In this document: one piece after another, positions 1-64,000 of the stretch
Layout: each line of letters opens with the position of its first letter
Position numbering within the stretch: the first letter of the stretch is position 1
Origin: Hesseltinella vesiculosa
Taxonomy: Eukaryota > Mucoromycota > Mucoromycetes > Mucorales > Cunninghamellaceae
Direction of reading: 5' to 3'
Length of the DNA: 64,000 nucleotides
Assembly (NCBI GenBank): GCA_002104935.1
Contig: MCGT01000050.1
Coordinates: 1-64,000 of the forward strand
Translations under genes and position numbers: made by a program
Notes under the pieces: model-generated
What the model was told of the DNA's origin: nothing
The model's database searches: none
What the model saw: only the letters and a program-made list of their open reading frames with translations

Positions 1-2599
1 CACCATCTCATCCAGGACTTTTTGCTTAGAGACATAGGCCAAAAAGCGCGCATTGGTAAAGGATGAGCCATAAAATTGGTAAAGCACAGGCAGGGTCTCG
101 CACAGCGACTGGCAATACGATGTCCATCTGGTCGATGACACCGTTTTTTTCGTTGGCAGGCTGTTGAGTGCAATGTTCATCCCAGACTCGGTGGTTGACA
201 GCTGGCGGTGGTATCGACGTTTTTTATACCCGGATTTGGCGTAAAATTCGTTGTTTGTGAATCGAAGGCAATTTTTTTCGGAATCCACTGCTGTGAAGGG
301 CACCGTGTGCCCTGGGTCAACACCATAGGACCAAAAATTCCACCATGTCGTTGTCATCCAAGTCACTCATGACGAGATCAGGCAGGCGTTCTCGGCTTTT
401 CCGTTCGCACAGGAATTCCAGGGTATGGCCATCGGTTCGTACAAGGTTCCTGAATGCTATTTTGTTCCCTTCAGGGGGCACATCCACATCATACGACCCC
501 AGAGATTCTCGGCTAGGGAAACAAAAAGATTACCACGATGCCCGCTTTTTTTTTTTCTATTCACCTGCCCAAGCTTACCACTGCTCCAGTCGGACCTTTT
601 TGAAATCCAACGAACTCCAAAAATACCAGGAACTTCTTCTTGATCTTTTGATAGTCAGAAAGAACCGGCTGTCTGGGTCGTCCTCGTCTGGATGGTTCGT
701 CGTTAGGGCCGTCCATTGCCACAGGATTGCCGACGAACAAATAATCTTCGTATCGAGGTTGTGCACCTGCTTGGTCGAAAATCCGGGCCAGACACTGGGC
801 ATCCAGAGTCACAAACTTGCGCGTGAATCGAAGAGCAGGCAGCAGGGTATACATTTTTGTGACATGCATTGTTGAAGCTGTTGTCGTTCTGAAGCATACT
901 GACGTGTCGATCATATACCGTCCATTCAGGAATTGGCGTGACAACGAGAGTTGTTCACGGGTTCTTGTTACCAATGTTGTCATTCCACTGCGAAGATAAT
1001 CGCCAAGCTTTGGGCCAAATCTGACAGGCATCGTCGGATGGTTGACCATTTTGAAAAACGCACGGACAAGGCGGTTTTGCTGCCGGCGGCCCAGATCATT
1101 GAATTGGTCCAAACGCGTAAGCAGCTCCCAGCAGCTCTTGTTGTCAGCATAGTCGACGATTGTTTCTTCGCTCACTACACCAGTGGCTGCATTATTGTAG
1201 GCTTCCATTTCAGCTATTTTTATTTTTTGGAGGAGGAAGAGATGAGTCCTATTTCCTTTGACACAATTGAGCCTCTTTTTACGCCCTTACCAAGGAATCC
1301 ATACACGACGGGCAAGTATAAGTTAAACTTGGCTGTTAGATTTTCCAAATTCACAGGCGTCGGCCTAGGGTCACATTGGAAATCACTGACGCCACAGCAT
1401 CTTGCCAGGAAGCATGTGCATACGTAGGAGTTGCTGGTTCGCTGTCAGTCCCGCAGAGAGTGTCGTAGGCAAATGACACCAATTTCTTCAATGATTTTTT
1501 AGTTGGCTTTTCCTGTTAAGAGGCAAAGATGGAGAGTTGTTTAGTTCCTGTCTTCTTTTCCCTCGCAACTTACATTGGCTGGAATCAAAGATCGGAGTTT
1601 GAACGCCAAGAAGGTTCGGCAGCGAGGTTCAAATGATTCAGCCAGGCCATTCTTGACCGCTGTGGCTAGGGTCTTGGCCATATGAGCGTATGTTTGGGAA
1701 TAGCCAGGTAACGGTTGAACTGTTGGGAGATCCGCGGTTTCGAATGATTGGACATATGCGTGAAAAATCGATTCTGTGTCTTGGGGGAGGTTCGGATTTT
1801 GATTCGTGATGTGACCACCAAGCAGCAACTGCATAACGCCATAAATGTAATCTTGCGAGCTAAAATGGAGAGGGATTGGCTCAGAACCTTCCAACAGTGT
1901 CAGAGCATGATGTTGGGTAAAAAGCATGGCTTTGATCGACAGATCCCGCACATGGTCGACAACGACGTTCACTTCTTGCATCACATTTGCTTTGGCACGC
2001 ATTCGCTGCCGTCTGGAATGGCCATAGCATCGCAGGGCATGCTTCAGAGAACAGCGACGGACAAAAGGGGTGTGGTTTGGACCAATGATGTTGCCCAGAA
2101 CATCGTCCACATTGGTTTTATGGGCATGGCAGAGGTGGCTGGCAGCATTTCCGTGGTGCTCGCACGCATCATTGCTTCCGTCCGGGAGAATGCAGTGTGA
2201 GCATCGGGGAACGTTGGGATTGGCCCGGGCGGCGTCCAATTGCCGTTGGCCTGCTCTTCTCCCTTGTCTGTTCTGCTGTCTCACAACTGCTTGGGTTGGT
2301 GCCCCATAATGTCCTAGCAGCAAAAAAAAAAAAAACCAGTCAGATATTTCGTTTGACCAATGCTTGTCATGTCAACTTACTGTTGAATGGGCAGAGCCGG
2401 GAACGACCATCCACATGATCTGTCCTTCCGCATCTGGCACAGGGTGTTCTGCCTGAATGTATTGAAACAAAGCATTCTGTTAGCTGTCCTTGTTCTGGAG
2501 CAAGATCTCACCTTGTCGCTCTTGTTCTTCCTCTCTTTCAATTTTGCGCCGTTTTAGACCCTCCAAATAGGCTCTTTGTTGTAGAATGGTTTGGGACAT
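1..2599 (-). CDS. Fanzor-type (TnpB-like) RNA-guided nuclease, copy A; 3' part outside window
   Basis: Exons by phase: 2512-2599, 2381-2452, 1574-2313, 1291-1441, 565-1213, and 1-512 running off the edge. The start is the ATG at 2599. The N-terminus is basic (KRRKIEREEEQERQ). It is followed by a zinc knuckle (CARCGRTDH..SRLCP) and a second Cys/His cluster (CSHC..CEHHG..SHLC). After a long helical region comes a TnpB-like stretch (RTDGHTLEFL), then the RuvC-I motif YGVDPGHT with the candidate catalytic Asp near residue 631, then NNEFYAKSGYKKRR. RuvC-II, zinc ribbon and RuvC-III would lie to the left of base 1. The motif order matches the Fanzor family and the second copy at 54-57 kb. Exon 4 needs the acceptor at 1442; the more pyrimidine-rich acceptor at 1513 gives an early stop. 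A +1 T in the T5 run at 333-337 breaks the frame just before the RuvC-I Asp, so this is either a pseudogene or a homopolymer sequencing error. Family call fairly sure; activity unknown. Confidence 0.8.
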
Positions 2600-3875
2600 T
2601 GCATAACTACAAGAATAAGGTGAACAAAGTCGAAAGGTAAATGCGTGAAGGAGAAAAAAAAAAGTGAGAGAGAGAGAGAGAGGGAGAGGAAAGCAAACAA
2701 AAAAATAAGGCGGAGAGGAAAAAGGGACGCGCGACTGCAGCTCTGATTGCTCACTCAAAAACGTATCTTCTCTCTTTTAGGGCTCTTCGTTTAACCTCAT
2801 TGATAAACGAAAGTGATTGAGACATTTATTTTACAAGAGATCGGCTGAAGGAAAGCAAGAACTAAAAATAAGAAAGAGGGAGTGGGTAAACGAGCCTGAA
2901 ATAATCAAGTAATAAAAACCCTGGGCTTTTCAGGCTTCCATCTTCTTCCTTGGCATCCATCCTATCGAGCTCCATGTTTTCGAAGAGAAAAAGTGATACT
3001 GTGGTCCTTCACATTCAGTTGATACTGGAAAGCAGAAGCCATGTGTAAGTCTCATTCATTTCATTACAATGCGACGCATCCGTCCTGAAAAAGGCGACAG
3101 TGTTTCACACAGAGGGCGACTTCCTTTCCTGGAAAAACAGTACTGTAAAATAAAAAACAAGGAAAGAAATGGGCAGATGGGACTGCAATATATTCTGATA
3201 AAAAGGCACGCTGGGGCTTGGGAGGTTTTTTCCTGCTTCTCTATTACCCTATCGAGTCCCGTGATGATGGAGGGAACAGTGCTGTTTGACTCTTCAGTTC
3301 CGGCTGTCGCTCACACTTTAGGGCCTGTTTGTTACACCCCATAGAGTTCATTTTGGTAAACGGATCTGCTGTCTTGGTGTCACATTTGCATGTAGATCTA
3401 TCAATTATTCTCATTTTATAGTCTGTCCCTGACTGGCATTCTCTCGATACCGGAAAGCGTAAACCTGTACACTGTTTCCATGAATAACTCACTTTTTCTT
3501 TCCATTGTCGCGACGTAGTTTCTCGCAGAGAGCGACTTCCTTTTCTGGAAGGACTGAAAAGATCCAGTTCCCAAACAAAACCGTGATCCGGCCAACCAGA
3601 AACGAGAACAACATCTGCCACGCCAGTAACAAAAATTTAATGACTTTCAACTAGTATCATAACATTCATATGGAGCGCTCACTAGGTTTTTGTTACTCTC
3701 CCCCATCTTTCTTTACCTCTTACCCAGCATGACATGTCCATGTCTCTGGACGGCTGACATGAAAAAATGACTCCGCTCGCAATTTTTGGCTTTTTTCCCT
3801 TGCACCTCCATTATTTTTTTCTTAGTCGTTTCTCATCTTTTTTTTTTTTTTTACTTTCTTTTGCATTGATTTATT
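2600..3875. other. Divergent intergenic region between Fanzor A and the A20/AN1 gene
   Basis: No convincing gene. It holds a (GA)n microsatellite at about 2665-2690, and two loosely similar segments (near 2998-3150 and 3425-3570) that share blocks such as GCGACTTCCTTT. A long T run (about 3839-3852) sits in the leader of the A20/AN1 gene. The weak ORFs at 3069-3344 (+) and 3244-3621 (-) match nothing recognised. Confidence 0.5.
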
Positions 3876-4716
3876 ATGGACGACAAGAACGATACGGCGG
3901 CTCCATCAACACCTCAACTATGTAAAGCTGGGTGCGGCTTCTTTGGAAGCGCTCTGTTTAATGGCATGTGTTCAAAGTGTTACAAGGAAAACAACAAAGG
4001 TAATGGAGGACTCCTACCCATGATGAAAAACCAAATCAACTCATCAAGGCTTGCTTTGCTATGCTATTCTATAGATGCCGACAATGCAGCACAGGCCTCA
4101 AGTTCAGAAAATGGCACACCCCCAGCAACCGTCAAACCATCCGAAAAAGAAAAGCAACCAGCAGATGCAGCATCAACACCAAAAAAACACCCGAGACCGA
4201 CATCTATCATCGAAGAACTGGGCCTGAATACGTCCTCTCCGTTACCAACGTCCTTAAGTTTGCCTTCCACCATACCCAACACCCCTGAAGCCGAAGCATC
4301 GACCCCCACTAGCACAGGCTCCTCTTCAGCCGATAAACCTGTTCAAACAAACAAAGGCCGGTGTTTCAAGTGCAGAATCAAGGTTAGAAAAAAAAATGTG
4401 CACGCCTTTCCCAGCCCATTCATCCTTCCCCTACATTCCCATAGGTTCCTCTTGCCAAACAAACCATCAACAAATGCAGATGCAGCTACGTCTTTTGTGA
4501 CTCCCACCGATTTCCTGATCGCCACGACTGTGAAGTAGATTATGCCAAAATTGGCAGAGGTAAAGGATCCCCACCGCCACCTCATCCGTATGCTCACGTA
4601 GGCGACCCTTTATTGATTTTCTTATTTTCGAATTAGACCTGCTGGCCAAGAATAACCCCAAATTGCATGAACGACCCAAAGGTGGTCGATCTTTTAAACG
4701 AATCGACAGCCTCTGA
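3876..4716 (+). CDS. A20/AN1 zinc-finger protein (stress-associated-protein type)
   Basis: Four exons: 3876-3999, 4075-4382, 4445-4559, 4637-4716; 208 aa. An A20 finger lies at residues about 14-40 ([20 protein letters not shown]). A Ser/Thr/Pro-rich linker follows, then an AN1 finger at about 138-180 (CFKCRIKV, then [13 protein letters not shown] and HDCEVDY after the second intron). A short basic tail ends the protein. This is the architecture of the ZFAND5/6 and plant SAP family, which bind ubiquitin through A20 and act in proteasome shuttling and stress responses. All metal ligands expected for both fingers appear present. Start chosen at the first ATG after a long T tract. The specific fungal role is unknown. 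Confidence 0.9.
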
Positions 4717-5093
4717 TTCTGGAAAGCGGTTTTTTTTTTTTTTTTTTTCGTGAGCCATGCGCCTGCGCCATCCGTCTCTGACTTGTTACAAAGCTGATAT
4801 TCCCCTCATTCCATTCTGCCTTGACAGCCTTTCCATGTGCCTTTGTTCTGTCCTCCCCCTTTCTCACCCCTCCCCCACCCTCCGCCCATTTACTCTCCTA
4901 GCAAAATTGTTACTTTTTTTCAAGCAAAGTGTGATAGTCTGTGACATAAAGTAAACTATTCTTGTTGGAAAAAGTGGTCAGTGACAATGCCGCAGTTTTT
5001 TTTTTTTTTTGAGTTTTTTTTTTTGTCCGCTTATAAAGAAAAACCTTGCCACCTGTTTATTTTTCTTTTTCTTTTGTTTATTTTTCAAAGCAC

Positions 5094-8000
5094 ATGGGCG
5101 ATTCCCCTACCATTGTACCCAGCCATCTGGCTACGTCATCCACTGGAGAGCCATCAGCAACGCGCAAGCCTCAGGATTCCCAAGGCTCATCCTCTGCTGC
5201 CGCAAGTGATTCGCCTAAACCTCCAAAGCATCGCCGTCCCAGAAAGAAGAAACCCAAAACACCTGTGAATCCTGACGAACAAGCCAATGACACCCCAGAA
5301 CAAGACGCTTCTAAAAAGCAATCCAAGCAATCCAATGGCTTGGTCGCTGCAGATGGCAACAAAACCGCTTCGTCCAGCAAGAAACCTCGCAAGAAGAAAA
5401 GTAACACCCATCTGGACCCTGGATCGCCTGCCACGGCAGATACAATCAAGGATGAATCCAATGGCAATGCGACCCTCACTAACAAGAAAAAAAACAAGGC
5501 AAAAGATAAACCCAAGGGCTCCAACGAAAAGCCTCGCTTCAACAAAAACCGTGCTCAAGCCCAGCTCACTACTGACCAAAACGACAAGCCCAGTAAACCT
5601 CACCACGCCGATCACCATCATCATTCACGAAATGCCAAGAAGAATGGTCCTGTTGCCGATGACATGGCGTCCACGATGGCTTACGAATTGACCGTTGGCT
5701 CTTATGAATGCATGGTCTGCTGGGACGTGATCCGACCTGCACATCATACGTGGACCTGTGAAAATTGCTGGGCTGTGTTCCATATCGACTGTATCTCGAA
5801 ATGGGCGTCCAAGTCTTTGAAAGGTAACGGCAAAAGAGCAGGGGCGGAGCGTAGATCTTGACGGGCTTTTCGCTATCCTAGACACTTCTACCAACGTCAT
5901 GATCACTGCATGGCGCTGTCCTGGCTGCCAACATAAACGCACGGCTCTGCCTCATGGCTACTTTTGCTTCTGCGGCAAGCAAAAGAACCCTAATCCATCC
6001 CGCTATCAGACTCCTCATACTTGTGACCAACTTTGCAAACGCTCCAGAGTATGCCCTCACGCCTGCGTCCTGTAAGGTTTTTTTTTTATCTGCTCTCTTG
6101 CAAATAAGCAATAGCCTGCTCATCTCTCATCTCTTCTCTTTTCACCAGTCCCTGCCATCCTGGCCCTTGCCCCCCTTGTACTTCCATGGGATCGGTGACA
6201 GTATGCTTCTGTGGAAAGGAACGCCGTCAGGCCAAATGCGTGGATACCGATTATGATACCAATGCTTACAGCTGCAAGACCATTTGTGGCCAGCGCTTAG
6301 GATGTGGTGAACATACCTGCCAGGAGACCTGTCATCCTGGATTATGCCCCCCCTGTCAAGTTGTCAACGTTGAGCAAGAATGTTACTGCGGACAAACGAC
6401 CCGCTCTACCCGATGTGGCGACGGCCTTCCTTTTGCTTCAGCTGATGGTCACATCGGCCATTTTACCTGCGACAACAAATGCACAAAGTAAGCATCTTAT
6501 TACAGAAGAGTGGCGCCTCAATGATCAACAATGCTGACGCGTTGCCGCTTTTTTTTCCTACGTAGAACTTATGACTGTGGTGTCCATCAATGTGACCAAG
6601 GATGCCACCCCTGCCAATCATCAACGACATGTCCTTACAGCCCTGAACGCATCCTGACTTGCCCATGCGGCGCCACCAATATGGAAGATCTCTGCCAGCC
6701 TCGCACATCCTGCCAAGACCCCATTCCCACCTGCGGTGGCATCTGCCACAAAGCCTTGCCCTGCGGCCACAACTGCCCTCAGCCATGCCACCGGGGCCCT
6801 TGCAATCCCTGCGAACTACCCGTCAAAGTCCCCTGCCGCTGTCAAGCAACGGAATTCGATGCCATCTGTGGTCAGGAAACGCCTGTTCGTACGTGCGATC
6901 GTGTGTGCAAAGCGATTCGTAATTGTGGTCGCCATCCCTGCCGAGAAACATGCTGTGCCGGAGCCAAACTCAAAGGCAAGAAGCGCACTCCAGGAGCTGA
7001 GCGAGCCCACGACTGCCCCTTGACTTGTGAGCGCCAGCTGTCCTGTGGAAAACATGCCTGCCAACAACTGTGCCACAAAGGCCCCTGTGCACCTTGTCTT
7101 GAAGCCACCTTTGACGAAATTGCTTGCCACTGTGGCCGTACTCGCTTGGATCCACCCATCCGATGCGGCACCCAGCTACCAGCCTGCCCCCACCCTTGCC
7201 AGCGCGAATCGCCTTGCGGTCACATCCGCTTGTTGCAACATAACTGCCACCCCGACGACGAGCCCTGTCCGCCCTGTCCGATCCTCATCTCCCGGCAATG
7301 CGAATGCGGCAAGACCGAGTTGAAAAACATCCCATGTTATCGCGCAGCTGCTCATTGTGGTACTGTGTGCGGCAAACCACTGGCTTGCGGTCAGCACAGT
7401 TGCCAACGTACATGCCATAAGGGCGACTGCTTGCCCGAGGACAGTGCAGAATGCCAGCAACTCTGCCAACGCTCACGCCAAGCCTGTGGCCATCCTTGCC
7501 AGCTGACCTGCCATGGCGACTCCGTCTGCCCCGAAACCAACCCCTGCGAAGCCCGCATCCGAGCCTCATGTGCCTGCGGCCAGCACGCCATGGATATCCC
7601 TTGCTTAGCCACCGCAGACTCCAGTGGCTCTAGCGAAACTTTGCCTTGCAACGATTTTTGCGCCAAGATCGAACGCAACCGGCGCCTGGCTGCCGCCTTG
7701 GATTTGCAACGTCCAGATGTCGTTCTCGATGCCCTAGGCCAAACCACGATTGATAGCCAGCACTTGACCAACGATGAGGATGTGCCCTACTTATCCTCCG
7801 ATGACCTCGGCTACTACGATGAGGAGATTCGCCAGTTTTATCTCGCTAACCGCAGCTGGGCCCTCGCCATGGAACAGCAGCTGATTGCCTTTGCAAACGA
7901 CGCGAACGCCACCATGTTCCACTTCAAACCTATGCGCCCGATCTTCCGCCGGTTCATCCACCGTTATGCCATTCATTTCAACATCGCTGCCGAGGCCCTC

Positions 8001-8627
8001 GATCCTGAACCACAACGAAGCGTGTGCCTGCGCAAGAGCCTAGGCGCCAGCCGTGTGCCACCTATCCTCCTCTCCAAAGCGGTGCATGACCCTAACTTGA
8101 TGGCCCCACCTACTACATCTGCCTTGCTGGCCGCCAAAGCATTGTATGCCAAAAAGAATGACACCAGTTCAACAGCGACAGCGACCAGCGACAATGGATT
8201 TACCACGCCAGGTTCGGCCGTGCCTGCGAAGACGCCACGCCCACCCGTCAATGCCCTCAAGGTCGGGGGCCTGGCATTCGGGATCCTCCAGGAAGATCTA
8301 GATACCATTGTGAAACCGGTGCTTCTGGACATCACGTACACCACCCAATGGGGCCAGGAAGCAGCGGATTGCATCCTTGTACCAGCCTTGGGGAGTATGA
8401 CCGACATGGAACAACGCGAAGATGCTATCTGGAATTGGAAAAAGCAGCTCCAAAACGCCTTCTTCTTCAAGGACATGCCAGCCACCGTCGAGTGTTGCTG
8501 GATCAACCAAGCCGGCGAAATCACCTGGACTGAAAAATCCACCCGCTCACCCTCCTCCTCCGTCACCACCCGTGTCCAACCAATGCAGCTGAATCGTTTC
8601 GACGTATTGCAGCAAGATGCCGAATAG
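5094..8627 (+). CDS. FAP1: NFX1/Fap1-type zinc-finger protein with RING-like and R3H domains
   Basis: Four exons: 5094-5823, 5882-6071, 6149-6487, 6566-8627; 1106 aa, the usual size for this family. A basic low-complexity N-terminus (about 1-200) carries K-rich and H-rich stretches. A RING-like finger (CMVCWDVI..CENCWAVFHIDC) spans about 203-245 and continues into exon 2 (RCPGC). A long array of NF-X1 cysteine modules follows (repeats such as CGRHPCRETC, CGKHACQQLCHKGPC, CGHPCQLTCHGD) to about residue 840. An R3H single-strand nucleic-acid-binding domain lies near 840-905. Human NFX1 is a transcriptional repressor and E3-like protein; yeast Fap1 binds the FKBP12 homologue and confers rapamycin resistance. 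The function here is inferred from family only. Confidence 0.92.
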
Positions 8628-8888
8628 CTTCCCCCTTTCCGTCGCTACCTCTCTACATTTAATTCTTGGTCTTCCTTTTTTTCATTTTTATAGACGTCTT
8701 TTTTTTATATTTATTTTCATACCAAACCTCCTCAGCTCAAGTAAACCTTTCACTTATTATCTCAGCTAAATCATATTACAGTTGCATGAGAAAGGGAAAT
8801 CTAGCAGATTTGAGTTTGAATCAAGTTCAGTTCTCATCCTATTGTACTTGCGCGCAGAAAAAAAAAACACGACGATGGTATACACAAA
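8628..8888. other. 3' flank of FAP1-like gene
   Basis: A/T-rich 3' flank; no gene seen. It ends where the large palindrome begins. Confidence 0.5.
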
Positions 8889-9663
8889 GGTACAGAAGAT
8901 TTCGAAAAAAAAATTAGAGGCGCAAATACCTTCCTAGAAAAATATGTACAAAAAAAAAACTGCTCTAGTTCATTAAGATTAAGCTTGGGAATGTTGTTTT
9001 AAGGACAGAGTGCGCTCATCTCGAAAAAAAAATTGGTCTCCAGGACACGCGTGAAAACCGTCAAAGTCTGAAAAAGCAAGTGCGGGGACGGAAACCAAGT
9101 CATCCCGGGTTCGAAAAAAACCCATATTTAGACATGGCAAGAAAAGTGTAATGTTTAATCAAATACTTGCCTTCAAAGGGAATGAAAATAATTGTGAGCG
9201 ATATATTTTTCTTTATATGGGTGATGGATTTTTTGAAAATATACTTTCTAAAAAAGCATAATTGCTACTTTTTAGGAAAGTATATTTTCAAAAAATCCAT
9301 CACCCATATAAAGAAAAATATATCGCTCACAATTATTTTCATTCCCTTTGAAGGCAAGTATTTGATTAAACATTACACTTTTCTTGCCATGTCTAAATAT
9401 GGGTTTTTTTCGAACCCGGGATGAGTATGACTTGGTTTCCGTCCCCGCACTTGCTTTTTCAGACTTTGACGGTTTTCACGCGTGTCCTGGAGACTAATTT
9501 TTTTTTTCGAGATGAGCGCACTCGTCCTTAAAACAACATTCCCAAGCTTAATCTTAGTGAACTAGAGCAGCTTTTTTTTTTTGTACATCAGTTTTCCTCT
9601 CACATTTTTTCTAGGAGAGGATTTGCGCCTCTAAATTTTTTTTTCGAAGTCTTCTGTACCCTT
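8889..9663. repeat. Large near-perfect palindrome (fold-back element)
   Basis: The sequence from about 8889 to 9259 is repeated in inverted orientation from about 9263 to 9663, leaving almost no loop (centre near 9261, TAATT). Matching outer ends are GTACAGAAG at the left and CTTCTGTAC at the right. Landmarks recur in mirror order: GAGGCGCAAAT, AAGCTTGGGAATG, CACGCGTG, CGTCAAAGTCTG, GGGGACGG, CCCGGGTTCG. The arms differ by a few substitutions and small indels; for example, the right arm has about 6-7 extra bases between CCCGGGATGAG and TGACTTGG. No protein of interest is encoded. Most consistent with a fold-back/MITE-like element or an inverted duplication next to the transposase remnant on its right. 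Confidence 0.9.
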
Positions 9664-9811
9664 GAACACCGCTGTTAAAATTGTCACCGTCAGCCCAGCA
9701 ATTTTCATTGCAATGATGGCGTGGAACGATGCCACCCCCGTGGCCATTAAGAACTGCTTCGTAAAAACGGGAATTTTTGAAGCCCCTCCCGCTTTACAAG
9801 AGGAACTTTAA
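9664..9811 (+). mobile_element. Remnant of pogo/Tigger-type DDE transposase (C-terminal piece)
   Basis: An open frame right after the palindrome reads LNTAVKIVTV, then AWNDATPVAIKNC, then FVKTGIFEAPPAL, and stops at TAA (9809-9811). The pattern AW-x(2)-VTPxTIxNCWxxTGI is typical of the end of pogo/Tigger/Fot1 (DDE_1) transposases. The upstream catalytic part is absent, because the palindrome replaces it. Dead fragment. Confidence 0.65.
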
Positions 9812-10395
9812 CAGCCCAGGCCAGAAACGTTCGAAATCGATTCACTGCAAATTTTGCTCGCGGTTTGCTCATGCTAGGATATGATGTAGGTAAAGAGAGC
9901 CGGTGTTTGTGGCATCGTGATGTTGAGCTAGTGGCCTACAAACACCAAAGGCTGTGGCGCCCATAGGCTGGCAGCTGATGATTTGACAGAGCTCTAGCTC
10001 CCTACCATTGCATCACGAATTTTTTGTGTTTTTGACCATGGCGATTTATCAAGCAAGATGGTAATTGCATGCAAAAAAAATTGGCCAGCAATCGGCCGAG
10101 CATTGGTTTTGGCTGGTTTTGGCTGGTTTTGGATGGATGCTGGATTGAACAGTCTGGCTCTTTTTTGTCTGGACTGCCACAACCTGCCAGCAGCCTTGTC
10201 ATTGATCGCTATGAGCATACTTTTTCCGAGCCTAAAACTCTAGCCCTATTATCTGTCCCTCCCGTCCTTGGCCATGCTGCATTGGTTTCGGGCGGGAAGC
10301 TAGGTAGCCGTGATTTCATTGGCTGACAGAATGACAGGGAAAAAAAATTAGAAGCCTGCTTCGGCCCTGGTTCTTTTCTTTTTATTTCTGCAAAA
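9812..10395. other. Intergenic, with small hairpin and short tandem repeat
   Basis: An imperfect hairpin lies near 9900-9947 (GGTGTTTGTGG pairing with CCTACAAACACC). A threefold 10-bp tandem repeat of TTTTGGCTGG type lies near 10104-10134. Nothing else is recognised. Confidence 0.5.
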
Positions 10396-10737
10396 ATGCA
10401 TCCTCAACTTGTGATCCATAAACATGAAGGCTGTGAGGGTGTGATTGATGCTCTGGATCAATGCCACAAGGCCAACTCGTTCAACAAATTCCTTGGGTTC
10501 TGCAACGATGCTAAACGAAAGGTGGATCAGTGCTTAAAGGAAGAAGTAAGTGGCTCGCCATCGATCCTGCCCCACTTATGATTTTTCATTCCCATGACCT
10601 AGTTCATCAGCCAGCGAGCCGAAAACAAAGGCAAGAACAAGGAAAAAAGGGATCGCATGAAGAAGATTTGGAAGGATATGGAAGAACCATCGCCAGAATT
10701 CATTGCCAAGTATACTGCTGCCGACGACAAGCAATAG
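10396..10737 (+). CDS. CMC2: Cmc2-like mitochondrial cytochrome c oxidase biogenesis protein
   Basis: Two exons, 10396-10545 and 10603-10737; 94 aa, the expected small size. The N-terminus MHPQLVIHKHEGCEG and the twin cysteine motif (C..ALDQC, then C..AKRKVDQC) match the Cmc1/Cmc2 family. These are twin CX9C-like proteins imported into the mitochondrial intermembrane space by the Mia40 relay and needed for complex IV assembly. The C-terminal exon is Lys-rich, as in homologues. Start fixed by the conserved MHPQL N-terminus. Confidence 0.92.
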
Positions 10738-11271
10738 ACAGCTTGCTCGATTTTGGCTGGGCCCATTCTTATTATTATGTTCAACCTCTATTCTACAGCA
10801 CAATAGACCTCTACCTACACTTTGATATCCAAGCAAGTTTATTGCCTTTTTTTTTTTTTTTTTTTTTGTTGCAGTAAAAAAAAAGCTCCCTTTTGAATGC
10901 TTTTCGGGACATGTGCGATCTGAAAAAGGAAACAGGAAGGTTGTCAAAGCTGCTCGGCCTTTCTCTAATTGCACCCTTTCTTTTGACAACCCCTTGCGAT
11001 GCTACGTGCAGAATTGTTCTCTTGGAGTGCAGATTGTAGCCGATGTGTATTGTTTCAGGTCAACGAGTGTTCTCCTTTGTGTTAAAAAAACAGTGGCAAA
11101 CAGTCTTTCCTCATCGCTTGGAGCCATTCAGTCATTACTTAAGCACTCGAATTTAATAAAGGGGATAAATACAAATAAAAAAAAAAGGTATAAGGCTACT
11201 GGAAAGTGAAAAAGAAAGGAAAAGGAGAGCCAGAGCGAAGGAAGGGTGTCAGGGCAGAGGGGAGGTGGATA
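10738..11271. other. Convergent 3' region between CMC2 and the Rrm4-like gene
   Basis: A T17-18 run lies at about 10850-10867 and an A-rich run at about 11177. Nothing coding recognised; probably the two 3' UTRs. Confidence 0.5.
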
Positions 11272-13920
11272 TTACTTTTGCATGATAGCATTTTTGAATT
11301 TGAGCTGTTGCACCACTTGGTTGAAGGCTCGGTCGACCAAGGGTTTGAGAGCAGCATCGGTGCGCATAGCATAGGCCAGTTGATCCAAAGGCTGGGTGTC
11401 CAGTAGACGAATGGTGACTTTGGAAGCATGTTTGACGCCGGTGGCCTGCGAAGGGAACAAAAAAAAAAAAGTCAGCTCATCCATGCATCGATGCTGTGCC
11501 TCTCTCTCTCTCTCTCTCTCTTTTTTTTTTTTTTTTTACTTTGACATGAGGGAAAAGGAGATCGCCAAGTTGTTGTTTTTGCTGCAGGATGGAAAGGTTC
11601 TTGATGGACTCGACAAAGCGATCGATGGTGACCTGGGTGTCGGAGCCATGCATATGGATGACGTCAGTCTTGATACCAGAGGAGGCAGAGGTGACGGAGG
11701 AGGAGTTTGAATTGGGTTGTTGGGTGGTGGTGGAGGAGGTGGCATGGGCGATGGTGGGCACGGAAGAATTGGGTGGGCGGGGTCGGTGGTGATGGACGAG
11801 GTTGGGTGTTTGGGGGACAGGCGACGAAGAGGTGGAAGACAAGGCGGCAGCGGCCTCTTCCAGTTTGGTCATCAGGAAGGAAGGGTTGAAGAGACACAAG
11901 GCTCGGCTGGTGGGTCGGAGAGCCATGATGGTGTCGGTCCATTCCTGGAGTTGGCTGGGTTGAGGGTCTTCTCCGACGCCACGCATGGCGGTGATGATGG
12001 CAGAGCGCACGCGGTTACACTGAACTTGGAGTGGGTCCGATTCATCCGAGGCGGAGGAGGGGGCATCGGTGAGAGGTGAATGGGCGTGTGTGCGAAGGTC
12101 AGGAGAAGGTGAGGTGTCGGAGGCGATGTGAGACGGGCGAGCAAGAGCAGGGTTGGACGGTTTGGCTGGTAAGGCATAAGGAGAGTGAGGTGGGGCAGAT
12201 TCTGGAAGACTGCGCGATGCATGCAGACTAGGGCTGTGTTTTGTTTTCTTCTTGGGTTCGTGATAGGCAATGGTCACCGGTTTGGACATGATGCATTGGC
12301 CGTTCAATGTTTCCAAGGCTTGTTTGGCTTCGTGAGAGGAGCTGAAGCTGACAAAACCATAGCCGCGCGACTGTTTGGTCATGGGGTCCTTCATCACCCG
12401 GGCTGAGATGATGCGGCCAAATTCCTTGAAAGTGCTGAACAGGTCGGAGCTTTTCACGGCGAGGTCCAGATTCTTGATGTAGAGATTGGTGAAGTCGATG
12501 GACTGTGGCGGAAAAACAAGCAAGGTCAGGGGCACCATCCGATATTTCCATGCATCCTCGACTCTTAAAAAAGTGGGCTGCAGGCTGCAGTTTAATTTAC
12601 ATTACCGTTTCTGACTTGTTCGATTGCTTCACTTCATGACATGTCTTTGTTGAAACCAATGAGAAGATACTCCTGTTTTTTTTTTAAAAAAAAAAAAAAA
12701 AAGTTGAGTGCTCCTTTTTTGGTCGATCCGATGCTCATTAAGGTTTTAGACCGAGGCAGGTGGGTAACAACAGCTTACAATGGAGTAAGACCATCCAAGG
12801 AACGTTGGGACATGATGGCTTGAGCGTGATTGGCATGTTTCAGGGAAAAATATTGAAGCAGCGCTGAGCCTTCAAAGGTACCATTCTTGTCGACCAGGAT
12901 CTTGCATAGACGGATAGGACCAAAGGGTCGAAAGACATGGTAAAGGTATTCATTGGTCACCCAATAGGGGATGTCATCCACTTGGAAAATAGGGCCCTCG
13001 GGTTCTGGATCCTTGATGCCATTAGGGGTCATGTATAATTGGAGCCGATGTGATTGACGAAACACCAGTCCATCGAAGAGCGTGTATGCACAATCCGCTA
13101 CAGGGAAAAAAAAAATCCATTGTGAGCACAGTTCTCAGAATCCTTTTTTGTAGCTCCCTCCCCCTTTTTTTTAATATGCCTCACTTTTTATCCTTTTGTC
13201 CATGATCAACTTTTTAACTCCCTTGTCACGGCTTAATATGATAGTTTACACCCCCAGCACCCTTTTTCCCTCCCTTCAAGTCCTCTTTCAACAATTAACC
13301 TGACCCATGCGTACCCAAACCCATTTGCTCCCTAAACCCAATCACCAAAAGCCTATCGTCGTCGAGGAAAAACGTGACATCCATGTTCCATACCTGACTC
13401 CTTGTTCAGAAATCGAATCCAGCCAGTTGCCATGGCATGCTTGTTCTGTTTGTTGCGTTGTATTCTAAAAAAGGAGATAGACCAGGTCAATGAAAAAAAA
13501 AAAGTAGTACAAAAAGGTCAGCATCCCGAGACGCAAAGGGGGGAGGGGTCGACGACAGCGATTTTTTTTTTTTTTTTGGGTTTGGGTCATCTGGATAGAG
13601 TACGTCACTTACGACAGAGGTTGGCAAGGCAACAATAAAGTAAAAATATCATGATCAGAGATGGCCTGGGGCACCTCAAAATACAAGCTGTCAGACACCA
13701 AATAGACCAAACCATCGCCTGTTATGGAAATGTCATGAGATGCATCAACATGGTATGATTGCTGTTGGTGCTGCACCTTGTACGAGGCTGCAGCATAATG
13801 CTGAGATTGAGCTGCAGCTGAAGGTGGTACAATGGCAGGCGCTGTTTTAGAGTTGGTTCTTGATGGTTTGCCATGTTGTTTGGATTTTGGAAGATGAATG
13901 GTTGTTCTATCCTGAGTCAT
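11272..13920 (-). CDS. RRM/MLLE RNA-binding protein, Rrm4/Pes4-like
   Basis: Six exons: 13613-13920, 13394-13464, 12779-13097, 12606-12672, 11540-12502, 11272-11445; 633 aa. Three RRM folds are visible. The first is divergent (about 55-140, LYFEVPQAI..GWIRFLN). The second is at about 160-235 (PIFQVDDIPYWVTNEYLYHVF). The third is canonical, at about 260-335 (LYIKNLD for RNP2, GYGFVSFSS for RNP1). A Ser/Pro linker leads to a divergent MLLE-like helical module (about 412-475) and a clearer C-terminal MLLE/PABC module (about 555-625, QQLGDLLFPHV..KVTIRLLDTQ). Three RRMs plus tandem MLLE domains is the layout of Ustilago Rrm4, which carries mRNAs on moving endosomes in hyphae; Pes4/Mip6 is the alternative. 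Function inferred from architecture. A 67-nt exon is needed for phase. Confidence 0.82.
11500..11537. repeat. (CT)n microsatellite followed by a T17 run in an intron
   Basis: About 22 bases of CT repeat run straight into 17 T residues, inside the last intron of the Rrm4-like gene. Confidence 0.85.
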
Positions 13921-14597
13921 GCTTAGAGCCAAAAAATCAAGTCGAAAAAGAAAAAGAAATGAGCCTCCCTTCTGTGTCCCTCTTCAGCCCAAGTAGCCTA
14001 CCTTGGTAAAGTAAAAAAAAAAAAAGAGAGAGAGAGAAAAAAGAGAGGTGAGGGAAGAGAGACAAAGAAAAGAAAGAAAGAGAAAAGAGTCCTCCTTTTG
14101 AATTTTTTATTTTTCCCCTTTTGAAAAAAAAAAATTCACTGGCATCATGGCAACACCTAGGCATTTCGAAGCTCAGTCCGGCTGCATAAACTGAACAATC
14201 AAGCGCTTATTGCTTGGGTAGCTTTTGCCCACGGACAGTTTTATTGGCGGCAGCATTGTCTAGGATGATGAGAAAACGTAGCATGGAGGCTGCCTTTCCT
14301 GTCAGCGTCCATTGGTATGATCGGGAGGTCAAAAGCATGCTTACAGTAAAAGGGGAGAGGAAGGGGTGAAGTCCACGGATTGTTGGAGATCACATGAGCT
14401 CGTTTGCGACAAATGAATGATAGTGCAGAAGGTCCAATCAACAGCCGCCTTTGGTCATGCGCTCGTCCGCCGCCCTTTTTTTTATTTCGTCGACTTTTGC
14501 TTTGCCATTTCCTTCTTTTCACACATTCTTTGAAAGTTACCATTCTTTTTATTTTTCAATCTTCATTTCACCTATCCTTTCATTTATTATTGCTGAA
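13921..14597. other. Divergent promoter region, Rrm4-like gene / ATG1
   Basis: About 680 bp between opposite starts. Contains purine-rich runs near 14010-14090 and a pyrimidine-rich leader just upstream of the ATG1 start. No further gene seen. Confidence 0.5.
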
Positions 14598-17572
14598 ATG
14601 ACGACAGTTCCGTACACGGCAATACCATCCAGCTCTCATGACAAACCTGCGCAAGAAACCGTTGGCAATTACGTTATCTTGGAGAAAATCGGCCAAGGCT
14701 CATTTGCAACCGTTTATACAGCAAGACACAAGGTAACATTCTTCAAAGAGACATCCCCTCCGTCTGACACACCTAGCGCTCAACTAACATGTATTCCTTG
14801 ATGTGACAACAGGACACTGGCCATCGTGTAGCCATCAAGTCAGTCTTGCGAACGAAATTGACGAAAAAACTATTAGAAAATTTGGAATCGGAAATAGCCA
14901 TCCTAAAAGCCATTCGTCATGATCACATTGTAGGCTTATCCGAGTGTCAGGTAAAAAAAAAAAAAAAAACTGGGCGGCCTTGGCCATCCTGTGACTCACC
15001 TCTGTCTTGTCTAGGAAACCGAGACGCATATCCACCTGGTGATGGATTATTGTTCCCTTGGGGACCTGTCTCAGTACATCAAAAGGATTAGACACAGTAA
15101 ATCGGCTCGAGGACCTCTTGGTGGATTACCTGAAGCAACAGTGCGTCACTTTTTAAAACATCTCGGTAAAAAAGGAAAAGAACCTACCCAACGACACGCC
15201 TTTCAACTCGACAGTTTTATTTTCCTAGTGTCTGCTCTTCGCTTCTTACGATCGCAAAACCTGGTCCATCGTGATATCAAACCACAGGTACACCCTAAGA
15301 AAAGATGAAAAAGAGGAGACACGGTCCGTTGCTTATGGTTTTACTGCTTCATGCTTGGTTAGAACCTGCTGCTCGTATCGCCAGAAGAAGTGGGACTGGA
15401 TAAGAACGATTTGCCGCAGTTGCAAGTGGCCGATTTTGGTTTTGCACGGTTTTTGCCAAGTAGCACCATGGCTGACACGCTCTGTGGGTCCCCTCTGTAC
15501 ATGGGGCCCGAGATCCTCTCGTACAAGAAATACGACGCCAAGGCCGACCTGTGGAGTGTCGGTGCTGTTCTCTACGAAATGATCACCGGCCGCCCTCCTT
15601 TCCGTGCCCAGAACCATATCGAGCTGCTCAAAAAGATCCAGGACAACCAGGATCGGATTCGCTTTCCCGACGAAAAATCGCCTGACGCCACCCCTTTGGT
15701 CACCGACGACCTCAAAGACCTGATTCGCAAACTCCTCAAGCAAGACCCTGTTGAGCGCATCTCGTTTGAAGAATTGTTTGCCCACCCAGTGATCCATCAG
15801 CCCATCACGCCTGATCTGCCGCCTGCCCGTCCATTGTCCTCCCCCTCTCATCACCACCATCACCACCACCATCATCACCATCCTCCTTCTCGTCCTGCCC
15901 ATGCGCAACAGCATCCGCCGATGCGATCGGACCGGCCTGGCTCGCCATCTCCGTCCGACCGACCGACTGGCTCGCCTACCACCCGTCCTCCGCCCTCCAA
16001 CCCTCCGCCTCGCATCAACACCCATGTACCAAACCGATCCAGCCACGCACCGGTCTCTCACCAGGATCCCACGGAGGACGATGCCCTGCCTTTTGCTCAG
16101 CCTACCACCCCTGGTCGCCGGCCCGCCACCATGCCTCATCGACCCCTGTCTGGCCAGCATGGCTCACCCACGACGAATGACACCCGTCCACGCCCACACA
16201 CGGACGAACGCCGCCGGGACGATGAAGAAGATGTGCTGCAAGAATATGTGGTGCTTGATCGTCGCACCATTGAAACAAACCAATTTGCTGACGGTACTTT
16301 TTTTTTTTTTTTTTTTTTGAAATCACATCGCCACTCATCCGTTTTGTGCATTTTCCCTGTAGAAATCATGTCACCCCATCATCCCAATAACACACCCACC
16401 ATACATCATGACGCTACGGAAGGAAAACAAGTGGCGGTAGCCATTCCTCGCCGCAAGTCATCCACCTCTTCTTCCTCGGATCAAACGGGCTACCTTCCGT
16501 CCTCCGCCTCGCCAAGCACACCGCCGTTTATGATCTCGCGCGAACGACGCATGAGTGCTGGCACCGCAGGCACAGCCTTGGCCAAAGCGTTGTCGATGGC
16601 GTCCGTCCGGCTCTTTGGCACCGGCCACTCCCCTCCAAACCCATCCGCAACCTCTCCGCCCTCACAACAGCAGCGACGACTGTCTCACGGCCGGGCCGGC
16701 TCCCCCCGTGCGTTCATGCTCACGGCGGCCGAGGAAGGCGAGCTGGAAGAGGAAGACGAAAAGACGTTCGCCCTGATCGAACGTGCGGCCTACATGGGCC
16801 ATGCCGTGGGCAAGTTTGCCGATAGCAAGTTTGACCTGTTGATGCAAAACACCCGTCAGCCGCATCCCTATGATGGCCATGCTGGTAGCCCTCTGGGTCT
16901 GGTGCATGAGTCCATCTTGGCAGCCGAAGCGCTTGTGCTTCATGTCAAGGCGTTGGCCTTGTTGGAAGAGGGCCTGAGGCTGGCCAAAAAATACTGGCAG
17001 CAATGTCATTTGGACACAAGAACCCCGCCTACCGTGTCTTTACGCCTGAATGAAGATGTCCAGTGGATGCGCAACCGATTCAACGAATGCCTTGATCGAG
17101 CCTCTATGGAAAAGTCTCGCTGTGATCAAGAAGAACTCGATACCTTGCCCTACCATAATGCTTGTGTGGAGAAGCTGCTGTATGATCGTGCATTGGAGCT
17201 GGTAATGAAAGCTACGGGCTTCCATGACAAGACCTCACCTTTCTTTCTAGTGCCGAGCTGCCGCTGTGCATGAGTTGGTGGGTGAAAATGTCGTCGAGGT
17301 AAGCCGTTGCTTCTTCGGGCATGCCATTTCATTTTTTAACGTTTTTTTTTAACATTGAATAGTGCGAACAAGATTACCGAACGGCGATTTGGATGCTGGA
17401 AGCCATTTTGGAAGTAGGCGATGACAAGGATGTCAGTATTGAAGACGATGATCAAAGGATCATCAACAAATGTAAGTCTCTTTTGTAGCATCGCTTCCGT
17501 CTTGTTCTCATTTTTAATATTGTAGTCATTGATTCCATCCAGCAACGCATTTCAGTATTGCGGCGCAAATGA
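14598..17572 (+). CDS. ATG1: Autophagy-initiating serine/threonine kinase Atg1/ULK
   Basis: Nine exons: 14598-14732, 14813-14950, 15015-15165, 15229-15287, 15363-16293, 16363-17201, 17251-17298, 17363-17471, 17526-17572; 818 aa. The kinase domain is at about 24-302. It has the Gly loop [10 protein letters not shown], the VAIKSV lysine, the catalytic loop HRDIKPQN (split by an intron), ADFGFARF in place of the usual DFG context, and [12 protein letters not shown] at the activation segment. These are hallmark Atg1 sequences. A long Pro/Ser/Thr-rich middle follows, with an 11-His run near residues 324-335. The C-terminal helical part (about 600-818) corresponds to the Atg13-binding tandem MIT region. 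All core catalytic residues are present. Confidence 0.95.
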
Positions 17573-18505
17573 AAAAAAGATATTCGTCTTGCAATGATAC
17601 CCCCTCCTTTTTTTTTCGTTTTCTCCGTGCTCTTTTTACCCTCGTGACACATTCCCTTTGCTCTTTTTTTATTTTTTTATTTTTTTGCAGAGCCGGCACT
17701 TTTTTAACCTCCTTCCCTTTGACTTGTTCTCTTGTTTAAAGAGAATCATAATAAAAAAAAACCAAAAAACAAAGAATCGAATTAGCCATGCCGAAAAGGT
17801 CTACGTTTTGACCTCCTTTTTTTCAATCTCCAAAGTCAAAAGAAAATGCAGACAATGGGTTCATGGATCCAATGACACTGCGACTGTTGAAAGTCCGGTG
17901 ACTTTTTTTTTTTTTTTAGCAAAACTCGAAAAAAAGCCATCGCGTCCCTTTTTTTTATTTGTTTCTCTTCAAATTTTTTTTCTCTCTTTTCCTTCCTTTT
18001 TCTATTGTCCAACCTATCTGGCCGTTGCTATCTTTCTTGTGCCTTCCTTCTTCATCTCCCACTCCCCGCCTGTGACTACTTTGATTGGTAAGTAAACATT
18101 CCGCCATGATGATAAAACGTGGTGCCTTGTATGGGTACAAAAACAAAAAAAAAAAAAAAAACATCAAACATTGAAGGACAGGACAGGAAGTTTTTTAAAA
18201 TGACAAAGGGAAAAAGGGGTTGAAAACTAGCATCCTCCCTCTCTCTTCCATGCCAACCTATCTGTTATCATCCCATCGAACATACCGTCCTAGCCACCCA
18301 CCCACATTACCAGGCACACCTACACACTCAAAAAATATCCTTGACTTGCTCTTGTGATTTGTCATTGAAATCCTCATCTGCCAACCCCTTTATCCTTTTT
18401 CAAAATTCTATTCCGTGCAGAGGCATACAGGGACAGAAAGGATATTCAACTTTTTTTTTTTTTTTTTTTTTCCTGATCGCTAGATTTGTTATATCCCAGC
18501 CAAAA
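17573..18505. other. Intergenic between ATG1 and zinc-cluster gene
   Basis: About 930 bp of T-rich sequence with several poly-T/poly-A runs, including T19-T20 near 18450-18471. No gene recognised; likely the 3' UTR of ATG1 and the leader of the next gene. Confidence 0.5.
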
Positions 18506-19348
18506 ATGATGGACCATAATACCGAAGTGCAACCTCATGTCCACCCATTGCCATATGAACACGCTCAAATGATCCATGAAGTATCAGCTATCAAGCGAAA
18601 ACAAGTCAAGAATGCCTGTAGTAAGTATCTCTCAGTTGTACGATGGAAACCGCTCATCTCTGCTCTCACTAGCCAATTGCCAAAAGGCTTGCAAAAAGTG
18701 CGCCGACGAACGACCATGCCCACGATGCGTTAAATACAATCTGGCGGATTCTTGTGTCAATTCAGTGCGAAAGGAACGAAAGAAAGGTATCAAGCGTGGC
18801 CCTTACAAACGCCGCGTCCGTTCTCAAGGTAAGTGGGGGTGGATGGGATCCGTTTGATCTGACCGTCGTTTTTCCCCCAAGGTGATGAAGGTGCTACGGA
18901 TGAAGGAAACTCTACCCAAGGATCTTCCGCCCCCGTGGCCGCCAACGTTGCTTACGGCAATATCTCCCCCTTCCCAGCCTACCCCGCCCACCTGAACCAA
19001 TATCAATCCGCTTACGACTACCAAGCCATGGGTGGCCAAAAGCACATGGCCGGCATGCCTGCTCCTCAATATTACCAGACCTTCCCATATCCTCAGCAAG
19101 CTATGATGCCACCCACCGGCGCCAACGACCCCACTGGCGACCAACAAGGAAACGAAAGCGCAAAGCCCAAAACGAAAAAGGCCAAAAAAGCCAAGGCCAA
19201 GCAGCCCATCACACCCGGTCCCAGCTCATCCAACTCCACCTCCGCTTCCCCCGACAAAGGCGAAGAATCCAACATGACGAAACTCGCCCAATTGGTCACT
19301 GCTGCCTTGGACAATGAAAATACCATGAACAACAGCAAATCTGAATGA
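18506..19348 (+). CDS. Fungal zinc-cluster DNA-binding protein
   Basis: Three exons: 18506-18620, 18673-18828, 18882-19348; 245 aa. A cysteine-rich DNA-binding domain spans about residues 38-67 (NACTNCQKACKKC, CPRCVKYNLADSC) and is followed by a basic tract (RKERKKGIKRGPYKRR). This Zn-cluster plus KGIKRGPYK signature recurs in fungal regulators, notably in early-diverging and basidiomycete fungi. The first intron falls inside the first Cys pair. The rest is low complexity (Ala/Pro/Tyr-rich, then a lysine-rich KPKTKKAKKAKAK tract), with no middle homology domain. Targets unknown. Confidence 0.85.
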
Positions 19349-19697
19349 TGGCTTCTTCCACCTCCTCTGTTCTCTTTGCAACTTTGAAAAAAATACGTAA
19401 AAAATCATTTGAAACCAACAAAAAAAAAAAAATACCAGCCTCGGATTCCGCTCTCTCTCTCTCTCTTTTTATAACTATCTGCCATGCTTTTTTTTTTTTT
19501 TTTTCCAATGATGTCCCTGTCACCCTCTCTTGTCTGATTTTCAAATTAAAAAAAAAAATAACACTGAATAAATCCATCATACACCATTCGATTTCGTCTT
19601 TCATCGACACGGTATTTGGAAAAAAAAAAAAAAAAAAAAAAAGGTATAAACATGTATTGGCTGGGAAATGAAAGGCGGAAGGGATCTGCGGTTTTCT
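19349..19697. other. Convergent 3' region, zinc-cluster gene / PRO3
   Basis: Several A and T runs, including A23 at about 19620-19642. No gene. Confidence 0.5.
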
Positions 19698-20638
19698 TCA
19701 ATGGCCAAGTTCGTCGGCCAATTCTTGACTTCGTTGATAAGCAGCAAAGATACCACTATGAATGACTTCGCGGATATGTTTTTCTTCCATCACTTTGATA
19801 GCTGCCTCGGTGGTGCCTTTGGGCGAAGTCACCTTGCGACGCAATGTCACCAAATCATCTTCCGATTGCAATGCCATACGCGCAGCCCCAAGACACGTCT
19901 GCATCGTCAACGCCTTGGCATCTTCAGCTGATAAGCCAATCGCCTCACCGGCAGATTCTAAAAGGAGAAAAGGGAGAGAGAGAGGGGGTCCCAGCCCAAA
20001 TCAGCCATTCCATTAAATTAAAAAAAAATGTCCTTACGCATGGCTTCCATGACCAAGAAAAAGTAAGCTGGACCACTGCCACTCAGAGCGGTGACGGCAT
20101 CCATCTGGGCTTCTTGATCCACCCAAACAATCACCTTGCTGATGGTCTTGAAGATCGACTCGGCCAGCCAGCGGTGTTCTTGCGTCACCAAAGCATCAGC
20201 AGCAAAGCAGCCAATCACACCTTCGCCAATCAGAGCTGGTGTGTTGGGCATCAGCCGGATCAACGGAACAGCCAATGGCAGCCAATGCAAGATGCTCGAT
20301 GCCTTGATGCCTGCCGCAATGGAGAGCAGCAGTGGCATCCGCTGGATGTTGTCTCGTAAGATATCGCCTGTCTCCATCACCACCGTCTTGAGCACTTGAG
20401 GTTTGACAGCAAAAATCACCACCTGAGGCAAAGCCCCCGTGCCAAGCATATCGCTTGTGTCGCTAAACGAGGCCACTTGGGGATACTTTGAGCCCATGTA
20501 CTCTCGACGTTCACGGGACTGGTCGCTGAATCGGATACGATATTTTGGATCTTTGACCAAGCCAACAATGAGAGCTTCCGCCATGTTGCCACCCCCAACA
20601 AAGTCAATCGTCACCATTTGTGATTCCATTGCAGGCAT
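19698..20638 (-). CDS. PRO3: Pyrroline-5-carboxylate reductase (proline biosynthesis)
   Basis: Two exons, 20038-20638 and 19698-19957; 286 aa, normal for the family. The N-terminal NAD(P)-binding motif VGGGNMAEALI is followed by a Rossmann domain (VIFAVKPQVL, LLSIAAGI, LIRLMPNTPALIGEGV). The C-terminal dimerisation domain starts with TALSGSGPAYFFLVMEAM, split by the intron, and continues with LRRKVTSPKGTTEAAI. It catalyses the last step of proline synthesis, reduction of P5C with NAD(P)H. The start at the ATG at 20638 gives a short leader before the conserved beta strand; an in-frame ATG at 20629 is an alternative. Confidence 0.95.
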
Positions 20639-21677
20639 GTCCGATCGGTTAATGTCACAAAAAAAAGGAAAAAAATTAAAAAAAAAAAAGAGCAAGGAAA
20701 GTGGGGGGAAATAAACGAGAAAAAAAAAAAAGTGAAAATGACATGGGATGATTCACTCTTTTTTTCATACCACTGGGTATTTTTTTTTTTCCTGCAAATC
20801 TCGGACCAATGAAAGTCGTTCTTGCTTCGATCGTCTTCTTTCTTGTCACCGGGCTACTGTCACGGACGGTTGGCTTTGTCCTTTTCGTCAAAGTGGTTTT
20901 GTTTCTCTCCATACGTCTCTCCAAAAGCTTCTCGTGCAAAAGCATGAGTCACATCCGATTCAAAAATGGGGAGAAGGAGATTCCCGTTTAGGCTTGTCAG
21001 GGAGGTGTCACCAAAAAGAAAACCAATAACCGCACAGCTGCTGTTCCTATTTCGGGCCTTTCCCAGTTCCTGAAATCCTCCAGTCCAACCAACGACGTCG
21101 GGCATCGCAACCCACCCGACCGCCTTGCCCTATTTTTCTTTTTTACCATGCAGAAACCCTCGGCTTCCTCTCCATCGATATGCATACAAATCATCATGAA
21201 CATCCCCGTTGGTCACTGCTTAAAAGGGGACATGGCGAACGAAAATGAGCATTTGCGTTCGCTGGGAGAGTCCTCCTCCTCCACTGAGCTTATCCACAGG
21301 TGAACAGGTCTGGTGTTTAGCATAGCGAACAAGGGCGAGTGAACGAGAAAGAGACAAAGAGGGCTTTGGAAACAAACCAAAAAGCAATTTGGCACACTTT
21401 CAAAGTCAGAGCAGCATTCATTTACGGTCAATCATTTTTTGGTTGCTCCCATTTTTTTGGTGCTCCTTTTTTCTTTCTTTTCTACTTTTTCTTTTATTAT
21501 TGCTGTTGTTCGCAAGACATCACTTTCCATTCCTTTCTCTTTTTCTCTATTCCCCAAGTGATTCTGTTTGTCTTGTTCGATTTGCGTGCATTCTAGCCGG
21601 CTGACCTCACTTTTTATATTTTTGAAAAATCTCTCGACCGTTTTCATCATCTCCTCTCTCTTACTACTTTTGAAATT
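20639..21677. other. Divergent intergenic region, PRO3 / ARF6-like gene
   Basis: About 1 kb; A/T runs and a T-rich leader before the ARF gene. No convincing coding potential. Confidence 0.5.
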
Positions 21678-22483
<806 letters not shown>

Positions 22484-22828
22484 AAGACCTCTTTCTTTTG
22501 GCTCTCTTCTTTTTCCCTCCTCTCCTTTTTTTGATGCTGCTTGTTGGTCCCCTTCAATCGCTTCTGCTCCCCTTTTATTTATTTCTGTCTTGTATGTAAT
22601 CTATTTCTTTTCTCTGTGGGGAGGACCATCCCATTTCAACTTCCCCGTTTTTTTTTTTTTTCTTTGCACCGTTACCCTTTTTTTTTTTTTATTCTCTCTC
22701 CACGTTCACTCACCTACCCCTACTATTTACTCTTTAAGATTAGTCCTATTTATCTTTCTTGTTGGAAATCCAAAAGAAGCACCTATCATTAAATGGAACA
22801 TTCCTCCACAGACCTCCAGAAGCTTTAT
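22484..22828. other. Convergent 3' region, ARF6-like gene / SDHAF2
   Basis: T-rich tract with runs at about 22650 and 22678. No gene. Confidence 0.5.
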
Positions 22829-23317
22829 TTACAAATCAGGCATGCGCAGGACCTTCTTTTCCTTGTTCTTGGAATGCTCACAGACCATGTCCAAGATCTT
22901 GCTATCCTTCCAACGGTCAGGACGCACCTTTTTGTGGGTGGCCCAGTAAAAGATGTCCCAATCAGGTTCATCCAGGAGCTTGTCATATTCCTCCAGTTGC
23001 TCCATAGAAAAGTCTTTGAGGTAGAGCTGTGAAAATGTCGACAAAAGCAAATCGGTCTCAAGGATACCACGTTTGCGCGATTGATACACCAGACGGGCCA
23101 ATTTTTTTTCCTTTGGTTCATTGGGACGAGGAATGGGAGGCAGATTCGGGTAAGGCGTCTCGACGTCCATGTCGGGTGAGTGACGGATCGCCAGATTGGG
23201 GAAAGGATCGTTGTACTTGAAGTCGTTCTTCGCATTCCACACAGACGAAGTCGAGATCATCCGCTGGCACACTTGGCTACGAGCCACCGAGCGTAGACGT
23301 AAACAAGAAGATAGCAT
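22829..23317 (-). CDS. SDHAF2: Succinate dehydrogenase assembly factor 2 (Sdh5/SdhE family)
   Basis: Single exon, 162 aa. The first ATG is at 23317. The N-terminus is Arg/Ser-rich without acidic residues (MLSSCLRLRSVARSQ), as expected for a mitochondrial presequence. The family signature follows: RKRGILETDLLLSTF and EYDKLLDEPDWDIFYW, which contains the conserved RGxxE motif. The protein promotes covalent attachment of FAD to the flavoprotein subunit of complex II in the mitochondrial matrix. Confidence 0.95.
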   Translation of the reverse strand: MLSSCLRLRSVARSQVCQRMISTSSVWNAKNDFKYNDPFPNLAIRHSPDMDVETPYPNLPPIPRPNEPKEKKLARLVYQSRKRGILETDLLLSTFSQLYLKDFSMEQLEEYDKLLDEPDWDIFYWATHKKVRPDRWKDSKILDMVCEHSKNKEKKVLRMPDL

Positions 23318-23694
23318 GTTGGTCAAGGCAAAAAGAAAAGAAAAAGAAAAGAAAAAAAAAAAAAAAGAAAAACGACCCCTCCGGTAAGGGTCCCTGGTGA
23401 CTCTGTCTTTTTTTTTTCTGCGCTCCTACTTCTCTTTCCGCCTCACCACAGTTGCACTAGACTCAAGTCCATCTGCCTTGTTGTCTCGTCAAAAACAAGC
23501 CGAGTGACATCGTCTCGGCCCATCGAATGCATCCAGCTATGCGGCATGCTCCCAAGCCAAGCAGCCTTTCGCTGCTGCCAAAAAGTGGAAAAACAGAAGA
23601 CTTGCCTGGCGGAGATGAAAAAAAGAAAGAAACCCTTCCAGCAAGTTTTCCCCTTTTTTTCTCTTTCAACTTTCTCATTGCTTTTTGTTTGAAA
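23318..23694. other. Divergent promoter region, SDHAF2 / CBS-PB1 gene
   Basis: Purine-rich A/G tract at about 23331-23372 and a T run near 23409. No gene seen. Confidence 0.5.
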
Positions 23695-26098
23695 ATGTCC
23701 AGACGATCTCAATTAATGCCATCCCGAACAACTGATAGCGATGCTTCCTCGGGAAGAACAAGACAAAGCAAAAAAGATGAGGTAATCATTCAATCAAAAA
23801 AAGGGGTGCCCTTGGGGGAAGAGAATCAATAAGAACCATCGCGTGGCTCACTCATGCCATGCTGTCTTCCATTGCTTGCTGTGTAGGCCATTCGCAAAAA
23901 TCTGGAACGGGAATTGTCCAAGAAACGAACCACGCCCGTACAAAGACAGCAGCAGTATCGCAAAATCGCCGGCACTGTATCCGCTCTACGACCTGCCCAA
24001 GCCTTGACCGTCAAAGAAAGCTTGCTCGTTATTGAAGCTTCTCAACTCATGGCTGCCAAACGAAGCGATTGTGTTCTCGTTGTCGATGATGATGATCATC
24101 TCAGCGGTATTTTTACTGTAAGGACAAAGATAAAAAAAAAGGGGGGAAACGGTTTATTTTTCTGATTGTTATTTTCCCTTCTAGGCCAAAGACCTTGCCT
24201 ACAGAGTGGTGGCTGATGATTTGGATGCAAGGTAACGTTATGGCAAACCATAGATGGACTATCCCTGCGTGTGCTTGTTTTTTTAAATATTTTTTTAGCT
24301 GACCCCCCTACCCTTGCTTTTTTTTTTGAATCCATGTAGATCCACTGCCGTGGCCGAGATCATGACACCCAACCCGATGTGTGTGACAGCATCCACCAGT
24401 GCACAAGACGCTTTGAATTTGATGGTGTCCCGTGGTTTCCGACATTTGGTAGGACAATGAAATGAGACGAGCAATGCGGGTGCTGACTTTTTCTTGACTT
24501 CATTTTTTTCCTAGCCTGTGTGCAATGAGGAAGGGGATATTTTTGGTCTCCTGGATATCACCAAATGCTTGTACGATGCCTTGGATAAGATGGAACGTGC
24601 CTATGGCTCGTCCCGCAAGCTGTACGATGCCCTTGAAGGCGTGGAGCGCGAATGGGCCGGCAACCCTGTGCAGCTGGTCCAATACATGGAAGTGCTACGT
24701 GAGAAAATGGCCTGCCCCGATATGACCACCGTGATGGATTACAGCCCTGTCGAAGTCAACTATAAGGCGAACGTCCGAGATATCGCCAAACAAATGAAGG
24801 AGTGCCATACCACAGCTGTCTTGGTCATGAAACGACACAACCTCACCGGTATCTTCACCACGTAAGACCCTCCCCCCCTGCCATTCCTAGCTGCTGACCT
24901 GTTTGTCATATAGCAAAGACATCGTCTTGCGTGTGATTGCTGCTGGACTGAACCCAGAAAACTGCTCCGTGGTTCGTGTGATGACACCTGATCCTGACAC
25001 TGCCGAACCAAACACCACCGTTTTGGAAGCCTTGAAACGCATGAACGGTACGGAGCAGCCACTTGCTCTTTTTCGCGTGGCTCACCCTTTTTTTTGAGGT
25101 AGATGGACACTTTTTGAATTTACCTATTTTGGAAGACACCCGCGTTGTTGGTATTGTGGATGTCCTGAAATTGACATATGCTACACTAGAACAAATGAAC
25201 AGCATCCAAGGCAGCGATGGCGAAGGTAAAGGCGAGAGGAAATCCCCAAGCTTTTTTTAATCACCCCCTTTTGATCGTCACCCTAGGTCCCATGTGGTCT
25301 CGCTTCTGGGACAGCTTTGGCAGCATGGAAAATGACTCGCACGGCTCTTCGGATCCCAACGGTCTCTTGAATCCTCGACATATCCCCGGCCATAACGAAC
25401 AGGTCTTCAGTCCCGAGCCCTCGGCATCGTTGTCGCAACTTCAAGGCTTCTCTGAAATTCACCCCAACGAATCCGCCAGCATGGTGAACCACGACGACGC
25501 AAGCAGTGTGTCGACCGCCAACCGCGGCACTAGCCATCATGGCGGCGGGGCCACCACGGGTGCCATGTCGTCCTCTAGCTCCGGTCGCTCACACAATTTC
25601 AAGTTCACCTCCGTGGGTGGCAAGACCCATCGCTTTGTGATGAAGACCTGTGCCTACGCCTTTCTCTTGGACTCTGTTCGCCAAAAAGTGCTGGCTGAGC
25701 ATGTGCAGTTTGTCAGCCAAGTCAATCACAAACCTGCTGACGACGAATGGCTTTCCATTTCCTACATGGACGACGAAAATGACCTGGTGCTTATCTCCAC
25801 CGATGCTGATGTCGAAGACGCTGTGCTCATGTCACAAAAATCTGGCCAGACTCGCGTCAAGCTCTACATCCACGACACAGCTGCTCCTTTGTCTAACACA
25901 AGCACCGCCTCTGCCCAATCACCCAGTTTGAACGACCATGCCCTCGTCAGCGAGAGCGACCCTGCCACCCGATCCACCCCACCTTCCCCCGCCCCTTCGC
26001 CCCGACAAGACCTTTTATTGCCAGCGGCCATTGCCTTTTTGGGTGTCGTCATCATCGGTGTCTTTACTGTGTCTCGTATCAGCCAAAACCAACGATAA
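23695..26098 (+). CDS. CBS- and PB1-domain membrane protein (Mug70-like)
   Basis: Eight exons: 23695-23781, 23887-24117, 24185-24231, 24340-24448, 24515-24861, 24914-25047, 25103-25225, 25287-26098; 629 aa. The first half carries four CBS repeats in two pairs (ALTVKESLLVIEASQLM, AEIMTPNPMCVTAS, TVMDYSPVEVNYKA, VRVMTPDPDTAEPN), giving adenosyl-ligand-binding folds. A Ser-rich linker follows. A PB1 domain spans about 464-550 (NFKFTSVGGKTHRF..DDENDLVLISTDADVEDAV). A single C-terminal hydrophobic segment at about 602-622 (LLLPAAIAFLGVVIIGVF) suggests a tail anchor. This domain order matches S. pombe Mug70 and many fungal orthologues; the cellular role is not established. Confidence 0.9.
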
Positions 26099-28482
26099 AA
26101 AAGAAATAGCCTAGCCGCTCCATTTTTTTTTTTTTTCGTGTTTCTGTCATGACCTTTCTCTCGTCCTTTACTGTTGATCACCTCTTTTTTATAACCCATG
26201 CTTGTTGATTTACAATAGAAAAATTGCATCTGTAAAATGGACATTGGCTTTTTGTTTGCAGAAAAAAAAAACTGCCACCTTTGGTATTTTCCAAGCGGAA
26301 GGGTCGATGGGATGGGCAGGCCAACAGGGGCTGCTGGGGCACAAAACCGGCCAGCCAGCCAAACCTATCTGAAACAGAAAACCATGGGAGCGCCTTTTCC
26401 TGGCGAATGACATGAAACAAATGAACACCTGCTGCGGCCAATCCAGCGTGATGATCGGATCTTTTTAAAAGCAAAACGGTTGCTGGTATGACCTCCAGCA
26501 GAGAAGATGAACCCCTGTGCAATATCATTTGACAGCCTTTTTTTTGGCGGTGGCGGTCACCTCTGTTTTTGGTAATTGTTTGGAGTGTGAAAAAAAAAAG
26601 GATGATGATGGATCCTTGTTTATTCAATTGCTACCAAGACCACTTGCATATGTGGCGTGACAAACAAAAAAAAAAAAAAAAAAGAGCTGGCATGACTACC
26701 AAGTCAGAAGAGAAAAGGTTAGGCGCGACAGAATCTTTTTTAATTTCTGATTGTTTCAATGGGTGTTATATTTGCATGCGTGGAATTGACAAGGCAAGCA
26801 AACAAAATCAAACCATAATGCTTAATGTTTGGCCAAGTCAACATGGTGGATTTGAAGGGTGGGTTTTCTCATCGCACTGACCACCTTTTTGTGATGAAAA
26901 CAATGGCATCCAATTGCTTATTCTGTTGTCATAAGCTTTCCTTTCAAACAGGTTCAAACCCCTCGTTTTTTTCCCCCTTCGTGTTTTGCAAAAAACCGTG
27001 GGTCTCGACAAATCCTCTGAGCCTCGGAAAGCCGCCGACAATTGGGCAAAAAAAGTGGTTGCCGAAGGCATGCCATTTTGGAAAAAAAAGAAAGACACGA
27101 TGCGTGAGACAAAGAATCTTAATTGAATTGCTCGGGATCACTCTTCCGAGCTGTCTTTTTTATATTCTTTTCTTTTATTTGAAAAGGATGCCAAACATTG
27201 AAAAGTAAACAATCGATCTCTATTGACCATGATCACGACAACAATGAGGCCCCGACCGAGGCAGAAAAAAGAAAGAAAACATGGCATTCGAAAAATGTGG
27301 TTTTTTTTTGATTTGATTTTTTTTTGTTCAGGGACCTTGCTGCCTGCCAACTCTCCCCCAATACGATCATATGACTGGGGAGGATAAGATCAACATTCAT
27401 TCCCAATGGCTGTAGCAAAAAAAACAGGTGATCTCAAAATTAGAGTTGATTCCGGGATGGTCTCCAATCTCAAAAAAAAAAAGGTTCCCTTTAGTGGCAC
27501 CAACGCAGGCTGTATCCAAATGATCATTGCTTTGGAAGTCCCCTTGTTCACCCCCAGACCTTTTTTTTTTTCTCATCATCCTGTTTTTTTTTGTCTTACA
27601 GTCGAAGCCTATTTTTGACTTGTCATGAGAAGGGGAATAGCCTCGAGAAGGATGCATTGCCAATGGTGTCACATGACGAGTTTGAAACACTTTTTTTTCC
27701 TCCAGTCAAGGATGCAACACTGTGACAATCAAGGAGCAAATGAAAAAAAGCATTTCTTAAAACAGTTGAAAACACTTCATATTGCCTTTTGGTCCAAAGG
27801 CTGTTGAGAGCTTTTTTTGAAATATTTCCTCGGCCCGGGATGGATGATTTTGGAGATCCCACTTCATGCCCTTGAGATATCATCACAAAAAAAAAAAAAG
27901 AGCATGACTTTTGTTGCTTTGCCCACCTTGGTTCACCCCCAACCTTGTCATTTCCGCCAATCATAAGCCTTGGTGCTTGTCTAGGCTTGTCATGTCACCT
28001 AAAAAAAAAACGCCCTTTTTTGCTGTTGAAACGAAAAGCCCATGAACAAGACTCAATGAATTGCCAACACAAAAATGGAATGAATTGAGATGTGACTTTT
28101 ATAACGCTTGATTGTGGTCTGTCTCACCTTGCTCGTTTTTACGAAAGTTTCAACTAAACCAAATTTGTATATAAAAAAAAGTGGCAAACGTTGAAAAAAG
28201 AACAAGCCAAGGATGGCCATTGACCCCCCCCTTTCTTTTTTTGCTATCCCCCGCTTTTTCTGTTTATAACCATTTTCCGGTGCCAACAAAAACTCTTTTC
28301 TCTTTCTCTCTCGCTTTTTTATTTTTTTTTTTTTGCTCTTCGTATTTGCGTGTGCCTTTTTTTCCCTCTCTCTCTCTCTTTTTCTCCTTTTCTTTGCTGG
28401 GACGGCTGAGCAACTTCTTGTGAGACGCCCTGTCTTTTTTTTTTTTCTTTTTATAGCTTTACTCCTAGGGTTCATTTTTTTT
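26099..28482. other. Long intergenic / forkhead gene 5' region (2.4 kb)
   Basis: No convincing ORF or spliced gene recognised on either strand. It contains A/T runs (A20 near 26665, T or A runs near 26120, 27471, 27886, 28320) and a pyrimidine-rich leader immediately before the forkhead start. It may be a long regulatory region or 5' UTR; that is inference from length only. Confidence 0.4.
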
Positions 28483-30313
28483 ATGACCGACCTGTATTCT
28501 ACTGCGCATCATCATAACGGATATCAGTCAACCGCCAGTCTCGATCGTTTCGATATGAATAATGGTTCCAACTCTACCTCTTACAATGGCCACGAAAACG
28601 ACATGGTCAATCGCATAGCCTACTATCCCAACCAACTGCCTCCCATCAATGCTCTTCCCACCACGCCTCTCACCAACATCCATCCTGCCAACACTTATCC
28701 TCCCCCGGACCCTCCCTCAACCACCAATGGCACCATACCCATGGACGAGGACCACAAGCCTCCGTCCTTGATGCCCTGGGACATGGCTTCTGCCCCAAGT
28801 GTCACTGATTCTTCCTTATCCACATCGTCTTATCCGTCTCATCCCTCCATGCTCTCACCTGCTAGTATCCCTTCCGCTCCTATCCCTTCGTCAGCCACCT
28901 CCGTCGCCAGTGACAAATCGACCAGCAGCAAAAAAAGTCGTCTCCCTAGCACCAAAGATATCCATGTTGAAAAAAACACCGAAGGAAAACCACCTTATTC
29001 CTATGCCACGCTTATCAAATATGCCATCGAAAATAGTCCTGACCGGAAACTCACTCTCAGTGAAATTTATCAATGGGTCATTGACCACTATCCATTTTAC
29101 AGCACTGCTGGCACCGGCTGGAAGGCAAGCACCCTACAAAAATTTAAACCAACCAACATTTCTTACCCGCTTTTTTCCTCTCTCTCCCTCTTCTCCATAG
29201 AATTCCATCCGCCATAATCTGTCTTTGAACAAGAACTTTGTACGCGTTCCAAGACCAATAAATGAACCTGGAAAAGGCTCCTATTGGACCGTCGATACGA
29301 GGGCCGGCGAAGCCGTCACCGACCAAGGCCGGCCCAATCGACCCAGCGGCAGCCTACGACGCAACCATCGATCTGGTAGCGACCCTGCCAACAGCCTGTT
29401 CCGAGACTGGCCCCCCAATACCTTGACGTCATCATCCTTGTCCTCTTCCTCGGCTGCCGTCTCCTCCCGCCGGTCCATGCGCGACATGCGCTCCCTGTCC
29501 ATGGACGCTGGTACCTTGTCCAAAACTTTCAGCACCCTCAACACCTCCAGCCCTCCTGGCTCACATCACTCCACTCCTCACTACTACCAGCAACAATCCT
29601 ATATCTATGGCGCCAGCAGCGCCAGTCATGTCGGCATGCACCCGTCGCCACCTCCACCCCATCCCACTGGCAATCGCCCTTTCCTAACGACTTCTCACTA
29701 CCGACCGCCTTCCATGGCCTTGGCCAACACACCTGCAGGCCCTGCCCACCCTGCTGCTGCTGCTGCTGTCGCTGCCATGAACCATACCCCTTCCTTGGTC
29801 AACAACAGTCATGTTCCCACCTCTACGCCCGCATCCACCAATGTCGCTTCCCCCCTTAATCCCGCTGGTTCCCATATGCTCGGCTCCGCCCCTTCCAACC
29901 TACGCCACAGCAGCTATATGACCTCGTATGAGATGTACCTTGGCCATGTCCAGCCCAATCCACCACCTCATCCCTCGGGCTTTGCCTACTCGCCCGCCCC
30001 TCCTACCGGCCAGTTCAAGCAAGGGTACATATATGACACCAGTAACCCCTACATGAATTACCTGGAAAAACAGCCCGTTCACACTTCCTCGGCTGACCAA
30101 GTCCTGTCTGTCACCAACAGCAACGATACCACCCCAACCACCCCCTCGTCCTCGTCGCATGCCGAAGCTGACCATCCTTCGTTTCATACGCCCCAGCCTC
30201 AATCCCGCCGCCTGTCTTCCCCCGTGTTCTACCCAGACTCGGCAACCAAACTAGAAACCATTGACAAGGAAGACATCAAGGCCCCCGGCTTCGACTGGGA
30301 CCATGTTTTATAG
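28483..30313 (+). CDS. Forkhead transcription factor with GC-AG intron in the forkhead domain
   Basis: Two exons, 28483-29124 and 29201-30313; 584 aa. The forkhead domain is at about 168-255: [40 protein letters not shown] then (after the intron) [18 protein letters not shown] and GKGSYWTVD. The intron donor is GC (AAG|GCAAGC), not GT; only this junction restores the invariant [10 protein letters not shown] block. Flanks are Ser/Pro/Thr/Ala-rich with an Ala run near 29750-29775. Related fungal regulators (Fkh1/2, Hcm1, Sep1-like) act in the cell cycle and morphogenesis; which subfamily this belongs to cannot be told here, and no FHA domain is seen. Confidence 0.92.
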
Positions 30314-30642
30314 TTATCACCCTTACTTTCTTTCTTTTTTTTTTTTTTTTTTTACCCTCCTGCTGTATGTAGCCACTTCATTTTCTTTTACCTTTCGACT
30401 GCCCGATTGCAATTATACATTTTATTTCATAACAAAAATCCCGCAAATGAATGAAAAAATCCATGTCATATTTTTACATTTTTGTTTGCATGTGTGGGGG
30501 GTCGAAGTGCGTCCATTCATTGTGATTCATCAGACTCGTGGTCAAGCCACAGTCATGGGCGTTTTAAAAAAGGAAACCCGTCTGCCCTTTTTTTTTTTTT
30601 TTTTGTTCCACTTTCAACCCTCTTTTTTTCCCCCTTTCTCAT
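30314..30642. other. Intergenic, forkhead gene / WRS1
   Basis: Two T runs (about 30337-30352 and 30587-30604) and a pyrimidine-rich leader. No gene. Confidence 0.5.
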
Positions 30643-32363
30643 ATGTCTACCGAAAAAATCACGGAAGGTGTTGCCGATTTGAAGGTCCAAGGCACCGATG
30701 CTACTGCAGGCGCTCAAAATGTGACTCCCTGGGAAGTAGAAGGTGCTGTAGTGGATGGCGTGCAACAAGCCATCGATTACAACAAGCTTATTCAACAATT
30801 TGGCACCGCACCCATTGACGAAGCCCTGTTGCAACGATTCGAAACTCTTACCGGTCGCAAGCCTCATGTCTTGTTGCGCCGTGGCACCTTTTTCTCCCAT
30901 CGGTAAGCCCTACGGATGGAAACAAAAGAAAACGATGAATTGGAGCAACACGCAAGGGGCGCCATGGATTCATCTGTATTGACCGTGCCTAACATTTATT
31001 TGACTTGCCATGGTTGTGTAGTGAATTGGGCCGTATCTTGGATCGCTATGAACAAAAGAAGCCTTTCTACCTGTATACCGGCCGTGGTCCCTCCAGTGCC
31101 TCCATGCACTTGGGCCACATGGTTCCTTTTGTGTTCTGTCAGTAAGTGGCCAACAAAAGTGGGAAACAGGATGCCCGGCTCACACAGACCCTTGCCAATA
31201 GATGGTTGCAAGATGTGTTTGATGTGCCTATTGTGATCCAGCTCACCGACGACGAGAAATTCCTGTTCAAGAACAAGCTCACTGTCGAGCAATGCCATCA
31301 ATTCGGTCGCGACAATGCCCGAGATATCATCGCCTGTGGATTCAAGCCCGAAAAGACGTTCATCTTCTCCAACTTGGACTACGTAGGGTAAACGTGAACC
31401 AGCACAATGTGATGAGCATGTCGCTCACGCCATCTTTTTCTTTTTTTTTTTTTGAAGTGGCCCTTTTTATCACAACGTCGTGCGTATTTCCAGTATGATT
31501 ACCAGCAATCAATCCAAGGCTACCTTTGGCTTCAATGACAGGTAAAGCCAAGCGACGCTTTGGAAACAGACCAACGCTGACATCCATTCCCTCTGTGTCA
31601 TGGACCTTTTAGTGACAGCATCGGTAAGCTGCATTTTGTCTCGGTGCAAGCAGCCCCTTCTTTCTCCAACTCGTTCCCTCAAATCTTTGGCGACAAGAAG
31701 GATATCCCTTGTTTGATTCCCTGTGCCATTGACCAAGACCCTTATTTCCGTTTGACTCGCGATGTCGCCAAGCGTCTGAAGTACCCCAAGCCTAGCTTGA
31801 TCCACGCCAAGTTCTTCCCTGCGCTGCAAGGCCCTCAAACCAAGATGAGTGCCTCTGTCGACACCTCTGCCATTTTCATGACCGACACCCCCAACCAAAT
31901 CAAGAACAAGGTATTGACATGCTATTGACATGGCCAACATCCTCACCTTTTTTTTCTTTGCACCAGATCAACAAATATGCCTTCTCCGGTGGCGGTGTGA
32001 CTTTGGAAGAACATCGCGCCAATGGCGGCAACCCCGATGTGGATGTGCCCTACCAGTACTTGAGCTTCTTCTTGGAAGATGATGATGAATTGGCCAGAAT
32101 CTACGAGGTAAACAGAAGCGTTTTTTTTTTTCGCGTTTTGTTTCTTTGGATGATGCGCAGTCGACACTCATTTTTATCTCTGCGACTTTTTGAAATGATA
32201 GACCTACAAGTCAGGTGAATTGTTGACGGGTGAAATCAAAAAACTCTGTATCGAGGTGTTGCAAAAGTTCGTGGCTGACTTCCAGGCTCGCCGCAGTGCT
32301 GTGACCGAAGAAACTGTCAACTTCTTCATGGATGGCAAGCGCAACATCGACCCTTCCATCTAA
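30643..32363 (+). CDS. WRS1: Tryptophanyl-tRNA synthetase, cytosolic
   Basis: Seven exons: 30643-30902, 31022-31141, 31202-31387, 31458-31541, 31613-31910, 31967-32107, 32202-32363; 416 aa. Class Ic synthetase features: a HIGH-type motif MHLGHMVPF (about residue 114), the AIDQDPYFR block, and KMSAS (about residue 293), followed by INKYAFSGG and [13 protein letters not shown]. It charges tRNA-Trp. No mitochondrial presequence is apparent, so the cytosolic form is likely. A short fourth exon (84 nt) carries [14 protein letters not shown] possible polyadenylation hexamer AATAAA is at 32398-32403. Confidence 0.95.
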
Positions 32364-32915
32364 ACCCTACACACCCTTTTTTATTATTCATTCACGAAAA
32401 TAAACATGAACATCATCTGTCCAGGAAATAAAAACCACCCATGGTGCAAAAAAGATCGTGCTATCCCTCATGTTGTGCCTTTGGAGCCGGAGGCGCTGCT
32501 CTTGGTTCTGGAACGTACGAGTCGTTTTGGCCAATAGGAAGCCAGCAAGACCATGACTGGTCCTGCAGGCTGACGGCGCTGGTTCGGCTTCACCATGAAA
32601 AAAGAGAGCAGAACAAGCGCGGAGCCTGCTTTCCTTTTTTTAATAGCCCGCCCACATGTCTGCAATGAGATCACCTCAGTCAATAGCACTACGCCTACTG
32701 CTGATCGAGGTGTAACCTGGCTTTGATGTTATGCCCTCCTTCTGGAATACGTTGAGGGCTGCTTTTTATTCTCACCTGGATTTGCGATACGATGCGCTAT
32801 GGAGAGCCTGTGCACTGGAAAACTTGGACCGCAGGCCATTTGAAGGCCCCAGCAAACAACACGCATGACAATTTAGCCAATGGGCTCGACTTTTTCAGTA
32901 ACGGTGATTTAAAAA

Positions 32916-33284
32916 ATGAATTTTCCACAGGTCGAGCCTGATTTCTTCTTTTCACCACTCTATCTTTTTCTCGCTTCTCTCAACGCCACGCCACCAAAGA
33001 GATCAGCTCAAGATTCAACCTCGATAGGTTCAAAGCGACAGCGAGAAAGCAGAGAATTATCAGCGAAACAAGTGGTTTATTGCATAACGCACAAATATCT
33101 TATTGATGACAGTGAAAGGATACTAAATGAATTCAGACTGTGGAAGCGCTCGTCTGCGAGCAATCTTTTCTGGGCCCAACAAGCTTCTTCCCTAGTGATG
33201 TGCAAAGATTTGCCAACGATTCTTTTGCTTCGTCTTTTGTTTGCTTCTTTTGGACCACCTTATCAATATTGCGAGAAACCTTGA
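32916..33284 (+). pseudogene. Truncated inverted copy of the unknown ORF
   Basis: An ATG in the left arm opens a frame that is identical for about 90 codons to the minus-strand ORF starting at 33994. After WAQQAS it crosses the arm boundary into unrelated sequence and stops at 33284. Almost certainly a by-product of the inverted duplication. Confidence 0.6.
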
Positions 33285-33295
33285 TACAGACTTCA

Positions 33296-33994
33296 TCAGA
33301 TACATTCATGTCCAAATCCAAGGACTCCCTCCGTCTTGAGGGTAGAGGACAGGCTCTCCAGGGTATCACATGTAAAGACTACAATCAAGGAATCGCTGTG
33401 CTGGTTAGGGCAGATCAGTAGGATGTGAGACAAGGCGAGGATTTCATGAAGTGTTGATTCAATTGGGAATAGTTCGGCCGTTGCCATCGCCAATGCTTTG
33501 TGCCGATGCGTTGCAAACAAGTCGACAATATTTGACCCATTTACAATCCAAGACGTAGCTGGTCTCTCATAGTCATCAACGTTGCTGGACAATAGTGCGA
33601 TCATTGGCATAGATGTAGCACTGGTTGACGCTTGGCTGCTTTCCATCGATCCTGTTTCGCTCGCCATAGAGGTTGATGCAACCGACAAAGGTGAGAAGGT
33701 GGACTCGGAAAATGACAGGCAAGAAGCTTGTTGGGCCCAGAAAAGATTGCTCGCAGACGAGCGCTTCCACAGTCTGAATTCATTTAGTATCCTTTCACTG
33801 TCATCAATAAGATATTTGTGCGTTATGCAATAAACCACTTGTTTCGCTGATAATTCTCTGCTTTCTCGCTGTCGCTTTGAACCTATCGAGGTTGAATCTT
33901 GAGCTGATCTCTTTGGTGGCGTGGCGTTGAGAGAAGCGAGAAAAAGATAGAGTGGTGAAAAGAAGAAATCAGGCTCGACCTGTGGAAAATTCAT
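33296..33994 (-). CDS. Unrecognised ORF within the inverted duplication
   Basis: An uninterrupted frame of 232 codons starts MNFPQVEPDFFF. It contains a basic stretch (KRSAQD..GSKRQRESREL), a helix-prone stretch (CITHKYLIDDSERILNEF) and a Ser/Thr-rich middle. The stop follows LGFGHECI, but a neighbouring minus frame (33369 down to 33133) carries a helical, charged sequence (VQKKQTKDEAKESLANLC), so a small intron or frame break could extend the protein. No family recognised. Its first 90 codons lie in the duplicated arm, opposite to and divergent from the CENP-O-like gene. It could be a real orphan gene or part of an unknown mobile element. Confidence 0.4.
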   Translation of the reverse strand: MNFPQVEPDFFFSPLYLFLASLNATPPKRSAQDSTSIGSKRQRESRELSAKQVVYCITHKYLIDDSERILNEFRLWKRSSASNLFWAQQASCLSFSESTFSPLSVASTSMASETGSMESSQASTSATSMPMIALLSSNVDDYERPATSWIVNGSNIVDLFATHRHKALAMATAELFPIESTLHEILALSHILLICPNQHSDSLIVVFTCDTLESLSSTLKTEGVLGFGHECI

Positions 33995-34323
33995 TTTTTA
34001 AATCACCGTTACTGAAAAAGTCGAGCCCATTGGCTAAATTGTCATGCGTGTTGTTTGCTGGGGCCTTCAAATGGCCTGCGGTCCAAGTTTTCCAGTGCAC
34101 AGGCTCTCCATAGCGCATCGTATCGCAAATCCAGGTGAGAATAAAAAGCAGCCCTCAACGTATTCCAGAAGGAGGGCATAACATCAAAGCCAGGTTACAC
34201 CTCGATCAGCAGTAGGCGTAGTGCTATTGACTGAGGTGATCTCATTGCAGACATGTGGGCGGGCTATTAAAAAAAGGAAAGCAGGCTCCGCGCTTGTTTT
34301 GTTCTTCTTTTTCAGTAATAACC

Positions 34324-35929
34324 ATGATACGAAGTAGTACCGAAGGCAGCAGCGATGACGACGCTGAAGACCACTTTCTCGATTTTCGCAATTCCAACAA
34401 CCGATTCCAGGAACGCATGATGAAGGCTCAGCGCGATGCCAATGAACACAAAGTGGAATTAGAACTCGTAATGCTCTCCTTTTCACAAAAAAAAATTAAT
34501 TATAATAACAAGGGGACACGGTGGCGTATCAATGCAAATGGCTAACGATGGACATAATCATACGCTTGCTTAGGAACGATACCATGCCCAGGAAGATCAA
34601 TTATCAGAAGAACAGTATGCTGAAATGCAGGAGAACCTGGAACAGCAGATCCTCATGTTGAACAACAGCATCAAGGAACTCAATATCGAACTGCTCCTCT
34701 GGCAAGATAAACGACAAATGGAAGCCACCCTCACTCGAATGACGCCTGAAGAACGAACTGCTGTCGTGTCCAGGGGCGAAGCCTACCACCCAGAAATGAC
34801 GACGGACGATTTGGATTCAATCTTGTAAGCTCCACTCACGTTCTTCCTCTCTCAGCTGACCAGCCAACTCATCGGCGGTGCTGTCCTTTCCTCCTTCTTG
34901 ATTAGCAATTACCTATTTGACTATGGAAAGGCAACGCTGGACCCCAATTCACCAAGCTTCAATGCGCCCAGCCTCATCCAAGAGCGGGGGGACATGCGAA
35001 ATAAAGCCAAACAACACCCGGATGTGCAACTTCAACAGCGATTTACTGGCATCGAGTTCCATACCGTAGAAAGCACTGTTGAGCAGCCTTCTATCCCCGA
35101 TGAACGGCCCATGCGGCACTGTGCTCTCAAGGGTACCTGCCACGATTATCTCTTTGACATCAAGTTTACTGTCGATGCTGACTTGAAGGTGAAGGCTCTG
35201 GACTTTGATCTAGACTATGATCTAGAATTGGATGCTCGGGCTATCCTGGCCTCGTAAGATGACAGAGGCGTTCTCTGGAATGAATGAACGGCTGCTGATC
35301 CCGCTCTTTCTTTATCTCTGGGATAGGTTACGTGACTCGAATGACTTGCTGGGCCTGTTTCGTTTACTCCGCCACTACGCCCGACTTCAAACAGACAAGG
35401 CCCAGGTGTTCAAATATCTTGAAGACTTTTACAGAGACTCGGATGTGTTTATGGATCGACCAAACCTCAATACCCTCCATTTCCAAGCGTCAAAGTAAGG
35501 AACAAGGAGCACCTGTACCAAAGCACACGTCTCACGCTGTTGCTGTGTTTGCTTGTCCTAGTGGAAACAGCCCTAAACTGGAAGTGACATGGCGCTACAA
35601 GACCAAGCTCTCAGACTCGAGCACGCCTTTGGACACAAATGTGTGTGAGCAGCTATTACCCGATATCCAGATGAAAGCGACCGACGTGGAGTGTAAGTGT
35701 TTCCTTGGGACGTATCTCATGCCGGTCTTTCGTGCTCATTTTTTTTATTTGTTTCCGCTTTGTAGTCGTGCCCCTGGAAGACTCGGAGGTCTTTGCAGAA
35801 ATACCAGACCGGTTCCAATCGCTGGCGAAGACGGAAGGCTTGCTGGTGGCTATACAAATGATGGTGCATGTCGCAGTACAATCACACAGCTCGTCAGAGC
35901 TGGAGCCGGAACAAACATCAACTCCATAG
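34324..35929 (+). CDS. CENP-O/Mal2-like kinetochore protein (tentative)
   Basis: Six exons: 34324-34467, 34574-34824, 34906-35253, 35327-35494, 35562-35692, 35766-35929; 401 aa. The N-terminus is acidic, then a coiled coil of about 60 residues (QENLEQQILMLNNSIKELN). A C-terminal mixed alpha/beta part includes DIKFTVDADLKVKALDFDLD, LEVTWRYK and FVPLEDSEVFAEIP. A coiled coil followed by this beta-rich region fits the CENP-O (Mal2/Mcm21, COMA complex) family. The match is to pattern rather than to strong signature residues, so the family call is moderate. Its whole upstream region is duplicated in inverse orientation to the left. Confidence 0.5.
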
Positions 35930-36354
35930 CTGTGTACTGTAACATACAACCAAGATTAAAGCAAATCATCGCATCTGTCGTACAAGCATCATTCGGAAAC
36001 GCCTGCTTCAGAGACACACTTTTATGTATGGTACCGGTGTTTGTCTGGGTCAATTATGACAGTGATTTAGAAAAAAAGAAAAAAGAAAACGGTATAATAA
36101 AACCTTTAGTGGGGAGTTAGTGCACTATTAGGGATTAACAAATAGACCTACCACTGTAAGCTAGTGGTTTTAATATACGTGCGGACGAAGAAAAGAAAAA
36201 GAAAGAGAGGGAGGAAAAAAGAAGAAGAAAAGAAAGACACCCGCATCGTATGCTTGCGGAGATTGAAAACGCAAACTTGCCTGTGAGCAGCTGGTATTTT
36301 TTTTCATTGTTTTTTTCTCAGAACCAGTTCAACCATCTTTTTTTATTTACATCC
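35930..36354. other. Intergenic, CENP-O-like gene / SF3A2
   Basis: A purine-rich tract at about 36186-36236 (AAAGAAAGAGAG-type), then a T-rich leader. No gene. Confidence 0.5.
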
Positions 36355-37095
36355 ATGGATTTCCAAAATCGAGTTGGCAGCAAACACCGTGGCGGCGGTG
36401 TAGCTAGCGCACAAGAAAGCAATGTCGATCGACGAGAACGCCTGCGTAAACTGGCCATGGAAACAATCGACATCAAGAAGGATCCGTACTTTATGAAAAA
36501 TCACTTGGGTTCTTACGAATGTAAACTGTGTCTGACGCTCCACAGCAACGAAGGATCCTACCTGGCACACACCCAGGGCAAGAAGCATCAAACCAATCTG
36601 TCTCGCCGTGCTGCCAAAGAAGCCAGAGAAAATGCGCAATTCCATCAGCCTGCCGTTGGCCCTCCCAAGCCCATGGTGGCCAAGAAGACCGTCATCAAGA
36701 TCGGCCGGCCAGGCTACCGCATCACCAAGGTGAGGGACCCGTCCACCATGCAGCTTGGCATGCTCTTCCAGATCCAATACCCTCAAATCGCAAACGATGT
36801 CATTCCTCGCCACCGATTCATGTCAGCCTATGAACAGCACATCGACACCCCCAACAAGGCGTATCAGTATTTGGTGATTGCTGCCGAGCCCTACGAAAGC
36901 ATCTCCTTCAAAATCCAATCCAAGGAAATCGATCGCGCCCCCGGCAAGTTCTGGACCTACTGGGACAAGGATTCGAAGCAATTCTCCCTGCAATTTTTGT
37001 TCAAGCCGTCTGCTGCCATGTTCAGCGGCATGGCGGGCGACTCTGCTCAGCAGGTGCCAACTGCCCTCCCTGCCGTTGACGCCATGTCTTCCTAA
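36355..37095 (+). CDS. SF3A2: Splicing factor 3A subunit 2 (U2 snRNP, Prp11-like)
   Basis: Intronless, 246 aa. The N-terminus MDFQNRVGSKHRGGGVAS and the matrin-type C2H2 finger at about 56-81 (YECKLCLTLHSNEGSYLAHT) are diagnostic. So are KIGRPGYRITKVRDP and PPG-like KFWTYWDKDSKQFSLQFLF. The protein joins SF3A1 and SF3A3 in the 17S U2 snRNP and is essential for branch-site recognition. The proline-rich tail of animal SF3A2 is missing, as in other fungi. Confidence 0.96.
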   Translation: MDFQNRVGSKHRGGGVASAQESNVDRRERLRKLAMETIDIKKDPYFMKNHLGSYECKLCLTLHSNEGSYLAHTQGKKHQTNLSRRAAKEARENAQFHQPAVGPPKPMVAKKTVIKIGRPGYRITKVRDPSTMQLGMLFQIQYPQIANDVIPRHRFMSAYEQHIDTPNKAYQYLVIAAEPYESISFKIQSKEIDRAPGKFWTYWDKDSKQFSLQFLFKPSAAMFSGMAGDSAQQVPTALPAVDAMSS

Positions 37096-37832
37096 ACGTC
37101 TGTCTTTTTTTTTTGCCCACCCCCTTTTTTTTTTTTTTTGTTAATATCCATCGTTTCCCTTGTACAGCTTTACCTATTTCCAATATTTTACTGTCAGAAA
37201 TAGAAAAATCATCCATATCATTTCGACAATGCCTTTTTTTTTGGGGGGGGGTGTGGGGGATATCCAGCTGCAGCTAACAGACGGCCACTTTATTCAGCAT
37301 CTTCATTCCATCTGACTCTCAGGATTCCTCTCTCTCTCTCTCTCTCTCTGAGGACGGTCTCATGGATGATAGTGAAAATAGTGCCCAGCCAGAGCATTAT
37401 TGTGACAAGCAGCCTGATTGGACTCATGTAGCACAGCAAGAAATCAGACAGCTGCAAAGAGAAGCGGTTTGCTGGGAACCGGAAACAGAAGACTCGCAGA
37501 GGGAAAGAATATTGCAAAATGGAACAGGATGGCGCAGAGTCAGAATCTCGCGAGTTTCGTCCGATGAACGAGCCTTTTGATGCCAAATCATTAATATTGG
37601 TGTCGATTTATTGTTGAATGGCTGGATCTTCCATGATGGAGAATGGAAAGATGAACAGGGAAAAAAAAAAAAAGTGTCAGTCCTGCCCCCGAACTTTTTA
37701 TATTTTATTGGTTTGTCACGCTGGTCATTTTTCTCTTCTTCTTTCCCTTTTTATTTTTTTGGACACTGTTTTGGGGCCATCCTTTCTTGCTCTACAGTCT
37801 CTGATTATTTATTGTGGGTGTGAAAGCAAGCA
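37096..37832. other. Intergenic, SF3A2 / aminotransferase; (CT)n microsatellite
   Basis: Contains a G8 run after a T run near 37240, a (CT)n microsatellite at about 37327-37349 and a poly-A run near 37660. No supported gene. Confidence 0.5.
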
Positions 37833-39454
37833 ATGAACCTGGATGCGCTTGTCTCCAACACCAAACAACACCTTGGCCATGGGATTGACGTGGCTTCGGA
37901 TTTGCTTGTTGACCATGCACTGGGATGTGAAGTCATCATGACCAATGGGCAGTCCTATTTGGATCTCACCAGTGGGATAGGTGTCACAAGCACAGGTCAT
38001 TGTCATCCCAAAATTGTCCAGGCTGTGCAAGATCAGGTGGCCAAAATGTCTCACGCTCAAATCAACCTGTTTTACAATCGTCCCTTGCTGACCCTGATCC
38101 AACGCCTGCGGCGCTACACCGGTTCCCTGGATACCTTTTGTTTCAACAACTCTGGTTCCGAAGCCGTTGAATCTGCCATCAAGCTTGCGCGTCAGGCCAC
38201 CAATCGGCCCAATGTCATCGTGTTCTATGGTGGTCACCACGGAAGGTATCACCGACTTTTTTTTTTTTTTTTTTTTTTTGCAGAAAACCAAATTGACGTT
38301 GATTCATTGTCTTGTCACACTTTCATTGAATTTTTTTATGATTTATTTTAGAACCATGGGTGCTATGGCTCTGTCAGCCCCCACCAACATCTACAATGCA
38401 GCTTTGGGTTCTCACATGCCTGGAGTGTACTATGTGGATTTTCCGGACACGGTCCACTGCGCTGCTCGAGACACGCCCGGTCACAGTGCCGAGCATTGCA
38501 TTCAAAATGTGATGCACCAACTTGACACCTTGTTCAAGCAACGGTCGCAATCGAACGACATTGCTGCTGTCCTGATCGAACCTGTCCTTGGTGAAGGTGG
38601 TTATTTAGCTGCTCCTCCAGGTAACATCCAATTTGGAAGAGAACAGCACAAGGCGGGCCAACAAAAAAAAATTGGCTTCAACACGCTTGTCCATATCAAG
38701 TAAGCGCGGTTTAGGCTCATGATTCATTTCTGTAGGATTCTTCCAATGCCTTCGAGCTGTATGTGATGCACACGGGATTTTATTGATTGCTGATGAAGTG
38801 CAAACAGGCTTTGGTCGCACGGGCAGGATGTTTGCGATGGAGCATTGGGGAGTGGAGCCTGATATTTTGGTCATGGCCAAAGGCATTGCCTCGGGCTATC
38901 CATTGTCGGCCATTGCATCGCGCAAAGCATTGATGGACACGCTTCCTCCCGGCTCCATGGGTGGCACGTAAGTGTTTCTATGGCAACAGGCGGTGCTCAA
39001 GCAAATGTCTTTTTTTTTATTATTTTATTTTTTGGACAGGTACGCCGGGAACATCATTTCGTGCTCAGCCGCTGTGGCTACCTTGAATGTGTTTGAGCAA
39101 GAACGCCTATTGAACAACGTCCAAGCCAGGTCGGTACAACTGCTGCGCCGGCTTCATGCAGATCTGCCAGGCGTGCTCCCGCCGATGATCCAGGTGGATA
39201 TCCGCGGGCTTGGCTTGATGATCGGTTTGGAATTCATCCATGCGCCGCTTGGCTTTGCTCAACGCATCACCCAATACTCTCGGGATCGACACCGTCTTCT
39301 GCTGCTCACCGCTTCTGTTTATGAAACCTTGCGTTTGATCCCCCCTCTGGTCATCGATGCTGCCTCCATGGACGCAGCTGTTGATAGGCTCGTTGCTGCT
39401 GTTCGTGACGTCGTTCAAGATTTAGATCCCCATGGCCAATGGCTTCTTCCATAG
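37833..39454 (+). CDS. Class III PLP-dependent aminotransferase (GABA/ornithine-type)
   Basis: Four exons: 37833-38245, 38352-38620, 38736-38967, 39040-39454; 442 aa. Visible fold-type I features: [40 protein letters not shown] (split by intron 1), [13 protein letters not shown] with the cofactor Asp at about 247, and VMAKGIASG with the Schiff-base Lys at about 276. The body most resembles bacterial-type 4-aminobutyrate aminotransferase (GabT) and related omega-aminotransferases. Substrate cannot be fixed from sequence alone. No clear mitochondrial presequence. Confidence 0.9.
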
Positions 39455-41666
39455 ATGCATGTTTGTTTTTGTTTCCATCCTAAATACGTCAAACTTCAAA
39501 AAAAAAAAAAAAAAAAGTGGCTCCATATGCCAAGCAAGCATTTTTGTGATTTGGTATGCTACTTCTCCTGTACTTGTTCAAATGGGGTTCATTTTATTCA
39601 TTTCAACGTAATAGGTTGAGATATGTTGAGTGATGTACTTGTATGGTGGTGTAGAAGCGCAAGTAACATAGCTCGATTGTGAGCAAAACGGAGAGATCGT
39701 TTTCATCTTCTTTACGAAGGGAGCTTCACTTCTTTCCAGAGACATTCAGTTTTTAAAGATCAAGGCACCATTTTACCTCACCCAATCAAATGACGGTAAT
39801 CTAGAACCATTGCACTGTTCGCAGCATTCCATTTTTTAAAAATAGTCTGCAGACTTGCTGAGTCGGTTATAGAAAAAAACGGGGAGAACGCCGCGGCGTT
39901 CCTGGTGCTAAGCTGGATGGCTCTTCGTAACCTGGGTTGGATTCAATGAGCAGAGAAACCTTTTTTTGCTTTGCGTTCGAAATTTCAAAAACTAGGCGTC
40001 ATGGAAACACCCCCTTCACGCCGCCACTTGACGGCGGAAAAAAAAGGGGGTTGGGATTTTGGGTGACCAACAACTGCTCATCATTGAGACGATCAACGCC
40101 AAACATTGATGGGCAGCCGTCAACGTCATGTCGTTTGTGTTGCTGCAAAAAAAAAAAAAAAAAAAGGACCGACGATGTTGGAGAGATTCTCAAGTGTAAG
40201 CAGCAATAGTTCAGATCCCCCCTCTCGGCTTTAGCTGAGCTCTTGATCTTCTGGTTTGATTGTCAAGGCCAATGGTAAAAGCCTAGCCGATTCCGAGGCC
40301 ATGCATCTCATTTTCTACTGTTTTTGGAGGTTTAAAATGAGGAGTAAGTTGGCGCGGGATCGTGGCCTACTCGCCATCGTCCGATCGACGACAATGACTT
40401 TTTTTCCTCCCCTTTTTTTTGCGGCGATCGAAGAAAAACGGGGGGAGCAGCGTTTTTTTTTTTTTAAGCACGTCGCAGTTTCCATTGCAGATCTTGATCA
40501 GCTCTAGGAATTCATAATGACATCGTCGGTCTTTGTTGGGGAATCAGACGAGCATTCGACAAAGCATGCCACCTTGGCTAAAAATTAAAAATAGGTCCTT
40601 TGAATTTTTCTGTTTCATCAGAAAAAAAGAAAGATCTGGCTAATCTTGTCACACGAGAGACCATCTTCAAGCCGAAAATCAGAAAAAACTGTCCACGCAT
40701 TTCTCTGCCTGTACCACCTTGGAGACACTGTCTACCAGGTAAAAACGTTGATCCTTCTGCGATGGCTGGTCATGACCCAAAGAGGGTCACGGTTTCATTC
40801 GTTTGGGCTTAAAAATAAACGGTAGCTGCCCATCTATGTGTCTTCCTGCGAATACTCTTTTTTATGTTGTTGTTGTTTTTGTCTATTGTTTCGCTGGGCT
40901 AGGCAGCTGAGACTAGGACGACATTTTTGTTTATTAAAAGCATCATGTTGGTTTCAGAAGGCTGTGTAGAAAGGCACCAGGGTGATCACGCTGCTTCTTT
41001 CCGAAGCACAGAAAACCCTTGTACGTGACCTTTTTCCTGGTCCTAAACAAAGAAACTTGATGATAAGAAAGGCAACCATTCAAAAAAAAAAAAAAAAAAG
41101 AGGATGTTGTCACCGGGTTTTCCATTTCATTCCATTTCATTGGCCAGTGATTTTTTTTTTTGCTTTGCCTCTAAAAATAGGCTGTCAACCTTTATGCACT
41201 TTCCTTTTTACCGCTCCTCCGTAAACTTCAGTCTTGATTTGGGCAAACATCCATCGATGCCGAAAAAGATTTGCCCTTTTTTTTCTCAGGAGACTGGAGG
41301 TGAAAGCGATGATGTGAAAGAAAGGATGCAATCAACCCCAGGACAATTAACCCAGCCCAACTAAGAAATGAAACCAATTAGCTAATGATTTGTTATTTTA
41401 TTGTATGAACAAAGAGGAATGATGAGGGGTGCTATATACAAAATTATGGAGGACAGAGGCACAAGGCGGCACTGTAGCATGCTGAAGTGGAGAAATAGGA
41501 GCTTGGTTAAAGTGGATGCAGAGACAAGCTCATTTGGATGAGTGCAGAAAAAAAAAAAGGCTGATCCGAAAGATCAAAGGAGTATCCCCTAAAAGATGGA
41601 GTGTACAAGTGGGGATAAAACGGGGTCAAAAGGGGGAGGCAATAGATAACAGGGGGTTGGGATTTT
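39455..41666. other. Gene-poor interval (2.2 kb)
   Basis: No spliced or unspliced gene recognised. Contains A18-A20 runs near 39498, 40146 and 41082, T runs near 40393 and 40453, and a tandem 10-bp repeat (CCATTTCATT) near 41122-41142. Short ORFs look random. Confidence 0.4.
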
Positions 41667-42572
41667 TCATGGAGAAATTCGAGCCAAACAGGCATAGCGG
41701 GTGAAGTAATGACTTGAACCGTCCATGTCTTGGTCGATGGTGGGGAGCAGAGTGTCTAACCAGACAGTCTTGATCGAGGATTGCCAAGGTTTCACCTGTA
41801 ATTGCAGGGTATGGAGGCTGTCAACAAAGAAGACATGGTTGAAGTACGAGACAAGGCCATCCAAATCGCCAGCGGTGGCATCAATGAGGTCGGGCAGGAC
41901 ATTTTGATCCATGATGTCCAGCAGATGCAGCAAATGAGTGCCAAGATAGTGGTCTAATGAGGCGGAGAGTTGATCGGCATGTTGGCTGAGACATGCGGCG
42001 GAGATCATTGCGTCTTGGTCCACCATGTCGTCGTCCGTCTTGGCTTCCTTGTGGTCACCTGTAGGCATTGTTGTCGAGGCAGGCATCGAGGCACATTGAT
42101 CGCTGATGATGGTTTTGAGGTACTTGGTCAATGCCATTTTGCTGAGCGGATCGCCGTGTTCATCCCAAGCAAGCGGCAGTCGGCTTTGGGTGTGAGCTTG
42201 AACAGCGTCTTTGATTTGAGCGATCAGGATGTGCGAGTCCATGGTTTCCAGCAGGCCATGATGTTGTTGGATGGGGATCTGGGATGACGGCTGGTCATTC
42301 CAATCGGAGGGTGTGGCCAAGGACATTTGGAAGTGGTCTTGGAGCAATTGGCTGGTGCTGTAGATGATGTCTTGCTGGATACGATCCAGATGGTCGTATT
42401 TCCAGTGGGTGGTGATGTGGTCGACGAGCTGGTCCAAGTGGATGCGGTAGTTGGATTGTGACAGGTCTACCAAATTGTCGCAGTCTGGGCTTGGCTCGGA
42501 CGACGGCACGGGCAGTGCATGAATCGATAGTACCATCAACATGGCCCATAGTAGCAAGATCGTTGTAGTCAT
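41667..42572 (-). CDS. Secreted protein of unknown function
   Basis: Single exon, 301 aa from the ATG at 42572. A clear signal peptide (MTTTILLLWAMLMVLSIHALPVP) with a likely cleavage after the Ala region near residue 20. The rest is mostly helical, rich in Asp, His, Gln and Leu, with few cysteines (about three) and no recognised domain. No transmembrane segment after the signal, so secreted or vacuolar. It lies about 350 bp downstream of PPT1 on the same strand. Possibly lineage-specific. Confidence 0.7.
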   Translation of the reverse strand: MTTTILLLWAMLMVLSIHALPVPSSEPSPDCDNLVDLSQSNYRIHLDQLVDHITTHWKYDHLDRIQQDIIYSTSQLLQDHFQMSLATPSDWNDQPSSQIPIQQHHGLLETMDSHILIAQIKDAVQAHTQSRLPLAWDEHGDPLSKMALTKYLKTIISDQCASMPASTTMPTGDHKEAKTDDDMVDQDAMISAACLSQHADQLSASLDHYLGTHLLHLLDIMDQNVLPDLIDATAGDLDGLVSYFNHVFFVDSLHTLQLQVKPWQSSIKTVWLDTLLPTIDQDMDGSSHYFTRYACLARISP

Positions 42573-42924
42573 CGGTATATACACAAAAATAAATAAAAAG
42601 TCGTCTTTGGTTATGTACAACGAAAAAAAAAAAAAAAAAAAAGTACAATGAAATAAAATGAAAGAGAAAGAAGGGAAAGAGAGGTTTATCCGCTAGAGAC
42701 AGATGTTTATATCAGGTATCAGAATTTTTTTTTTTTGGGGGGGGGAAGGGGAGGGGGTCGAGGAGGCAAAAAAGCAACAATGGGCAAGGACAAATGTCGG
42801 AGACCGATGAAAAAGGGTTCCCAAAATAAGACAAACAAAAAACAGAGCCTTGAGGCTTAAAAAAAAAGCTGTGCCAAGATCCCAAAAAAAAAAACAAAAA
42901 ACAATGAACACATCGTCTCTAAAT

Positions 42925-43028
42925 TTAGACTGGTTGGTGCAGCAGTTTTGGCTTCGTCACAGCTTGATCCATCAGATACGGCTTGAGGACCTCGTCGACA
43001 AAAAAGTCTTGTGCTATCTCCATCTGGG

Positions 43029-43060
<32 letters not shown>

Positions 43061-44450
43061 AGAATGACGAGGTCAGTTTCCGCTGATTCTCTGCATGTGG
43101 GATCAGCTGTGCATGGCTGACCCTACTTTTTCCAGTCTTTTGATAAGCTTACATGTTTACCAGGAGCTGTCAAAAAGTGGAGTTGTCCATTTTCGTCCAA
43201 CTGTCGTAAGCCTAGCCAATCCTCCTTGTACAATGCTTGCTCTTGTAAACGGCGCAGAGGATCTTGTTCGTCATCCGTCAAGGTCCAAAACCACTATCGG
43301 ATGAACGGGTAAATAAATAAAAAGCTGAGCCGACGACTAAGCAACGACACAAAAATCCCTTACAGCAGCTTCCCGGGGCACAATCATGGTATCTTGATCA
43401 AATCGGATCATCACAAACTGGCCCAATGATTGGAGGTTCGAGCGATACGTGGCATTCTGACTTTCACCCTGATTGTTGATGTCTGGCAAAAAGATATTCT
43501 GCTCCAGATAGCCTTAAAAAGAAATGTCAACCTCTTCTTGAGGTGGGGGACCCTCTTCATTTACCTTTAAAATTATTAGGGTCCTTGAAATATTGGGCTT
43601 GAATGACACGATGTTGTACATAGGACGTATACACACCCCTTCGAACCATGGACCGCATCAAGGCACATTTAAAATCACCAGCGCTGCAATTGGGGATATC
43701 AGAAACGCCTAAAAATGCAGCATGTCAAGACGGAGAAACCCGTTTTCTTCTTTTTTTACTCCTATTTTCGATGCGTTTACCTCCATGTGGGGACCCAAAG
43801 GTGATCAAGTTGCGGACATTGGGTCGGTTGCATCGTTGAATATATGCGCGTAAGAAAAGGCCACCTTGCGAAAAACCAAGCGCATGGAAGCCATTGGCCA
43901 ATTCCGGAATACTAGCTAATTGTTCGCAGACATCCTCCAGCTAAGAAAACAAACCATCGATGAGCTTCCTTTGACATGGCCCAGCTAGCTTTTGGGCCCA
44001 TTTACCTGGTCATTGAGCACACCAAAAAAGCCAGCATTTCGGTCGTCACTCTCGGATTCGCCAATGCGAATACTATGCACAAAGGCGTCAGGGATATGGG
44101 ACTAGAGAGAAGTGGCAATGGCGTCAATCACAAGCGTTTGCCAGAAAATGGTAGCTGGGTCGATGTTCGTTTACATGAATTATTTCTGTAATGGCGCCCA
44201 TGGACTTGGGATTGCAGCAATCGTCGCCCATCCCATGCCAGAGGACAACTACAATTGACAGACATCAATCCTTTGGTCGTATCCATTGTTACTGCAGCTT
44301 ACTTGGTGTCTGGCCTGTTATCGATGGAAGTTAAAAAGACTGGTAAATTTACTGTAAAATAAAGGACATGGGCATTCTTTGGATCACTGCTGCATTACCT
44401 ATTGCTTCTTTGAGGAGGCAGGCCACCACAATGCTAATCCATAATATCAT
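42925..44450 (-). CDS. PPT1: Palmitoyl-protein thioesterase 1 (nine exons, one of 12 nt)
   Basis: Exons: 44399-44450, 44303-44314 (12 nt), 44175-44248, 44006-44101, 43940-43781, 43708-43565, 43512-43364, 43293-43153, 43023-42925; 308 aa. A signal peptide ([16 protein letters not shown]) precedes the mature start. The family core is evident: [18 protein letters not shown] start (here [12 protein letters not shown]), [17 protein letters not shown] with nucleophile Ser at about 102, TFGSPHGG, Asp at about 220 ([10 protein letters not shown]), and the C-terminal catalytic His at about 276 (GKH). The enzyme removes palmitate from S-acylated proteins in the lysosome/vacuole. The 12-nt exon is the only arrangement found that keeps phase between signal peptide and core. 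A poly-A run of about 32 nt on the + strand forms the T tract before the last acceptor. Confidence 0.93.
43029..43058. repeat. A30+ homopolymer (polypyrimidine tract of PPT1 last intron)
   Basis: About 30 consecutive A on the + strand, read as T on the coding strand, directly upstream of CCCAG at the last PPT1 acceptor. Longest homopolymer in the window. Confidence 0.9.
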
Positions 44451-45129
44451 ATCTACAAAAGTAAAAATAAAGCGAACGAGCGAAAAACAAAAAAAAAAAA
44501 AAAGAACAGAAACAAAAGGCAAAACCTGGCTCACCCCGCTTTTTTTATTCCTCCCAACGTTGACGGCGGCGCATGAGGTTGCTATTGACATGGATTTGCT
44601 TGCTTATGGCAAGATCCCATGCATGCAGTATACACCATCCAACAACTTGTAGTGTACAGGCGTATGACAAGACCAGGCAAACACACAAGCCGCTTCTGGT
44701 CACAGAGAATGCACGTCAGCCGGGTGACACAATCAACGTTCACAGAGAAAAAAAAAGAGGATCTTTTGTCTACAAGGTGTACCTAGTTGGAATGCTGAAG
44801 AGGCTATGGCAGGATATTAAATAATAAACAGAGAGGAAAAACAAGCGATGCGGCCAGTTCACCATCCGTGCAAGCGCTGGGTCCATTTTTTTCAGCTTCA
44901 GCCAATTTTTGATCCGTCACCAAGGGGGGTCCCCTTTGCTTTTCAAAAGAAAAGGGCATTGAACACTCTCGAAGGATTCGATCGGCGAGGCCTTTTGCAC
45001 AAGAGCACATCCTATTGAAAGGCAGTGACCCTGAAAAAATCAACTCGTTTGGCAAACGCTGTCCAGCCAGCTTCGTTCATTACGAAACAAAAATTTCTGT
45101 TTCCCAATTTCAATAATGGCCTTCCAATC
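44451..45129. other. Intergenic, upstream of PPT1
   Basis: No gene recognised; A14 run near 44490. The minus ORF at 44804-45055 has no family features. Confidence 0.4.
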
Positions 45130-45589
45130 TCAAGCTCCTTTATCATGAAAAGATTGATCTACAAAGGCCCAACCCTCGTTCGTAATTGGGTTATCTTGAT
45201 TCACGCTTGAAATTGAGCTGGCAATGCTATTTCGTTTCTTTGATAAATGCGTGGCAATGAATTCCAAAGCTTGATCCAAACATTGCAACGTATGCTTCCC
45301 TGTTTCCACATCATGAATATCTTCAAGCAAAACTTTCTTGGCAGATTCGCACCGCTTATTCATTTCTTGACAAACATCGTTTAAGGACTTGACTGCATCC
45401 TGTTCAACACGGATCTGATCGCCAGCAAATAGCATGCTTGTGCCTAACCATGGCAGGTGTTATGATTCTGACAGCTAAACGTAATAATGGCACTTTTATT
45501 CATGATAAAAATAATAATGAGTATTTAAGACAAAGTGAAGAGATATTGAACAAACAACCTACCGAAACTGTTCGGTACTTAACCTTCAT
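45130..45589 (-). CDS. Small helical protein, unrecognised (tentative gene)
   Basis: The body is an open frame from 45443 down to 45130. A plausible upstream exon (45559-45589, start ATG at 45589, donor GG|GTTGTT) joins in phase to an acceptor GGTTAG at 45444, giving 114 aa. The sequence is strongly helical and heptad-like (VEQDAVKSLNDVCQEMNKR, LQCLDQALEFIATHL). It might be a small coiled-coil subunit of a larger complex (BLOC-1-like size), but no signature is seen. Both the donor and the gene itself are uncertain. Confidence 0.35.
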
Positions 45590-46406
45590 AATAAAAAGAG
45601 CAGTAGAAAAACGTAAAAAAAAAAAAAGAGTAAAAAAAAAGGGAACGGGAAGGATGGCGGCGATCAAAAAAAAGGCGACTTGATTTACAGTGCAAGCAAA
45701 CACTTTGATGAGGTCCCTCTGGCTAATGGCTAATGTCGCAGAGCTGAACATCCGCCACATCGCTTTAGGACACGGACCGTGGCGAGTGACGTGATAAGAC
45801 GGCTCCCGATTGGGTTGATAAGACAACAGCGCTGGCCAAGGCTACAGTGTCATTGTGAAACGATTGTGCTCATGCAAAGAGCAGAGAAGGAGCTTGATTT
45901 GAATGCAGGGCGGAGCGTGGCAGATTCAAGCTTCGCTTTTGAGCTGCCCATTCCATTCCCAGCCGTCCGCTAGATCGCCAAGCCCATCTAGTATGTTATT
46001 ATTCTATTTTTTTTTTTCCTGCATCGGGGAACGCTTACCTGGCGGGAAGAAAGACAGGCGCTGGGAAAGGTTCGTAACGGGTCGAAGCGTCGAAATCGGC
46101 TCTTTTTTTTTTTTGCTGGGCTGAAGCACGGCAAGGAGGAGCAAGAGAAGACAGTGCAAAAATAGATTAAATTTTGATACGAAAGCAGTGATTGGTGTTG
46201 CATCAAAAAGACTCCTCCATTTTTATTTGTTCCGTTGACACCAAAATTGGCAACATTATGCATTTCTCCACTTTTTTTTTTTATTTTATTTTATTGCTCC
46301 CTTTTCTTTTCATTTTCATTTTATTTTTGTTGCTGTGCCTGCTTGTCCTTTGAGGACGCTTTTTTTTTTTTTTGCCTTTTTTTTTTTTACAGTCAGTTTG
46401 TATGAT
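45590..46406. other. Intergenic
   Basis: Poly-A/poly-T runs near 45616 and 46008, and a T-rich stretch at 46270-46392 leading to the next ORF. No gene recognised. Confidence 0.4.
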
Positions 46407-46916
46407 ATGATAGAGCCTGCGATTACTTTTTTATCGCTGACGGAGGAGCGTTTCGACCAAACACCCGAGGCTTCGGAGAGCAATTGGCGATGTGATGATG
46501 CTTGCCTTCGGCATATGGATGACAAGGACGGCGGGCTGTATGTGGATCAGCTGCTGGACATCTTGCCTCTGGTGCCTGAAGAAACTCGAATCGACCAGGA
46601 AAATCACTGCTGTTGCCAAAAATGGGATGACCCAACCACCCATCTTTTTTTTCCAGAGCTCGGCTACTTTACAGAGGAGCCCGATCCCATCGACCCCACC
46701 ATCGATTACGCTGCCGAATACAAAACAGTGCAGGAGCGACAGAATCGGTTACAGCACATGACTCATCTGATCCGACGTCGGCGCCATCACATCGATCTGA
46801 CAAACATACCCTCCTTGATCCACGACGACCAGTCCAGCCAGCATTCCATCTCCGCCTCGTCCTCGGTGGTAGGCCTACCTGTAAAAACAAAATCGATACC
46901 TTTTGCATACACCTAA
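46407..46916 (+). CDS. Hypothetical acidic protein
   Basis: 169 codons from the ATG at 46407, just after a T-rich tract ending in ACAG that may be a 3' splice site of a 5'-UTR intron. Acidic N-terminal half (LTEERFDQTPEASES), a Cys cluster (HCCCQKW), and a basic patch (HLIRRRRHH) near the end. No family recognised. A CCAG preceded by eight T at about 46643-46655 could be an internal acceptor, so the model may be wrong. A polyadenylation-like AATAAA lies at the stop. Confidence 0.45.
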   Translation: MIEPAITFLSLTEERFDQTPEASESNWRCDDACLRHMDDKDGGLYVDQLLDILPLVPEETRIDQENHCCCQKWDDPTTHLFFPELGYFTEEPDPIDPTIDYAAEYKTVQERQNRLQHMTHLIRRRRHHIDLTNIPSLIHDDQSSQHSISASSSVVGLPVKTKSIPFAYT

Positions 46917-47055
46917 TAAACGAGCATCCATTGAATAAGAATACACGCATGAATGGGTTATTTTATTTCTTCTGTGACAGAATGGAAAAAAAAAGCAAAA
47001 ATGAAAGAGAGCAAATGGAGAAAGTAAGAAAAAACACACACCCATCGGCCCCCGT

Positions 47056-49710
47056 TTAGTAATTTTCCTTGGCCACCTTTGATAGAGATTCGCCTTTTTT
47101 CTTGATGACGCCAAGATGAACGATGCGATCACCTGTCATGGCCACTGGGTTGGAGCTGCGGCCAATGACCTACGAAAAAGAAATGGCGTGAGTCCAGCGC
47201 TCATCGGACTTGGTATGGCAACTTACCACCGACGTGCAAGGTGCATGGTAGTCTTCAATCACGCTCCCAAACATGTTTTTGATCCGGGCAATCAAGTCAC
47301 CCTTTTTAACAATGGTGTTGACGCCTGGATATACTTCTAAAATGCCACCGGTGCGAGTGTAGACCTGGGAAAAAAAAAAGTGAGGGTTTGCCTCGTTAGA
47401 GCTATGCTGTTTTTACCCAAAAACCACTGGAGCACACAATCGTGTTGGTTGGCCCATGGTCATCGGTTTCCGTTTGATCAATCAAATCCAAAGAGTACAT
47501 TTCCAAATGATCAAGGATGCGCATCACACCAAGGTAGGCCCACTAGAAAAAAAATCAGCCGCGTTTCTTGTGTTTGAGGTCGGGCTTACGGTGATGTACT
47601 GATCTTGAAACAGTTGGGGATTGCCAATTTCTACAGTGATGGCCTTGATGTTCTTGGCAGCAGCGGCTGAGCGCATGGTGCCATCTTGACCGGAATTATG
47701 CAGAATGACTTGCGGTTTTTGAAGTTTGGCCATGTGAGCGGTGGCAGGGTCATTCTATGAAAGGCCAATTTAAAAAAAAAAAAAAAAAAAGGAAGAATGC
47801 TGTTGAGAGAAGGCTTACCATGTCAGCGCGGACGTAGTAGGAGTTGATGCGACCAAAGCTGGCGGTGTGGAGATCAATCATGTAGTTGAATTGGGACAGG
47901 AGTTTCTGCATCAGCAGGTGGCAGTAGACTTGCGAGGCATAGCCATCTTCTTTCCCAGGGAATTGCCGATTTAGGTCGCGGCCATCCGCAAACTCACGCT
48001 GGAACTTGAGATACCCGACAACATTCACACAAGGCACAGCCACGACGGTTCCTTTCAATTGCTTGACATCGATCTTGGATACCACCCGGTGAATGCTGGG
48101 CACACCGTTTAATTCGTTGCCATGCACAGCCGCCGTGAGGCCAATGACGGGCCTACAAAACAGAGAAGCCATCTGAGTATGATTTTTTTCCCTCCCCTCG
48201 GTGGCCTTACCCATCCTTGGTGCCACGGAGGACAATGACGGGTACACGGATCCATTCACCCAGACCTTGCATCATCATTTTTATCCAGACGGTGCTTGTG
48301 GAGAATTCCTTGAAGTCTTCGACCACCAGGCGATCACGCACGACAGGCTCGGGCAGGTCTGTTCTGATTTGGATGGCTGGGATGGTGTCGGGGTGATACA
48401 GCTGGGTGATGTCGTAGTTTTTGGTGAGAAAGGCAAGGCTGTCGCGGCGATTGGCTTCTTCGGAGGGCGGGATGGGGGCAGTGCGCAGTTGCTCGGTCAA
48501 GGTGGCATCCTTGGGTGCCAAATCCATCTTGTTGATGTCCAATTCCTCGGGCTTTTCGCCGGTGTGGCCATAGGGGACCAGGGAGTGGCGACGAGGAAGG
48601 CTGTGGCGGCGTCGACTGGGAGCAATGTCTTGGGTGGTGACGGTCGGCTCTCGTTTCTGCATATGTTCTTGAAGCTGTACAAAAATCACCAGGGCCTCTG
48701 CAGAATGGAAAAGAGGACGATGAAAGACAAAGAAAGAGGGAGGGCGGTTTACCTTGATCACTGACGGTTCTGATGCGCATAAACGAAGGGCTTGATTCTT
48801 CATCACGTTCAATCAGCAGTGTGTCACCCGCCCGCATGGCCTGTCTGGTGGGTATCACATTGGGGCAAGGTGAGGTCGTGTGCAAGTGCTCGTCCAATTG
48901 GACTTGGATATCCCCATCGACGACGTAGATGAGATAGAAGGCGCCAAGCAGCCGTTTTTCAGACTTGCCCAGTTTTTCAACGCTGATGTCGGCCGAGCCG
49001 ATGTGGGGATGAAAGATCAGCTGAAGGCAAGTGGCGGGGGTGTGTTGGACTTGACAGGTGGTGGACCTAGGTGTGAGAATAAAAAAATGAGAGCCCATGA
49101 CGTGCGCCCTTTTACCCCTGTTCCAATGGCGCTCTGAGATCGTTACCATGCACCATCCCAAGTATAAGGGAAGAGGGGTTTGACGTTTGTGTTGACTTCT
49201 TCGCCTTGGTGGTTCATTAACATGGATTGACGGTGGCTGGCATTGGGTAATAGAACAACGGCACTGAAAAAAAAAGATGGAGATGAGGTATTGTATGCTC
49301 CGATGGACACGTGGGTCACTGCTGGGGGGGTTGCTTTTTTTTTTTTTTTTTCTCTTCTCTTTTAGGTCAAGTAAGCTTTTCATTACCATTGATAACCAGG
49401 AAATTTAGGAAACTGAACTTCTCGCTTGTCCAGTTTATAGAATTGTAGATCCCAAAAGAACGAGTCTGATTTTGCATTTTTATCAGGTGGGTAGATGGCG
49501 ATTTGTTTGGTGCAACCATCGCCTTGATCGACATAATCTTTTCTAAAGCGCATCCAGCAAAAAAAGGTTCATCAACGCACTCTTTTCTTTTCTTTTTATT
49601 ACGTACTCGCTCAGATGGATGACTCGTAATAAAGAAGGGTCGGGAGAATCGGATTCTACCAGCTGAGTCAAATGGTTGGGCTTGTTGTTGATTTTACGTT
49701 TGAATAGCAT
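47056..49710 (-). CDS. HutD-like cupin fused to aspartoacylase/succinylglutamate-desuccinylase-like hydrolase
   Basis: Ten exons: 49607-49710, 49387-49542, 49147-49263, 48753-49066, 48211-48697, 47819-48152, 47590-47754, 47417-47542, 47227-47364, 47056-47169; 684 aa. The N-terminal ~215 residues look HutD/Ves-like (QIAIYPPD, SFFWDLQFYKL, FPKFPGYQ, PYTWDGAW, then the second cupin half LIYVVDGDIQVQLDE and AGDTLLIERDE). A linker of about 150 residues contains RRRHSLPRRHS. The C-terminal AstE/AspA domain (M14-like) begins near 365. Zinc ligands are His403 and Glu406 (VHGNE) and His488 (IDLHTA). The substrate-Arg motif DLNRQFPG is at 452-459 and a catalytic Glu lies in TVEIGNP. It likely hydrolyses an N-acyl amino acid or similar; the substrate is unknown. 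The fusion is supported by continuous phase across all ten exons. Confidence 0.82.
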
Positions 49711-50312
49711 ACGTCAGTAGGACAGCTGAAGCAAAAAAAAAAAAAAAGGGTGGAAGAAAAAAAAAATGCAAGAAAGAAAGAGGAGGGAATTATTTTTTCT
49801 TCCTGTGACCTTTTTCATCCCTCGGCAACATCACAGGAAAAATAAAAAAAGAATCAAAAAAGCGCTGCAGCCAATCAGCGTGCTCCTTTTTGCTGCCCTT
49901 TTTTCTTCCTGCGTTCTTCAAGACCAAGGCAATGCTGCCTTGACCCTTTTATCGTGTCTTCAACATGAAGGTCAGCCAAAGAAGACAAAGAAAAAGAGGA
50001 AGGGCAACAGGCTTCCGCGGAACAACAAGACAAGGCCAGTCGCTCTTTATTTTTAACCTCGGGTTGATTTGAGAAAGGGATCAGCGTGATGAGCAAAGAG
50101 AGATAATGGTTTTATTCACACTCGTTTGAACTTGTTTGCATTCTTGAATCAGCTTGGAGATTTACGGCGAGGTGGCTAAAAAGGCACTGAAGCACACTCC
50201 CTGGTAGGCTTTTGAGCGGCATCTCCTTTTTTTGGAAACCTTTTTTTTTTTTTTTTTTTTTCGCTGCTTTCCTCTTTCTTCACTTTTTATAACCCATCCA
50301 TCCTATTGGCAC
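49711..50312. other. Divergent promoter region, HutD-AstE fusion / TED1-like
   Basis: A runs near 49735 and 49758 and a T18 run at about 50243-50260. No gene. Confidence 0.5.
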
Positions 50313-51825
50313 ATGGTACCTTGGTTGTTATCAGGCAAACAGCGGCAGCACAGGCTGATTCTAGTTTGGCGTGTGATCTGGATCGGCCTGTTATTCTTTG
50401 GTGAATGGCTCGTGTTTCGACAGTCTGTGCGGCAGTGCTCCTTTGCTCATCATGCAACCCCTCTGACGGATGACAAGGTACTTTATCGATCAACTGCCAT
50501 AAAAAAATATCATCCCTCGCCGATGATGCCAATCATGCATAGGATGATCAAGCACAATGTAGTCTGACCACTCTTTCTCTCCTGTTCACCTTTCAGCCCG
50601 AACGTGTTGCTCTGATAGCTGATCCGCAAATCACAGATTTCTACTCCTACGACCGCTCGCCTTTGCTATTGTGGCTGACACAAAAATACAGCGATCTGTA
50701 CATGCGACGTAGCTATGGCCATCTGCTAAGACATCACCAGCCTGACTTGGCCGTCTTTGTCGGCGATCTCATGGATGGTGGCCGCGAATGGAAAGACAAC
50801 GAAGGGTAAGAACACATCAATCGACCGGTTCGTCCTTCTTACCTTGCACATCTAGCTGGGTGTTGGAGAAGAACCGATTCTTCAGACTGTTCCCTCGACA
50901 AGACCGCATGGTTGAGCAGTACACCAGCGGTAACCACGATATTGGCATCAGCACCGGGATCCAGCGATCGGTGTACGAGCGCTTCCGCCGCTCCTTTGGC
51001 CCACTGTCAGCCATCCACCCGCTCGCCCACAACCATTCTCTGGTTGTCCTGGACACGGTGGCTCTGACGAGCGCCGACGAATTGATTCGGCTCGAAGCCT
51101 TGCAGGTGCTTGCCCAATGGCACCCCCAGTCTGCCGCCAGCCTGACGCCGGACTCGGCCGCCCAGCAAACCATGCTGGTCTCGCATGTGCCTCTCTACCG
51201 GCCAGACCAAACCAGCTGTGGACCTCTCCGAACCCAATCACGCCCATCGATCTACCAGCGCTACGGCTACCAATACCAAAACCTGCTGGAGGCGCCGCTC
51301 ACCACCAAACTGCTGGAGTTTGTCCAGCCCGACCTGGTGTTTTCCGGTGACGACCATGATTTTTGCCAGGTCACCCATGACTACCGAGGCACCGGTGCCA
51401 AACAACGTCAAGCAACCGAATATACCGTGCCGACCTTTAGCATGGCCCAAGGGGTGCGACGACCCGGCTACATGCTGGTCCAAGCCATGCCTGACCAACT
51501 GGCGCCCCAGCTCTGCTGGCTCCCCGACCAACTACGCATCTATATGGTCTATGGCTGGGCTGCCCTGGCCACCCTGCTATGCCTACTGGGCAGCCGCTTC
51601 TGGGCCGGCCACGACCGAACAAATCGTGCTGTTCGACTGGATCGACTGAAACGCGATGATGATGACGCCGACGATGTCCTGCCCACCGCCAACCCTGCCT
51701 CTTCTTCTGCCCAGCCGATACCAAAGCAACCTCACATGGCCCTTTTCTTGTCCACGGCTCGTGATCTCCAGCAAGTCGCCATTGTCGCTGTGCCCTTTTA
51801 CATCTTTTGTATCCTGTGTCTCTAG
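50313..51825 (+). CDS. TED1: Cdc1/Ted1-type membrane metallophosphoesterase
   Basis: Three exons: 50313-50477, 50597-50805, 50856-51825; 447 aa. An N-terminal membrane segment (LILVWRVIWIGLLFF) precedes a lumenal metallophosphoesterase domain. Its blocks are LIADPQ (metal Asp at about 64), VFVGDLMDGG, SGNHDIG, VSHVPLY and FSGDDHDFC, in the form typical of the Cdc1/Ted1/MPPE1 family. Two C-terminal hydrophobic segments follow (MVYGWAALATLLCLLG and IVAVPFYIFCILCL). In yeast these enzymes remodel the ethanolamine-phosphate side branches of GPI anchors in the ER, aiding cargo export. Ted1 is favoured over Cdc1 or another member only by general resemblance. Confidence 0.88.
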
Positions 51826-51927
51826 TTTACCCCCCTCTGACTTCTCAGCTATTGTACCAAGTATCTTTTTTTGAGACCTCTCAAAAAAATAGCATGTATT
51901 TTTCATTGGCTTTTTTTTAATGGGTGA

Positions 51928-53357
51928 TTACTTGGGTAGAGGGTAATGGGTATACGTTTGTAAAAGAGCGGTTGGGTTCATGGTATGCTGATCAAATGGA
52001 GTGTGGAGAAGAGAGGAGGGGTGGAAGGACGACACACTAACGGCTGGGTCGGACGGCGATGGGCAAGGGGAAGGCGTAGCCGAGACCAGGTCCGTGGAGG
52101 CGGTGGTAGGCGAGTAAAAGAGAGGCGACAGCACAAGGCTGTTGGCTGGGGATGACAAGGGCGACGTTGCATCCGCCATGGTGGGGGTGGCCGTCATCTT
52201 GGGCATCATGGTCATGATGTCGTTGGCAGCTGTGGCGACAGTGGCTGTGGCGTTGGTGGTGATGGGTGCAAGCTTGTGGACAGTCAATGGAGGCACAGGC
52301 GTTGAAACAGCGGCGATGCTGGATGGAGGAGGGGCGGTCTCTTGGACATAGGCAACCGTGGCACCGTATTTTTGACGGGTACCTTTGCCAACTCGGTGAT
52401 GGGGCTGGGCAGCATAGATCTTCATTTCCTTGGCGTAGCGTTCCTTGTCATCGGCAGCCTTGGTCATCCACGGCAATCGGTCGGCCTCGGGCAAGGCTTT
52501 CCATTGCTGGGCGATCAATTTGCTGATTTGGCCAACCGTCTGCTTTGGGTTGGCTTGGCGGGTCTTGGGGCGCATGTCCGTCAGGAACCACATATAGGAC
52601 GACAGTGGATGTTTGGGGGCGCCGGGCGTTCGTTCACGTTTCTGCAAGCGCTTGGGTTTGGACGGAGGGGCGGTGGCGGGAAAGACGGCTTCTTCAAACG
52701 GCTTGGGACCGAGATCAGCAGCGTTCGGTAGCCCAGGGGCTTCCTGTCGTCGTTTTCCCTTTTTCTCGTAGTGGCCGGCCTTGATCAATTCTGCCTTGGA
52801 CCGTCGAATGTACGTGGGGTTTGGATGGCAGGCTTCACGGCTCTTTTTAATCGTATTTGCTTGAGCCACGTATTTCTGCTTTTCATTCTAGACAAGAAGA
52901 AAGTTTAAATGGTGACACCAACAGATAACGCAAAAATCCCATTTTTTTTTCTGTACCTCGTCCAAGGTTTTCCAGAGAACACTGATGTGTTTACTGATTT
53001 CACCAACGGTCCAGGTTGGATGATCATTCTTGAGGGATTTACGCATGCCCTTGTTGAAGAGGAGAAAGGCATTGGGCGGACGCGTGACTCGGGTGCGCAG
53101 GGTGGGGGGAGGTAATTGGGCCGGTGGAGGGGCAGCAGGTGGCGCCTCTGCTATCAGAGGTGAAGAAGGAAAGGGAGTGGTGATTAACGGGAATAGGGAA
53201 TAGGATGTCAACGACTGGAAGGGAGGGTCAGGAATGTCGTGGACAGGCGATGAGTAATCATAGCTGATAAATGAGAGCTGGTCTGACAGATGATCTATCA
53301 ATGAGAGGATTTGTTAGGAGTTTTATGTTCGTTGGTGGCGGTCTTCGCTTTACCCAT
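51928..53357 (-). CDS. Protein with two HMG boxes (MATA-HMG-like plus HMGB-like)
   Basis: Three coding exons: 53354-53357 (only ATG plus one G), 52957-53294, 51928-52887; 433 aa. HMG box 1 at about 70-140 (RVTRPPNAFLLFNKGMRK, WTVGEISKHISVLWKTLDE, then after the intron NEKQKYVAQANTIKK) is of the sequence-specific MATA_HMG type. HMG box 2 at about 205-275 (PKHPLSSYMWFLTDMR, QISKLIAQQWKALPEADR) is HMGB-like. The C-terminus is Ser/Thr/Pro/Met-rich. The 4-nt first coding exon is needed because the next exon has no ATG before box 1. The mucoralean sex locus also encodes an HMG protein, but the usual neighbours (triose-phosphate transporter, RNA helicase) are absent, so this is probably not sexM/sexP. 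Overlap of 3' ends with TED1 is avoided by about 100 bp. Confidence 0.85.
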
Positions 53358-53563
53358 GACCAATTACTGTGGCAGCTGTCAATGGTGAAAGAGAAAGAAA
53401 AAAAAAAAATGTTTTCTGCTTTTTGGATTTTTCAGCAGTTTGCTTTTTGGCTGGCCGTGAAACGGAGGCTTTTGATTGGCTCTGCACACAGTGGAGTGCT
53501 GAAGCACTATGGAAAATTTGAGAAGAAAAAAACAGCGCAACCAATCAAATAGCCAGCTGCATA
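53358..53563. other. Upstream region of the two-HMG-box gene
   Basis: A-rich with an A12 run near 53399. No gene. Confidence 0.4.
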
Positions 53564-53672
53564 TGCGCTACTAAGCGCACTAACATGATCCGCTTGCAGA
53601 AAAGAATTTGTCGCATCTTTCTGCAAAGCATGTTATTTTTACCACCTTGGATTTATAGACCAAGCATGGTAA
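53564..53672. repeat. Cluster of three hairpins upstream of Fanzor B
   Basis: Three inverted repeats in about 110 bp: TGCGC/GCGCA at 53564-53579; TTGCAGAAAAGA/TCTTTCTGCAA at 53594-53626 (one bulge, 10-nt loop); TTACCACCTTGG/CCAAGCATGGTAA at 53639-53672. Could be a transposon end or a structured RNA region; no direct evidence of either. Confidence 0.6.
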
Positions 53673-54079
53673 GGCATAGGGAGAGGCATGCGTGAAATAG
53701 ACAGAATGATATGGATAGTCGCAACTTCTCCAATCTGGAGCATTTTTGTTTCACTGAGGATGACTCTGGGGCCTGAATTTTTTTTTTTCGTGGTTTGGTT
53801 TGCCAGGCAGTGTTAAGTTTTTATTTAAGAAGCACAGTAAAATGAGCAATAGAGATAGGCAAAGAGTGCTACCTTTATCATTGATGGTACGCTACTTCAT
53901 TTTATATTTCAAAAAGAAAGGTACGTAGTAAAAAAAGGGCTAAGGATGTGATTGGCGGTCATGCTCACTGGCATTGGCATTGGTTTGATCTTCCGCAACA
54001 CGCGATTCTTTTTGTTTGTTTGTTTATCTAGGCTCTTCTATCTTTTTCTTTATTTCTGCTCATTTTCTATCTTTCCCTG
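53673..54079. other. 5' flank of Fanzor B
   Basis: No gene. A TTTG-rich tract (TTTGTTTGTTTG) near 54010-54025 lies in the probable leader. Confidence 0.4.
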
Positions 54080-57000
54080 ATGCAATCGCTTCTTCAATCC
54101 GTCTACGTAACTCTGTGCCACATCCCTGAAGAAGATTTCCGCCGGGCGTTGCCTGATCAGTTGGGCCAAGCTTGGATGACCACCGAACAATTCTACACTG
54201 TTTGGTCACAAGCAAAAGTCTATCGTCAAAGTAAGTCATCCATCACTTCCATCATGTCTTTTTCTTTACCCATCTTCGTAGGACGGGAAACTGGGCCCAC
54301 GCCACAACGACGTGCCCAACAACAGGAACAAAACGATCGCGCCGAGGGGAGACGGCTGCGCCAAGAAGATGAGCGAAATCCTGATGCTGTGGGACCGTGT
54401 GCCACATGCGGCCAAATGGGACACTGTTCGTCTGCCAGCCGCCTCTGTCCTTACCATCGCATGAACAAGAAGGATTACATCAACGAAATGATGCCAGGTG
54501 GTGAGCGCTACACGATAAAAAAAAGCTTTGAAGATGCCGTCCGGCAACCGTTCAAGCTCGCTTTGAAGCGCAACATAGAATCGACCAGCGCCTGCAACAA
54601 GAACATCCTTTTCCGCCTCCAATTGTTTATCAACCATTTCGCTCTCACTCACCCGTCTGACTTTAAAAGCATCATGATCAGCCAGAACGGTCTCCTGTCC
54701 ATCTCGCAGCTCATCTATCCCCGCAACCCGCGGCGACCGGGGATCACCAACGCTCACATCCTGCGAAGCCTTCCTCCCACCTTTCTGCCTCACTGGAACC
54801 AGTTTGTCCGCGACCACCCAAACATCGTGTACAACCCCAACGACCACCACGGCATGGATCCGCTCGACAATGCAGCCCTACTCATTCCTGCTGATGACCG
54901 CAGCCTTCACTTCCATCACCCGCATAAATTCTATGGAGGTACTTTTGGGCCATGTTTGTCAACGCTTGCCACCGCTTACTCCAATTGCTTGGTGATCGAC
55001 TTTGAGAAAAAGGTCAAGAAGTTTATTCGATTCTCCTTTGCCATCACGGATGTCCAAGTAAGTTTTTTAAAAGGGCGGTACCAAAAAAGGGAATGTGTTC
55101 TGACTTTTTTTTGTCTCTTTCAGATCCCTCATATTGACCAGCAGGTGGATGACATCTACACAAACTTCGCAGAAAGACCCTCCCACCCTCAATCAGGGGT
55201 CACATCTGGATCGGCCACAAACACTGTCCCTGGCGTGTCTGCCGAAGAAGCGGCGATTGCCGATGTGAAGGCGAAAACACTGGCCTTGAAACCCCACTAC
55301 GTTGGTAAATTGACATCAACAACTCTGTCCCGAAATCCTAGCAGTGCCTTGCTTGTCTACACCAAACATCAACAAGCAATACGAGCAGTACAAGTCCCAG
55401 CCCAATGCCAACCCCAAAAAATGCCCAAAGCTTACCATCCTTCCTGAGCCTCACTTTGGACGCCGATTCATCCCCATCTTACCCGACACGATCAAATATC
55501 TAGCCGAATGCGATGCTCCTGGTCACGTGGCTACCATTGACATTGAAACAAACAACGACAACTCTGGTGTACCCGACGCCGCATTCATCCGTGCCTTGCC
55601 CTTGTTTTTCAAGGTGTTCCACATGGAGAAGTTCGACTTTGGCAGGCCTGGGTACGGGAGGTAAGTTTCGCAGACACCAAAAAAAAAAAAAAAAAAAAAG
55701 AACAACTTCCGACTTTTTTCTTCTTCTTCTCACCTAGTGTCCAGGACATGCTTGAGGGTATACTATACAACCGTCCACTGTTTGCTTGCCACATTTGGTG
55801 TGATGGCGTTTCGTGCTGCTTTGAATTTATTCGTTTGCCAACCACGCATCGCCCAACGATGAAGCTGCCCAGCCTGGACCACTGGGATACCGAACTGGTA
55901 GAACGCTTCGACATGGTCGCCGTCGATCCAGGCCGCCGTGCCATCGTCACCGGAAGCTATGGCACACCTTATCCACTTTCTATGCTCCCTGAAACCCGGG
56001 ATGACGAAGACTCTGCAGGTGAAGGTGAACCCGATAACGATAATGACGAAGAACAAATGGCTATCGACACCCCATGTCCTATTCGTACTGCTCAGCCTGC
56101 ACATCAACATCAGGACTTTGACAACGCCACTGGTCAGCACTGATATGGAACAAGGAAATCTCTCTATGCCTATGATTGACGATGCCGATCCTACCACCCC
56201 GATCCCCCAGTCTCACCATCTGCCTTACCGAGTCATCAAGGTATCAGCAAAGGAATACCGCTCGCAATGTGGAACGCAGCGACGAATTCAGCAATTGGAA
56301 TCGACGCAAGGTTTCCACGACATACTCCTTCCGAGGTCAGCAAATACCATTTCACCAGATGGAGGCTGCCATCCCATCCCACCGAACCACCAGCCCCGCC
56401 GAATATGCCACTCGAATCCAATACTTGATCGATCGTCTCCCGCTCTTCTTCGACTTTTACGGCCTTCAGCATTCCATCGACCGCTTCAATGCTTACAGAG
56501 GGCGCCAGCGGGGTGTTGCATACGTTGCCAGTGTTCTTGCTGGACTGTCCAAGAAGTATGTCAAGTCCCAGCGCAATGTGCGTGGCCACCGCAAACGTAC
56601 CCACCGCAATCGGCGCAAGCGTCAGAAGAAAGCTCGGAAGAAAAAGGCCTTCAAGATCAGCAATGCCAAGAAGGCGATGGTGGAACACCTTGCCACAATG
56701 GATATTGCTATAAAGAAGATCGAGGATTTAGTGAACTGCTGTGCTGGCTCGACATTACCTGGGGCGATGGATACTTTGGTTGCAACATTGCAAACCATGC
56801 GCACCCAACGCGACCTGGACCATGACATCCGCTTTACTCTGATCAGCCAAATGGAAGAAAAGAGGCAAGTCATCACGGCTTTCAGGAGGTCCACCAGGTG
56901 GTGCTGATTTTTTTTTTCCAGTGGTAGACCTGCGCCACCAATGAAACCAACCACACGAATGCGCCATGGCGTGACAAAATACCCCAGCCAAAGAATTCCA

Positions 57001-57441
57001 TTGATCCTCTTTGGTGATGGCCTCAAGGGCCGGAAGGTCGCCACCCCTTTGAAAAAGCAACTTCCTGGTTCGTCCTCCCTGGTGTTCAACCAATTGGAAG
57101 ACCGGCAACGACAGGGCAAGCTTTCTGTTATCTCGCTAAATGAGTTCAAAACAAGCAAGGTGAGTAAAAAAAAAAAAGAGGTGTGTCAATAGCAACGAGG
57201 CGACTCATTCTTTTCTTCAACACAGCTCTGCTCCATGTGCCATGGCCCAACGAAGAGCCCAGCCATGAATGGTAGCAAGGTGTATGGGCTTTTGCGCTGC
57301 AGTTCTTGTAATGTCACCTTTGACCGGGATGTGATGGCGGCCTGCAACATGGTGTCTATTGGCCAGCACTTTTTCCAACACAAGCAACGCCCCCTGGCCT
57401 TTTGCCCACGCCGACGGCCTCCAACCTCTCCTACCGCTTAG
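54080..57441 (+). CDS. Fanzor-type (TnpB-like) RNA-guided nuclease, copy B; possibly decaying
   Basis: Coding segments: 54080-54230, 54282-55057, 55124-55304, 55342-55660, 55738 to about 56130, 56130-56310 (shifted frame), 56310-56888 (shifted again), 56922-57159, 57226-57441. The N-terminal zinc knuckle is CATCGQMGH..SRLCPYH. A long helical recognition region follows. RuvC-I is MVAVDPGRRAIVTG (Asp at about 539), then RVIKVSAKEYRSQCG, a conserved Fanzor segment. A basic helical insert (RKRTHRNRRKRQKK) leads to LILFGDG, the alternative catalytic Glu in SLNEFKTSK, the zinc ribbon (CSMC..CSSC), and RuvC-III FDRDVMAACN. The TS-x-x-C4-zinc-RD arrangement is diagnostic of Fanzor/TnpB. Two frame changes and two very short introns (37 and 33 nt) suggest mutation or mis-modelling. 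Family call firm; integrity doubtful. Confidence 0.88.
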
Positions 57442-57675
57442 TTTTCATATTTATTCACCAAAGCAACCCTGCAAAAGGGGTTACCGTCTGCTCTGGCAAG
57501 AACGTGTTTAATGCTTTTATCCGGTAACTGGTGCTTTTAGCCAACACTTAACACACGTTCTGATTGGTAACGGAGTTTTCTTTTTTTCCATAGTGGAGGG
57601 CATAATGGCTCTTTTTTTTCTTTTGTTCCTTTTTTTTTTTTTTGTTAATTCGTGTTTGTCATTTGTGTTCATTAA
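57442..57675. other. 3' flank of Fanzor B with long-loop hairpin
   Basis: A 7-bp perfect inverted repeat, GTTACCG (57480-57486) and CGGTAAC (57522-57528), lies 40-90 bp after the stop; a third related GGTAACGG follows near 57567. TnpB/Fanzor guide (omega) RNAs are often encoded at or beyond the 3' end of the gene, so this is a candidate place, but no RNA is shown. Confidence 0.4.
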
Positions 57676-60071
57676 ATGACCCCCGTCCGCTTCCCTGCAC
57701 ATTTAAAACCGCATGGCCCCCAAGGCTCAGACTTGCTGGCTCAGGAACGACAAAGAGCTACATTTGACGCAAAGGCACTTACTGCCAAGATCTACGACCA
57801 AGGCGAACTGGCCAAGAAGAAGCAGATCCTGCAAGTCTTAACCAATGATCCCATTCTTAGTGACAAGTCCCATCGCTATTTCTGTGGCCGCGATGTACGC
57901 TTTAGCAAGGCAATGCAGGCTGCTCAACGCATGGCCGAACTGATTCAGTAAGGCACTTTCTCACTTTTTTTTTTTTTTTTGTCACATGAAAACTCCCAGC
58001 CAGTGGCTCCGACGCTTGGTCCTCACCCCAACTCTTTTTTACTCCTTCACTTTTCGTTAGAAAACACAAATGGACGCACGAAGACGTGCTCATGGCTGAT
58101 CTGCTTTTTGATGAAGCTGGACCTGTAAGTAGCCATGCTGCCAAAGGAAAGAGGAGAAGGGCAGCAGTTTTATTACATTTCGCTTATTTTGGTTTCATAT
58201 TTTTTAACGCAGTTCCGATTGCATCGCACCATGTTTATGCCCACCATCGAAGGCCAGGGCACCGATGAACAAAAGAAACTCTTCCTTGAACCAGCGCAGC
58301 GTTACGAAATCATTGGCTGTTACGCACAGACAGAGCTTGGGCATGGCTCCAACGTGCGCGGCCTCGAAACCACGGCTACCTACGACCGCTTGACAGGCAC
58401 TTTTATCCTACACTCGCCTACGCTGACCGCCTCCAAGTGGTGGATCGGTGGACTAGGAAAGACGGCAACCCATGCTGTGGTGATGGCTCGGCTGGTCATC
58501 AATGGAAAAGACCTGGGCCCGCACACGTTTGTTGTGCAAATCCGTGATCTCAAAACCCACGAGCCTCTGCCGGGCATCACTGTCGGTGACATTGGTCCCA
58601 AGTTTGGCTTCTCCACCGTCGACAACGGATTCATCCTCTTTGACAAAGTCCGCATTCCCCATATCTCCATGATGGCCCGCTTCTCCAAGGTCGACAAGGC
58701 TACTGGCGACTATATCAAACCTCCCAACGACAAATTATCTTACGGCACTATGGTGTTTGTGCGTGCCAACATTGTCATTGAAAGCCGCAATATTCTTGCC
58801 CGTGCCGCCACCGTTGCCATCCGCTATTCCAGTATCCGATCCCAAGGCGCCGATGCCGCCAACCCCAAGAAGATGGTCGTCGACGGCGTCACTAAAATTG
58901 TCGAAACCCCCGTGCTGGACTACATGATGCAACAATATCGCCTGCTCCCCATTGTCGCCCAGGCATACGCCTGCCACTTCACCGGCAAAGCCATGCACCG
59001 CAAGTACTATGAAAACCAGGCACGCATGGCCCAAGGTGACTTCTCCTTCCTGGCTGACCTCCACGCTTCGTCCTCGGGTCTGAAATCCCTCACCACCACC
59101 ATCGCTGTCGCTGCCATCGAGGAGTCGCGTCGTGCTTGTGGTGGCCATGGTTACTTGTTAGCCTCTGGCCTCGGTCAATTCTACCAAGACTATCTCCCCA
59201 AGGCTACTGTAAACTGCTGGAACATTGCAAAAAAAAAAAATAGATTTTCACTCACCCTTTTTTTATCGATAAGTGGGAGGGCGACAACTACTTGCTGACG
59301 CAACAAACGACACGGTATCTACTCAAGACGTACCGCTCGATTCGTGCAGGCAAAGTGCCTGAAAAGGATCAGCAGACCAATTTCTCGGTGCAGTACATCA
59401 GTGACTATCTTGGCAACCCCGGTGCCAAATGCTCCGTCGCCACCGAAGCCGACTGGACCAACCCTGAAACACTATTGAGCGTTTTCAAGAACCGCGTGGC
59501 CTACATGATCGAGCAAGCCGTGCATGACATTGACATTGATAACCGAACATGGAATGATATGCTCGTGGAAGTATACCGCATCAGCCGGGCTCACTGTCAA
59601 TTGATCATGGTATCCAACTTTTTCCAAGGCGTGTTCTCGTCCGATAGTGATGGCCTGGTGCGTCATGCGTTGGGTGATGTTGCGCTTCTGTATGCCCTTA
59701 CAACGCTGGAACAAGAATTGGCTGACGTCCTGACCTCAGGCTTTGTCACCCCTGCGCAAGCCTCCACCCTGAAAAAACAGGTCATCAGCGTGCTCAAGCG
59801 TGTGCGTCCCAATGCTGTGGCCCTCGTCGACGCTTTTGACTTTCCTGATTACCTTCTCAATTCGGCCCTTGGCTCCTCGGACGGTTATGTTTATGAGCGT
59901 CTCACGCAAATGGCCGAGCAAGAACCGTTGAACCATACCTCGGTCGTCCACGGCTATGATGACTTCTACCGCCCTCTTATCCATGCTGGTCAAGGTAATT
60001 GGCAGGTTGACATCCGAGGAGTAACCTCGCTCTGCGGCTATGACATCGACTCCAGCTCCTCCAAACTCTAG
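57676..60071 (+). CDS. POX1: Peroxisomal acyl-CoA oxidase
   Basis: Four exons: 57676-57947, 58061-58124, 58213-59208, 59274-60071; 709 aa, typical for the family. The flavin region is seen in GCYAQTELGHGSNVRGLET and KWWIGGLGKTATHAVVMA. The C-terminal domain has EESRRACGGHGY and WEGDNYLLTQQT. It ends in SSKL, a canonical type 1 peroxisomal targeting signal. It performs the first, H2O2-producing step of beta-oxidation (acyl-CoA to trans-2-enoyl-CoA). Confidence 0.96.
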
Positions 60072-60440
60072 AAAAGTAAACCATACCATACCCAAAATAA
60101 AACCTTTTTTTTTTTTTTTTTTTTTTTTTTTGCGAGTGCTCAAACGAAATGAATGTTCAAACGTGGCTTTAAACTAGAAAGAAGACCGTGCCATACATAG
60201 ATTTGAAACTTACATATGATCAATGACATGCGACACAGTAGTTCACAGCTTGCGATGGCACCAAATGCTCTCTCATGGGATGGTTAAAGCCGATAGCAAA
60301 AAGTGACACAGCTCTTGGATGGAGCAAGAGTGATATACAGAATTTTTAGTGATGTTGGCGCGCAGGATAAAAATTTTAGCAGGCAAAAGAAAACCAATTC
60401 ACTGGCAAAATAAATTTGAGTGCACGCTACCAGGTCTGAT
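60072..60440. other. 3' flank of POX1
   Basis: T26-27 run at about 60105-60131 directly after the AATAAAA signal. No gene recognised. Confidence 0.5.
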
Positions 60441-60444
60441 TTGT

Positions 60445-60545
60445 ACGCCGGCCACGCAAACCAGACCTCCGACTCCCGCAAACCTGATCTTCTCCACCCG
60501 CAAACTTACCCCCTCACGCAAACCAGATTCTGACTCCTGCAAACT
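60445..60545. repeat. Degenerate ~20-bp tandem repeat (CGCAAACC-type)
   Basis: Four to five copies of CGCAAACCAGAYYTCYGACTCC-like units in a row, starting CGCAAACCAG, CGCAAACCTG, CGCAAACTTA, CGCAAACCAG, TGCAAACTTG. A short minisatellite. Confidence 0.75.
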
Positions 60546-60933
60546 TGATTTCAAAGTGCGTAAAGGCTTGGGTAGTAAAATAAACCAATTTATTTCGTCG
60601 CTGAAGTACTAGGCCAACAAGGGAAGGATTGAATTGTAAAATCAAATCTATTGGAGGATTTCCCTGGTGCACCTTGGCGTAATTGTGACAAGGGCCACGG
60701 GATGCACCGGTCACATCCACGATATCGGAAAACTTCATTCCGTGAATGTATCTGCATTCCCATATTTTGTAGCGTACTTGTGGGCTCAGCCGTTTGTCAG
60801 CCGCTGCTGGATGACGAACGCTACGTTCAGATGTCGCTGCATCCATAGAAATCTGTTGTTGGGCTTCCTTGCCAAGGCTGTCCAAGATCCTGACGGTAGC
60901 AGGGCTGGTATAACTGCATGGGTAAGGCGACAT
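60514..60933 (-). pseudogene. Possible transposase N-terminal HTH remnant
   Basis: A 139-codon frame holds a helix-turn-helix-like stretch, RLSPQVRYKIWECRYIHG followed by MKFSDIVDVTGASRG and PCHNYAKV. The pattern resembles the N-terminal HTH of Tc1/mariner-type transposases. No DDE catalytic core follows, so if real it is a fragment. Low certainty. Confidence 0.3.
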
Positions 60934-61066
60934 TTATTTCTGGTTTAAGTGTATAATAAATAAATGAGCCTGGATGGCTAGGCCATACAAAAAGAAAATA
61001 GAAAAAAGAAAAAAAGATGCTGTATTACAGTGAATGAGGGAGGGAGGGGATGAAGAAAATATGCAA
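60934..61066. other. 3' flank of P4-ATPase gene
   Basis: Short A-rich stretch; likely 3' UTR of the minus-strand ATPase. Confidence 0.4.
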
Positions 61067-63929
61067 TTAGGTCGAAGTCGCCGACGAGATCAAGGTATCA
61101 TGAAGTGCGGTTTTGTCATCGGTTTCAGGGCGAGATGAGCGGCCATTGTTCAGGACCAGCTCCTGCTCACGGACAATGTCATTGTCATAAGGTCGGTACT
61201 GGTGGCCATAATATTTGCAGGCGATACGGGGTAGGAAGCAGGCCGTGACGGTTAGGATCAAGGTAAGCCAATACGAGCCGGTGCTGTAGAGAATGACTTG
61301 GCCGCGGAAATCGAACTGCAAAAAGAGCGAGTATATACAGGTGAAGACGTAGAAGGATGCAATGGATAGAATGATGACCACCAGCTGTATCCAGGTGTAG
61401 CTGTAGAGGCAAAAGGCAACAAAGAAATTGGCATCAAAGACAGCAATGCTAGCAATGATGGTGCCTATCTCGTACATACCGCTTTGCATATATCCGTGGC
61501 GATCTTGAGTGCCTTCGAGCAGAAGCATATAAGGAAAGAAGAAGCACACTGTCGATTGGAAGATGGCATCGATCACGGTCATCCAGAATCGTCGAGGCTT
61601 GAATTTGTCGTCCCGCAGGCCCATGCGATACAGCTCTGGATACAATTTGCTGACCTTGGAGCTCAAGTCTTGATCCCAGATGCCCAAAGCAATGACAGGA
61701 AGCGACGTGAAGATCAAGTTGTAGAGTGTCACCAAAGCATAATCAAACATCATTGTGCCTGTGAATCTACGAGGAATGAAAAAAGTTGTCAGCAGGCAGT
61801 GCATTCCTTTTTTTTTTTTTCCTTCAAGCAAGCCATCCTTTCTCCCTCTCCCTTTCGGGTAACGTACTGGCAAAAGATTTGATACCAAAACAAGACAAAG
61901 GTCCAAACGATGTTTTTGAAGAAAAATGCAATGGTCATTTCGGCGGTGCGGAGATACGACCAGCGACCGTGGATAAGCAGCAGTTTTTCAAGGAAGCAGA
62001 ATTGTGCAATGGCATAGTCAGACGCCATGACGGCTTGGCGGCCCTCGACACCAGAGATGCCCACCCCAACATTGGCTTCTTGAATCATCGAAACATCGTT
62101 GGCACCATCACCGACGGCCAAGGTCATTACGCCAAGACCTCGCTTGACAAGCGACACAATTTGAGCCTTTTGTTTGGGACTGACACGGCAGCAGATCACA
62201 CTGGCACAATGTGTGCCCAGACGCAACAAGAGTCGTTTGTTCACAGGCTCCAGAGCATATTGCAGGGTCTTACCATCGATCACAAGCGCACGCTTGACTT
62301 CTCGAGCGCGGGGGAGGTCTTGCGAAGCCGAGGTGGCCGAGGATTCAATGTTCTGCAAAGCATCATTGAGCTGCTGGAGAGTCTCATCACGGTCGCTGGT
62401 TTGGATGACAATCATCTCCATGTCGTTGGTAATCAAGTTGCAGGCATAGCCAATGTTGATAGCCGTCTCGGTTTTGTCGCCGGTGAGCACCCAGAGCTTG
62501 ATCCCAGATGTGGCCAGTTGAGCAATGGTATCAGGCACGCCATCCTGCAGCCGGTCTTCAATGGCAGTGCCACCCATCAGGAGCATATCATTTTCAATCT
62601 CTTCGCACACTTGGTCGAGTTTTTCTTCGCGGCCATAAATGCTGGCGTTGGCTTCAACAAAGCGGCGGTTCCATTCATCGTATTCGTCCTCAGCAATAAA
62701 GCGGTATGACAGACACAGGGTGCGCAGGCCTTCCTGAGCAAAGCGTTCCAAATCGTCGGCTGTTGCTTGGCGCACGTGCTGCTGTTTGCCTTCAAGGTCT
62801 TTCTGGGCACCAAAGTCCGAGCACAGGCGCTCGTAAATCACAGAGTCGGCGCCTTTGCACAGAAGCAGAATACGGCGAGTGCCGTCGCGGGGGCGCAGGA
62901 TCACGCTCATGCGCTTACGGGTTGAGTTGAATTCCAGCACATTCAGCAGCTCAAACACCTTGCTTTCACCCATGATATTCAGCATCATCAAGTCTGCTTC
63001 ACGTTCCAAAAAGGTGAAGCCCATATCACGAGCAGTTGCCACCAGCGCCGCTTCGTCGGGGCTTTGGGCCTTGTAGTCAATCACCTGGGGATGGTCTTTG
63101 TCAGGTTGATCCACAAGGGCAGTGTGGCAGAGAGCCAGGGTGGAAAAAAAATGGATGATGGCCGTCGCGTGGTCGTCTTTCTTTGCCAAATCCTCGAACA
63201 GAGCAGGGTCAACAAATGTCGGGTGCTTGTTCAAATGTGGGTTTCGGAACAGCTTGGCCTGCAAGTCAAACATCTTGGTCGTCAGGCGATCCCAGTCCTC
63301 GTCTGAGTATCCTTTCGGTAGCGTCGCTTTCTCATCAGGCGTTTTCTCGTCAGGCAGCCTTCCTGAGTCAGTGTCGTTATCGTCGGGTGGCTCATGGTAC
63401 GCGCTGTCACGTAAATGTGCGCCACGGGTAGCCTCCGTATCGCCAAGCCCATAAGCAACGCCATCGATGGTGCATTTGCGGAACTCCATGACATTTTGCG
63501 TCAATGTGCCTGTCTTATCCGAGAAGATATATTCAATTTGGCCCAGATCATCCGAGATGTTCCAGGTGCGGGCCAGGCAGGTTTGATCGGTCGGTTCATA
63601 GTACATATCAATATCTTGATAGATGAAATAGGCCTAGCAGTAACAAGCAGGTAAGTTTAACGAGTTGGACATAAAAAGCAAGAGGCGACCAGCAGTTTTC
63701 TTACAGCAAAAGTCTTGACGATTTCCACCGAAATATACAGTGAGATGGGCACGATGTTCTGGTACAAGATCAGAGCCACCCAAAAGGTTACAAAGCCTAG
63801 CCAAGTTGCACTGTTTCCTTCGATGCCAAAGTCAAAATGCCTTGACGAACCGCCAACATTGAAATACACGCTGGAGATGATAGCTGTCACGACGCAAAGG
63901 CCGGCCAGGATCATGAAGTTGGCAATGAC
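61067..63929 (-). CDS. DNF1: P4-ATPase phospholipid flippase, Dnf1/Dnf2-like; 5' part outside window
   Basis: Three exons seen: 63705-63929, 61868-63633, 61067-61766 (897 codons); the gene begins beyond base 64000. The first exon carries membrane segments and the P4 signature PISLYISVEIVK. The second has the phosphorylation motif DKTGTLTQNV, KGADSVIYERL, LTGDKTETAINI and the hinge GDGANDVSMIQEA. The third carries the last transmembrane helices. FTGTMMFDYALVTLYNLIFTSLPVI resembles Dnf1/Dnf2 more than Drs2. These pumps flip phosphatidylcholine/ethanolamine to the cytosolic leaflet of the plasma membrane with an Lem3/CDC50 partner. An exon immediately upstream starts after the AG at 63930. Confidence 0.94.
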
Positions 63930-64000
63930 CTAAAAAAAAAAAAAAAAATAGGCGTCATTAAATTTCTCGGTCGTCTGGATTCTTTTTTTTAAAGCTGACA
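63930..64000. other. Intron of the P4-ATPase gene at the window edge
   Basis: An A17 run read as T on the coding strand precedes AG at the acceptor. Consistent with intronic sequence; the next upstream exon is outside. Confidence 0.7.

Follow-up and report, generated by a model that had tools for sequence, protein, structure and literature searches.

The window analysed here, a stretch of 64,000 nucleotides from a contig of Hesseltinella vesiculosa, contains a decayed member of a new, multi-copy family of Fanzor1-type elements in this fungus. It is best read as a non-autonomous, CACTA-ended Fanzor1 element; the family is new, and Fanzor-carrying elements as a kind are already known. Fanzors are eukaryotic relatives of the CRISPR nucleases. 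The element is flanked by an HMG-box gene and a gene for acyl-CoA oxidase, which confirms the neighbours that an earlier note on this DNA had called an HMG protein and POX1, and the first ATG in the first long frame of the acyl-CoA oxidase gene is found 80 bp past the element. Its parts are as follows.

53501..53504, + strand: left flank GAAG, its GA exactly seven bases before TATGG
53505..57595, + strand: whole transposable element, 4,091 bp, ends from copy alignments and inverted repeats
53505..53516, + strand: left terminal inverted repeat CACTATGGAAAA, 12 bp, from copy-end comparison
54080..54230, + strand: exon 1 of the Fanzor gene, from alignment with 19 other copies
54282..55057, + strand: exon 2, with an N-terminal zinc-knuckle-like motif at 54398-54448
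55124..55660, + strand: exon 3, with one frame-breaking length difference private to the window copy
55738..56864, + strand: exon 4, with the RuvC-I DPGRR at 55925 and two private frame-breaking length differences
56928..57159, + strand: exon 5, preceded by a GC-AG intron, with the alternative catalytic Glu at 57142
57226..57441, + strand: exon 6, with the C4 zinc ribbon (TNB) and the RuvC-III Asp at 57328
57457..57595, + strand: conserved 3' noncoding end, candidate omega RNA (conservation; modest covariation)
about 57466-57525, + strand: consensus hairpin in the candidate omega RNA (covariation model)
57584..57595, - strand: right terminal inverted repeat CACTATGGAAAA, 12 bp, from copy-end comparison
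57596..57599, + strand: right flank GAGG, the opening bases of the predicted guide side

Gene structure and decay of the window copy

The six exons are separated in the window copy by four GT-AG introns and one GC-AG intron, called from splice sites, reading frame and comparison among 20 copies. A GC-AG intron 4 (window 56865) occurs in all 20 copies, and intron 3 (window 55661) is of this type in some of them. Every RuvC, alternative-Glu and zinc-ribbon motif reported in the earlier note was found again where it had been placed, on the + strand inside 54080-57441 and distributed over three reading frames, with codons for the RuvC-I Asp at 55925 (DPGRR), the alternative Glu at 57142 (NEFKTSK), the RuvC-III Asp at 57328 and the zinc-ribbon Cys at 57229, 57238, 57298 and 57307. 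The catalytic and zinc residues are invariant across the 20 copies, apart from two that lack the RuvC-I codon: the alternative Glu, the four Cys and the RuvC-III Asp are present in 20/20, and the RuvC-I Asp is kept in 18/20. The N-terminal zinc knuckle that had also been proposed stands as a Cys-His motif, C-X2-C-X4-H-X7-C at 54398-54448, unchanged in all 20 copies, but its spacing is only knuckle-like and differs from that of the textbook CCHC zinc knuckle. Exon 2, which encodes it, has relatives among more distant Fanzor families of the same genome.

As it stands, the window copy is a decayed gene that cannot encode the complete protein. After splicing, its frame holds 15 premature stops (16 with the regular terminal one), beginning after residue 416, and none of the 19 other fetched copies shares its three one-base length differences, which lie in exons 3 and 4.

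Identity as a Fanzor

The signature described for Fanzors, in excerpts of PMC10711439, is a DPG at RuvC-I combined with a Glu placed six residues ahead of the zinc CxxC. The window gene has both, as DPGRR and as E-FKTSKL-C in the spliced reading, followed by the C4 zinc ribbon and then RD, and it is carried by a eukaryotic transposable element, that is, a repeat family with common ends and four copies with target duplications. Of the profile check against Fanzor and TnpB models that had been suggested earlier, the Pfam side came out positive, with TNB (PF07282) scoring 31.4 bits in the last exon of the window copy and 35.2 bits in the intact sister copy L022 against a cut-off of 26.3, whereas matches to the NCBIfam TnpB models were far under their cut-offs (first: 17.4 bits against 350).

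With a six-member profile, the direct matches of the window group to solved structures are weak and fall in the TNB part, the best being the Fanzor2 L79 (E 0.00043), with SpuFz1 at E 0.23. Within this genome, a second group of Fanzors gives E 8.4e-7 with SpuFz1 in a profile search, mainly over the stretch that separates RuvC-I from the zinc ribbon, and E 0.002 with GtFz1. In a profile comparison the two groups align with 99.9% probability (E 1.6e-33) over 252 columns, a stretch that includes the alternative Glu, the Cys of the zinc ribbon and the final Asp and leaves RuvC-I outside. The identification of the window gene as a Fanzor, already made in the earlier note, is supported by the DPG and alternative-Glu signature, the TNB domain and the profile chain to SpuFz1. 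We provisionally call it Fanzor1-type; it is carried by a non-IS607-like element with inverted repeats, and the second group has SpuFz1 as its best match. A protein search scoring 8000 candidates, in a collection that may hold few fungi, gave no relative outside the genome itself at E 0.001, and a viral scan, of a collection that again may hold few fungi, gave six pattern matches with no relative among them.

Copies in the genome and selection

Searching the fungus's own 27-Mb genome with the exon 4 frame gave at least 99 matches, 23 of which, the window included, are at 79% protein identity or more; exon 2 gave at least 85 matches and the TNB model at least 46, many of them in other Fanzor families. 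Twenty copies align at 88-98% identity over about 4.1 kb end to end within unrelated flanks (four of the 20 served as Blast queries), and these alignments stop sharply at CACTATGGAAAA...TTTTCCATAGTG. What had been taken for a lone gene is carried inside a 4.1-kb repeat, of which the genome has 23 copies scattered over unrelated locations. Shorter, internally deleted relatives (L029, L030 and L031) also occur, and would therefore need help in trans. In a search for an empty site, the right flank of the window copy occurred once in the genome, with no second matching site.

Of the 20 copies fetched, ten are open, encoding 999-1013 residues (L010, L011, L012, L014, L015, L019, L022, L023, L025 and L028), and the window copy and nine others are not. 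The ten open copies have a mean dN of 0.030 and a mean dS of 0.124, a ratio of 0.24, and are maintained by purifying selection. The earlier choice between an autonomous relic and a domesticated gene is accordingly replaced by a decayed window copy in a family of which ten of the 20 fetched members are open and selected. A lone or domesticated gene is rejected on the strength of the repeat family, the unrelated flanks and the broken copies.

The genome is rich in Fanzors, with at least two deeply different groups (DPGRR, and DPGV/DPGM) and several subfamilies. Many distant Fanzor matches are located within a few kb of contig ends (C1, C7, C10, C12, C26, C32, C45, C51 and C62). Subtelomeric placement of these other families was considered and rejected: nine contig ends of about 400 bases showed no telomere repeats in the first 150 and last 60 bases inspected, so these ends are taken as assembly breaks, maybe at repeats.

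Ends, flanks and target duplications

Copies of the close family end precisely on the right, and many are cut short on the left. A GA follows the right end in 22 of 23 close-family copies, the exception being L026; this count leaves out diverged ends and the deletion derivatives (L029-L038), among which several right ends agree with GA and L029 and L033 disagree. On the left side, GA is found exactly seven bases before TATGG in 12 of the 17 ends scored, a set that omits ends truncated further, and other offsets reach at most 3. In all 14 placeable cases, counted by eye, the GA is preceded by C or T.

Perfect duplications starting with GA flank L014 (10 bp), L018 (12 bp), L019 (12 bp) and C1:181k (11 bp), and the complete CACTATGG left end is absent from all four. 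As a control for the first three, flanks of different copies were paired with each other in 380 combinations, and the longest match was 7. The full-length copies L023, L025 and L028 have an exact 4-bp GANN duplication, which is mismatched in others; in a set of nine copies, 9 of the 18 letters agree (permutation p 0.10), and in a set of eleven, which adds L014 and C1:181k, 13 of 22 agree (p 0.008). The flanks of the window copy, GAAG versus GAGG, form no clean duplication. Ragged 5' ends and variable duplications are known from CRe-1,2,3 and MCi-2, so this behaviour is not new.

A sister family, 49-51% identical to the window family in two comparisons, has the ends CACTACGGG and CACTAGGGG. In the four copies read, CA follows the right end each time, and GCCA stands shortly before the left end, again in 4/4. 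A truncated copy of this family (C66) has a duplication of at least 8 bp.

Read by eye, the left junction of L026 partly repeats the copy's own left end in tandem, and that of L019 contains a 13-base filler repeating the adjacent target. Both look as if they had been finished by template switching.

The 3' noncoding end

Between copies, the mean difference over the final 150 bases of the element is 0.028; the corresponding values are 0.111 for intron 5 and 0.136 for exon 6 third positions, so that the 3' noncoding end is roughly four times as well conserved as the intron and third-codon sites nearby. Long identical blocks at this end are common to the window family and the sister family. In the consensus hairpin, four pairs carry changes in both bases where shuffles give 1.1, and 3 of 500 shuffles reach four, the model being scored on the same nine-sequence alignment that produced it. 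Further pair types in the hairpin, one of five measures, showed no excess (11 versus 11.4 in shuffles), nor did an earlier two-helix model show excess covariation, and an RNA consensus of 18 ends is weak. Single-sequence folds of the 3' end are not or hardly better than those of shuffled sequence, and Rfam gave no match to it. By analogy with known systems and from the constraint, the 3' end likely encodes an omega RNA. For the 5' leader, conservation does not exceed that of intron 1 or of the third positions in exon 1, and we draw no conclusion from it.

Transposon class and mobilisation

The inverted repeats are of CACTA type, with CACTATGG here and CACTACGGG and CACTAGGGG in the sister family, and these CACTA-like ends suggest mobilisation by a CACTA-type transposase. 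The ends of Chapaev and Transib transposons also resemble those of the window element. Among frames scanned with Pfam on both strands of the element, only TNB scored above its cut-off and none matched a transposase, and the antisense and other frames had no Pfam match at all; the earlier observation that no transposase lies beside the gene is borne out for the element itself within the reach of Pfam. Elsewhere in the genome there are seven matches to the EnSpm-type transposase (PF02992). One of them, at 58.3 bits (G000:C46:131037-131558), is on the window's own contig, outside the window. A search for an autonomous partner by exact end pattern gave 47 places against 24 in the control, and the paired matches that were located are all known Fanzor copies, so that single matches are meaningless; a second end-pattern search gave 110 places, 100 of them listed, against 191 in the control. 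Among the matches listed, end patterns did not link CACTA-type ends to any of the seven EnSpm-type matches.

Two other classes were rejected. A Helitron is opposed by the single partial PF14214 match in the genome and by the symmetrical inverted repeats at the element's ends. The MuDR-type Fanzor elements have a 9-bp target duplication (PMC3627910), and the window family shows no constant duplication of that length, having 4 bp, 10-12 bp or none.

Proposed mechanism and alternatives

We consider it probable that the element is a non-autonomous DNA transposon with CACTA-type ends that carries a Fanzor1 gene and, 3' of it, probably its own omega RNA, and that it is retained or spread by cutting and mobilised in trans. 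Intact copies would supply a Fanzor-omega RNA complex whose guide would be the host sequence just right of the element; this complex would cut the matching empty site beside a short target-adjacent motif, predicted to be YGA, and repair of the cut would lead to retention or spread of the element, while insertion itself would be the work of a separate enzyme acting in trans. In favour of this explanation are the Fanzor signature with its profile chain, the repeat family with sharp common ends, the open copies under selection, the conserved 3' end, the GA at the flanks and the internally deleted relatives. Several results weigh against it: among the end-pattern matches listed no transposase with such ends was found, duplications of 10-12 bp together with truncated left ends are ill-suited to plain cut and paste, the 4-bp duplication of full-length copies is weak (9/18 letters, p 0.10), the omega RNA folds no better than shuffles and is unmatched in Rfam, and the direct match of the window group to SpuFz1 is weak at E 0.23.

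A less probable alternative is replicative copying anchored at the 3' end, in which the terminal repeats would serve for binding only, whether one-ended, rolling-circle-like or target-primed on an unspliced template. It would account for the precise right and often truncated left ends, for the long duplications sitting on truncated copies (L014, L018, L019, C1:181k and C66 of the sister family) and for left-junction filler that, by eye, looks copied from the target in L019 and from the element's own left end in L026; a like pattern is described for Chlamydomonas CRe-1,2,3 and Mucor MCi-2 in PMC3627910. Against it, perfect 12-bp inverted repeats suit a cut-and-paste element, and the genome holds one partial Helitron-type match only. 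Retroposition of a spliced RNA is opposed by the fetched copies, which align through all five introns. We think it very improbable that the Fanzor, as the sole protein of the element, itself drives the spread without a dedicated transposase, by RNA-guided breaks beside a family-specific motif (YGA in the window family, GCCA in the sister family) and repair that would copy the element from its precise 3' end and so leave ragged 5' ends and long duplications.

Two further readings concern the gene. That the window copy is intact and its three frame breaks are errors of sequencing or assembly is unlikely: nine of the 19 other fetched copies are also not open, so decay is common in the window family, even though all three breaks are of one base, the catalytic and zinc codons are unchanged and the whole element is only 1.3% distant from its nearest copy. 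That the host has domesticated the Fanzor gene, or retains it for a function of its own with the repeats as passive duplicates, could explain the dN/dS of 0.24 among open copies, but is hardly credible given the unrelated locations, the common boundary at the inverted repeats, the target duplications of some copies and the fact that half of the 20 fetched copies are broken.

Comparison with known Fanzor systems

SpuFz1 of Spizellomyces punctatus (PDB 8gkh) has 633 residues in a single open reading frame and a measured CATA motif (excerpts of PMC10432273), and its element has inverted repeats, 17 full-length copies and putative TA duplications (PMC3627910). The window family resembles it as a fungal Fanzor1 with DPG-type RuvC and TNB, carried by an element with inverted repeats, but its protein is about 1010 residues long and encoded in six exons, and its YGA motif is a prediction where CATA was measured. 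This length also exceeds the "up to about 800" residues given for Fanzor1 in excerpts of PMC10711439. PpFz1 of Parasitella parasitica, for which RNA-guided cutting, a cyclophilin-binding RuvC insertion and an ATN motif are reported (excerpts of PMC11423790), is likened to the window family by description only, as a Fanzor1 of a fungus; its sequence was not among the solved-structure matches of the family.

MCi-2 (Mucor) and CRe-1,2,3 (Chlamydomonas) are Fanzor1 elements with precise 3' and ragged 5' ends, and duplications of about 11-12 bp in MCi-2 and 7-19 bp in the CRe elements (PMC3627910). The window family is like them in these ends and in being without a complete transposase of its own. 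Its CACTA-like inverted repeats set it apart from MCi-2, which has no recognisable inverted repeats, and from the CRe elements, whose ends are common with Helitrons, and its duplication, unlike theirs, begins with GA. CACTA/EnSpm transposons (CMCT) mostly have CA..TG ends, and their duplications measure 2-5 bp (excerpts of PMC12730594); the window element shares the CACTA...TAGTG ends, but is without an internal transposase and has truncated copies with 10-12 bp duplications. In the literature searched, which had few subscription papers, we found no CACTA-ended Fanzor.

A single genome offers 23 related Fanzor-only elements, with ten of 20 fetched copies open and a predicted guide that differs per copy; the dinucleotide at the flank is GA in one of two sister families and CA in the other. 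Because predicted guides differ per copy and end motifs per family, the family is of value as a test bed in which one can ask directly whether the flank motif is the target-adjacent motif, and whether an intact copy restores or protects insertions.

Along the element itself, the 5' third (window 53560-55000) is far less diverged between copies than the 3' third, at about 0.03 versus 0.1 per base, as if the 5' parts had been homogenised or were younger.
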